From Paramacrobiotus metropolitanus (lineage: Eukaryota > Tardigrada > Eutardigrada > Parachela > Macrobiotidae): 64,000 nucleotides of DNA. The stretch is taken from the NCBI RefSeq assembly GCF_019649055.1, contig NW_026570267.1, positions 434,001 through 498,000 on the forward strand, written 5' to 3'. The notes beneath the pieces are model-generated. The model saw nothing but the letters and a program-made list of their open reading frames with translations, did not search any database and was not told where the DNA came from. The position numbers and the translations under genes were made by a program. How positions within the stretch are numbered: the first letter of the stretch is position 1; every line of letters begins with the position of its first letter. Below are positions 1-64,000 of this stretch, piece by piece.

Positions 1-98
1 CGAAGAGGAATAAAACATTAGCATAGTTCTAAAACTGCGTAAACCAAAAAGAAAAAAATATCTATGCTTGTATTCCATCAGTATTTGTACTCTTTTAG

Positions 99-375
99 CC
101 ACTGGCACTGCGAACCGGAAGTTACCATAAATTATGTGGACCGCAGCTACAAAGCAGTGCAGTTTGTGAAGTCATTGCAACGTTTACCATTTGCACAATA
201 TACTATATATGAAGATGATTCTGTTACCGAGGACAAAATCATCATGCTATCCCTAGAACAATGCATAATGCCACCGACTCAACTCTCAAGAGGTTTCTAC
301 AATGATACAATGCAAATATTGTGGTACTTCTTTAATAGCCAGGCAATTCTATTTGTAGGTCGGCATATAAAATAA
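99..375 (+). CDS. possible internal exon of an unrecognised gene (partial)
   Basis: An open frame starts just after a pyrimidine-rich AG (acceptor at 97-98) and runs to a stop near 375. It encodes about 90 residues beginning SHWHCEPEVTINYVDRSYK. The composition is protein-like, with balanced charged and aromatic residues, and no family was recognised. If real, it is the 3' part of a gene that begins left of the window. A chance ORF in AT-rich DNA is equally possible. Confidence 0.25.
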
Positions 376-399
376 TACGATTAGTATTGGTTAGTGGAG

Positions 400-1991
400 A
401 CTTCAGAAGTAAGTAATTACAAGAAAAGTGCTGCTTGAATTTCAAACCATAACCATGATTAGTTCATTTTCTACGCTTGTCCAAAGAGAAATTTAGCTAT
501 GAGTACTTACAGTATAGCCAAAAAAATCATAACCGATTCCGAATAAAAATAAGGATAAAAAAGTGGTGGTTAGTCACCGTTAGCGACGCTGGTTTATTAC
601 CGTCTGCTGGCGGTGGTGGGGTTTAGTTGCCGAGTAGTGCATATGAAGGAGATAGGTGTGCATACTCGGCTTCCATATGCACTACGATTTAGTGGTTACC
701 ACTAACAGACAGTATTAAACAGTATAGCTTCGTTAGCAATCTGCGATAGCGAAAAAATCTCACTATTACGTCACAGAAAGTTGCACTTGCTGGATACTAA
801 ACCATGCTACGTCCACAAGCATTAGCAGCGTATGTGGCAGATAGGTTGCAACCTTTCCAGAAGGGTGTCCGTTCACTTCGGAAACCGTATATTTCAGAAA
901 TATTTTCTTCGGTTTTCTGATGCTTTCTTATGTTATTATTCAAATGACTCTTAGGTTTCTTAGGTTTTCTCAAGTTCTTAATTAGGTTTCTTAATTAAAT
1001 GGTTTTCTTGGGTTTCTTAGGTTTTCTTATGTTACTCTTGTTTCCGAAATGAATGGTTTCCGAAATGAACGATTTCCGAAATGATAGGTAGTTTTACTTT
1101 TTATTAAACTATCATGAACTACAGAAACTGCGCATAATCTTTAATGCACCGACCCTGGACAACTTAACACAGTACATATACAAACAAAATAGTACAGTCG
1201 GCATTATACGCTTGGTGTGCATGTGTAAGTACTTAGTGATGTTGATACTACTATGTACAAAATTACTAGTGACTTGTGAGTTTACCATCGTATAATTATG
1301 GTATGGTACACGTCCACGACTAAGGCAACAACCGTTGAGATCACCATTGCAAGATCTGATTTCTATGTACTGGTAACGCCATGTTTTTCATACAGAAAGC
1401 AGTGATTGGTGGGTTAAACTGGAACGTACCACCCTTCTTTTGCACGCCACACTTTTGCACACGCTACCACTATGATATCATCCTCGAAGATCGAAATGGG
1501 CACAGCCGGCTTCTGTTATCTCTTCGATCTGCCATACCGGCATTTTGCGATGCTGCTTTTATAAAGCCGGCTGCGACTGGACCCTTCTAGCTCTAGCCTC
1601 ACTGCAGCCAATCACATAACATGCAGTGTTACCCATTTACCCATCGACGACGTCATCAACGATGGGTAGCGATGAACTGCAACACAGCGCCCATCATGAA
1701 ATGCAGTCGGTACCGGCTTCGTTACCCAGACACAGCGCGCGTACATGGTGCCAAGCACATACAAAGTAGATCGACCGGCATTCGATTTTCTTGCTCGAAA
1801 CCAGCTTGGTTTCCTCTCACTTCATTTTGTGCATGCCGGGTTGAAGTTTCAATCAGCTTTCCACGAAGCAGCGAATATAAGTACTTCTCCGCACATTTCC
1901 ACGTTAGCCGTTGCATTGACCCACTTGTCAAGTCTTCTGCAACTTTTTGCATTCGCTGATTTGCATCGATTTTTTCTTGTTACTTCGAAGA
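400..1991. other. intergenic region with a hairpin and short repeats
   Basis: No convincing gene is seen. The stretch holds an interleaved inverted-repeat structure at 629-685, a degenerate TTAGGTTTTCT-like tract around 950-1035, and three near-tandem copies of a TTTCCGAAATGAA unit around 1045-1085. The last few hundred bases before 1992 should hold the promoter and 5' UTR of the H3-like gene, but no core promoter element is clear. Confidence 0.5.
629..685. repeat. interleaved inverted repeats (A-B-A'-B' order)
   Basis: GCCGAGTA at 629-636 pairs with TACTCGGC at 663-670. GTAGTGCATATG at 634-645 pairs with CATATGCACTAC at 674-685. The two stems cross instead of nesting, so a single strand could form an H-type pseudoknot or switch between two hairpins. 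It lies outside any gene seen and may be a small mobile-element relic. Confidence 0.6.
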
Positions 1992-3904
1992 ATGCCTCGT
2001 CAGAAGCAGTCTGTTCCAGTCAGCCAGAAGGCAAAAAAAACTATCGTTCAGCCCATCCGAAGGGTCGGAGGTCCACCGATGCGCCCGTCTGCTGCAGGAA
2101 ATACCGTCCGTTTCCGTCGCGAAAACACTCCCGAGCCGAGCACAAGTGCATCGCCACCTCGAGGTCAACCGCAGTTTCGTGTTCCCGCGGTTCCGCCTTT
2201 ACGGAGCCAAAAGCAGGATGAACGCGCTAGGACCACTGGCAGCCGCCCAGCGCCAGGTTCCGGAAGGCCTCCGGTAGTGCAGAGCCAGGTTCAGGCCGCA
2301 CGTAAACATAAGGTAAATAAATCAGAGTGCAATGCGGTAATACGGGGCAAATTTGTCACGAAAATTCAAAATATTTTAACAGAAAAATACATATGCTGCG
2401 TTACGTATTCTAAGCTTAGCAATAATCATTAACAGTAAGTCCAGCCGTCCAGGTGACTGCAAAAAATATAAGATATGATACAGTTGGAAGATGCACTGTA
2501 ATGCATTCGTAAACGCGTCAAAAATTCGAAAGTGTGCTTTTGGATAACTTCTTTAACTTATGATTTTTTAATTTTACCATACGAGCACAGTCTGCCAGCG
2601 ATTCCGTTCACGGAAGTACAGTAAATTCACTGCAAATCAAGTACTTACCGTAATCGCCGATTATGTTTTACATTTCACTAAAATCGTAGGCCTAAGATAA
2701 AAAGGCTAACGAGGCAAAAATAATTGCAGAATAGCTAATTTCTACGTTATAACGAGAATAGCGAGAAGTTTCAGCTCGTACTGAGAGTTTAGAATCATGC
2801 TCTGCCAAAATTTCATAAACGATTTCCGGCTCCATAATATTATGACTATCTGTCCGTTACTGCAGTTTGCCATAGGCATTCATACACGGCGTGCGCTACG
2901 CCGGCACCGACACCGGCAGTACTTACTGGCGCCGGCACCGGCACCCATTGCGTTGTTCGACCTGATCGATTTTACCCGGCGTTTTCTTGTAGACACCGAA
3001 TCGACGCCGTCGACGACCGGGAGTACTGGCTTTGAAGGAGATCCGCTATTTGCAGGTATTTTATGTGAAGATTATTTTGGTAGTTGGTAACTGGATACAG
3101 ATAAATTCGCGCGCAAGCTTTGTTGTAACTTGTATACTTTTGCTTTCCGACAAGAACAGTTATGTGCGTGCAGTTACATAACGATAATGATTGTGCCGAT
3201 GTTTGTTGTTTTATTAACCTCAACAAGACAGACGTACATAATATGTAATTACATAATTGTATTTTTTGCCGTGAACTAGAACACCACGCACCACTTAATT
3301 CCGCGTATGTCCTTCATGCGGTTGGTCCGAGAAATCGCGCAGAAATTCATGCCGGATATCCGATTCCAGTCTAATGCTCTGGAGGCAATTCAGGTGGGTG
3401 AATGGTGGTACAGACTTGTACAACTTGGGTATATTTAAAATTTGCTGACGTTTTGCGGTTGCATGCTTCAGGAAGGCGCGGAATGCTTTTTGGTCAACCT
3501 ATTCGAAGACATTAACTTGTGCGCCGTCCATGGACGTCGCGTCACGATCATGCCGAGGGATATGACTCTAGTGCTGCGCTGTAAGTTTTTGCAAATTAAT
3601 TATAAATTAGGTAGCTGATGGGACCCTATTGAACTGGATTATAGGCGGAATAAACTGTCCGTTTAGAGCAAAATTATAACCGCACTACTGAAGTGCAGAG
3701 TACTACTATACGGATAGTATGTACAATACGTAAAAATACTATATAACGTGTTTTAAAATTTTGCAAACGTGAAATTGGGTTAGTGTGTTTTTCATGTATG
3801 TTAATAATATAATGGTGATCGGTGTTTTAGTGCGGGAGAATTATAATCAAAGTCGCCGATATCGTACGCTTGACGAACGCGGTCTGGGTGTCCGACGCAT
3901 GTGA
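1992..3904 (+). CDS. divergent histone H3 variant with long N-terminal tail (cenH3-like candidate), copy 1
   Basis: Proposed exons are 1992-2312, 2993-3055, 3280-3393, 3472-3580 and 3831-3904. All junctions are GT-AG and in phase, giving 226 aa. The first 107 residues are a basic, proline- and serine-rich tail starting MPRQKQ, unlike the ARTKQTARKS tail of canonical H3. Then come RRRRRPG, an alpha-N helix ([15 protein letters not shown]), alpha-1 ([12 protein letters not shown]), alpha-2 ([19 protein letters not shown]) and alpha-3 ([10 protein letters not shown]). The fold is clearly H3, and LCAVH keeps the H3 Cys. A further 20 residues follow the position where H3 ends, finishing GVRRM. A long divergent tail is typical of centromeric H3. 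However, loop 1 (MPDIRFQS) is the canonical H3 length and not the longer cenH3 form, so a gonad-specific or other H3 variant is also possible. The paralogue is at 32644-34018. Confidence 0.88.
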
Positions 3905-4911
3905 AGGAGCCACGAACCTCACGACAGACAACTGGACCTTGTCCAGCGAATCAATTAAACAAGACATAGTTTTGCATTTTCTTTATAAAATAAGCTATTA
4001 GGCTGCAAAGCACAATTATATAACAAAGGTTTACTTTTATTCCGTATCGGTGGTATTCGGCAGCATGCCAGAATTGTTTACTTCCTGGTTTTGTGGTATA
4101 CTTTAGAGTTGAAGACGAAGTAGCCGTATAGACAATATTCGACTTGCAATTGAGATGTTTGTTGTGTGTTGTATATATGTTTACATTATTGTAATATGTA
4201 TATTTATTATGTTTTTCTGTTTTGATTACCTTGCCGATGTTTGAACCTCACTCCGAAAAGATTATATTACTTTAGTCGATCATTATAGTTTCTGTTGCCC
4301 GGCATGGCCGCTGTTGTGGCTCTTGACTAACGTACATCATCAGTTCGTGCTATGTTTTGCGATTACAAAGAATTCGTTGTTTCTTACCAATAAAATCTAC
4401 GCACCCAAATTTCCGGTTCCGAAGTTAGAACAGTTGGGTCAATAATTGTATGAATACAGTACGAGTACAGCAATTTTAAAACAAAATCTGTCTACTCCTG
4501 TCTGCACTGCAACGTGAGAATTTGGTAACTACCGTCTGTGGGTGGGTAACAGGCTAACCGCTAGCAGAGGACAAAAATTTAATAATATCAAACAGCTGAC
4601 TTGGACCACTTGGTGAGCATAAAACAGATTCGAAAACTGCAAAGTGGTTACGGTACTACTCTGTGAATGCTCGACAGCTCGAAAGTTTCGTTTCTTTGTT
4701 ACCACTGTTTTGCTTTTAATCAGCTCTAGAGTCGTTCTAAACTTTGTCAGTTTAGAGTCTGAACACGGAACGGGCCCGCACGTGACACCAGTTTTATCCA
4801 CGAAACGTGAAATGTTCTTGTGTTTGCAGCTCTACGGATAATCAGTCTGGTTTTTCGTTGTCTTTTCCAACTGCGTTCACTGTTTACTGCATTTTCCAGC
4901 TCATAATAGTC
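3905..4911. other. intergenic region between H3-like copy 1 and HMCES
   Basis: AT-rich sequence with no coding region seen. An AATAAA at about 4390 could serve a transcript from the left. ORFs on both strands around 4530-4840 overlap each other and show no family signature. Confidence 0.4.
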
Positions 4912-6489
4912 ATGTGTGGTCGTTTTGCATGGTAAGAACAGAACTGTAAAGTTGTAAACATCGTGCTTTGTTGCTTTCGTTTGTGCTTTGAAAATGCAGA
5001 ATCTTTCTTTTCGATCAGTGCGTTAGATCCTGGGGCGCTGCGACGAGCGTGTCGCTACCGAACGTCAAACGGAACCCAGAAAGAGCCTCCGCTGCTGGGC
5101 GAGTATTATCCTTCCACTAATATCGCGCCAACTAATTACAGGTAAATGCGATTTACAAAGTGCCTCGTTCTTCGCCAGTGCTCGTCGTAATTAAGATCCT
5201 TTTCTGGTAGTCCCGTCTTGGTGTCTTCGGAGCATTTTCCTGCTGTTGCGTCGGAGAGCGATGAATTCGTTATCAAACCGATGAAATTCGGATTAATTCC
5301 TTCATGGCATAAAGGTAAGTACAAATTTAGTTTGTTCGCTTACGGCAGTTTATTACGAACGATAGAGTTGGTACTTTATATCATTGTAGGCGACGATAAT
5401 CTTCCATATTCCACGATTAATTGCCGCTTGGATGGATTGCTGACCAAACGAACCTTTTCTGTTCCGCTGAAAAAAGGGAAACGCTGCGCGGTGCTCGCAG
5501 AAGGGTACGGTTTAGTACTGTTTTTGCAAAATTAGTTGCCCGTTCTACTTGCTCAGCGGGTTATATCTGTAATGTCGGCACATTTACTTCCGGAATACTT
5601 CTCGAATGCTTCCCGAGTATTATTATTTTTAACAGTTTTCTTACAGTATGTGGCTTATTTTCTTGATCCAGGTTTTATGAATGGAAAAAATTGGCTGACA
5701 AGCATAAACAACCCTATCTGATCTATCTCCCTGAAAATAAACAGTATTACGCGGAGGACAGTGCGAAAAAGAATCACGAAGATAATTTTGTTCCGTTGAA
5801 ATTTGCTGCGGTGTTCGATGAATGGCATTCCAAAGAAGTTAGTCAATGGTTCAGTCTGTTGCAGTATTAAAAATTTAAAATATTGTTTTTGGCAGCTATT
5901 TCTGAGTACATCACTTGGTACACACGAATTAATATGTTTTTGTTATTGTTTATGCCGTTGTTACTTGATGGGGATCTTTAGGGAGAGACAGTGTACAGCT
6001 ACAGTATTGTCACGACGGATGCGGCTCCTTCGTTGAAGTTTCTTCATGACCGCATGCCGGGCATTCTGCGCACGGATGACGATCTGCGCCGCTGGTTGGA
6101 CAGTAAGGATGTGTCGGCGGAAGAGGCTCTGGAATTGATCCATCCTGTGGACGATCTGGCCTTTCATGCGGTTTCGACTGCGGTGGGGAATGTGGGGTAT
6201 AAGGAAACGGACGCAACGAAGCCGATAAAGTGAGTTTTGTTACACCCTGACTGCTTATTTGCGCTTTTGCAGATTTTTTCATTTTTCTGCTTTAAATGCA
6301 TGCATATGAGATGAAAATTCAAAAATTATAGCGCTACTAACTGCGTTTGTTTTTCTCAGCGTGGCTGAAACTGGTGCCAAAAAGGATCCAAAGCCTTTAC
6401 CTAAAGGACAGAAAACGATGGAGGCGTTTTTCTCCCCCGCAAAACGATCAGTCGAGAATGAAGATACAGGATCTCGCAAAAAGCAGTAA
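4912..6489 (+). CDS. HMCES: HMCES, abasic-site DNA-protein crosslink (SRAP-domain) protein
   Basis: Seven exons (4912-4931, 5019-5141, 5211-5314, 5390-5504, 5672-5837, 5982-6229, 6360-6489) join in phase to 301 aa. The start is fixed by the catalytic MCGRF: after Met removal Cys2 is the nucleophile that forms the thiazolidine crosslink to abasic sites in single-stranded DNA. Other SRAP hallmarks are GLIPSWHKG, the active-site Asn in TINCRLD, the Glu in GFYEWKK, HDRMPGIL and the His in FHAVS. These match the family throughout. The C-terminus holds QKTMEAFF, a good PCNA-interacting (PIP) box, so the protein probably acts at replication forks. No frame break is needed. AATAAA lies at 6647-6652. 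Confidence 0.96.
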
Positions 6490-7451
6490 AATAAGTTAGG
6501 GTTCTCAGTTTGTAGTTAGTACTATTTTTACTGATGTTATAAAGCAATCTAATTGAAGAGAATCTCGTTTTTTATAGTTACGTGAAGTTTGTCGTATTAA
6601 TTTTTCTCTTTGATGTACTGGTCATTTGCGTGTGACCCACGACAGAAATAAAGTAGTTTCAGTAGATCGATGTCCACAGAGCACAAAGTACCAACAAGGA
6701 GCGCAGAGTTGTACAGATAATACTATGCATTCATAATTTCATAATTAGTGCACCGGTTTGCGGTCGTTTTAGGGTGGGTGTTTACGTGTGACGCCGCACT
6801 TCAATTAATAGCTGTGGCGTCTGGTGTGAGTGTTTAAGTTCGTTAATTTAGAAGTCCCGAGTGTTACAGCACCGAAATCTAATCGAGCACAGTCTCGATT
6901 TCGGTTTAAGTAAGCGCAAACAGTACTGTAATAACAGCTCGACCGTTCCATTTGCCGGTTAAAGGTCACATCCAGAACGTGGATTAAGTAACGGCTATTC
7001 CGAGACCGCAACGAGCGAATTGCAGTCGAAAACTGAAGGTATTTTATTTTTGAAAAACGGAATAATAGCTATAGTGCAACTTTGCAAGTGAAACTGGTGA
7101 ACAGATTTTACAATTACAAGTACGCAAGAGCTTTTATTATATAATACAGTACTATAGTGTACTTATAACCAAATCTTCACGTTGTTCCACGCTAGACTTT
7201 GCAAAATTATGACTAATTAACTACATTACATTACATTAATCACATCACATTAATCACATTTCACGATACGTTAGAACTTTCGATAGCCATGATCCTCAAC
7301 ATGTCCTGGAGCACCTCAAGGATCCAATATAGCAATTTGCACAATTTGGGAGAAGTTTAGTTGGAGTAAACGATCCGGTCGTATTGGGACTGCAAAACGT
7401 ATCTATTGTACTTTGCTCGCTTACATGTGGGACAGTTGGGACATTCCATAT
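6490..7451. other. intergenic region downstream of HMCES
   Basis: Contains the HMCES 3' UTR with AATAAA at 6647 and an imperfect TTACATTACATTAATCACAT repeat near 7222-7260. No gene is supported. Confidence 0.4.
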
Positions 7452-8429
7452 TCACACAGTGGGGATGCATGTAATTTTCCCACGACGTGAAATGGTCGCT
7501 TTCAGTTTCCTGGTCAAGCAGTAAACTGTCAACCAAGTTGAGCATCCAGTAAAAATAACGGCAGCCGACACGACCATCCATGCCGTCACCAGCACACCAG
7601 TGATGATTTCTGTTGCTTCCACTGTTGCACAACCTGTTGAGTCTATGCCACTTTTCCAGCCACAACCATACGACATACTGGAAGGCAGCAGTGTGCTAAA
7701 ACACATTAACATCGTCACCAGAAGCGGCACGTATGCATCCTGCAGGTATTCAATGACTGCAGGTAGCTGTGCCCGCTCTGTATCCGGACGCCATCGTCGA
7801 AGCTTTCTAAATATCAGCATGCACCATAGAGACATTGCCCATGCAATCAGAAACATAAGCCAATAAACTGTCCAAAGAGCCCAGCCCGTAGACCCCCGAT
7901 GTCCGTCCGTATTCGCACTGGTTTCGTTTTTCTGAAAAACCCGTAGCGGCTCTCAGCAGATACACATAATATTTTTCATTTTTGCGATATTTCATTTATT
8001 CTCCCATAGTTCACTGCAATGCATGCAGCGCATAGCTTAGCATATATGTACCGTAAGCGTTGCGTTTGCATCGACGACTGACAGATTTTGTGGTTGTTCG
8101 TTTGTCCCTGAATTTGTATATCCCACATAGACGAATTCCAGAATAAATCGCGAAGTAAACACCAAGAAATGTGCCCACAGTTGATGATAAATGACGCGAA
8201 TTCTGCCACGAATAGCATGCGCATGCCCGTACTTTGGATCATCATGGCGACAATCAGCTGAAACAGGCAGACATAATACGAGATATCGAGAAATTTAAAA
8301 CTGCTTAATTCTAGGAATGCTTTTCTAATTTTAGGAGTATAAATTACATGACAAAGATTTAGTAAGGATCGATTTACCTTTTGCAGAGCGGGTGACCTTT
8401 TCCGTGACGTTCTTTAACAGTAGATACAT
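7452..8429 (-). CDS. four-transmembrane orphan family protein, copy A
   Basis: Exons in transcription order are 8429-8378, 8257-8052 and 7931-7452, in phase, giving 245 aa. The model rests on alignment with copies B (40563-41471) and C (52817-56688), which share the same three-exon layout and phases (1 then 0). Exon 2 encodes an acidic/His-rich head and TM1 (HQLWAHFLVFTSRFILEFVY). Exon 3 begins KNE, then TM2, a basic RRWRP loop, TM3 and TM4 (GVLVTAWMVVSAAVIFTG). The exon-2 frame is a different one from the longest ORF there. The C-terminus differs from B and C. No known family was recognised. It looks like a small tetraspan membrane protein of unknown function with predicted short ends. Confidence 0.75.
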
Positions 8430-9770
8430 TTTTTTGCCTGTGGTAGTGCTTTGTTCTTACCACACGTTTCGAGCGTGGGATGAACTGGAATAAAAATTTT
8501 GTGAATCACGAAATGAAAGAAGAAATCATAATACGAGTATACCTACAATTTTACGAACACGATCGAAGTCAGCATTATCAGTAGTCGAAAAATAACTTTG
8601 CAACAAACAGTATTACAATAGTATACAATATTACAATATAGATATTACAATATTGAATAATATGTTAGCGAAATAATTACACATTTGTACTTACGTTATT
8701 GATACAAGGACGCTTTCAGAAACAAAGCGCATTAACAAATTAAACAGTTATAGTAAAGTGTATTACGGATTCGTGAGTCTAAATTGTGGAAGTTGTGTTT
8801 GAAGGAATCGGGAGGTCCAGCCAACCATGAACAGCAAGTGCGGAATCGGCGAATGTGTGAAGACGCGAATCACAAGATCGATGTCGAATGTCTGGTTATG
8901 TCTTTCTGAAACCGCATGTGGTTTCGTACCGGTAGTTACGTCTATGAGAAATTTGGTTACATAATTTATTTATTAGACAGTAAATTATTTTAGCTTATAT
9001 AATTGGATAGAGAGGTATGGTTTATGTTTATACCAGCCGTGATGGTATGTAGTATGTACTTTTGCGATGGTAGTATTGTACACACTACACAGTACAAATG
9101 GTCCACTCCCTGTTTGCGCGCGCCATTTCCGTTGTCGTTCACACAAGTTTAGTGACAGGGTCACAGGAAAAGAAACTCGAACTTATCGCCATTCCTATGG
9201 CTTCGCGGTTAAGGTCATCGTATTCTGTCTTTCATCAATGAAATGCTGGTGTCCTTCCACAGCTGCATCTTTATCAATCTACCGTCTACACAGTAAATGT
9301 GGTTTACAATACATATTATGCTTCTCGAAGTTTTTCTTTTTGTTAAATTACTTCAGCATGTGATGCAGGCCTATGTGTATAATGTATACCTCTGCCTCTG
9401 CTTTTGTTTCGCATTTGTTAAGCCATTCCAAATGCAAGTAAACGACACAGCGCAATAGTTTATTACCGCAGTCCAGCGGTCTGGACAATCACCGTTCACC
9501 AACAACACAAAACCAGGTGGTTAATATGATGTCCACAAATTCAACCTACTGAGAAATAAAATTTATGATCGACAAAAAACAATCAAACAGCTCGTATCAC
9601 AGAAATAAAACATATAAAAACGCATCCTTTGGATTGACAGCCGGGGAAGACTAATCATTTGTCGAAAACCCAACACGACCCAACCGTACAAAATTATACG
9701 AAGCTGCAGGTGATAACAGAATCCTTTACTGACATAGGTTAATTTTGATAAACAGATGAAATGACTCGTT
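8430..9770. other. intergenic region between copy A and CNNM
   Basis: AT-rich, with TA-rich tracts such as the ATATTACAATATT repeats near 8610-8660. No convincing gene on either strand. TTTATT at 9459-9464 is a minus-strand AATAAA that could end the CNNM transcript. Confidence 0.4.
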
Positions 9771-12700
9771 TTACAACTGGGAACTATTTACGGGACCATT
9801 CGACTGTGTCGCACCGGTAAGCGATCCCGAGCGCATATTCTGCATCTCCAGCGAATTATACGACGGCAGCGCCCCATCCGCGGTTGCCTCACTGGTCACA
9901 AGATGAACATTATTCAGACTGACATTCGAATTGGCCAGGACCGATTTCTGCAGGATCGGTGTGGCACTGGGATAATTCGATGGCTGTTCGGGCAGCGTGG
10001 CAATGGAGTGACGCTTTGTTCCCTGCCCATCATCACGCATGATCTCCGATTTGCCGCGCTCCACAATGGACGCTCGATAGGCGGCAATGTACTGCGCACG
10101 ACTGATCTGCAGATACAGCAGATCCGTCACCGGATACACGGTGAAGTCCGGGATAAACATTTCCGGATGCGTGGCCACGGAACGGTCTGACAATACCGGA
10201 CTGTGCAGCAGCGGCGGCGCTTCGCCCAACGTATTCAACACCGATATGCCGAAGTATGTGAAGGGGCCGCTCTGGAACAGCAGATGCTCCGTTCCCACTT
10301 TGACTTCAATGCGGCCTTCCAGAATCAGGATGAAATAGTCAGCCGGCCGACCCGCTGTGTAGAGATGCGGCGGCTCCGTGCCGTCTTTCAGCTTCCAGAA
10401 GCGTGCCGCTTCCGTGTGACGCAGTAATCGACGAAGAATAGTCGTGGTAATAATCTCCTCACGGAAGGGATCCAGTGTCGTGCTGAGAAACTGGAAGGTG
10501 GCGAGCTGGAGTTGCGGGGTAACGAGCGACTGATACTGCGGCGCCGAAGCTCCGCTGAAGATGGGCTGTTCAGCCTGCGGCTGGGCCAGCGCCATATCAC
10601 GGCGCTTTAATCGGCGCCGATTCTCCGCTGTTGTATCCATCTCGTCTTCGATTTCCGATTGTATAATCTCCTCAATGACGTCCTCCAGCGTCACCACGCC
10701 GACCGTCTCGTACACCGGGTCCAAATCGCCCACCGCCGTCACTCTCTGTACGAAAGCCATATGAGACCGGCCTTTCTTGAATTCCTCTGCAGAAAAGAGA
10801 AGAAAATCCATATTAAACCCATTAGTTTCTATGTAAAGATGTGTTTTGAGTTAAAAACGGAAAATATCGCCTGCATTATGACAACAATCGACAAATAAAA
10901 TAGCACCATATCGATCCGGCATCTTAATGCACAAGATGACTCGGACTACAGGAAACAGTTTCCGCAATCACACAAACACGACTAATAAAATTTAACAGCT
11001 TGATGAATTGTATGTGCGTAAACGCATCAATCGATACGATTTTACAATGCAGCACACGAAAACGAGTTGAATACAACGCACCTAGCATAACATCGAGAGT
11101 GGTATCATCGAAAACCGTTCGAACGTGGTGATTGTAGAATTTACACAACGTTTTCACCGGTGTGCTATCATCCGGATCCACGAGAGCCAAATCTTTAATG
11201 TTCAGCAGTGCAACAACATTGGTACGGGAGCCATCAAAAACAGGCACACGAGTGAAACCTAAACAAAATTATATTCTTAATAGTTTTGTTTTTCGATCAG
11301 CTATCGTACATTAGTGTGAAACTTAAAACCGGCTGTAAGTACGCGAAAACAGGGACGTACTATAAAAACGTACTTATTCACTGTTATAATTTAATTATGT
11401 TCATACGGTACTGCACCCTATAAAAATGTCAGAAAAAGCCAGTCTTTCAGTTCACGAAAACCATACACATATTAACACAATAATTACTACTGTCAATAAT
11501 TAGTAACGTTAGGGCCGAATTAACAACATGTCAATCATAACTCTACGCCTGATTTACAAGTTATACAAGTAGAATCAGCCGGTTAAGCGAATCATTAATC
11601 ACCCGTAACTAGCCACGCTTTTGTATCGTGCATAAAATATTTTACCTTGGCGCATAATTTCCGAAACAGTATCGAAATTCAGCATGGCATCGTACGATAT
11701 CATAAAAACTTCGTTTAACGGCGTCATAATCTGCGCGACATTCTTTCGCTTGAGCTCCAAAGCCCCAGAGATGATATTCACTTCTTCCTGTTCAAGGTCG
11801 CTCATTCCATGCCTAAGAGAAAATCAATAAGTGCACCCGAGTAAATGAACCATTTCTTGCCAGGAAATCTGCAACTGCCCTGCTGCGCTCCGTACAATGC
11901 AAAAATTGGTATCAAGTGAGCAAGTGCATTTTTAACTACAGAGCTATTCAATTAATTAAATACCCTCAATTTCTAACATTTAGCCAATCATGCCTGAAAG
12001 CAATGCACTGCGCGTCACGCTTCCATTATGTTTACTGTCAGAAACACTACATAGTGCTGAACAAAAATATCGTCACTTACGTCACTTTAATTAACTCCAT
12101 CAGGCGCTCACGATTGTAGACATGGCCAATTTCCGCGCCGAGGAAATAATCCAGTATTCTACTGATCGGATACGACAAGGGAAAGGTGACTAACATGAAA
12201 AACTTCGTCAACCAAATGGTGTTGGCTCCGACGGCCATTCCGTGCCGCGAACAGATCGCCTGCGGGACAATTTCACCAAAAATCACAATGGCCATGGTGG
12301 ACCCGATGACGGCCACCAGCCCCGACGTCAGATCGTCCATTAATATCGTTAATGTCGTGTTGACAAGGACGTTGCCAAAGAGGAGCGTACACAGCAAAAA
12401 ATTGCCCTTCTTGCGGATGGGCATGATGGCCTTGGCATAACTGCGCTCACGAGGCGAGCCGCAATTTCAAGACAATTTTCAACTCAGTGACATCCAGGGT
12501 TAATAAACCCAAGTTGAGCCCGGAAAAGAGACCGGAAAGCGTCAGCAGTAACATAATTAACAGGATCTGCAGCCACAATGGTAACAGATAGGGCGAAGGC
12601 TTGGGATACGCATGTAACTGCATCCAGCTATCGTTTTTCTGGCTTGTCCATTTATGGTTGTTCGTCAGCTTTATACAGAAACTATATTTATCTGGAACAG

Positions 12701-13793
12701 GAGAAAACAGTCAGCAATCAATACTAAAAACGAGACTGACATATAATTTGAGACAATAATAAGGATCTACAATCAAACATGCTTAAAACGAAAGTATTTA
12801 CCGCTTACGCATATTAACGGGATGCGGTAAATTTGTAAACACAACGCTTTAGAAATTTATTGCAGCGCTTCTCATTTTTTGATATGAAATGAGCTACAAA
12901 ATTTAAACTGTACGTTCTACTGGACTGTCAAACTAATTTTCTGCATGACAAGAATGCGTAAATTTTTTCAGCCAAAAAATCAATAAATTAATCAATACGA
13001 CGACAATTGCGTATTCAGCAGAGAGCAGTAATACTACTCTGTCATAAAATGATCTTCTGCCTAAGTAGTTTCAAAATCACGAAGGATGATAAAGTCTCGC
13101 ATACAAAATACGAATACTAAAGCCAACGTTTCAGCACCGTCTATACTGGCAAATTTAACAACACGACCAAAGATAATAAGCACTGCATTACAATTTTAAC
13201 AAAAACTTCCCAAACCGGCCCAACCAAAATCAATTGTGAAAACACCATAAAACGATAAATAAAGTTATAAACTAAAATAAACAGCCGTTTTAGTGTATCC
13301 GTGAATTTCTCTTACCAACTTCATGCTTGGCACTGCTGGCGAATTTAATGGTAAAAACCGCCACATTGTTGGATGCGATCCGCGGCTGATACCTTTCCGT
13401 CAAATCATTGTCGCACTGCAGATGCGTTGTTGTGAAGGCCAGCGACATTTCCGGTCCGAAGTGTATCCCAAACACCCGCAACTCGAATTCCGTATCCTCC
13501 AACACCTTAACTGCGCCATCCTCCGTCAGTATTGTCTCGCCGCTGTTCAGGCGAAATCCGAGAATAATCGGACTGGAGGAATCGTTGGCCGTTACAGCCG
13601 TGCCGCTGGGAGTCAGCGGATCGGACACCGCCTGACGACGATACTGCCGCGAGTAATGTCGCACACCGACATACTGATGATCCGATTCAGCGCCCACGTT
13701 ATGCCGCAGCCGAAAATTCCCGGCTAAACCATACGCGATAATGAACACTATGCTGGGAATGGTTAATCTGATGATCGCCATCCAACAATACAA
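9771..13793 (-). CDS. CNNM: CNNM-family (ancient conserved domain) magnesium/metal transporter
   Basis: Exons in transcription order are 13793-13316, 12691-12081, 11812-11646, 11258-11082 and 10786-9771, about 815 aa after one frame correction. Exon 1 has a signal-anchor ([17 protein letters not shown]) and the extracellular domain. Exon 2 carries the DUF21 membrane core: [27 protein letters not shown] and [16 protein letters not shown]. Exons 3-5 hold the paired CBS (Bateman) domain, with [34 protein letters not shown] and [11 protein letters not shown]. The cyclic-nucleotide-binding-like domain follows ([18 protein letters not shown]). Each part is colinear with vertebrate CNNM proteins, which mediate Mg2+ homeostasis at the plasma membrane. 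One extra base in the A-run at about 12465-12467 breaks the frame. Dropping it gives [16 protein letters not shown], matching the family, so an assembly indel is likely. An alternative Met lies at 13781. Confidence 0.95.
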
Positions 13794-15017
13794 TGAGAAA
13801 AAAACCGGGTTGGTGGATTCACAACAAATAGGATTACCAAATAATCATAAGTAACGCACGCCTTCCCAGTATTTCGACTAGTTCCAAATCACCCAAAAAT
13901 CAACAAAACAACAGCTTGTTTTCAACCGGAAGTCAAATCACACAATTGTCATAACACCGAGCTTCTTAAAACAATCAAATCGATATCCTGAAACGGAGTA
14001 TCAGTCGTTTGTAGTTAAACGTAAACACGATTGTCGTAGCGTTAGGTTAGATTAGAAACAGAACAAAGAAAGCCTTTACTAAACGGCTCATACTCGCATA
14101 TTAGAGAGTAACTGGGGAGATTTTGTGAGGAAGACGAGAGCGATCCCGAGGGTAGAAGCTGCATGATCGAAGTGAACCCAAAATAGAGTGGGCACGTTGT
14201 CGAAGGAGCTATTTTTGCAACCAACGGACAAACGGTCACAAACCTGATCAATGGTATCTTCTCATCGGACCCCACTGATTAGATAGATTTTCTCCGAAGT
14301 AGTGAATATCCGTATGTTATTCAGCAGTTTATTAAACGATAAGATGAATTAAAGCAGAGCGATTTGATAAGAAATATTACGCGCGGTAATCAGACACCGC
14401 AAGAACAGTCACCACGATTTAAAAGTCCCCGTAAAAGTTAAAAACGACAAAAGTGGCGAAATGAAAAAGTTGCACTTGCTGTTGGGGCGGCTGAGCCGGC
14501 GGGAGTGGCTCACATCGATACTGGCAAGGTACAGCATCACAGGGTTTCAGCTACTCAGCGTCATAATAACGTAAACATGAACTGTATTGCTTGTGCAATG
14601 CATCACCACCAGTACAACCCTGTACGCTGGGGGCAGTTGGCAAGACGCAGCCGTGCGCTTCGTGCGTCGTTATTTTTTGGCAGACATTTGGCTGCCAGCT
14701 GCATATCAATGACTCACAAGCCAAGTTTTTTTTAGATTTTGTTTTTTTTGTATTTTGGTTTCTATAAATTTTTATTAATAACAAAAGTACTTACAAAATT
14801 GAAGATCTATAACGTATGCAGTAGCGCCACGCTACTAGCGCGGTGTAGCGCGTTACTGCGTGCACTCGCATGAGTCGTATCTAACTGATCATACTGAACT
14901 GATGCGCAGAAAAGTTGAACTTGTCATCTGGACAGGCAGATCTACAAGCCTTATTAAAACTAGCAATCGTTCCTTGATGAGCTTTTTTGCGGGCGTGAAT
15001 TAATTCTCGATGGTGGG
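13794..15017. other. divergent intergenic region between CNNM and VIPAS39
   Basis: The upstream regions of both genes probably lie here, since they diverge from it. A T-rich stretch sits at 14727-14775. Overlapping ORFs around 14500-14780 on both strands show no family features. No gene is supported. Confidence 0.4.
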
Positions 15018-17215
15018 ATGGCGGACGATGAAGCGTACTGGAATTCAACATCAGCAGTCCGCGGTTTTGACTTCGACGACGATCCGCATGGCGTCAACAG
15101 CGAAAACCTTCTCAAACTCTTCGCTGTTTCCCTGCAGCCCCCGTCATCGCCGCTGGGGCATTCCGACGATGTGGATCTCCGCAGTACCGCGTCGGACGAT
15201 GCCTCGAGTGTGCGCTCAGACGGCACAAACGATGATATTCCCAAAGCCACCAGTTTCGCCCGCTCGCTGGTGGCGCGCACCCGCAGCACACTGAGCAAAA
15301 CCAGCATCGTGTCCGCTGCGTCCAACAGCAGCAGTGTGGCGCACCACTCGTCGGTGTCGCCCACGTTTTCCCTTCCACTAAAAGTTTCGCCGAAGAAGCC
15401 CCAGGTCATCCAGCCGCCGGAGATCGTGGTGCGGCCGCGCAGTGATTCGGATGAGTCGGGCAGTCAGCTTATGTCTGAAGTGCAGTATCTGCGGAGAAAT
15501 TTGGAAGTATCCAGAAAAGACCAGTGGATTAAGCTCTCTGCAAAAGAAATGGTACGTTGCATATTTTTTCTTCTGTAAGTCTGTAACTGTACGATCTTTC
15601 TACTGTGCGTCTCGTATTCTTTTGCTTATGCGGAATCGTGCGCGTGTGGTCGTGTTTAGTTTTGTGATCTGCGCTCTGCAGACTTTGTTTTGTTTTATAA
15701 TCCATAGCTGTTATACGTAAGTACTGCTCCTGTATTGCACTTCGTATACCTCAGATACTAGATACTATTTGTACTTCTAAGTTTTAACCTTTTTACGTTT
15801 TTTCAGTTTTCTGAGCGTTTTGTTACAGACTGGTTTTCTTGTTATAGGTGTGGCGGATAGTAAGAAACAAGCCGTATGGTTTGGAAAATTATCGCAATCT
15901 GGAGGAAAAGCTTGCGCTGCTGGATCAAGCGTTGAATTTATACGACAATAATGCCATTATTATCGTGATACTTCACATGAAGCATACCCTGAACAGGGAA
16001 ATCTTTCTACGGGAGTTGGCCAATAAACCCGATGCCATGGACCAGTACGTGGCGTTTCTCGTCGGTGATGGGAAGTTGCAGGAGTGTTTTGATATACTGG
16101 AGCACATTGGAAGATTTGGTAAGTTATGTTTAGTTTCGCTGCTTGTGTAATTGTTTTAGATGGTCAGTATCCGAGAAAGCTGCTCTAGCTGGATCGAAGT
16201 TACAAATAATTGTGATAAGATAGTAATAAGATAATTGTAAATTTCACACTTTCCGTATTTTGTTAAGTAGTTTTTGCAAGCTCGCATTGTGTTTATTTTT
16301 CTGCCTTTCTGTTCTTTAGTCACTGTATCATTTCTTTTTTTGGGGTCGTATTTTACGTTCGCCCGCACCTTTTCGTTGTTAGAATTTAATTTTAAGATCT
16401 GGGCGGCGAAATTATTTTGGATCGCGTTAATCTTGCGATTGGTTATCATTTATTGTTCGTAATTGTCTTATGTCGTAGATGAAGCAACCCAGTTGCAGCT
16501 TCGTTTATCGCTCCAAAAGCACCACATTCCGGACCGTTTGAAAGAGCTGGATTCGGGAATAAAGCGCCAACTAACCGTTGCCAGTTCGCCCGCTTCGGAG
16601 TTGACCCGCTTGCGGACTTACAAATCTCTCTTGGAGGTGCAGCGTCCCATCGACGACCATGACGAGAAAGCCTCAAAAGACCCTAAAAATGATCTTTTTG
16701 TACAGTTTCCCCGTTTGCGTTCTGTGATTGGTCTATCCCTCATTGACACGCTGCACTACTGCTGTTTATATCATTTCGACAAACCGGAAACCAATTTTTG
16801 TAGTCCGCACTACATTCGCCGCGCTTTTGCCATTCCGGAGAAGCAGTTTTTGTGGACGGCGTTGAGCGCTCTCTCAAAGGCACAAAAATGGAACGATATC
16901 CAGTCACTGCTGACGGATCGCACCGGCTGGTTCGGGGCGCCCAAACCGAAATCCGCTATTGGATTCGAGAGTGTCGTGGATGTGCTGCTGCGCAATGGAA
17001 CACCGCCGGATGTGTTAGCGTATTATTTGCGATTAATTGATGAGCCAGAGTTGCGGCTGGAATTGAGTCGAAAGAGCAAGTGCCATAGTGTGACAATTGA
17101 TACGTTGGCTGTTTTGAAACAGTTTGACAAACTGCAAGATTTCGGTGCTAAATTTGATCCCGGTTCGGCGGAGTTTCAATATATTCAGGAAGTTTTACAT
17201 AAAGCTAAAATGTGA
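15018..17215 (+). CDS. VIPAS39: VIPAS39 / SPE-39 (VPS33B-interacting protein)
   Basis: Three exons (15018-15551, 15848-16118, 16479-17215) join in phase to 513 aa, close to the roughly 490 aa of vertebrate VIPAS39. Residues 1-165 are an acidic, Ser-rich disordered region followed by a short helix (EVQYLRRNLEVSRKD). Exon 2 has the conserved NLEEKLALLDQAL, NAIIIVILHMKHTLNREIF and LRELANKPDAM. Exon 3 has HYCCLYHFDKPETNF, WTALSALSKAQKWNDIQSL and IGFESVVDVLLRNG, all colinear with the SPE-39/VPS16 C-terminal fold. The family partners VPS33B in the CHEVI complex for endolysosomal trafficking. The start is the first Met of the frame (MADDEAYW). No frame break is needed. Confidence 0.95.
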
Positions 17216-20200
17216 TCGAGTGTTGTGTTTTCTCAGAGTATAGTAGAGTTTGTATTTTGCACTACGCTCGTTAGAAAATTTGAACATGTGCACTCACACG
17301 CAAATACCATTTGCAAGTTGCAGCACGTGTAGTTAATAACATTTCTAACGAGTTTTTGGGCGTTTTCAAGATTTCGATTTCCTTACGCGCTGGTGAATCA
17401 GTACTAGGCTGTATAGCAAAAGAACTAGGCTGTATAACATTTCTTTCAAAACCTTTTTGTTAAAGTTCTGTGTTTCGAATACAACTCCACATCTGCTAAG
17501 CGCAACAATTTTATTTGTCGAAAGTTACAGCATGGTTACACGCTTAAGACATTAATTATATTGAACACTGTATGGAGTACGTGCGTGGAGTCGTCGACAG
17601 TTTTATAACAATGAATACCAGATAAGTCAATGGAGCCCATCAGAAGGTTTCTTACGTTGTGTTCGGTGCATTCTTTTATTTGTCGATTGTTCGGGATTGT
17701 CAGTTTTAAAAAAAAACTTATGATTTTCTCGAAATTATAACCATAACCAATTAACCATATACTACCAATAACCAAGGTGTATGGTTATGGTAATGATAGA
17801 GAATTTCCTTTATACAAATTAGTACTACCATTCCAAATCTGAACATTCGTACTTTAATGATAGTCTAATCTGATTATTTTTAGTTCGTTCCGATATCTCA
17901 TTAAAATTAGTTTTAGGATATGCCTTACTACCCGTCTGATGTTTGACTTCAGCCAGGTTTACAATCCCATGCTAGACTGTCAACCTAGCCGGAAATGGGC
18001 TACCTGCTCTGGTTGCAATTAAATTAAATTAAATTACGTATCAGGCGTCAGGCAAACAAGTATGCTTATACTATAATAAGTATAACAGTGTCATACTTAC
18101 AGTACTAGATCGTCATCCGATACGGAAATTAATTACGTTTTTGTGGAACTAGCATGTTTCTAAAGAATTGATGCTCCCCTAATTCAGTTTTGACTGTGGA
18201 TGCATTGCAAACTTGCACCTTTTGATTTTCTGCAACACGATCTGGAAGTTGCAGAGTATCTTGTATATGCCGGTCATATAGGGGGCAAAACTAAACGTGT
18301 TCCACGGTTCCTCTGTATTGCTGCCGTCACCCGGCTGGAGTTTTACGTTGTGGCTAAACATGGCGCTTATGTACCGCGCCAGATTTAACCGTATGTACTA
18401 CCGCAACGTCACACTCCAGGCGGGTGACGGCAGCAATACAGGGGAACCTTGGAACACGCTTAGTTTTGCCCCCTATATACGGAGCGTTGGCGTTAAAAAT
18501 TTTAATGCGTTCCCATAACTGCATCCTTCTCCATAATAAAGTTATATTATTGAAAGTGACATTACAGTATGAATTTTTATCAGATTAAGAGGCAATCATT
18601 TAAGTAACCTTAATTTATCAGTTCCAACTGGCCTATAGTTGCAGTACGAGCGGCAGACGAGGTACGACACCAGAGTATATGTAATTCGATATGGGACTAC
18701 TTACTGGATCATTCCCAGTTGCTTTTTTTTAGCGTTTTCAGCTCTTTCAGTACAGCGTAATACAACTTTACAAGTCCCAGTGCAAGATATGTAAAAACTG
18801 TACGTACCGCGAGCGTACAGCTACACTTTCTCTGCATTTATTCCAGTTATGGATTCCCGCATTCCGCCGCATCCAATCTTTTATCGTATAATACACTCCA
18901 GCAGCTGTTAGGAGACAGACCGCTGCTGACACAAAGATCAATCTTGCTCGGCTGTATTCCCCTTTGCGATGCCGTTAGGCTTCCGTTGGCAAATTTTATG
19001 GTGGTATCATTTGTTGCCCGCCGCACTGATATAATTAATCTGAATAACCAAAACAAACTGTAAATCAATAGATGAGATATTCAACTCGTGTATGCAAGAT
19101 CATTCGCTAATTGATCATTTGCTACATCGTGAGAGTGAACAACGCATCTTGCGGTACGTCTGGCGTTTTACTGTTTTGATACCGTTTGCAAAGGTCACCA
19201 ATGTTCCTACACATGTAAACGATGGAAGGATTCTGGCTGCGGGGTACAATCATGCACCCGACAGTTCATTGATTGAGCCGGCAGTTAACGAGGCGTTTAT
19301 TACGGTATAATGGATCTCTTTCATGTGTGCCGAACAGTTATGCTTTCCGGTTGCGGTTTGCAGTTGTGGAAATATAGTGTGTGGATATTTCTATTTCATA
19401 TTCCATTCGGTGAGTAACTCCTACAAGGACTAGAGTATAAAATTTGATAACTCTTCGGCTTCTTTGTTAAACGCGATCTTTACGTTCATATTGGGACTAA
19501 ATTTGTTACTATATATGTATCAGCGCGTTTTTTCTTCGTCAAATCACACAGTTTAACTGTTTGAGGTCATATGTGTTATGTTATCTTTCTTGTGTTTATA
19601 GTTTTACCACGAAATTAATCAGTGTAGTGGGTTTTATTTTAATAGTGATTGTATTTCTTGAATGGTAACCACACACGATGCTTACTAGTACTTAAACTAT
19701 TGCAATAGTTAATCTGATTGCAATTGCAATTAGATTAACTACTAACACAACAGTAACTCAGTCGGCTTCTGCGAATACCGTATAATTTTGTTTTATTGCA
19801 TGGACATGTACACTCGTTTCATCAGCAAATGCCAAGCAGGGTAGCATTTGCATAGATCGATGTAAGGATGAAGGTGAGGATGAATACAAACCGCAAAGCG
19901 AAACGATATTCAATCGCTAAGAGCACCGATTAATTAGCTTACAACCTTACAACTGGAGACACTCGATGTTTGTTCTGAACAGTTACATAAGTACGGAAAA
20001 CACAATGGGTGATGTTTATAATTAATTCTTATTACTAACATTTAACTGCAGACTGTACTTAATGAAGTTCGTAATAACATAGCTGTGGACAATCCGTGCA
20101 ACAATTTACTTACTCGTATTAAAAAAAGGTGATAAAAATGTGTTACGAGCAATTAAAAATTAATACTATAGAAGTTACTTTATTGTGTCATAAAGAGAAT

Positions 20201-20311
20201 TCCAATAAACTTTTGTTGTTCATACATGAAATCGCTTAGGGGGAAGCTGAATACAACATTAGATATTAATTTTAGTAAGTAACAAAATACGAGTAATTGT
20301 GATTACTACAG
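17216..20311. other. intergenic region with a foldback element and possible retroelement tail
   Basis: About 3 kb without a supported gene. Around 17938-18035 lies a stretch ending in short AAATT repeats, reminiscent of a non-LTR element 3' end (weak). A 200-bp foldback sits at 18278-18478. At 18850-19065 both strands are open, but no family was recognised. If Ly6 gene 1 has a signal-peptide exon, it lies in this interval and was not found. Confidence 0.4.
18278..18478. mobile_element. foldback MITE-like hairpin (about 200 bp)
   Basis: The left arm (about 18278-18342) starts TATAGGGGGCAAAACTAAAC. The right arm (about 18413-18478) is its imperfect reverse complement and ends TTTTGCCCCCTATA. 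The arms are about 65 bp around a 70-bp loop. There is no coding capacity. A non-autonomous DNA transposon is the simplest reading. No clear target duplication beyond TATA-like flanks was found. Confidence 0.65.
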
Positions 20312-20807
20312 GTTACTGTATGCGCTGCTACTTCTGTTCCACAACCAACATCAACGACCACTGCGTAACCAATCCGGGACTGGAAACGCTGCCATATGCG
20401 GCGGACTGTCAGAAATCTTTCTGTCTGAAGACGGAGATTTATTTTCCCAATGGTACATACAAATGGCCCAGTGAAAAAGCCCATTACCAGTAGCCAGTGC
20501 TAATTAAAGTTCGCATTTTATAACAAGAATGATATTGATTACAGGGACATTCATGAGTTTGGCGCGGGATTGCATTGATACGGCTATGCATTCAGGCTGC
20601 CTAAAGGGATCATCGGCAGAGGAAAATCTTGATCAAATTGCCAATTACGGGAAGACTGTGGACAAGCAGAAAGAATTTCGAGTTTGCTCATATTTTTGCT
20701 CCAAAGATTTATGCAATGCCGGCAGACGCTCGTTGATGAAAGGCGGACTGAGCATGCATATTGCTGTGTTAATAACGACCGTACTCACAGTGTTTATGTC
20801 TGCCTAA
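20312..20807 (+). CDS. Ly6/uPAR-type three-finger protein, probably GPI-anchored (gene 1, 5' incomplete)
   Basis: Two exons are clear: 20312-20452 and 20545-20807, joined in phase 1. They encode YCMRCYFCSTTNINDHC, then CQKSFCLKTEIYFPNG, LARDCID, and VCSYFCSKDLCNAG ending with the CN signature of Ly6/uPAR folds. A hydrophobic tail (HIAVLITTVLTVFMSA) at the end fits GPI-anchor processing. The spacing resembles the invertebrate Quiver/Sleepless subgroup. The signal-peptide exon upstream was not found. The next gene, at 21774, is a paralogue in the same orientation with the same phases. Confidence 0.82.
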
Positions 20808-21773
20808 CTCGATCAGCCGATAGTATGGAACTTTATTTGAAAATTTCAAAAAAACCATTTTGCCAAATGATTTATTTGTAGCACTGCAATAACTTGCTGC
20901 GACGTCTGTGTATGTCTAATGTTTTAAAAAATGGCTGCCTACATATTAATTTATCGATGAGTTCGATCGATAAAACCTCCAAAGTTTCCGAAAGTCGATA
21001 CAATAATACAGAACTTGAATATTATTATTAGCTCCTTTACATGGTATTATATTATGCAGCCCAGAATTTGCAATAAGTCACAAAACCTGTTCTAAATGAT
21101 GTTAACTGCTTGACATCGTTTCTGGCTGCTGCCGACAACTTGCCGCGCGTGCACATTTTATGAAGTTATCAGTAATGTCTTTTGCAATTACTGATAATCT
21201 CCGTCACCCAAATGACGGAAACTTCAGCCAAGCAATTGTATTTTTGAAGCGTTTTGCTCGATGGATTGGACATTGACGTCTACCAACTTAAGTTTTTTGT
21301 AACCTCATTTGGAAAGCTTTCCTAGTTTTCTATAATATTTTTGCATTAATTTGAGCAAACAGCAAGAGTTGACCTAACTTGACATGAGGCTCATAGATTT
21401 TACTGCCAAATCAGGATCGAGCAACTATTTGCATTTCCTTTATGCATAATATACGGTAAATCGTATTATTATGATTGCCGCTTTAATCGCTCACAGCCGC
21501 GCCATTTGCATGTTAAACTGTTAGATAGATTTTATGATACAATGAATATATTATTCCAATGCTAAGCTATACCCATATTTTTTGTACATCTTAATGTAAC
21601 AAAAGCTGTCTTTTTGCACATCCACGTAGCATTTTAATTACAGAAATTGTTTTACTTTTTATCTATTTCGATCCCTTCCGGCACATGATAGTCGAGTGGA
21701 AACACATAATAGTTGAGCGAAGCGGAAGAAACGATTATCACAGGAAGCGCGTTATTAAATGCTGCATGCCCCG
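20808..21773. other. intergenic region between the two Ly6 genes
   Basis: AT-rich spacer of about 1 kb. No ORF or repeat of note is seen. It should hold the 3' UTR of gene 1 and the promoter of gene 2. Confidence 0.4.
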
Positions 21774-22477
21774 ATGTTTACGCCAAAGATTTTCTTTTTA
21801 CCCTTAGCAGTTTGGATATCACAGACGGCGATAAAACCCTGTAAGTTGAACTATCGTTTAGCCACACTTTTCTCCTGTGAAGAGGGCCTTTAATTTGTTA
21901 GGCGAAGCCGTTTTTTGTTACAAATGCGATTCGACAATTGATTCCGGCTGTCAAGAGAAATTTGATTCCACAACAGCGGGATTGGAGGCTGTCAACTGTT
22001 CTGAACAGATCTATCAGGCAAAGTACTGCATTAAAACTACGGGAATGTATGGCGGTATGTCTACATTACTGTCACAGTATGAAATAGGCAAAAAACAAGC
22101 GAGCTAATTAATGTATTTAATATGCCTGGCAAAAGAATACAGTTGACATTCAGCTTTGGAAAGTCGAAGAAAATGAAAAAGATTTCTCTTTTCTTTACTT
22201 TTGTTTTACTTTTTTTGGCGATTTCTTTTTACTTTAGTAGCTTATATAATTATTAACAATGTGTATATTTTTTCCAGGGAAACCAGGCACTCGCAGATTC
22301 TGTAGCTCAAAAAATCTGGGCAACATGTGTAACTATCTGCAGCGTCCGAACGAACCGCTGGAATTCCGAGCGTGCATATTCACTTGCACCAGTGACCTTT
22401 GTAATAGTGGGACTCTTGTTGTGCCAACATTAATCACTCTGGTTTTTACTTTCGGTTTGTTAGAATTGCAACGTTAA
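21774..22477 (+). CDS. Ly6/uPAR-type three-finger protein, GPI-anchored (gene 2)
   Basis: Exons 21774-21840, 21902-22054 and 22278-22477 join in phase 1 to 139 aa. Exon 1 encodes a signal peptide (KIFFLPLAVWISQTAI). The mature domain starts CEAVFCYKCDSTIDSGC and carries VNCSEQIYQAKYC, FCSSKNLGNMCNYL and ACIFTCTSDLCNSG, the Ly6 cysteine pattern with terminal CN. The hydrophobic C-terminus (PTLITLVFTFGLLEL) is a likely GPI-attachment signal. The start was chosen because it is the only one giving a signal peptide in phase. AATAAA lies at 22601-22606. With 20312-20807 it forms a tandem pair, probably a local duplication. Confidence 0.88.
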
Positions 22478-24049
22478 TGTAGATGCATTTTCTAAAATGT
22501 TACTTGTTAAGCTGCTTCCCTTCACGATGCAAAATTCTAACTACGAGTACGGGCTGTACAGCACACAAATAATTATGCTTGTATACAAGTACTGTACAAT
22601 AATAAAATAGTACTCGAAAAATGGTAAAATCCTGTCGAACTGATCTCCAGTATATCAACTGTTTGTATTCACTTAAATTTCATACGGCAATACGAAGGAA
22701 TATGTTACAGATCTATGCACATTCCATTTTCTTGTCACATTTTTTCCCGAAAACGATTTTTCACGTCCGTGTCGTTACGATGCCGGAAGATTAATACAGC
22801 ACTTCCACTCGTCAAGGGGAGCTATTACCGTGCATAATGTTCCCTAATCAGGCCCTCCAACAGTCTCCCGCCCGACGCACATATACCAAACAACAGACTG
22901 CGCATATATAATCACAGATGTATAGTTTGCAGTATTATAGCCCTCACTGGTCAGATCAGGAACTTGGGATACTCGTGGTGGCGCCACCAATAAGCGGCGA
23001 TACTTACACACTGCATACAGTACAATAATATGTCACTGATGATCGGGTCCATGTGCAGTACGTATGTGGTGCTTGACCACACTCAATAAACAAATCACAA
23101 TTTTGCATATACTTGCCGTCCATTGACCCATGCGCAGCAGCGGCTCGCGATCTCCCTCTGACAAATACAAATTTCTAGCTCCGTTAGTCGTTGTTTTTCG
23201 CGGTCGATCTTTTGATCGGATGATGCAGCGTGTTTGACAGAGAGAAGAACGGCAGAGAAAAACTACCAACCATGCATATAATAGATGAAAGTCCGCGAGC
23301 GGCGAGAGACGATCGCACCGACACAGCTCCTGTGCAATTAAATCATTTCCATTTTTACGGAAATGTAGATTGTATACGGTCTTGGATGGATTATAGCATA
23401 ATGTATGCCAAACATGTGCACAGCGGAGAAATGCAGTGCCGTGCCGTGTATGTGCGCGCCGAGTGTAGACAATTTATATTTATAAACTCACGTCGACCTG
23501 CTAAGCACCGGTTTATTGATCAATACGAATTATGTCCGTCCGGTACCATTGTCCAAATGGTCAATCAAATTGATAAGGCATTTCCCAGCCATTACGTCGT
23601 CGCGTCTTTCATGCCACATGTAGGCGGCCATACCCACGAAAGCGTTTTTTTTCGTCGTTGTTCTTTGTTATAATACTGGCTCTGGCGATTCCTTAGCCTG
23701 GCATAAAGGGGCTGTAGAGTTTAACCCAATACACACTGAGCCATAGACTCTTGATCTTTGTAGAGTGCTAAAAACCTGCTATTGTCCCATTTAGCCGATT
23801 AATCACTGCGACACGTTGTGCGCGCGCTCCCCACACATACACACACAACGGCACTGATAGCCGCGTGATCAGGTTTGTAGCAGTCATCGCGCATTGACAC
23901 TATTGTGACAGTGTGGAGGAATTAGCGCATTATACTTGTCATCATCATCATGTTTTCCAGTTCCATGCGGTACAGCTGATCCCCCTATAAGTCACTCTCC
24001 CGAAAAACGTTTTGCCGGTGTCATTCCGCTGCGCGTCCAGTTGGGGAGG
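22478..24049. other. intergenic region upstream of the CUB protease
   Basis: Contains the Ly6 gene 2 poly(A) signal at 22601 and an open frame at 23230-23673 listed separately. The remainder shows no gene. CACACA-type repeats occur near 23828-23850. Confidence 0.4.
23272..23673 (+). CDS. hypothetical open reading frame, 133 aa
   Basis: A continuous frame beginning MHIIDESPRAARDD and ending FFRRCSLL. It is longer than most chance ORFs in this AT-rich sequence and has a mixed, protein-like composition including NHFHFYGNVDC and QYELCPSG. No family was recognised, and neither introns nor a signal peptide are evident. It could be a lineage-specific gene or chance. Confidence 0.25.
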   Translation: MHIIDESPRAARDDRTDTAPVQLNHFHFYGNVDCIRSWMDYSIMYAKHVHSGEMQCRAVYVRAECRQFIFINSRRPAKHRFIDQYELCPSGTIVQMVNQIDKAFPSHYVVASFMPHVGGHTHESVFFRRCSLL

Positions 24050-27000
24050 ATGAGTTCCTCCTTAACTGTCAGCCGGCTGATCTCATTGTTGTCCATAGCC
24101 GGCTCATTGCTCAGTGTGTATTACTGTGTGGGTCATGTGGACGCCACCAGCTTCGACGACCAAGTACGCGTATTTTTCTTTCATCACATAGCCCCCATTG
24201 AGTCATTAGGTAATGCGCCGTCGCCGCTGGATACAGTGACCGTTACCCGGTGTGTGTTTTTTTCTGTTGAAGCTTCTTTTTATGGGGATGCTCGTAGATA
24301 ATCAGTGCGCCGGACCGGATACGCAGTCTGGTATACGCGGGGTTATGTCGGCATCCCGCAGTCGGGGCAAGAGTATTCGATGCCGGTGGAATATTACCGT
24401 CAAACAAGGCAATGTGAGTTGACAGCGCTAGTGACCTTCTGTCGCCATAAGAAGTACGAACGTGCAATAAATATATCAATATTACAGAATATTGCAATGA
24501 TTTTTTTTATTTCGAGGCTTGCTCATATTTTGATTGTTTCTTACTGACATGCCAGGTCATAAATTTGTTTAGTAATGCACGCCAGTCTTTGCTTCTGTGA
24601 CAAGCGTAATATGAAAGTTTAATATCTTGTAGAATATAGAGTTCCGTTTTGAACAAAACTCAGTATTCAGTGCGCCTGGACAGTCGCAAATTGATTGTAC
24701 ACGGGAATGGGTGGCCTTATATGATGGTACCAAGTTGGATGGCAAAGTGGATGCTAAAAAGTCGGCTTGTCAAAGGACTCTGTGGAACCTATCGGTGATT
24801 ATTGTATTGCGGTTTGATCTTCCTCGCACAGATATCTGCTACTGCTAGCAAAGTTATGAGCATGATTAGTAAAAAATGTAGTGTGGTGACGCTATAGACT
24901 TGTTTGTACCGCTATATTGCATGGACTTAATGTAATAAAATTTAAACTTAACTACTCGTTATTGCACAATAATGGAAATTTTTTAAAATATTTTTCCGAT
25001 TACCTGTATCAGAATTACGATAAGCCTATCTACCGAATCTGAACAATTTCATTTCAAGCACAACAACCGTAGATCAGCGGCTTCGTTTGCGCAGGTTATA
25101 CGCGACATTATGTAACACAGAAATTTTATGTTTCGTTGTGGTTTCAGCAAAATTTTGCCAAGGAGCAACACCGACAGTTTTTCTGTTCGAGGGCAACAAT
25201 GCCGTCATAGAAGTATGCTCCTTCAGGCGCAATGCGGCGTCCAGTGGTCCGTCCACTCCGTTCGCTAGGATATCGTGGATGGTCAGCGAGACGTTGTTTC
25301 TTAGTCGAACGTGTGGCCAGGTCAGTACTAGTTTTTCCGGCTATGTCCGCATCAGACATTGTTAAACATTTTCACGGTAACGATTAGCAACGTGTATAGC
25401 GCAATATTCACAATCACCGACATTTGTTAAATAATCCAGGCTTTCTTAATTAAAACTATTTATACTCGCACACAAGTATACGTTGTCAGCTGGGATGGTG
25501 CATGCATGAGCGCTGCATTAATCATCTGCTGCATGGATAACACATGTAGTGAGGATATACATATACGATATCTGAAACTGTGTTAACAGGAATTCAATTC
25601 GGCTACCTTTAAAAGGGGCTTCGTTACGTCCCCGGGATTCGGTGAGCGCAACTATCCGGACAATGTGGTGGACTGTGATTTCAACTTCAACGCACCAGCC
25701 GGTATGGTCGTGCGCTTCAACTCGGAGAGTTTCAATTTAGAGGCTGGTGACCGAAACGGACGATGTGCATTTGACTCATTAACAGTAGGTGAATTATTTA
25801 GCCTTTTAGCTGCCAGGATTTACCGCACGACAGTTGAACGTGCGGATGATGCGTTGTGTTGATTACGAATTAAAATTTTACGTGCACGCGCGCAGTTATT
25901 GGAGCGAGTGTCCACCGGCGACTACAAGGAAGTGGCCTGGTTTTGTGGGAAGAATGGGCCGCAGATGTTGACAACCACGAAAGGAACGGTACGGCTGCGC
26001 TTTAAATCCGATCCAACATACAACGAAAAGGGTTTCAATGTCACGTGGGAATTCACCCCACCGCAGCCGAATACGCTTAAGTGTGGCCGACCACCGATTG
26101 CTCCGTTACTGGCGTCATCCGGTCAACTCGGCAGGTAAGGGGCTTTGTGACGGGAAGTTGAGCAACAATCTTGACAATTTTAGAATTTTCAAATAACCAC
26201 CTACAGCATGTTTTACAATTATTATTAACCAAATATGTATTTGAAGTCGTACGTATTTGTAGTCGCCTTATTTTTGGTGGTCAGAATATTGTCATACAGC
26301 TGAACTTATTGCAGTACCGAACTACTGTAACTGACGTTACTGGAAGTATGCGTATATCCTATTCCTTAGACAACTTAGATGTGTAGAATTGCTGAATAGT
26401 CCGCACAAGCTCTGGTCGAGTCATCGAGTGCAGAGTAAATTGATTTAGTCTGGTTAAATATTTTTGTACAGTACTCACTGTGCACTGCCTGTAACTGCGT
26501 AAAACTCGAATATGTTTCTAATCTGAGTAATATTATTAATAAGTTATTACGATGTATTTTTGAATTAGCATCGTCGGGGGAAGTGAAGCGCGTCCATTTT
26601 CCTGGCCCTGGCAGGTTGCTATTCTTACCCGTGGCTCGGACCGAGTATTTTGCGGAGGTATGATAACAAACCATAAGTAAACTGTAGTCTGTAGAAGTGT
26701 CATAATACCTTTGCTTAGTGTGCCGGTAGTCCCGGTGCCAGATGACGAGGTTACAAATTACCACTAGTGTCATTGGGATTACCCTTAGTCCAGTTTAGAA
26801 ACAACTGATAGTGTGCAGTAATTTCGTACCCGTTAAAATTGTTCATTATACTTTGCACGCACGTTCACGTGCTAATTATATAAAAATTATATAAAAATAT
26901 AATTATATAAAAATTATACGGTACTAAATGGATGTTGCACTTTTTAGGAACATTGGTGGCTCCGAACTGGGTGCTGTCGGTATGCATTTAACTAGCCGTT

Positions 27001-28381
27001 GGCTAATAGAACAATTGTAGTTTAATGTGCATATTGGTTTAATATTTGTGCTTTTCAGGCGGCACACTGTTACTACCCAGTTTTAGCGTAAGTACAAGTC
27101 TTGTTATTCGTTGTTCTTCGAATGATGTTGACAGCACAAATGCGTTTGAAGTTAAAATGAAATGCGACTTTGTAGAACTTCCGCTCACCAGTATGAAGTA
27201 AGAATTGGTGAGCATGACTTATCAGTCAAAGAAGGAACAGAGCTAATTACCGGAATCACGAAGATCATCATCCACGAAAAATTTAGTCCAGATACAGTCG
27301 ACAGTGATTTAGCTTTGATAAAAATTGACAAGGTTTGCCGTCACAATCTCAAACTAAAGGTTGTCCGAAGCGGTAGTACGATTCTGTGAACGGATTTTTT
27401 GTAGACAGTGTCCAACTTAAATAACGACGATACTAAACGATTTGCCTGCCTGTCCAAAGATACTTTCCTACCTCCCGGAACCATGTGTTACATCACTGGA
27501 TGGGGAGAGACATTCCCAACTGAAGGAAGCAAAAACGGTGAATACCAGTGTTATTTTATGCATCAGTCCGAGCCAAAAATTTGATAATACTTATGCACGT
27601 AATAATATTCTAACACTACAATGCATTCAGGATTTGCCGGATTCAAGTTTTCTTTCGTGAACTTTTCGGCACCCCTCAGCATGGGAAGTGGCAATGGCGA
27701 TGCCAATACCGAGGATAAACAACAGAGAAACTTTATCCCTGCTAATCCCCGAGATCGGTTGCGGCAGGCCACCGTGCCTATTATTGATGATGTTATGTGC
27801 CGCAACTTGTTCCCGGGTGCGATTACGGATAACATGTTTTGTGCCGGATATCGCGAAGGTGGCATCGATGCTTGCCAAGGAGATTCCGGTACTTACGAAT
27901 ATTTATAATGCGTGTAATCAGGGAACTAAATTCTGCGATGCAGTCAGGGTGTCAACCGAAATTACAAAGTGATAAATGCTGTTGTCCAATATTGTTAGGA
28001 GGTCCGTTAGTGTGTCTCATGGTGGATGGTTCGTTCGACTTGATGGGAGTAACTAGTTGGGGATTCGGGTAAGCACTGAATATTTTCTAATATGGATTTG
28101 CCGGTGAATCACTTACGTATTATGTGTAAATCGTTGCAGTTACCTCTTAGATTTTATAGTGCAAACAAAAACTGCGATGGCAGTATATTTATTTTTACAT
28201 CTTTAATTAGATGTGCACAACCAAAGCTACCTGGAGTATATGTCAGAGGTACGTATACAGTATTAGCAGATCCGTCTCTGAAAACATTCACATCTTCGAA
28301 AGTACAGAGTACAGCAAGATTATGATTGTAGTGGGCAGATACCGGAAATGGATCGAAGATACTATTGCAGCAAATCCTTGA
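24050..28381 (+). CDS. secreted CUB-CUB-trypsin serine protease
   Basis: Multi-exon gene. Exon 1 (24050-24163) encodes a signal peptide ([17 protein letters not shown]). Exons from 24633 and about 25146 encode a first CUB-like region ([31 protein letters not shown]). Exons from about 25590 and 25894 encode a second CUB ([27 protein letters not shown]), ending in the linker CGRPPIAP. The protease starts with [19 protein letters not shown] near 26570. The triad is His in AAHCYY (near 27059), Asp in [10 protein letters not shown] and Ser in ACQGDSG|GPLVC, which spans an intron before 28003. The Asp before ACQGDSG predicts trypsin-like specificity. The last exon ends [13 protein letters not shown]. 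The exon at about 27619-27888 carries roughly 45 extra residues between the TGWGE strand and LRQATVPII. The architecture suggests an extracellular zymogen in defence or development. AATAAA lies at 28587. Confidence 0.9.
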
Positions 28382-30788
28382 CCCTCCAGATAAATATCTG
28401 TGATAAAATTGTCGGGAGAGATCTACGGACAGCTTTTATGAAAATATAATTTTGATGCTAGATTATAACTGTTGGGTAAACGGAAAAACGAAAGACGGTT
28501 TTTTCCGATATAAATGTAATCTATGTATGTACGTATGTTGTGTTGATTTTTCGGTTGCTGTTTAATGTTTCCGTTGATCTGGGTGGAATAAACCGATTAA
28601 CCACATTGAACATTACATTGAAATTAAAAACAGAATATAAATACAAAAACCGCAAAATAAGTTCAATCGGGAGCAGGCCGGAGCAGCTGCTGCATTACAT
28701 CCATCCCGCGTACAATAACACTGGAACGAATGAAATCATTACCGTTGCAGTACCAGTTGTATTTTTGTTAATATAGATATTGACGCTACTTTTTGGCCAC
28801 CGATAAAATGTAATATATGTAATTCGGCATGGTAAGATAACATGTGAGTTTTTACTGTATGATTATTACTAATCATTGTGCTTGCTACTTCAAAAGTTTG
28901 AACTTAGTTTAACTGCCGCGTTTACACCAGTGGACTGCAGCAGTTATTGAATTGAAGTACAGTAATGTAAAATAGCCGTCCGGACCACAAGCTTACCTGC
29001 TCCCAATATGTTCCGCGAGCTAGAAGCAAAATACAAAAGTTGACCTGTGATATCGATTGACGTCTGAATTATTATTTATTTGTTAAATTTATCAATGCAC
29101 GCCGGTTTAACATACAGTCAAAACCCCATTCGCAGCCTTGGATATGACCATGCGCAGAGATTTGGGCACATCGTCGAATAACGCTTTTCCATCGCTTATC
29201 CCCTAAAAAGGCGATATAAGACATACTGTATGGATCTGTTTTATAAACAAATGCGGAGATGCAGCGTAGCAAAAGCGTTTGTTTAAGGATTTTAACTAAA
29301 ACATACAAATGAGATTATGCACGAACCAATGAAAATAATGCTTATCCAAGTCAAATTGCAAACGAATATGTATTGTAAAACAAATAAAATGAGTAAATAT
29401 AAAGGTGTTTCCGCTTCCCATACATATAAAAGCTCGCGGGCTGAGTTGCGTATATTTCAGACACATAGCTCCAGGAGAAACAGCGTCCTCGGATCCACAG
29501 TCTACCAACGCGTGCTCTTCCGGTTGAAATTTCCGAGAAGCACCGCAGCGGTCGGCATCGTATGGGAGCTGATCGGTAGCACACTGGTAGCAGCTTATAG
29601 CATGTGCTACGTAAAAAAATCTAGTGATTTTTTTTATAACATGTGCAACATAAAAAAATGAACTTTTGTTAATTTAATTAGGTTGGAAGTTCTTAAGGCA
29701 AAATGAAAGCTTGCAAAAACATTGCAAGCATGTACAGGATGAATTATTTATCACTGGTATCGATAGCTATTTAGCAATAGAATCTATAGGGTACTAGTTT
29801 GTAACATTTACGATAAGCGCCGATCGATAAACTTTAAATAAATGCAGAGTATGCAAACAATATCTCCGCTGTTATAATTTTTTATGGAACTGATTATAAC
29901 ACTTATGCAACTGTGAACTAGTACCTGAATAAAATCCCTTACTCCAAAGATATTGGAAAATCAGCCAGTAAAATGGTAAAAACCACATGTGAGTATTACG
30001 CAGGAAAATAATTACCAAAGGCTGTTTTGTCACAAAATGCTTTGCCTTGATCTTTATCAAATCTTATGTGGATTTTCTCGTTTTATTCGAACTATGAACG
30101 AAATTACAGTGTCATGATAGCAAAAGGATCTAAACCAGTCAACAATGAGCATATATTGCAAGAATCCATAAATTTGTCATCGACACAGTACTACAGTGGA
30201 CCTACAAGCGACACAACCGTTGGTGTTTAATTTCAAACTGGTACATATCTCTTGAGCGCGCAAGAGAAAAATGATCTCAAGTTCGCGTTAAGTAAATACT
30301 CCACAAGTAGTCTCGTGCATAATTAGCATTCGCAAGACGGAAATCGGCTTCGAACTTGACGTGACGGGATTATGCTCCAGTTATATCATTTATACAGGCA
30401 TGTTGCATTAGGAACGGACAAACGAAACAAAAAGAGTTGTAAAAAGTCATCATTACCAAACTGGCCTCCAAAGTGTTTTATAACATCGTAAAGGTCAATA
30501 AAATTTAATACAATTATCGGCAGCCCCAGTAAAATCTCGAGACTGTATGTTATATAGTAAATGACATGTAGTCACCTGAATTGCGGTAAGTAAAATTGAA
30601 CTTTATGTGCCAGAGAACTGGCTTTTGGCAGATGTAGCGCAATGCTACGATAACCATAAAATGACAGGAGGAAGACAGTGGCTATATATATAACGCTCAT
30701 ATATTTTTTAACAGTAAGAACCGGGTTCACATGTTTTCGGCTTAATACAATTTTTGGAAAGGATAGGTCACTCGATCGCTCTTTAAAG
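28382..30788. other. intergenic region between protease and chitin-binding genes
   Basis: About 2.4 kb with the protease poly(A) signal at 28587-28592. ORFs on both strands around 29300-29660 overlap and show no recognisable domain. No repeat of note is seen. Confidence 0.4.
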
Positions 30789-31808
30789 ATGAAGATCGCT
30801 ATAGTTCTCTCGTGTTTTTTGGTTGGTACACTTGCCGCATCCAATACGTTTTCCCATCAGTATGTTTTTGATTGGATGAAGGTGCTGACTAACCAAGAGA
30901 TCTACGCGCTCTTAGCACAGCGGGTCGGACAGTGGCCAGAGCGGGGTGACTACGACATTCCTGCACCCGGTTTCACTTGCGCTGAAAAAGAATTTCCCGG
31001 TTATTACGCAGGTGCGAAATCATTAAAAGCCCGGTAAAATTTTATTTTTGTCCACAATAATGCCTTGTTCGTGGGCAGGTAAAGTATTTTCGTAATGTAC
31101 TGTACCTTTTAATCTCATGGCAAAATAAATGTTTCTATAACATTTTATTCAAAATTAGTCTATGTTTGACAATGCGTCTTCATGGACTTTTAAAATTTTC
31201 ATCCAGTTCATTTTTACATGTATATGGATTTTATATAAAATTGTTACCAGCTACTCTAGAGTGAACAGGAATTCGGGATCGCATGGATATGCTGAATTCG
31301 ACCAAATATGCGTACTCGCAAAATTTCTTTTTTGCACTATCGTTTTGCAGATCCAGCCACTCAGTGCCAGACGTTCCATCGTTGTGACATTAATGGAAAC
31401 ATGACCAGCTATATCTGCGTTAACCGGACGTTGTTCAATCCCATAACGTTGGTGTGCGACCACTGGTTTAACGTGGACTGTGTTGGGTAAGAAAGGTCAC
31501 CACATTATGGCCTTTTATGGAGACCAGTATTGCACTGAAATTTTACAATGGCTATTTTCAGTTTCATCCGAGACGAATATTTTGCCAATCGTCGGCTATA
31601 CACCAGCGAAGTCCTGTTCGACACACCTAACCAAGGACCCCCGCCAACAACGACAACCACCCCAGCTCCGATCACAACCACGACGGAACACGGCAAATGG
31701 GTGTGGGTGGACGATAACGCTGCTGGTCAGAGTTCAACCCAAAAACCCCGAATAAAGGAAGTGCGCGTCCAAAGACCGGAAGACGGGCACAGACGAGCGG
31801 GTAGTTAA
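30789..31808 (+). CDS. secreted protein with one ChtBD2 (CBM14, peritrophin-A) chitin-binding domain
   Basis: Three exons (30789-31011, 31351-31486, 31562-31808) join in phase to 201 aa. MKIAIVLSCFLVGTLAAS is a clean signal peptide. The chitin-binding domain spans exons 1-2 with six cysteines in the peritrophin-A spacing: FTCAEKEFPGYYAD, CQTFHRCDINGN, YICVNRTLFNP, VCDHWFNVDC. Exon 3 adds a short linker, a PPPTTTTTPAPITTTT mucin-like stretch (probably O-glycosylated) and a charged tail. Such proteins bind cuticle or gut chitin. One domain and a Thr-rich tail suggest a cuticular or extracellular-matrix protein. Confidence 0.93.
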
Positions 31809-32643
31809 ACATTAACCTGTCGGGACACCAGAGCAGGAATATCTTATACAGTATGCCGACATATTTTTTGTGCAGCTAGATTTATATGCCTCCCATTTCG
31901 TGAAATCAGGGTTATCTTTCCGCTAATTCACCATTAGTTTCGTAATCGACAAACGTAACAATGTATTACTCCATAATGCCTCTACATTGAAGTCAGCTTA
32001 TAAAATGTTCTGGAACGCTTAGCCCACTTATTAATGAAATCGAAATCTGTTAATACATAAAGAACATGAACAAAAAATATATTTATATATATACATATAT
32101 TTCGGACAATGATCGCCGCTATCGGATGCACCCAAAAAGCTCACTGATGCGACAACTTTATTCAGAAACAAAATAAGAGAACTATAAATGAGGTACTGTA
32201 CGAGTACTACACAAATTCAAAGCAATGCTAACCGATTCCAACATGCACCGAGGCAAAAAAATAACATACCAACTGTAACAATACAGTATCTATATATAAA
32301 GAGAACGAAAAAAATTGTTAGATCAACGTGCAACTATACTGACCGGATAGCAAACTTCCGATAACAATAAATCCAAACCTCCTTGCGGTTCACGGAGCAG
32401 AGCACAAAGTAAATAAACATGCTCAACTGAAACTACCAGGCATGAATAATACAAAATACCGAAACGTAAGAGAAAGTAAACCACAATGCACGGATGTGCC
32501 ACGAATTATGTACAAGTTACAAGCAGTGAGAGGGAAAAATGCAAGTTGAATTTACAAGACCCGGTCTTCCGAAAAAGGAATAAGCCATCATAGCAATCAG
32601 CACAACTGCATTTTCATGCTGCACTTGTTCCGAAATGTGTAAT
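31809..32643. other. intergenic region with TA-rich microsatellite
   Basis: Convergent 3' ends of the chitin-binding gene (+) and H3-like copy 2 (-). An ATATATTTATATATATACATAT tract lies near 32077-32101. No gene is seen. Confidence 0.4.
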
Positions 32644-34018
32644 TTACATGCGCACACGATGTCGGCCTTGCTCCTCCAATGAACGATATCGGGCATCACG
32701 ACGCACTGCAAAAACAAAATCGGTCAACAACAATCCGTGTTCCCAATTAACGCCAGTCAACTAAAAAGACACACTTTGTAGTGGGTCTTTTCAGCTGACT
32801 GGCGTTACTACTTTACTAATCACATACAATCGCTTAACAATAGAAAACTGCTTCAACAACACTGATTTCGATACGTGGCTTTTGCAACCTGGACAATACG
32901 ACATCTAAGACGTGGACTCACATCGCAGAACCAGTGTCATATCCCGTGGCATGATGGTTACACGGCGGCCGTGTACAGCGCACAGGTTGACATCCTCAAA
33001 GAGGGAAATCAGAAAATGTTCGGAAGCCTCCTATAATAAGAACTGATTAATGCCTTACTCAGCTTCAAAAACCCAATACCTCTAGATCAGACGAAAAATA
33101 TACCAAGGTTTTAAGAAACTAGGCTAAAAATAGTGAAAACTACCAACCTGCAACGCCTGCAGGGCGACAGCTTGAAAGCGCAGATCTGGTGTGTGTTTGT
33201 GCGCGATTTCCCTCACCAGTCTGGCAAAGGATGAGCGTGGAATGAGTGTGTGCGTGGTGTTCTGCAGAAAACGGATATCTCGCAGCACCAGAATTCCGGG
33301 TCGACGACGCGGCTTTTTGGCCACCTAAAAGCATTCGTAAAATAAAATGATGCAGAAAACAAATGAGAAATCCATCAATAATCACGTACTGTGAGTCTGC
33401 TATTAAACTAATAAATTGTGGAAATTTCCAACAAACTAAGATTCAAATTGTCCATTCGACACCTTCAATTCGTCACTCGTAATTTTCCAAATCTAATTTT
33501 TCTTTCCATGAAACTTTACATTCCAAAATTACAGGCGAGTGATGACTCTATTCCATGAGAATTTTCACCCCAGAAAAACTAAGGACAAGCCGTCACAAGC
33601 GTCACAAGCCGTCACAAGCGCTGTTCGACACACACAAGGCTCACAATTGGCATACCTGTGCTTGTCGCTTGCCAGTGGCTTGGGTCTGCTGGACTCCCTG
33701 TCCCGGACGTGGTCGTCGACGGCTAGATTCGGGCTTCTGTACCGTTTTGACTGCCTTAACGGTATTAACTCCACGAACACGCGGAGCGCGACGATGCGGA
33801 GGTGATGGAGAACGCGACGGAGTGGAGGCAACGGGGGATTCGGATGGCGACGCAGAACGACTGCCGCTCTCACTGCCTGATGCAGACTCCTCTGCCTCTG
33901 GTGTGTCTTCGCGTCGCACGCGAGCGCTATGCCGTCCTCCTATAACACGAGGAGGAACGGTGATGCCTTTGCGTGGTGTTTTCGATAGTTTAGGCTCCTT
34001 TTGCTTCTGGCGAGGCAT
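32644..34018 (-). CDS. divergent histone H3 variant with long N-terminal tail (cenH3-like candidate), copy 2
   Basis: Exons in transcription order are 34018-33656, 33324-33148, 33030-32922 and 32705-32644, all GT-AG and in phase, giving 236 aa. The tail (121 aa) starts MPRQKQ as in copy 1, shares a VRREDTPE motif, and is rich in SP and SR repeats. Then come [17 protein letters not shown] and [14 protein letters not shown] (alpha-N), [11 protein letters not shown] (alpha-1), [15 protein letters not shown] (alpha-2) and [12 protein letters not shown] (alpha-3). The C-terminus again extends past H3, ending [15 protein letters not shown], which aligns with copy 1. Copy 1 has an extra intron after YLQ that this copy lacks. 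Usual modified lysines such as K4, K9 and K27 have no counterpart. Loop 1 (TPDLRFQA) is canonical in length. It is surely H3-fold; its role is inferred. Confidence 0.88.
32749..32806. repeat. intronic hairpin in H3-like copy 2
   Basis: Arms of about 22 bp: AACGCCAGTCAACTAAAAAG at the left and its imperfect reverse complement ending GCTGACTGGCGTT at 32785-32806. It lies within the last intron, 44 bases from the last exon. It could be a small MITE relic or a structured intron element. Confidence 0.6.
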
Positions 34019-34534
34019 GGCGTTCTTTGCAGCGCCGATGCAGTCCGGGGATGATAATGTATCGGCAGTAACAGAGTTTTGGAATCAGTTACAGGTTATG
34101 TTTCGATTACGATGGAAGCGAGTAAACAAACTAAAAATCCAGATCGAAAGTGCATAAGAGATGCGAACTAACAAGTTAAAGTAACATTTTAACAAGCAAA
34201 AAATTGTTGAACTGCAGTGTACACTATAAAGTATTGTATAAACTACACATTTTTTACCGTCACAGTGTGTATCAGAATGAATTCACATGAACTGATGAAG
34301 CGGAAGCCCCCACAAAGCTCTGTAAAAATCTGTACTCTGTAGCTGCAGCCCATGAGAGGGTACAGAATGAGACCGTTTGACTTAAACGGTTTAAGGCAGT
34401 GCCAGTGACAGTAGCGTGCCCCTAGGAAGGCTTTTCTTTCAAAATCATTAAAGTGACGTTTTGGGCAACCGCTGCGGGTGTTGTTTTCATGGCAAATCAT
34501 GGAATCCGACCGCACAATAAACATAGTACAAGTA

Positions 34535-35425
34535 TCCAGTGTTGCTTTACTTAGTAAAAGTAAATAGTAAACCTTACTTAGTAAGCTTTTTTTGTGTTTT
34601 AGTAATTAAGTAAAAAGTAAGTAGACTGCAAGACAGAAAAGTAAATAGTAAGTAAAAGTAAGAGCAGCCGAGTTGGAAAAAGTAAACAGTAAGTAACAGT
34701 AAGAGATACCGAATGGAAAAAGTTTAATTAGTAAATATTTTAGTTTACTATTTGTCAGCAACAAATATAACGCGGCCGACAGTACCAAAACTCTGTCAAA
34801 CTCAATTTTTCGTAAGATTTACGTTTGGCACTACAGGTTTCCTTCTGCAGCGCTGAATTTTCGCTGCAGCGGAGACGCTATCGAGCACTTGATGCGCGAG
34901 TTACGTGACTGTCAGATGGGCTCTAATATAATGCTCGTATAGTAAGCATTGGCTTATTAATGAAATGTTGCTGATTTTGTTTGCTATCGGGGTACCATGC
35001 AATATTTTACATATGCACGTCGGTTTGTCAAACACGATAACTTTAAGCAAAACAAAACCGTTTCGAGGGAAAAATGCACTAGTCGAAGTACCAAATTTTC
35101 TGCATAATAGTAAAATGGTAGTTCAAGTAATAAATTTTTTACCTGCCGCTCTGTGAAAACAAGATTGCATATGTTAAAGAAATTGCTGCGCACGCGGTTC
35201 ATGTAAAAACCTTACACGAATAGTAAATACTATTTTACTAGTAATTACTAAGTAAGTAAAAAGTAAGTAAGGCTATGACGGAAAATTAAAAAGTAAGTAA
35301 TAGTAATACCGGAAGATTACGAAAAGTAAATAGTAAAGTAAATAGTAAAATCGACGACAGGACGAAAAGTAAAAAGTAAGTAAGCCGCTGGACCAATAGT
35401 AAATACAACACTGCTGAAGTATCGG
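34535..35425. mobile_element. element with AGTAA arrays and short inverted termini
   Basis: Arrays of AGTAA/AAGTAAGTAA units occur at about 34540-34770 and 35215-35400 around a unique core. The ends are short inverted repeats: GTATCCAGTGTTG near 34530 and CAACACTGCTGAAGTAT near 35410. The core has no recognisable protein. It is probably a non-autonomous transposon with subterminal repeats. Confidence 0.5.
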
Positions 35426-37439
35426 TCGCGCTAGCGCGCGACCAGTTGTGTTTGAGGTATGGAAGAATTAAAGAAATACAAAATATACTTCGTAAAGCAT
35501 TAAAAAAGATTTTGAGAAATATTTCAAATATGAAACCCAGCGAGGCCAGCTACGAAAATATTTTAAACATTTGGAAATGCGGAATTTTTTCAAGCTTTCC
35601 GGTTAAATTCGAGCATTTTCTGAAAACTGTGAAAGCCCCCGTAAGTTTTTCTTTTTTCATGGTTCTTTATCGCGTTTTTAATGTAACTTTATATTACAGA
35701 TCTAACGAACTGAAGACTTGATTTTTTTGGTACCACAGAAAATATTTTTACGGTGATAAAATGGATTGAGTGGGGTCATATATCTGCACACGATGCCCAT
35801 AAAATACCATTTTTTAGCGCAGAATTAATGGAAACTTGCGGGGAACAGTTAACGGTCGCCCAAGGTGTCTTTGCAGGCTGCATCTTTAGATACTAATTGT
35901 AAGATTTTTTCAGCCATCAGTCAAGCTCTTCAGTATTTATTAAAATAAAATTAATACATGTTTATTAGATTTCGAGGTTAGAGAATGCCCAAGCTACCAC
36001 CAGTATCACCGAGCCGCCATGTGAGTAGAGATGTCAACGGTTCGACCGGTTCGGTTCCGTATGTGGTTCGACTTGACATCGAAGTCACTTCCTTTCTAAC
36101 GGTTCCAAGCACGAGTCACTTAAACCGGTTCGGTTACTGCCCCAAGTGACTTGTAGATATTTAAAGCGCTTCGTCCGCGTCGGCGCGGCTTTTAGATATT
36201 TAAAGGCTTTGTCCCCTTTCTAAAGCGTATCTCGTTGCGATACAGCACCGTATCTAGTTTCGCTACAGTACAAAAATGGGACACTATTTGGTGCGCATCA
36301 CCAAGATGCAGCACAGGCTACGCATATCGAAACTGGGCTCACTCTCCGTTTTCTGTATCGAACCTTCAGCTTTGGTTCCGTATCGCTGCATTTGCGTATT
36401 TGCGTATTCTTGTGCTGTTTTTATGCCCTCATTCTAGTTAGTTCCTAGTCTGAATTGCTAGATGTTGTTCACTGGATTGAAAGTTTTTGGCATCATTGTC
36501 CTTACTTTTTAGCTGGTGATGAGTCAGATCAGTCGCACCACCCGCGCAATTATTTATTTTGGCCAGCATGCTGCAGTATAGTAATAGCGTTAGAGCAGCT
36601 ACATAAGTAGTACATACGGATCAAAATTTGAAATTTAGATCTTCATTGTCCGAGCGCTCCTATTCAGTATTTTATATGGTAAAGAATACAAACCAATTTC
36701 GTATTCCAAAACACACTCGGTCTTAATAATTGTTTTTTGAAACCATTGTTTTTCGAAACCATTCCGCTTCTCTGTAGCCGCATGATGTTGTAGTACTTAA
36801 TTGTTGTTATCTGGTAGAATTTTTATTGTTTTGAGCTGGTCACATTTCCTGTTTCAGTTTTTTGTGCATTCAGTTGGGTTTTAAAATGATTAGGAATTTC
36901 ATAAAACGTAAATAACTCACGAAAAGAAATCGTCACACAACGGCAATACTAAAAAATGCTCGCTCATCAACAAAAAAATACCAGGGAAAGCCACCTCTGG
37001 AGGTGGCTTTGCGTACCGTATCGTTTTTCTTTGTATTTCAGGGTATGCGTAAAAAGCGCTCGTAAAATTTTTGGTTGATGTGAGACGCGGGTTTGGTACG
37101 GGTTCTGAGATGCGGTTCGCAGGATACCGTATCTGAGAGTTGTGGAAACGGGACGCATTCGGATACGCAGCACCCCGTCCCGAATCTTTGCACTGATAAC
37201 CAGATATGCGAAGCGAGAACCGACATACCGTATCGCGTAACTCCTATTATGGGACGGTGGTGTCCTGTACCGTAGCTAGATTCGCTACAGATTGGGGACG
37301 AGGCCTAATATTTAGAAATTACATATAAATTAGACAATCAAGGGATTTGCCCCGGCACATAGCACCAAATTCGGGTACATACACGGGAACTTTCGCTGTC
37401 GCGCAATCCTAGACACTTTTTTGCATGGCTAGGTATGTA

Positions 37440-38420
37440 CCTAATATTCATAACGGCTCTCATACTCATACTCATAACCCTACTCCTAATTCCGAATCCA
37501 TACTCATAACGGCCCTCATACTCATACTCATAACCCTACTCCTAATTTCGAGTCCATACTCATAACGGCCCTCATAATCATAATCATACTTTGGTCCTAC
37601 CGGTCATCATATTAATTTATTCATAATTATAGCTCATATCTTAACCATTACTCATGCTGGTGTGTCAAAAATGTAATATTCAATTACAACTATGTGTTCA
37701 TGTAAGTCTACTCAACCGCCCGCTTTCGTCCACTCGTAAAAATTATTTCATCATAATTAGTAGCGAAAAAATATTTATTCGAAAATGGCTTCATTACAAA
37801 ATGACTTTAGCAAACTTGAACTGGGTAACGAAAGCTAAGTAGTTTAATCTGCATATAAAACCTGAGCAAAAAAATCTACCATTGTCCACTTTCGTCCATC
37901 TTTTGTAAACTACTTGAAGTAGTGCTAATGATGAAAAAACCTGAAATGTTAATGGGCTTACTACGTAGCTTCCACCAAACAAAAAGTGAACGGGCTGTTA
38001 ACTTTTCATTTCCATAAAACTAAATTTCGACAAAAGCATCGTGTACACTGTGCAGCAATAGAACACAGGAAGAGTAATAACGCAGTTTAATCGTTGCTAG
38101 CCAGGACAAAAGCAGATATTAAAAAAATTTTTAAAAAATTCAAGAACGGTGCACAATTTGCGCAACAGCAATTACTACTTAGCGTCAATAATACGGTTTT
38201 TACGATTAATAAACAATATAATGCTTTTGCTAATAACAATAAGCGCAGTACCGCACTGGTATGAGTAGCGGTAAAGGTTTGAGTTATGATTATGAACAAA
38301 AATATGATAACCGGTAGGATCAAAGTATGATTATGATTGTGAAAGCCGTTTTGAGTATGAATTCTGAATTAGGAATAGGGTTATGAGTATGAGGACCGTT
38401 ATGAGAATTAGGGTTTGGGA
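37440..38420. mobile_element. inverted-repeat element with tandem-repeat arms
   Basis: The left arm (about 37445-37640) holds two tandem copies of a 50-bp unit containing CATACTCATAACCCTACTCC. The right arm (about 38265-38420) carries the reverse complement, including ACCGGTAGGATCAAAGTATG mirroring the left arm's CATACTTTGGTCCTACCGGT. The interior of about 600 bp lacks a recognisable protein. Confidence 0.6.
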
Positions 38421-38445
38421 GCGCGACAGCGGAAGTTGCCGTGGA

Positions 38446-39037
38446 CAGTGGCTAAACTTAGAGACCCCCATCGACCTCGGGACTTTTTTGAGCAAATCTG
38501 ACCTCGGGATAATTTTCAGCGCATTTTTCTGATACTGAAACCATTTTTCAAATTTTTTTTTGAAAGAAAAAATTTCTGACTGCCAGGCCCCATACGCCCC
38601 AACCTTGGGCGGCTGCAATGACGCCACTAACAAAACTCTTATTTTTGCATTTTGAACACTTTTTTTAGGAGAATCGATGTCGCTGATTCTGAATATGTTG
38701 TTAGAAAAATTGTTTGAGCCAAAGGAAAGAAAAATTTTATACAAACAAAATTTTGCAAAATTTTCCTGAAACTTTAAAAGAAAAATTCTTTCTTCAGATA
38801 ACTCATACAATTTTTCTGACAGCATATTTAGAATCAGCGACATCGATTCACCTAGAAAAAGTGTTCAAAATGCAAAATAAGTTTTGTTAGTGGCATCATG
38901 CAATCAGAGGGGCCTCAAAGAATTTCTTTCAAAAATTTGAAAAATGGTTTCAATATCAGAAAAATGCGCTGAAAATTATCCCGAGGTCAGATTGCTCTAA
39001 AAAAGTCCCGAGGTCGATGGAATCTCGTTAGTCACTG
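38446..39037. mobile_element. near-complete palindrome (foldback element), about 590 bp
   Basis: The left half begins CAGTGGCTAA and the right half ends TTAGTCACTGG. Shared arm blocks include CATCGACCTCGGGACTTTTTT, ATAATTTTCAGCGCATTTTT and ATCGATGTCGCTGATTCT, each found as its reverse complement in the other half. The arms are about 270 bp and closely similar, with the centre near 38740. The left arm is longer by an insertion near 38580-38620. No coding capacity. Confidence 0.75.
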
Positions 39038-39649
39038 GATACACATTCAGATTTGGTGCTAAGTACCGGGCCAAACCCTTAAGACCGCGAGTACTCAGAC
39101 ATTTCTAGACATTTTCAAAATTCGAAACTCTGGAGGCTCAGAAAATTAGAGGTAACGGCCCGCTGCTGGGCAAGTCGAAATATTTAGAAATGTTTAGAAA
39201 TTCTGGAAATGTAAAAGCTTTAGAGCCGACTTTGGAAAAATTAATAGTTATTTTGAGGTATTCGAACATGTTTTAAAAACATCTTAGAGGTTTCAAAATT
39301 TAAAAAAGTTATAATTTTGATGGAATTGACAATTTAAATAACATACACAGATCTGTAGTTTAGGTTGCTAAGCTGCGAAACAGACTACAACAGTACTACA
39401 ACGGTATAGTACAGTACTACAACTGTAATACTGTACAGTATACAGTACTGTAATACAGCTTTTAATATTATTGTATTAATACGCTGGCGATTAAGTGCTA
39501 GTAGTACTACATTTAATTTCTACAACTTACGTACTGAGTACTGTAAAGTACTCACGCATTGCCAAAATAAGTAATTTAATTAGTAGTACAGTACCTTTAA
39601 GTACTAACGACATTTTAAGTACTGTACTGCAACATTTCAAACTTTTTTA

Positions 39650-39965
39650 AGAACTGCTTTAAAACTGATAATTTTTTTAAAGATAAAGGTAGGAACGTTT
39701 GTGTGATGCTCAATTTTATAAAAATAATAACTTTTTGAAAAGGTCAATGGTGATTTAGGAGATAATTTCCAAAACTAACAACTTTTAAGTATTAAAAACC
39801 CTTAAGTACTACAACTTTCAAAAATTTTATTTAGACTTTCTCCAAAACTTGTGATTTTTTTAAAGATAATGGTAGGAACGTTTGTGTGATCCTGTATTTT
39901 ATGAAATTAATAACTTCTTGAAAAAATCAATGTTCGTTTAGGAGATAATTTCCAAAAAATAAGGT
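39650..39965. repeat. direct duplication, unit about 125 bp, spacing about 185 bp
   Basis: Two diverged copies share GGTAGGAACGTTTGTGTGAT and TTAGGAGATAATTTCCAAAA, at about 39655-39778 and 39838-39960. They lie in AT-rich intergenic DNA and no gene is associated. Confidence 0.6.
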
Positions 39966-40562
39966 CGTAAGGATATATGAATCTATTGATATGAAAATCA
40001 GAATATTAAAACAATTTAATCGTTTTAATTTTGTAATATCCATTTGTTTTAACTTACAGTACTTTTATAACTAGAAAGATGGTCGTCTGTCTGGTCGATC
40101 AATGATTTAATGACTCAACCTTTCGCGATGTACGCACATTCTGGCCCCCTCGTAAACAGTGGGCATACATAATTTTGTTCTTTATTTTACGAGCACACAA
40201 ACAAACAATCAATCAACAATCAATCAATTAAGAATCAATACGAGTACTGTATTTAATTTAGTGCTCTAGCTTAATATCTCAGAGAAAGAGACCTTCATAC
40301 GTAATTGAGTTTCATACACAGGAGCGGACCACAGAGAGAGAGAGGGAAAGAAAGGTCAAAATATGGGACAACCAAAGGTGAACCAATTAAGTGGAAAGGG
40401 TTTCGAGTCTTAAGAACTAATAATAAACTAATAATAAAGGATCCACTAAACAATATGGAAAATACTTTACCGACAATTACTGGTGGGGTGTACTTATTTT
40501 ATGATTGTCTCCGTACGCGAAGTACCGGCAACCGTTCGAATTTCTCAAGGCGGACCGTGGAG

Positions 40563-41471
40563 TTATATCAGCAACTGCGCTGGGACTGCTGGCTTTATAA
40601 ATTTCTTGGTCAAACGAGACATTTTCGAGCGGCACGACTGTCCAGTGAAAAGAATCGCAACGACTAAGACGGTCCATGGTGTGATCAGCAGACCAATGAT
40701 CGGATCGGCGTCCAGGCCAGCCTTGGTTGGACACCCCGACCCGTGCAAGTATTCCTTCCAGGTGAAGACGCTCCATAGCACAGCAAACAGCAGCTCGAAG
40801 CAATTCAGTGCCATTATCACTGGAAGCGAGGGACCGGCATGAATCAGTGACAGTATAATGCCACGTAACTGCTCTTGCCCTGCGCCCGGACGCCATCGTT
40901 GCATCTCTCGTAGCGTAAAAACCTGGATTGCAGCAATCAGCCAAAACAAGGCGAGCATTATCCATATAAAAACCCACGAATGCGAGAACATCCAGTCAGG
41001 GGGCACAGTGTGCGTACTGTTGCTCTCATTTTTCTGCAGAACCATAAAACATCTGTATGTAGACTGTCACGTTAGTACTTATACGATTATATTCCTTTGC
41101 AAGTTTAAAAGTACCGGTTACCTGGGTACAATTTAAAAGCTTACCGTTGTACTGGTGTCGGTGGTCAGCGTTCCAGGATCAGTCTCAAACATTTGTAAGC
41201 TGTCCATGCAAGAGGAACACTTTCCAGGATGAATCGCACAGTGGAAAGAACGCAATTCACCCACATCTGCCGATATATGGGCGGAATTTTGCGATAAACA
41301 TATTTCTCGTTTTCCGTATAGTCGTCGCAAGTGTCAATGTCAGCTACAATTAAATTAAAGGCACAAATTTGCAGACAGACGGATATCATTATGAAGTAGT
41401 TGGCTGTGCTTATTATTTTTCTTACATTTCACAGGAGCTGTGATCATTTCACTGGATTCCTGCTCAGCCAT
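40563..41471 (-). CDS. four-transmembrane orphan family protein, copy B (frame break in exon 2)
   Basis: Exons in transcription order are 41471-41426 (MAEQESSEMITAPVK), 41343-41145 and 41033-40563. Exon 2 has an acidic head (DIDTCDDYTENEKYVYRK) and TM1 (MWVNCVLSTVRFILESV). Exon 3 starts KNESN and carries TM2 (FIWIMLALFWLIAAIQVF), a QRWRP loop, TM3, TM4 (IIGLLITPWTVLVVAILF) and the tail TKKFIKPAVPAQLLI, nearly identical in copy C. Near the end of exon 2 one base is missing relative to copy C (about 41171-41185). The TM1 frame runs into TGA, while the next frame reads LTTDTSTT up to the donor. With one base restored the length is 238 aa. It is a recent pseudogene or carries a sequence error. 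Confidence 0.72.
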
Positions 41472-42508
41472 GGCACGTTAGGAGGTTTTGTTACTTTTGA
41501 CTTTCCTCGGGTGACACACTGAAATAATAATCAAAGGTCACGTCTTGGATAATGCACTAATGGTGCCAGTAAAATGTAAAATGTGTGCAGTTTGTACCTC
41601 AATAAGTTAACATGGGATGGACGATCTAGGATGCAACACTTCAGAAACCTTAGAGATTGTATATGTAGTGAAATCTGTAAATCTGACAAGAAAGCCTAGG
41701 CCTGCTACACAGTTGTATGTGCAGTCACAATTTCGCCGCGGAAGTGAACGACTGGGTACGGTCAACGGGAGTCGGCAGATTTGCTCTGGATGCGATCGAT
41801 AAAATAATTCGCAATACGCCTATACCAGCGTGTCTGTAAATACTCTGGTACGATTAGGTTCAACCTATCAAATTGTGTAACTGCTTTGAAAGTACTCGCG
41901 CGCTCCTCGGTCTGTGTCTTTTCGGTAGTACGCAGTACAAATCAAAATTTTTCAGTTCAGCTTGGAACTTATAGTATGTCCATACTGATGCCATTAATTC
42001 CGATTATGACATAAGTGATAAGTTCATGGACATAAAAAGGTATAAACGATTAATTTATAGTAAAAGCCCTTTTGATTTGCGGTCAAGCACTTGTCAGACT
42101 AGTTTCACACACACACACTAGTATAAGCGGCATTAATGCCATAATTTTGCAAAGGGAATGTGCAACTTCGTGTTTAGATGCGGCGAAACCACAGCGTACA
42201 CGATATGGTTACATTTACTCCAAAATACATTCCTGACGACTGAAAGCTACTGTACGTTTCCGTTTATCATCACGGATGCTGAAACAAAACTAGCGCACAG
42301 ATAAAACGACGAACGAACCGCATTCAAACTAGGCACTGGTGCACGTGTAAAACTGTAATATACTGTAACTGTTCATATTACGATATTTTTATCGTAAACT
42401 ATTCAAGAGTTTATATGCTTTAAGACATTCAGACAAGTCATTTTTAACAGAACGTTCACGGCGATGAGAAAGTGTGCTACAAAATTAAAACAATCCACAT
42501 GCTTGATT
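41472..42508. other. intergenic region upstream of copy B
   Basis: About 1 kb upstream of copy B and downstream of GPR107. It contains a short CACACACACACTA tract at 42108-42121. No gene is supported. Confidence 0.4.
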
Positions 42509-44965
<2,457 letters not shown>

Positions 44966-46985
44966 CTAGAAAAACAACCACAAAGATCAGAACTGTATAA
45001 ACATTACAATATCGTATATACTCTCTACACTGAAACTTTGAAAAAATTAATGCAGATAAAATGCGGTAACACCGTAACGGATTAGATACCCACCAAACGA
45101 AAGGAAGAACTGGTTTTCTGGATTGAGAACAGATCATTTCATTAAGGTACACGAAAAAACATTAAAAAATAACTGAGTAATTCTAGCCTCTAGATAACTT
45201 TACCATAATATTAACATAATAATATCTATATTAGACAAAATGCTTTCTTGGAAGCGGCCAACCATCGTTGTGAGGTTGTCATTATGACCACAAGATAACA
45301 AGAAAGAATTGCCGTGGGATTACGATTTGGTTTGCCAGTAGTGGCACCACATGAATGCGCGGGTTGTGGCTTCCAGGTAACTTCAGATGGCCACCACGGA
45401 TTGTCCTGCCTGTATAGCAAAGGTAGATGGAGCCAGCATTTGGAACTGAACAGTATACTGGAAAGGGGATGTGTAGCGGGTATACCTTGCGAGTTGGAAC
45501 CGAAAGGAATATTCAGGGACAACGGGAAGCGTCCAGACGGATTGACATTGGTGCCAGTGCAGAGACGGAAAGCAGCTTATGGGACGCCACTTTGCGGACA
45601 CGCTAGCACAGTCGTACGTTAAACGGTCAGCAAAAGCAGCAGGCGCAGCGGCACACCAAGCAGAATGTCGGAAGTGTATATCGGCAGCTGGGCGAAGAAT
45701 ACTGGTTTTATCCTTTGCCGTGGAAACCCTGGGAGTGCTCGGCGAAGGAGCCAGAGAAATGGTCAGTTTTCTTGGACGGAAAACGAAGGAGAGGTCCGGG
45801 GAATGCAGATCCACGGCTTTTTTAAAGCAGCGTATTAGCCTCGCAATTATTAAAGGCAATGCGGCTGCCGTTTTAGGAACTTTACCGGGCAAGAATAAAC
45901 TGATGGATAATACTGATTTCGGTTGTTTTTTTAATTCTTAATTGTGTATTGTTGGCCGTAGTGATATGAATTACGACTGTTATGTCGCGATAAGAACATA
46001 AACTATAAAGTATCATGTAGGAGAAAGTCTTAATTGAGATTTGTGCCAGTTTTGAACTTTAATGAGTTTACTCTTTACTTTGTAGGGTTTGCCACTAACC
46101 TCGAGAATCAAACGATGCTTCCTGCCATCGGTTAACAAGCAGAGGAAACAATGTATAATCACATAAACAAGCCGTGTGTTTATAGGCACGACACAAAACT
46201 TCATCGTTCTCTCCGTTGGATGATCGTAAATTCACAGACACGAATAAAACAGCAGTATTCCAAAGGAAGAATGCTACGATCAGTGGTTTCCTATCAGTCC
46301 CATGACACCGTCAATTCAAAAACCAGGAGACTGGTTGTTCCTTCTTTCTTTCGGTGGAATCAATTCGTTATATTCTTAACACTTTCAGCGCCCCGAAGCA
46401 GAAGGAAGAAGCAAACGATTTACCTGGCTTTGCAGAGTATGCGCGAAACTTTACGCTGTGATGATTACAGATTACTGCTGGCAGACCACTAAAATGATCG
46501 AGAATGTTTCACTTATGACAAATAGTATAGCTCTCAGGCCGTCAAGCAAAAACTGAAAAACCAGTTTAAAGGAACATCATACAAAACTTGGAAACATCAG
46601 ATCGTACTGTTTTGACTACTGGCTCATTTATACCATAATGGAAGTCAACAAAAATACGTGTGAAACTGTGAATATATACAGTACAGCACTCGAAAACTCC
46701 CAGATATACAAGTAAAGTGGTAAGTCTGTGGTAAACAGGTACACAGGTAAGCAGCAAAAGTTGATTTTGGTTTCCTGCAGTGCTTCTACGGGCTGGACCA
46801 CTGGGTTGTGGTGATTAGCGACAAGTCGTAGAAATCGCTTCGCTCGTATTCTCATATACCTAAAGTACGTAAAATAGTCTTTTCAATTTCTTAAATTTTC
46901 TTTTGACTTTTTCAGCATTTTAGTATTTCGCTTTTCATTGAAAATTTGGTGCAATTCGGTTTTAGTAGTTTATCTTCCCGGCGCC
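44966..46985. other. region between GPR107 and ZW10
   Basis: Holds the missing 5' end of GPR107 (somewhere upstream of 44966), the retroelement fragment at 45314-45941 and about 1 kb before ZW10 with only overlapping, featureless ORFs. Confidence 0.4.
45314..45941 (+). mobile_element. degenerate fragment of a retroelement-associated protein
   Basis: Two overlapping frames (45314-45622 and 45579-45941) together read like the protein region often found next to reverse transcriptase in invertebrate genomes: LRFGLPVVAPHECAGCG, DGHHGLSCLYSKGR, DNGKRPDGLTLVPV, then ADTLAQSYVKRSAKAAGAAA, FAVETLGVLGEGA and LKQRISLAIIKGNAAAVLGT. The frame switches at about 45585 and again near 45690, so it is a relic. 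No reverse transcriptase is left in the window. Confidence 0.7.
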
Positions 46986-49663
46986 ATGTTTTCTGCCAGC
47001 AAGATTTCTGATGACAGCCTGCTGGATCGTGCGCGCATCCGTAGCCAGATATCTGAGTTATCAAAAAAGCAGCAAGAACTAATCCAACAACTTCCGAGCT
47101 CCGGAAGCCCAGCGCTGACGATGGAGCTAAAGTCGATCCGAAGACATGGTATCAAGCCCGCAGCGAGCTGTACAGTTCGACAAGTAAACTGGAAGACTTG
47201 CTGGATATTGCGGAAAAAAGTACAGCATATGATTTTGCACTATTGCAGTGCAACTGATTTTAAAACGCTTATTTTCTTTACCATCTTTAATTTTCAGACG
47301 CAACCCGAGCAGTCGACAAGCGAGTGGCAGACAGCTGTGCTAGCATTGCAAGAAGCCGAAGAAACATGCCGTGTGTTGCGCATAATCCAGAGTGTATGCC
47401 GCAGACTGGAAAAATGTCAGGACGTGCTAGCGAAGAAGAAATTCGCCGAGACGGCGAACGAGCTGGTAGAACTGAAACGCCAGCTGAACGATTTGGCCCG
47501 CGAAGAACGCTACGGATTGAAGATGATCAGTGGATTAAAAGCACGTCGTATTGAGTTAAATTCCGCTCTGACGCTGGCTATTGAGCAACATTGGAAGGGC
47601 TGATTTATGTACGGTCTGGGCAGTCTGTCGAAGAAGTTGATAAAGATATTGTGGGAATTCGACTGCAGTATGCTTTGGATGATACACCGTTCGGTACGCT
47701 GCTTACCGACTTGTTGCAATCAATGAAGACTTTAAGGATTTTTGACCGTGTTATATCGGAAATGGCCACTAATCTGATGGAGTACGTTTTCCTTCCAGTA
47801 ATCAATGGTGCCACAATAAGAGGTACTCCCTTAAGCCAAAATTTTTTGTTAAATTCGTGCATTCGTATCGCTTTCATTGGACCGATTATTTCACACTGCT
47901 GATATTTAACGCTGTACTGTACAGTACTTATCCATTGTTTTGGTGTCTGTTGCATGACGTTTTTACTGTTCTGTGCATTTGTGACAGATCACAATAATGA
48001 ATAATGTTTTATTGTAATGTATGCGAGATTTTTTTAAAATGTGGAATATTGACTTTCAGTGGTCTGCGATGCCGCTGCGCAAACGCAGACCCTGTTCATT
48101 GTGCCGTGGCGTCCTTCTGCGGAACAGATGGATAGCGCCTCAATTTTGGATGAAGTATATCAGATCTTGGACTTTTTACAAACGAATCTTTTTGTATTGG
48201 GGTCATCCCTGAATCAGGATATGATTTCCGTGATCCGGAACCAGACTGGATGCAAACTGACGCAGTCCATCCGCAATGATGCGGTTGCTCTACGATTACC
48301 TACTGAATTCGAACAATTTAATGAGGTGAAATCTGATTTATGCGGAACCATCGACTCGATGCGGAAACTGACGCAGTCCATAGACGGTTATGGTTGACGA
48401 AAAAATACCGCATAAAGGAAGATATTTTGCGGATTTTGCAGCCGATGTCGATCAGGTGGTTATTTTTTCGAAGTTCTCATTCCAAACAGAACGTTTTCTG
48501 TTTGTTTGATCGTGATATATGTATTTGTTGACTCTGTATTTAGTCGATCGCTGTCGGAAATCATGGAAAGCTCTGCAAAACTTTTGCAAACCGCTCAATC
48601 CTGTGGTTTAACCAAAGTGTCCCTTCCGGCAATAAGGATGCATTTTCACTTTGGCTGGAGCTTGTGCCTTACCATTTTCAGGAACGCTTGATTACCGTAC
48701 CTGTTCTTAGTGGTGAGAATTCAAAAGTGGCATTTATTTAAGGAAGTGATTTAATTGTGTTTTTTGTTTTTTGTAGCGCTTTATTTCAGCAGCTGCATTC
48801 ATGGATCTTTGCATTTGTACATTCTTAACAGGATGATCCAGCGATCGACCATAGATCGAAGGAATATCAACATTGCACAGCATTTGCCGATTTGGTTTTG
48901 AAATTCCGAGCCAAAGCGTACGAGGTTTTAGAAGCTGCGGTTGCGAAATCGTGCAAAGATATTCAAGAAGCGATAAATGCCGGGCCGACAGCATGTAAGC
49001 AACCAAGCTATAGAATGGTTTTGGGACAATCGTAAATCATGACAAGTAGAAAGTGATGTGGATGCTATATTGAACAGAAGTTCCGTTTCGTATTTAGGGC
49101 TATCCAAAATTGCAGTTCCGAAAATTTGATGACATCTTGAACCGCTCGCATGTAAAGCGAGGACTGGATCTTGTGCAGCGGTTATCAACAGTTTGGAGTG
49201 AAATACTTCCTTTGAATCGTTTTCCTGCAAGCAACCGGAAAGTTATAGATGCCGTATTGACAGACGTGTTTAATAAACTTATAGCAGTAGAGGATATCAA
49301 TGCATCGGATTCGGCAACGTTGTGTGGTCATTTTAAGTGGATCATGTCGGAATCTGAAAAACTGCTCAAGGTAGGTCTGCGGAAATTTCGATTTGAAATG
49401 GTGGTTGTGTTGAGTTTTAGAACTCATAAATGTTAATAGATAAAAGATGCGGATGTGGTTCCTTCAAATACGTTTCGGGATGGCTGCGCTGTCTGGAAGT
49501 CATATTTGTGCTGGACGCGTCCATGTCGCAGATTATGGAACGATGGGCGGATGGTAATGGCCCGTTGGCGGAGCACCTCGCGTCGGATGAATTAAAGAAA
49601 CTGGTCCGAGCCCTTTTTGAAAATAATGATAAACGCGCCCGATTACTTGCTGTGATTCATTGA
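46986..49663 (+). pseudogene. ZW10: ZW10 kinetochore/Golgi-tethering protein homologue with multiple frame breaks
   Basis: Conserved segments in order: RARIRSQISELSKKQQELIQ (46986 on); SELYSSTSKLEDLLDIAEKS in another frame at about 47158-47220; the exon from 47298 with STSEWQTAVLALQEAEETC; LLTDLLQSMKTLRIFDRVIS up to 47822; the exon from 48060 with AQTQTLFIVPW; LWLELVPYHFQERLITVP near 48650; CTAFADLVLKFRAKAYEVLE near 48880; LSTVWSEILPLNRFPA near 49185; and the C-terminus ERWADGNGPL with LVRALFENNDKRA. All are colinear with ZW10, a subunit of the RZZ checkpoint complex and of the NRZ tether. The frame breaks at about 47090-47150, in the G run at 47597-47599, near 48390, near 48620 and near 49460. 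Either this is a decaying copy or the consensus has several indels; GT-AG introns cannot explain the breaks at 47597 and 48620. Confidence 0.8.
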
Positions 49664-51177
49664 TGGTTTAGATGCGGCATGGTGTGCCAAAAGTCTTTCT
49701 GTCGACCCTGTCTTGCCGGTTTTTTACTTCTCTTTCGATTTGTATGCCTTCTATAAGAATTGCATTTGCATTGTTGGCTTTTTTTCTCTGACTTTTTCCG
49801 TTCGTACTTTGTTAATTAATCAGTTTAAAACCAGAAATTGATGCGAAAGTTGTGATTGCGTTGTGCTGCTTACCTGCTAAGTGCTTTGTTAATTGTTACT
49901 GAATACATGGATCAATGAAATAACGTGATCATGGAAGCAAAAGTGTGCTTCATGAAAAAGGAACACACTCCAGTGGGCATTTTTACGGTTTATATCCAAA
50001 CTAGGTAAACCAGCCGTGAAAAACAGAAAATCACAACTGCACTAGAAATATACTTACAGTACGTCTTACCGCTCTTACGTAAACAACACTTCAAAAATTT
50101 TAGCTGGTCTAACTCGCCGGGCGTTGCTTACGTGAGCTACATACGTGTTCGCGATTGGTAACTTGAAAAATGTTTTTTCTCGCGTTGGTTAATACGCCTC
50201 AGAGCCCGGCACGAGCAGGAAAAGTGCTGCTCGACTCGCTCGTTTTCATTTGCCTAAACTTTCCGCTCGTTCAGCTCGCTCGCGGCCGAACCGCCGCTCG
50301 CTCGGCTCGCTCGTTTTTCAATTTTACTTTGTTGTCGCTCGCTCGACTCGCTCGTATTCTTATTTTTGCAAATCGGCTCGCTCGTCAGCGGAGATAATTT
50401 AACGTTTCAAGTTTTTTGCGCAAATTATTTACGTATTCCAAAATTTAAGTCTCCCCAAAAAGCAAAAACTTTGTCAAAAAAGGATATCTAAAATAACTTC
50501 TCTTCCACATTGGCTGTTCATTTTTTATAACTTCGTTTTTTCGCTGAAATTTGAACTGATTCCCGTTTTATTGTGTATTTTGAAATGCAATAAAAATGTC
50601 TGAATTGTTTACCAAGCTCGGTTCAATAATGTCTTTGTTGCTTACGGATTATCGTTACCTAGTCCCGAGACTCCCGACTCCCAGTAAACTAGTTCGCGCG
50701 AAGCGCGAAGGTGACGGTGATTTACGACCCTATTCAGCTTGGTCAAGGTAATTTTTACGCAGGAATTACGCATTTTTTACGCATTTTTTTCAGTTCGCAT
50801 AAAGTCAGCCTGTAAGCTCGTGATCGCTCGCACCCGGCGATCCCGCTCGCTCGGCTCGCTCGCATATTTTTTTCTTGTTGCTCGGCTCGTTTATAAATTT
50901 ACAAAACAGCGCCTGCTCGCTCGAAGTGTTCGCGAGCTCCGAGCGCTCGCGAGCCGAGCCGAGCTGCTCGGCTCGTGCCGGGCTCTAATACGCCTTACGT
51001 AACGAGAGTGCCAGCAGTTAGCTGTTAGCAGGAGGTTTTGTTGCCCTTAAATTATTAAAAAAACTTGTTTGAAGTTTTGGGTTTTTTGTTGTTTAGTTGC
51101 AGTTTTAAAGCCACTTCATTAGAGCATCCATCTAAGTTCGTCCTGCTGTCTTGTTACGCATATCATTTAGAGCGGCT
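49664..51177. other. intergenic region between ZW10 and TSR2 with a foldback transposon
   Basis: Apart from the element at 50200-50986, no gene is seen. Short flanks of about 500 and 190 bases lie on either side of it. Confidence 0.4.
50200..50986. mobile_element. DNA transposon with 9-bp target duplication and GCTCG-rich arms (Mutator-like candidate)
   Basis: AATACGCCT occurs at 50191-50199 and again at 50987-50995, flanking the element. The termini are inverted repeats: AGAGCCCGGCACGAGCAG at the left and TCGTGCCGGGCTCT at the right. The subterminal regions are full of GCTCGCTCG and GGCTCGCTCG repeats in mirror orientation. The AT-rich core has no transposase, so it is non-autonomous. A 9-bp duplication points to the Mutator superfamily. 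Confidence 0.8.
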
Positions 51178-51798
51178 ATGTTTGGAAACAGCGAAGTGTT
51201 CCAGCAAGCCGTGCATCGTTTGTACGGAGGCTGGACAGCACTGCGTTTGGCAGTAGAGCACTACGAAGGCCGCGGGAACGCCGAAGAAAAGGCGAACTGG
51301 CTGGAAAACGACACCGTGGCGTTTTTCGCCTCGGCCCGAACTGATGTCGGCGTGGATGATGTGGAGGGTTGTCTGGAGAACTTCTTCAACGATGAATTCA
51401 ACACGCTGGTGGAGGACGGGAGCATTGAGGAGATCGCGCGTAAATTACTCATGTTCTATCATCTCGTACGCAACGGCGACGAGACTGCCTTCCGTAATGA
51501 ACTGAACCGGTTGCCCGCCGTCGCACAAGTGAACGGCAGTGTGGGAGCTCCGCCGGTGGAGGATGACGGAATGGAGTCGGACGGTGATGACGAGATGTTG
51601 GAAGATAAAATGGGCGAGCTGAGCATTGGCGCGTCAGCAGAATCTGCGGCAGCACATTCCTCTGCATCTGCTCCTGGAAATCAAGCGTCGCATGATTCTC
51701 ATTCTCCCACAAGCAGACATGTGAGGAACGAACCGGATGAAGATGGTTTTATTACTGTGACAAATACGAGAAATCGAACAAAAAAGTCGGGAGGATAG
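51178..51798 (+). CDS. TSR2: TSR2 homologue, pre-rRNA processing / eS26 escortin
   Basis: A single-exon frame of 206 aa starting MFGNSEVFQQAV. The N-terminal domain (about residues 8-95) has the family motifs GGWTALRLAVEHYEGRGN, EKANWLENDTVAFF, DDVEGCLENFFNDEFNTLVE and DGSIEEIARKLLMFYH. An acidic stretch follows (VEDDGMESDGDDEMLED), as in other TSR2 proteins. The end carries DEDGFITVTNTRNR, similar to the family C-terminus. TSR2 delivers ribosomal protein eS26 to the pre-40S particle. The start is the Met shortly before the conserved domain. Confidence 0.92.
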   Translation: MFGNSEVFQQAVHRLYGGWTALRLAVEHYEGRGNAEEKANWLENDTVAFFASARTDVGVDDVEGCLENFFNDEFNTLVEDGSIEEIARKLLMFYHLVRNGDETAFRNELNRLPAVAQVNGSVGAPPVEDDGMESDGDDEMLEDKMGELSIGASAESAAAHSSASAPGNQASHDSHSPTSRHVRNEPDEDGFITVTNTRNRTKKSGG

Positions 51799-52160
51799 CG
51801 ATAATCGCGTCCATTGTTGATATTATTAGACTTCTGATATTGTTGATAAATTTCTGTCGAAGAGCTCTATTGAAACCGTAGAAAAAGTGGAGTCTGTTTT
51901 CCATCGTATTGCGATTTTTGTTGTTCAGTGAATTTCGAGTTATTGCGTTGGGGAGTTATAATTAATTAGTAAAATTTTATTAAATAGGTTAGCCTAGGTA
52001 TGTTTGCTGATGTCGCTGTATTAATTACAATTACTGTCAATTAGCACGTAATTACAGTATGTCACATACGGCATTGAAATATTATTATGAAAAGCCACGA
52101 GGGCCGAGGCGCAAGCTGACTGTAGCGTCCCAAGCTTGGTCGGCGGTCCCATCGAGATGG

Positions 52161-52200
52161 ATTGTGTGTCGTGGGGCCCATGGGCCACACGACACATAAT
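52161..52200. repeat. 40-bp near-perfect palindrome
   Basis: ATTGTGTGTCGTGGGGCCCA is followed by its imperfect reverse complement TGGGCCACACGACACATAAT, centred on CCCATGGG. It could be a tiny terminal relic of a transposon or a structured 3' UTR element. Confidence 0.6.
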
Positions 52201-52520
52201 AAATTTTAAGATGTAGAACAAAGTTATAACATCAGTTAACCAGATCTAGTCTATGACAAAAACCAGATTTATTGTTTTATGCAGTATTTCCATTGTGCTA
52301 ACCTGTGAGAACGATGCCGACTTTCCACGCTGAATTAAACAAAAACAGAACAAAATTATATGTAGTATTAAATTTATTAAATAAAGTGGTCGCTGGATGG
52401 CTCGAAGAAAGAAGAAATATTCGTAACGTACGTACACCTTATAATTATCGGTTATCGGAAGGCATATCAATCAAGGCAATGCCCTTGTACATACAGTAGA
52501 TAAAATTGTAAGGTACAGCT

Positions 52521-52677
52521 TAGGACAAAATGGTCGCATACCCAACATCTCCACATTCAGTACGAATGCAGCGCAGTGCACTGTACGACTGAGTTCAAAA
52601 TATCCGTTTCGTACAAGTGCACTGCATCGCTTGCGTACAGAATGCTGGGTATGGGGCTATGCGACCATTTAGTCCTA
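52521..52677. mobile_element. 157-bp MITE with inverted termini
   Basis: The left end is TAGGACAAAATGGTCGCATA and the right end is its reverse complement, TATGCGACCATTTAGTCCTA, with one extra mismatch region. Inner arms (CCCAACAT / ATGCTGGG and GTGCACTG / CAGTGCAC-like) extend the fold. No coding capacity. Confidence 0.7.
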
Positions 52678-53166
52678 CATTGTACTTATAACTAGTGCCT
52701 CGAAGGTAGATAGGTGCCGACCATCAAGGAAAAACTTCCGCGCAAGAAATTTATGGATATCGCCTTATGACCGGAAATCGTTCGAATTCACTCCTCAAAG
52801 TGGGATTACAACTTAATTATATCAATAGTTGTGCTGGCACTGCTGGCCTTATAAATTTTTTTGTTAAATCAGAAATTTTTGAGCGACATGAGAGTCCATT
52901 GCAGACGATCGTAACGGCCAAGATGGTCCATGGCGTGATAACCAGACCAATAATTGGCTCGACGGCCGGCATGGCCCCTGCCGGACATCCGTTCAAAAAC
53001 TCCTTCCAGGTTGCGACGCTCCATACCAGGGCCATTACCAGCCCGAAGCAGTTCATCATAACCGCTATACCCTCAAGCGATCGTTTGACTGCAATTAGTG
53101 ACAAGATGACCTCGCGAAATTGTGATTTTCCTTTGCCCGGACGCCACTTATGAATCTGTATTAGTA

Positions 53167-54072
53167 AAGGACATTCCAAAAATAATTTTCCCTATTTTGT
53201 ATCTCCCGGCATTAACGCATTCAGCTAATATCATCCATATTGTTACAAACGTCCTTCATTAGCAAACTGTATAAAGAAGTTATTTTGTTTAATTACAATC
53301 AAATGGGGAAGAAATACCAAAAGAAACACCAAAGGGTTTTCAAAGATTTTCACGTGATTTTCCCGGACAGTTTTTGCTACTTTTCGCAATCTTTCTGCTC
53401 ATTTTCCTTGATGCATAAAATATATTTAGGTTAAGAATTCTTTCCTCTTACAAAATAAAGTTTTGAACAAAATGTCCTATTCAAACCACTTTTCTAGAAA
53501 ATAAGAACTGCTTGGGACTAGGTGTCAAAATCAGAAAGCATCGCAGCATCCAGACGGTAAAAAACAGAAAATTTCATGAAAACATTTGCTGTTGTCGGTG
53601 GAATGCAAACTTTCTTGGTATCTGAGATGCGCACGACTGGCCATAAAATGTGCTTTTTATCGATGGGAAGTATCATGAATTTGTAAAAGCGAAACGGCTG
53701 GAATAAGGGAATTTCGGTGTCTTACGAAAGAAAAATGTTTACTTTTAATCCTGAGCTTTTCAAAATGTCCTGCCATCGCAATAATATTAAGTACTAAATT
53801 TGCAGTTGACACTTTAAGTTTTTTGTTGAAAACATTGCCAGGTCAGAAGTTGCAATAAAAAGAATAATTTTCAAAAAAGGTGCTGAAAAAAGTGCAAAAG
53901 CAGCATTCACCATTTCGTTTTTCGTTTGGCAAGTTCTTCTTCGATTCTTTTGATTCTTATTTCTTCACATAGTTTACATAATGGGTTATCCAGCAAAAAT
54001 TATACCATTTGTGTATAACCTAAAATCGCAGGGAGACAGAATAGGGAAAATTATTTTTGGAATCTCCTTTTG
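53167..54072. mobile_element. 906-bp TA-flanked non-autonomous element (Tc1/mariner-like), copy 1, inside exon 3 of copy C
   Basis: Flanked by TA at 53165-53166 and 54073-54074. The terminal inverted repeats are about 40 bp: AAGGACATTCCAAAAATAAT at the left, and the right end is the reverse complement of CAAAAGGAGATTCCAAAAAT. The interior has no transposase and matches the second copy at 56764-57672, for example in TTACAATCAAATGGGGAAGA versus GTACAATCAAATGGAAAAGA. The left tip has lost about two bases. Confidence 0.85.
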
Positions 54073-54524
54073 TATATGCAACTGCAATACAGAAAACAGC
54101 CAAAGCGTAATGAGTCCAATCCACATATTTATCCACAAAAACCACAGCTTCCAGTTGGAGCCGACGGGGTCCGTATCCGACTCTGTAGTGTCGGTATGAG
54201 TATCGTTTTTCTGCAGTATTAACAGAATATGTACCAGCATTACGCGTATATTTATATTATAACATACTTACAAGTAAAATTCTAATCTGGTACATTTAAT
54301 TTCTTACTGTTATAGTGGCGTAAGCAGTCAGCGTTGCATGGTCTGTTATCAAATTTTTGTGTGTTGCCCATCCGGAAGGTACGCTTTCCAAGAGGAATTT
54401 GAAAGTGGAAAGAACGAAATTGAGCCAAACGTGCTGGTAAATGGGCTGAACTTTACGATAAACCAGTTTTTCATGTTCCGGATAGTCGTCATCGCCCTCA
54501 GCTACAAAGCCAGAAATTAATGTT

Positions 54525-56545
54525 GCCGGAAGTGCTCCAATCTAAAATGAATTTCGAGTATTCGAAATTCAAATACACTACCGTTTGAATTCCGAGTAAT
54601 CGGAATTGCAATTGCAGGCATTCCAACTCCGAGTAATCGCAATTTAAAAGGACGCAGTTGTAATTTCGAATATTCGGAATTGCAATGCATATCATATGAA
54701 TTTTAAGTAATCCGTTGTTAAAAGAAATTTTACTTAATATTTTGATTATAATTTATCATCAAACTACGTACTATGGAACGGGAAGTTTTGATGCGATACC
54801 TTACATAGAAGTAGTAATACTGATTACGTATTTATGACCGAAATAATTTTATTAATTAAATGACAGCAGAATTTAATTTCGAGCGCTCGGAAAATTTTAG
54901 GGCGTGGTCATTAAACGTTGATGTACCTTTATCAGTTCGGCGTACAATAAACTTTCTATAGCAAAAATAACAACAAAAAACAGGTTTCCGTTTAAATTGA
55001 CATTATTCTGGCTTTCACCGTCGCAAATGAACTGATCCATGCTCATCTAGCGTTGTTGGCTCAAAACTCATCGGTCAGCGTTAGCGCAGTCTACGGCTGC
55101 CTGCGGGCCGGTGCGGCTACTACAGCGCCGACGTGTACAGTAATGATTTGGCCAGCTTTTATTTGGGCATTGGGTGATGACACTAGCACCGGAACACAGG
55201 GCATCGGAGTAACTGGCGCCGTTGTTCTTCATAAATTCCGAGTCTCCCCTCCTCACAGAAGGGTGTGTGCGGTAGGGAAGAACGACTTGTTACATTGAAT
55301 TATGACCTTTACCTGATACAACAGCAACTTAAATACATTAAACACAAATGCACTATCGCTGTACCACATCCGCATTGCTTCTCCTATTTATACATCAGGA
55401 TGTACATCCCAATGACACACTGGTCCCTCATGACAGACCCACTTCATTAATTCTAGATTTTGTGCGAGGTTCGAGTTACCAGTGCCACTGATCTCTACCC
55501 TGATCGCGCAAATATGTTCTGCCTAGCTAGTCTGCTTACTCGTAAGTCGTAACAAACACCTTCTTGCTCATTTAACGGTTGCCAAGTCCGCAAAAGTATT
55601 GACTGATGAATTTATGGAAAGTGCATGCCTCCTATATATATAAGCCTCCTAAAATGACCACTAACACACCATTTAATTGCCCTTAGCTCTTTACAGGCGT
55701 GCGAAAAGTTTTCGTTTTAATAGACCTGGATTTGGGAGAAAAGTTATAGTACGAGTACTAAAGAATAGTTCTAAAAAAGTGCAGCAATAAAAGCAAAACC
55801 GTATATGGAAATAATTGTAATTTATTTTTGTTTTATAATATACCCAGGACCTCATAAGAACTGCCGGCCGGGGTACCAACCAGAAACGAATGCGGGATGA
55901 TATTTAAGCTTTACTTGAGTCACTTTAGATGTGAATTTAGTCAGTAAAATTATAGTACAGATATAACGGATTTCAACAGTTCGCATAATGCAAAACTCGT
56001 ATATCAATGTATTCTTAAAACTTGTCTATACTGAGCCTGTAAGTAATAAACAGGGTGAAAAGGGTGCCTATGTGGCTATGATAATTACCTGGTCGCGAGG
56101 TGTGCACATACTAGTAACGGTTTCCCTTTTACACCGCCCTCAGTTAGACGTATACAGTAAAATACTTGTACATCTACTGTAAGAATCTCAAGATTCTGCT
56201 CTATTCTGTTAGTGTTAAATAAATTTCAAAGAAATCGAAATTCAGAAAAGTCCCGTTCAATTCTGAATATTTGGATTTTATTTTACCGTAGTTTAAATTT
56301 CGAATATTCGGAATTCGCATTGCCACATTTTGAATTCCGATTACTCGGAATTCAAAATGTGGCAGTGCGAGTTCCGAGTAATCGGAATTCAAATTACGGT
56401 CTTTTAAATTTCGAGTACTGTATTTGGAAATCTAATAAAAAATATTTAGATTGCTCGGAATTGGAAATACCTGAATTTGAATTCCGATTATTCGGAATTG
56501 GTATCGAAATTCTTTCACATGCAATTTGGAGCACTTCCGGCAACA
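54525..56545. mobile_element. 2-kb inverted-repeat element in intron 1 of copy C
   Basis: The ends are GTTGCCGGAAGTGCTCCAA at about 54525 and TTGGAGCACTTCCGGCAAC at about 56527. Both arms carry several copies of a palindromic motif like TTCCGAGTAATCGGAA (54590-54680 and 56300-56500). The interior, about 54720-56210, lacks a recognisable protein. It is non-autonomous, superfamily unknown; no target duplication was identified. Confidence 0.65.
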
Positions 56546-56763
56546 CTACCAGAAATACAAACAGTATTTAACATATGAATAATTATTTATGATAGTTCGA
56601 ATACATTATTACGAGTATCTGAAATCCGCATACATTTTTCATCGGATGTGTCGATTGTGACCATTTCTCTGGTTTCTTGTTCGGCCATGGAAGGTACGTA
56701 CGACTTTGCTTATGCTTTAGTCTGTCCGGCGTAACACGTGGAAAACAAAGGTCGTGGGTAATA

Positions 56764-57672
56764 CAAAGGACGCTCCAAAAGTAAGTTTCCCTATTTTGTA
56801 TCTCCCAGCACAAAGGCCTTTAGCTCTTACTATCAATACAGATATAAATGCCATTTACTAAGGAACTTAAGAAAAATATAACTCAGTTTAAGTACAATCA
56901 AATGGAAAAGAATTGCCAAAAAAACGTTCGACCACTTTTCGCACTTGTGCCACGGATTTTACCAGGACCGTTTTTGCAATTTTTCTCAAACATCCTCTAA
57001 ACTTTTTATAACGCACTAAGCGTCCACAAGTTAAGTATTCTTCTCTCTTCTAATCTCAATCAATAAACAAAGGAAATTACTCATACTGTTTTTCTGGGAA
57101 AATAGAAACTATCGATGACTAGGAGCAAAACCCACAAAGCTGCCCTACTTCCAGACGATGAAAAAATCCAAATTTCATGAAAAAATTTATTGCCCTCGCT
57201 GTAACTTAAAAGTCCATTGGTATCTTAGATGCGCATAACTGCGCATAAAATGTTCTATTTATTGATGAAAAGAATCTTGAATTCATAGGAGCGAGAAGGC
57301 TGAATAAGGCAAAATTTGGTGTCTCGAGTATAAAAATTTTTACTCAAACTCCTGAACTCTCCAAGATGATTTGCGACTAGGGAAATATTAAGCATACTAT
57401 TTGCTATTAACACTTTTAATTCACCGTCGAAAACTTGACTGGGGCGGAAGGGATGCAAAAATGAATCGGGTTTTAAAAAGACCGTGGACAAACTGAAAAA
57501 GCGGTACGAGCCATTTTATTTCCCCTTTCTCGCGTTTTTCATCAAACCATTTGATTCTTATTTTCCTGGTTTGTTTACATAATTGCTTATCTACCAAAAA
57601 ACATATCAGATGTATATTACTTCAGATGGCGGGGAGGCAAAATAGCGAAACTTACTTTTGGAGCGTCCTTTG
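56764..57672. mobile_element. 909-bp TA-flanked non-autonomous element, copy 2, upstream of copy C
   Basis: Flanked by TA at 56762-56763 and 57673-57674. The terminal inverted repeats start CAAAGGACGCTCCAAAAGTA at both ends, with about 30 matching bases. The interior is AT-rich without ORFs of note and similar to the element at 53167-54072. It begins 76 bases upstream of the copy C start codon, so it may displace the promoter. Confidence 0.85.
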
Positions 57673-59111
57673 TACTTAAAGACAGCGAATCGTTAAGTTT
57701 GTAGTACACATAGATGCGACGCGTATAAATTGAACACGATTAATTTAACATGCATGGAAGGGTCGTCCCAGGGTAAAGCGTTTAGAAAATACGAAAACTG
57801 TGTTATGAAATTTACGAATGCGACAAGAAACCTGCTGATACATTTCTGTAGATAAAATTTCACCACCCAAAATAAATGACGATCAGTAGAAACTAGAAAG
57901 TAATGTGTGTGCTCTACGGAGCCTGCAAAATGCACGAGTAAAATTTTCAGCTTTGGATGCGATCGATGAAATACGTAATTCTCTTACTGTTAGCATAAAA
58001 CGCGGTAGAGTACTATACTCATAGTATTGAAATATCTGTACTGAAGTATTTCTATTTTAGAAAAGCGGGCAGCCAAATGTAAAGAGCGTTTAAAATTTAA
58101 ACGCTTCTTTAATTTAAATTTAAACGCGTTTAAACACTTTTGCCACTATATCTGTATTTTACGATCGACTGAGCGTAATTATTTTGCTGGAAATTTCGGC
58201 TTTCGACGCTTGTACGAACTACTTACGAGGTATGTGATTATACGCATCGCGAAAATGACACTTGTTTTGAAAGATTAAGCAGGGCGATGATACTTGTACT
58301 TCGTGCCAGTATGCGCACGACTTCCACGCCTAGAAGCGTTAAAAAAGTAAAAATAATTAAACATGTCAAAATGCCGGCTTTTGAGTCCCGCATACGTACA
58401 TAAACCAACGAAGCAAAGTGCGATACGGCAACATAAATTTTTTCAAGTGTGGTATTTTAGCTGGTACGGATCTCATTCAATGTAATTATGATTAACTTTT
58501 AAGGTGCATTAGCTACTCTGTTATTTCGTAATCAAATTTGAGCAAAAAAAAAACAAAATGTAAGAAACGACGGCTGACAAAACCACCAGCAGCAGTCATT
58601 AGTGCACTGGACTCCAAGCACTACGTAACTGTCATGCGTTGCGCCGTTTACATGTTTTCAGGATGAGTAAATTTCGAAGCAGACCGGTATCACCGCGAAT
58701 GGTACTGTATAAATCCTTATGCACAATGAATTACAACCGTGGTATCCGTAGATATACCCGGAACCCAGGATCAACGGATACCCCTGTTTAAAGGACGGGC
58801 ACCGTACAGCTGCACGGTACAACCACAGAAAAGGAAAATACTGTATTTTCCTTTTCTATGGTACAACGCTGCCAGTCCCGGCATTATCGTACATTCATCG
58901 CGCGGACCGCTCAAAACAATATCGATTTTTCCTTGTGCGTCATCACATGGTATCCGGGACGCCATTCACGGGCATCCATGATACCCATATGGAGCCAGCT
59001 TCTAGAAGCCTATGCATCGACTGTGGCATGTCGATCCACCTCAGCGGAGAAAACCATTTACAGGACTCGCGAATTTAAAAACACATCAACACCATCTGCT
59101 TACACCGAAAA
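57673..59111. other. intergenic region upstream of the 7B2 gene
   Basis: About 1.4 kb. It holds an AT-rich palindrome around 58088-58130 (GCGTTTAAAATTTAAACGC and GTTTAAAC motifs) and a 50-bp hairpin at about 58818-58866 with AAAAGGAAAATA / TATTTTCCTTTT arms. No gene is supported. Confidence 0.45.
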
Positions 59112-60340
59112 ATGCTGTCTGTCCTTTTCTTTTCTTATTTGACCATCGCATTCTCCCCACTGGTCTACGGGGAGAATATTAATAAGCTCCAGGATGTCCT
59201 CAACCAACTAGTGGGTCACTACTACCAGGAAACACCGGAGGAAGAATTACTAGGTGCGATGCGAGCGCCTGTGCAGGACGACATTATTATTCCCTCCACC
59301 GTTCTCCGCGACGAAGAACACCTTCCGTATAATCCGTTGTGGGGTCATCAGTACCTGTCCGGTGGTGCGGGCGAAGGTCGACAGTTTCTCTCACCGGAAG
59401 GCACCATCCCCAACATCCATCAGGTCAAGACGGATTCCGTACTGCCCGCGTATTGTGATCCACCGAACCCGTGTCCTGAAGGGTAAGTCAAGGTTATTTT
59501 AGCGCATCGATCGAAAACGTTAACAGCGCACACGGCTAATCAAATCGTCCTAAAGGTCATGTGTGTGTAATGTAAATTAGTATACAAGAAATTATGTGAT
59601 TTGGGTTGCTTGATACTTCGTAATGTGAGCGCAAACATTTTAGCATGCAAGCGAAGTTTTACAGATTATGCGAAGTAAGACAAATAAATGCACGGATATA
59701 AAAACAGTTACGCTACTGACAATTGTTGAACTAAGGAAGGTTTTTGTACTGTACAGTTTGTATACACCTTACAACAAAATTAAATTATCCGTAAGCAGTC
59801 AAACGTGTTGTAGACATGTATAACTAACAGCTTTTTGCAGTTTTGCAAAGATGGTTATTTCCAATTATTTTATGCGCAAATCCCGTAGCGTTTCGTGGAT
59901 TCAAACTTTTAAATGCCCTTCTTGTGCATTATACTGAGTATTGCAATAATAATACAGAATGTTCCAGGTACACTTCTGCGGACGGATGCTTTGAAGATGT
60001 TCCGAACACCGCGGAATTTTCTCGGGAATATCAAAGCCAGCAGAACTGTCCCTGTGATCCGGAACATATGTTCGACTGCTCAGTTAACTCCGGCACAGGA
60101 ATGAATAGCGTCTCGATCGATGGAGCTCATCAGACTGTTCGCGGAAAGAAATTTCACGAGAAGAAGTCAGGCGACGGAGCGTCTCATAGTTATAATGAAC
60201 GTCACCCGCGTTCCGTGAGCTTTGCCAACGAACACATCCATCCAAAACCCTTCGCCAAGGAGAATCCCTACCTGCAAGGAAAAGCACTTCCGGTCATCGC
60301 CAAAAAGTCACCGCTTCACCACAAGTTGCCGCGCGACTAA
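59112..60340 (+). CDS. SCG5: neuroendocrine protein 7B2 (secretogranin V), PC2 chaperone
   Basis: Exons 59112-59482 and 59968-60340 join in phase 2 to 247 aa. MLSVLFFSYLTIAFSPLVYG is a signal peptide. The conserved 7B2 core spans the intron: YCDPPNPCPEG, then YTSADGCFEDVPNTAEFSRE, and QNCPCDPEHMFDC. The C-terminal region has the hallmark NPYLQGKALPVIAKKSPLHH, whose KK is the site after which the C-terminal peptide that inhibits prohormone convertase 2 is released in known 7B2 proteins. The protein acts in the regulated secretory pathway to fold and activate PC2, so peptide-hormone processing is expected. AATAAA lies at 60598-60603. Confidence 0.95.
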
Positions 60341-61733
60341 CAACTGCTGCCAAGATTTCGAAAAATGTGCTTTCGTACAGAGTGCTAATTAATTACTTAT
60401 ACAGATTAAAGGTCACCGTTTAGATTGCTGTATCACCTTAAAGCTTGGATCGCCCCTGCTTAATTTCGCACGCTTTTTGTGCACCGTTTTTCAGTTGCGC
60501 TAAGAATATCGGCACTACGAGTAATCAAAATCTGCTCTCGAATCGGCAAATATCTACAATTAGGCTCTAGCGTTTCTGAAACTCCTAAGACAGCGTAAAT
60601 AAAAATTTTAAAAATTTATTTTCTCCTAAATGGCGGCCGTTGTTACACACGCCAGTAATATTAAATTTTTATAATAATTTAAGTGTAAGTCCGAATGTTC
60701 GATACGTACAGCCACAGATATGCGTGTAGGCAATGAGCCAGCGGCTGCAGATTGATCATGTACCGGCAAAGCTTGAACTCGTACTGTAGCTGAGAATAAT
60801 CCTGCCATTTGATCGTAAGAAATCGTAAAGCTTGCACACAGAACAATGCATTTACAAATTCTGAGCCAGTTTTCTATGAACATGTCACCAGTAAAATGTA
60901 AAATGTGCAATTGCTGCTATAGCCATTTATATTTTGCTACACAATGCAGTAACGCACACATCCAGTGCGAAGTAAATTAGGCTGATTTGGAGCAGACTGA
61001 TCACAAAAATACAAATTAATGCCGATCATTCTGTTTTTGTCTTACATTAATTTTATGAACGGGCTTCTGTTGTGTTATTATTTTATTGAAAAAGCAGATT
61101 TGATGTTTACCCATCAGGAAATTTGTTAAAAAATTCTGTACAGCTTCTTAATGTCAAAATTCATATTAAGGACTGTACAATTAGCTTACTAATTATTTTA
61201 GCTTTGTTAGTTTGTTGTTAGAGGTATTATTCTGACTTTATAAATGTTCATTACATTTCAATATATGCATAAAAATTTTTAAGTCGTCTTGTTTTTCGCA
61301 CTTGGGTGGTCAATAACAACAAGTATTTTGCAACCAATTTTTGACTTCGTGCGCATTTTGGTGAAAAACATTGGATGCAAATGTCCTAAACAGCTGCATA
61401 CTAATCGTAACAACGGTAACATAAATAATTTGTGGCGATGAGGCTGAGACCGTGTGACGCAGAGCTGTGCTATAATCCCAGTGGTATGACTATGCGCACA
61501 TTTGATGATGCATATTAAAATTAGCTCTTTTATTATTGAATCTTGCAAAACGTAAGTGATAAGCTTCGCGAACGTCAGAGATATTTTTAATTTTTAAAAA
61601 TTATGTACAATCTGATATTGAACCACTGTAAATTTAGGGCCTGAGGTTCGTTACGTCATAATATTCCACTATATCGTCGAGATATCTCATTTGATTGCTT
61701 ATCGGTTTGCGTTTATCTGTCAAGCCTATCACC
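60341..61733. other. intergenic region between 7B2 and RUFY
   Basis: The 7B2 3' UTR ends near AATAAA at 60598. The remainder is AT-rich, with no gene or repeat of note. Confidence 0.4.
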
Positions 61734-63995
61734 ATGAGCGACCAGGGGCAGTCTGTTAGCCCATCGCTCTACGCTGCCCTCACCAGTCCGATAACGAAGA
61801 CATTCGCCGAGCAGCGCAAGCATCTGGTGCATGTTCCGCGCGGATTCTCTCTGGACATCCTCCCCGATTTCATGCTCCCTGTGCAGAACGACGCTCGTCA
61901 ACGTTCTGAAGCGGAAGCAGGTGACAGAAGCCATCACGCAGCCGTCCAAAACAATGTTGCATATTTTGTCTTGCAGGCGACAAAACCATGGAGATCGAGC
62001 GTAAAAACATGCTGGGCTTAACGCAGCTGATCGTCAAGGATGTTATCGAAACATCCATGCCACTGGATCGTACCGTCACCGGCCAGTTCCAACCACTACA
62101 GCATCTCTTCAGCATTCTCGAACAGATTTTAAAACATGGCTTCAGACCCAAACCGAAAGGACTGCTGTCATCGCGCACGAAAGATATCTGGAATATTCTG
62201 GAGAGTCTCGAGACCGTCTGTCCACAATCGAAAGAAGTCACGGAATCCTGTCGGAATCTATCGCACATTGAGACACCCATGGGGAAGGTGCGCGCATGGA
62301 TTCGGTTGAGTTTGATGCAGAAGAAACTCCCGGATTACTTCAAAGTATTGGTGGATCATCGGGACAGTCTGCTGGCTGACTGCTACGAGAACGGCGCCAT
62401 GCTGATGAACGACGAGAGCAGTGTGGTGGCGGGATTGTTGGTTGGACTGAATTTCATTGACTATAATCTGTGCGTGAAGGATGAGGATTTGGATCGGGAT
62501 TTTCAGATGATTTGTTTGTTGCCGTATTTGAAGACACGCAGTCAACCTGCGCAGGAGCCACCGGCCAGCGATGGTGAAATGGGACTGAAAGCGATTTTGG
62601 ATCAGAAAAATTATCTGGAGGAATTGAATGCTCATTTAAAGTAAGATCAGAACTCTTTTGTTGCGAACTTTTAATGTTTGAATTTTAGGATTGAGAGTTT
62701 AAGAATTTATTGAAATGTTTCGAAGCATTGATGACCATTTGCAAACGCGAAAAAACTAATTTCCTAATTGCTGTTACTAGTATATATACAATGTAGTCTT
62801 ACAACAGCAGATTTTTGCGATGAATTACGAAAAATTAATATTAGCACCTACATCTCGAATTTTTTTCTTTCGTTACTGTTCTAACGTTTACTAGCTGCAA
62901 TTTCTTTGGATAAGGAATGCTGTTTCCACTTTACATTCTATATAGATGAGGATTTTTTATATTTTGTTGTTAGATTTGTAGAAATCAGCAAAATGCCGTT
63001 TGTGCAGCAGAAATAATGTCTGTGCCTGCTCAATGCACAATCACTGCATTGCAGATACCAGCTGGATAATCTGGAAAGTAAATGTGAAACTTTAACTACT
63101 TCGAATACAAAACTGAGCACAGAGTTGGAGGATGCGAGAAAGTTAGCTAATACCGCGCAGCTGGAAAATCAGGATCTCAAATTAGTAAATGAACGGATTC
63201 AAAAGGTATGGTGGTAGTGGTACTGATAAAATTTAAACAAAAAAGTAATCAGGAATCCTGTTTGCAGCGCGTTTCCATTTTCTGCCACAGTACTACCCTA
63301 GCACTATTATTTCAACAGTTTGTTTTACATTATTGCTTTTAGACTGGGCGGGATGATAATTCAGGCGAAGCATCGCGTGCGGGTTTCGATCCTTCGAATT
63401 CGTCCGGTGTACAGCTGAAACTGGAACGCGAGTTAGCTTTGAAGCAAGATTTGGAGCGCGAGCTAAAACTTCAGACAAATATCCGTATGGAAACGGAGGC
63501 GGCTATGAAGTTAATGGAAAGAGATATCCAGGAGAAAGAGGAATTGCTTTCTGTGTGGAGAAAGCAGTTGGATGACCTGAAGCTTGTTAATCTAGAAATG
63601 TACCAGAAATTACAAACCGCTGAGAATGCTCTTAAGCATAAGGTAATTTCGTGAGTTTTGTGATTACCATGCCTAGCATAATGTGGAGACTTTCGAATTT
63701 TTCAGTCCGATTTAGTGGCAAGAATGGAGCAGAAAATGCAGCAGATGGGAGATACAATGTTGCAGCTCGGAAATCGTATACAGATCCTAGACAGTGAGCG
63801 GCGAGCGGCGGAAGAAACAGCCAGGAAGCTCAGTATGCAACTGGCGGAAACGGATGTGACTAGGTATGAAGATCGTTCGATGCGTATGAACAAGCAGTGC
63901 AGTTGTTATGCTTTGGTTTCTGCAGATCGGTTTTAGAAACAGATCTTCGCATGGAACAGGAACAAAAAGCCAACTTGATGGGGTTCCTTAACTGA
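61734..63995 (+). CDS. RUFY: RUFY-family protein (RUN domain and coiled coil), 3' part cut or truncated
   Basis: Exons 61734-61920, 61977-62640, 63055-63205, 63343-63642, 63706-63863 and from 63926 join in phase. The RUN domain is in exon 2 (ERKNMLGLTQLIVKDVIETS, QHLFSILEQILKHGFRP, GKVRAWIRLSLMQKKLPDYF, AGLLVGLNFIDYNLCVKDED, AILDQKNYLEELN), as in RUFY1/2. Exons 3-6 form a long coiled coil (LKLERELALKQDLERELKLQ, AAMKLMERDIQEKEE, LEMYQKLQTAENAL, ARMEQKMQQMGDTM). Known RUFY proteins end in a FYVE zinc finger binding PI3P on endosomes. Here the frame meets TGA at 63993-63995, before any FYVE domain. The GGGG run just before it makes a one-base error possible, and the window ends there. The first 62 residues are lineage-specific. 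No symbol number is assigned. Confidence 0.93.
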
Positions 63996-64000
63996 ACAGC

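Follow-up and report, generated by a model that had tools for sequence, protein, structure and literature searches.

The window, i.e. the whole stretch of DNA analysed here (64,000 nucleotides; C47:434001-498000 of the Paramacrobiotus metropolitanus assembly), contains two genes for divergent H3 histones, which are referred to as copy 1 and copy 2 (Table 1). The genome searched comprises 169.8 Mb in 533 contigs, labelled C1, C15, C26 and so on, and the extracted H3 or histone loci are labelled L001 onwards; all gene models were derived from sequence alone. Copy 1 runs from ATG to TGA over five exons and encodes 226 amino acids, with an intact frame and GT/AG at every junction. Copy 2 encodes 236 amino acids in an intact frame over four exons with GT/AG splice sites, and its last exon comes from the only one of the nine joins listed that has a GT donor and runs to a stop. 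The two H3 genes which the sequence-only reading had placed at 1992-3904 and 32644-34018 were thus found to hold in their coordinates, frames and splice sites.

Table 1. Features of the two H3 genes, of other genes in the window and of the H3 gene on contig C26 (window positions unless a contig is named)
Feature	Position	Strand	Basis
Copy 1 exon 1: start codon and 107-aa N-terminal tail (MPRQKQ...)	1992-2312	+	open frame, donor GTAA
Copy 1 tail motif RFRRENTPE	2109-2135	+	translation; common to copy 2, six of eight set positions in C26
Copy 1 exon 2: RRRRRPG linker and alpha-N start	2993-3055	+	TAG acceptor, GTAT donor
Copy 1 exon 3: alpha-N, alpha-1, unextended loop 1, alpha-2 start	3280-3393	+	TAG acceptor, GTGG donor; alignment
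Copy 1 exon 4: remainder of histone fold with shared 17-letter block	3472-3580	+	CAG acceptor, GTAA donor, phase 1
Copy 1 exon 5: 23-letter C-terminal extension and stop	3831-3904	+	acceptor TTTTAG at 3825-3830; frame
Copy 2 exon 1: start codon and 121-aa N-terminal tail	33656-34018	-	open frame, donor GTATGC
Copy 2 tail motif RVRREDTPE	33896-33922	-	translation
Copy 2 exon 2: KPRRRPG linker, alpha-N, alpha-1, unextended loop 1, alpha-2 start	33148-33324	-	TTTTAG acceptor, GTTGGT donor
Copy 2 exon 3: remainder of histone fold	32922-33030	-	TATAG acceptor, GTGAGT donor, phase 1
Copy 2 exon 4: 18-letter C-terminal extension and stop	32644-32705	-	TTGCAG acceptor
SRAP (HMCES-like) gene, downstream of copy 1	5191-5870		
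Multi-pass membrane-type frames, similar to each other	7452-7952, 40563-41066, 52817-53191	-	no Pfam match
ZW10 C-terminal domain (kinetochore/trafficking gene), between copy 2 and window end	49098-49436		PF22766, 2.1e-6
H3 gene of C26 (L004/L045), two exons	C26:418494-419990 (418494-418650, 419488-419990 with stop)		phase 1 on both sides; alternative donors possible for exon 1

An H3-type histone fold is present in both proteins, as seen from the alignment with H3 and from the Pfam profile PF00125 (3e-29 and 102.2 bits for copy 1, 6.7e-27 and 94.6 bits for copy 2). The features by which the two genes had been paired were all found in both copies, i.e. the MPRQKQ start, RxRRE[DN]TPE in the tail, the arginine-rich RPG linker, LQNTTHxLIPR and the block of 17 letters. 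The final two introns also agree in place and phase, as had been claimed (LQ|E in phase 0, then LR plus one nucleotide in phase 1), and exons 2 and 3 of copy 1 (63 and 114 bases) add up to exon 2 of copy 2 (177 bases), so that copy 1 has one extra intron. The tail lengths given earlier, 107 and 121 amino acids, are equal to the coding lengths of the first exons, but the description of these tails as unrelated to canonical H3 does not stand, since MPRQKQ is similar to the beginning of H3, (M)ARTKQ; the likeness is clearer in a relative on C15, which starts with MPRTKQ. A search for duplicated flanks found no repeat of at least 60 bases joining the two genes. Among the other frames of the window, the three membrane-type ones resemble, by eye, dispersed paralogs.

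The PF00125 search of the genome gave 64 hits, 61 of which lie inside the window or in 40 extracted loci, the hits on C90, C158 and C10 being left out of these loci; three of the 40 (L031, L034 and L037) matched no typed histone. Typing against canonical histones, together with two single-protein searches, identified two further intact members of the family, at C15:1138k (L021) and C34:419k (L028, whose last exon was not located), as well as two decayed relatives on C110 (L041, L042), which show gene turnover. Copy 1, copy 2 and the C15 and C34 genes form one clade with a support of 100/99 in a 19-row and in an 11-row tree. This clade bears out the suggestion of another new H3 class in the sequence-only reading.

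All four family genes have the phase-0 intron at LQ|E and the phase-1 break after L[RK], the second donor of L028 being read from sequence. This intron at LQ|E occurs as well in all six other genes checked, i.e. four clustered canonical H3 genes, an H3.3-like gene on C159 and a gene on C167. Three of the four members have, at the C-terminus, an extension that contains YR-L and ends in M, that of C15 ending in SYRVLAARM. Tail similarity exceeded that of shuffled sequences for copy 1 and C15 (0 of 300 shuffles; block MPR[QT]KQ...), copy 1 and copy 2 (4 of 300; block with RxRRE[DN]TPE) and copy 2 and C34 (6 of 300), and it did not for copy 2 and C15 (55 of 300), C15 and C34 (97 of 300) or copy 1 and C34 (293 of 300). 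In the fold, all four share Y54L, K56N, R63P, P66S, the loss of Q68, D77K, the change of T107 to I or V, A114G and K122R. The alignment further showed that K56 and R63 are lost in the family and K79 in three of its four members, that the patch at 87-90 reads NALE in copy 1 and VALQ in copy 2, which is neither that of H3 nor that of H3.3 (AAIG), and that H113, R116, D123 and L126 are kept.

Copy 1 and copy 2 have 75% amino-acid identity across the 88 fold residues aligned, and 22 of the 31 comparable four-fold sites differ. LWL85 gave a dN of 0.22 and a dS of 2.0, and NG86 a dN of 0.19 with dS beyond estimation; across the six pairs of the family, NG86 returned no dS in three, LWL85 no value in one and YN00 none. 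Such identity at near-saturated synonymous sites indicates that the copies are old and under purifying selection. On these rates, the duplication is judged to be old and the proteins to be constrained by strong purifying selection on the fold.

The marks of CenH3, as given in the excerpted text of PMC4359364, are an extended loop 1 and the absence of Gln 69, Phe 85 and Thr 118. These positions were read as Q68, F84 and T107, the equation of '118' with T107 being our own assignment. In the alignment, loop 1 has the length of H3 in copy 1, copy 2 and C15 and is one residue longer in C34, and F84 is kept in all four. Q68 is lost across the family (M, A, G, A; M in copy 1 and A in copy 2), and T107, with '118' taken as this position, is I or V, the Thr of RVT being kept. 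Copies 1 and 2 therefore lack two of the marks, the loop 1 extension and the loss of F84, and this argues against the 'duplicated cenH3' of the sequence-only reading.

All four marks were found together in the H3 gene of C26 (loop 1 longer by three residues, F84W, Q68G and T107A), which is the only row of the assembly to carry them all, among the rows aligned. The sequence-only reading had named another H3 with a lengthened loop 1 at the centromeres as evidence against a centromeric pair, and the sequence half of this has been found in C26. A tryptophan at 84 is not diagnostic here, as it is also present in the C19 and C36 rows and in the C103/C251 family, where by eye Q68 is lost (KFLRI) and the loop is not lengthened. 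Lengthened loops were seen in C26, C34 and C167. The C167 gene (L019, C167:170500-172900; first exon not found) has 22 additional in-frame residues in loop 1, which might instead be a very short intron left unspliced, and is otherwise H3-like with Q68 and F84 kept. The alpha-2 start of C26, AHALLAMQ, resembles AQALLALQ of human CENP-A. Its best match among solved structures is H3.3, with no CENP-A among the best 60 of 176 matches, and its C-terminal end, RRLRKN, is without the hydrophobic end which has a role in known CenH3s. A grouping of C26 with CENP-A, Cid and Cse4 had an AU p of 0.085 in the 19-row tree, and of 0.335 without Cid in the 11-row tree. Judged by the four marks, the C26 gene is the best candidate CenH3 of the genome, and a better one than the pair.

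The kinetochore setting was explored with profile searches, which gave two matches for Ndc80 and four for SANTA, the domain of the CenH3-licensing factor KNL-2/M18BP1. The SANTA matches (C18:1505443, C375:22689, C30:1008874 and C115:397111) are more than the single gene expected. The CENP-C profile PF11699 found no match in the genome, and it matched eight of 14 controls, none of them over the cut-off; the Scm3 profile PF10384 matched neither the genome nor any control. Neither result is proof of absence. Our search of the open-access literature found no description of the H3 variants or centromeres of P. metropolitanus. For another tardigrade, Ramazzottius varieornatus, an HJURP has been reported and modelled with the CENPA and H4 of that species, going by the excerpts of PMC13001451, so that a tardigrade CenH3 is not in itself new. 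Taken together with Ndc80 and SANTA, that CENPA makes a CenH3-based centromere likely in P. metropolitanus, with C26 as its best candidate protein. The two window proteins also score slightly over the cut-off of 28.1 bits with the CENP-T histone fold PF15511 (29.2 for copy 1, 33.6 for copy 2), compared to 22.7 for canonical H3, 18.4 for human CENP-A, 21.9 for C3, 27.2 for C15 and 20.9 for C26. An identity as CENP-T was rejected because their PF00125 scores are far stronger, and we read the match as a cross-match between histone folds, yet as a small point for a kinetochore role.

The pair probably represents lineage-specific, replication-independent replacement variants of H3 and not the main centromeric H3 of the animal. 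This reading is suggested by the four-gene clade, by the identity kept at near-saturated synonymous sites, by the LQ|E intron common to the canonical H3, C159, C167, C15 and C34 genes, by F84 in all four members and a loop 1 as long as that of H3 in copy 1, copy 2 and C15, by the C26 gene with all the marks, by a tail start, MPR[QT]KQ, resembling that of H3, and by the gene turnover seen in the decayed C110 relatives. It also draws on the best solved match of copy 2, which is the primate variant H3.Y (PDB 5ay8, 1.4e-33; 3.3e-32 with the fold alone), followed by H3 and H3.3, with CENP-A not among the best 60 of 177 solved matches. H3.Y shares with copy 2 a block of 10 letters and LRR, whereas it keeps PFQRL (with Q68), T107 and the AAIG patch and has a chain of 139 residues, hence a short tail. 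Orthology with H3.Y is judged unlikely on the differences at Q68, T107 and AAIG, and the likeness convergent. H3.3 also differs from the pair in its AAIG patch. Among testis and lineage-specific H3 variants, a parallel of arrangement is offered by Oikopleura, where, in the excerpts of PMC3156773, the lineage-restricted paralogs H3t.1-3 stand beside a separate CenH3 having an extended L1 and F84 changed to W. H3t.3 differs at three tail and ten fold residues in the same source, whereas the divergence of the window pair is far greater and its tails are 107-121 aa long. Against the replacement reading stand the loss of Q68 as in CENP-A, D77K and Y54L as in human CENP-A, the tail motif and tree placement of C26 given below, the AU tests, which reject neither grouping, and the PF15511 scores.

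The pair and C26 may otherwise descend from one centromeric H3, the pair having shortened loop 1 and specialised, e.g. in one gamete or in meiosis; this we hold to be possible but doubtful. Its main argument is the motif of eight set positions in the tails of copies 1 and 2, which the C26 tail matches at six, a score reached by 5 of 5000 shuffles, though this figure is optimistic because the match was noticed before scoring. The next best of the nine tails, C15, matches at five (342 of 5000 shuffles) and the rest at two or three, and the pattern R.RRE[DN]T arose in none of 20000 shuffles of the C26 tail. An exact 5-mer common to copy 2 and C26, however, arises in 14% of shuffles, and when the whole C26 tail was compared without gaps with those of copy 1, copy 2, C15 and C34, the scores were reached by 172, 92, 51 and 132 of 300 shuffles, i.e. 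the generic comparison does not rise above shuffling. In the fold, Q68 is replaced in the family and in C26 and kept in the other five divergent assembly rows of the same alignment, but it is also lost in the C103/C251 family, and C26 is not set apart by the number of derived residues that it has in common with the family (7 of 24, as against 8 of 19 for C3 and 8 of 27 for C19). C26 moreover lacks the LQ|E intron, and its tail intron differs from that of the family. C26 is placed next to the family in the 19-row tree, with a support of only 72/59, whereas the best 11-row tree does without this grouping (lnL 0.68 lower, p 0.164). The AU test rejected a grouping of the family neither with CENP-A, Cid and Cse4 (p 0.084, 19-row tree) nor with known CenH3s (p 0.136, 11-row tree), nor with canonical H3 (p 0.23, 19-row tree). 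The additional loop residue of C34 and the four SANTA places also favour a centromeric descent, and F84 with an unextended loop 1 in both window genes speaks against it. Known CenH3s (human CENP-A, Drosophila Cid, yeast Cse4) have, like the pair, a divergent long tail and replaced Q68 and T107, except that Cse4 keeps T107, and human CENP-A also shares Y54L and D77K; they differ in loop 1 and F84, and the alpha-2 start of the pair, SNALEAIQ in copy 1 and AVALQALQ in copy 2, departs from AQALLALQ. Duplications of CenH3 have been published for Drosophila Cid (PMC8200288) and Caenorhabditis hcp-3L (PMC9577544), and in the excerpts of these sources they resemble the pair as duplicated divergent H3s, hcp-3L also in its short tail motifs common to paralogs. 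The published cases are duplicates of a recognised CenH3, unlike the window pair with its two missing marks. A more specific form, in which tardigrades have a CenH3-derived family that retained RxRRE[DN]T as a tail module of the centromeric protein, together with the Q68-free surface, and regained an H3-like loop 1, is regarded as unlikely. If true, it would mean a second, gamete- or meiosis-specific centromere chromatin beside the conventional CenH3, and the CenH3 chaperone might accept the Q68-free surface.

It is very improbable that the two genes are pseudogenes, or relics left unexpressed by an H3 radiation. The two decayed C110 relatives and several broken H3-like copies do show that H3 copies die in this genome, but the frames of the pair run unbroken through five and four exons with GT/AG sites, and their amino acids are conserved at synonymous saturation. 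We give still less credence to the pair itself being the main CenH3, with C26 something else. The pair does have some of the marks (Q68, T107 and the divergent tail) and PF15511 scores over the cut-off, and C26 has its H3.3 match and RRLRKN end; against this, C26 carries all four marks with a CENP-A-like alpha-2 start, and the pair lacks those of loop 1 and F84. The 'new H3 class' of the sequence-only reading stands for the pair, and 'duplicated cenH3' is possible but second.

If the pair are replacement variants, each protein would pair with H4, form an H3-type four-helix bundle and enter nucleosomes. This is suggested by the retained H113, R116, D123 and L126, which are residues of the H3-H3' four-helix bundle. 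The substitutions of the family and the altered 87-90 patch would presumably change the DNA contacts at the entry/exit site and at alpha-1, and likewise the surface read by the H3/H3.3 chaperones. Such variants may be deposited by a different chaperone, independently of replication and in certain chromatin only. The gonad or early embryo can be guessed as the site of use, since germline histones often have tails with much R, S and S/TP. Partners specific to the variant may be recruited by the long tail and the YR-L extension.

The family belongs to a wider set of divergent H3-like sequences, found at no fewer than 28 places in the genome. These are the family (four intact and two decayed), single sequences on C3, C26 and C167, and the groups C19/C22 (two), C36/C16/C9 (three), C43/C18/C84/C266/C95 (five), C393/C441/C250/C115 (four) and C103/C251 (five). 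The count exceeds the number of genes, as several places have stops and some of the near-identical copies located on small contigs may represent haplotype duplicates. Canonical H3, H3.3 and H3.3-like genes (L001, L008-L012) and a broken H3 copy (L018) are outside the 28. Dispersed families of H3-fold frames were seen at L003, L005-L007, L013, L015-L017, L023-L026, L029, L030, L032, L033, L039, L048 and L049; many have acidic N-tails and long C-terminal tails, several are broken and several are almost identical across contigs (haplotigs or mobile copies). At L008, L010, L011 and L012, the matches of clustered canonical H3 and H2A genes, and at L010 and L011 also those of H4, are split in two by introns; in L010, AATAAA is found 3' of H3 and H4. 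Divergent H2A-like copies (SRSRRAGAILPVGRIHQAM...) occur on two contigs (L038 and L040, on C31 and C41). The histone 3' stem-loop, looked for as a mark of replication-coupled genes, had no match in 16 sources at the gathering score, nor did seven core-histone loci give one with the E limit raised to 5; since the canonical genes are without it too, the stem-loop is uninformative on copies 1 and 2.

The C26 candidate makes the centromere type of a tardigrade directly testable. H3 is among the most conserved proteins, and here one very divergent H3 clade has been kept as at least four intact genes within a radiation of at least 28 places. These genes show which parts of H3 can vary while the protein stays under selection.
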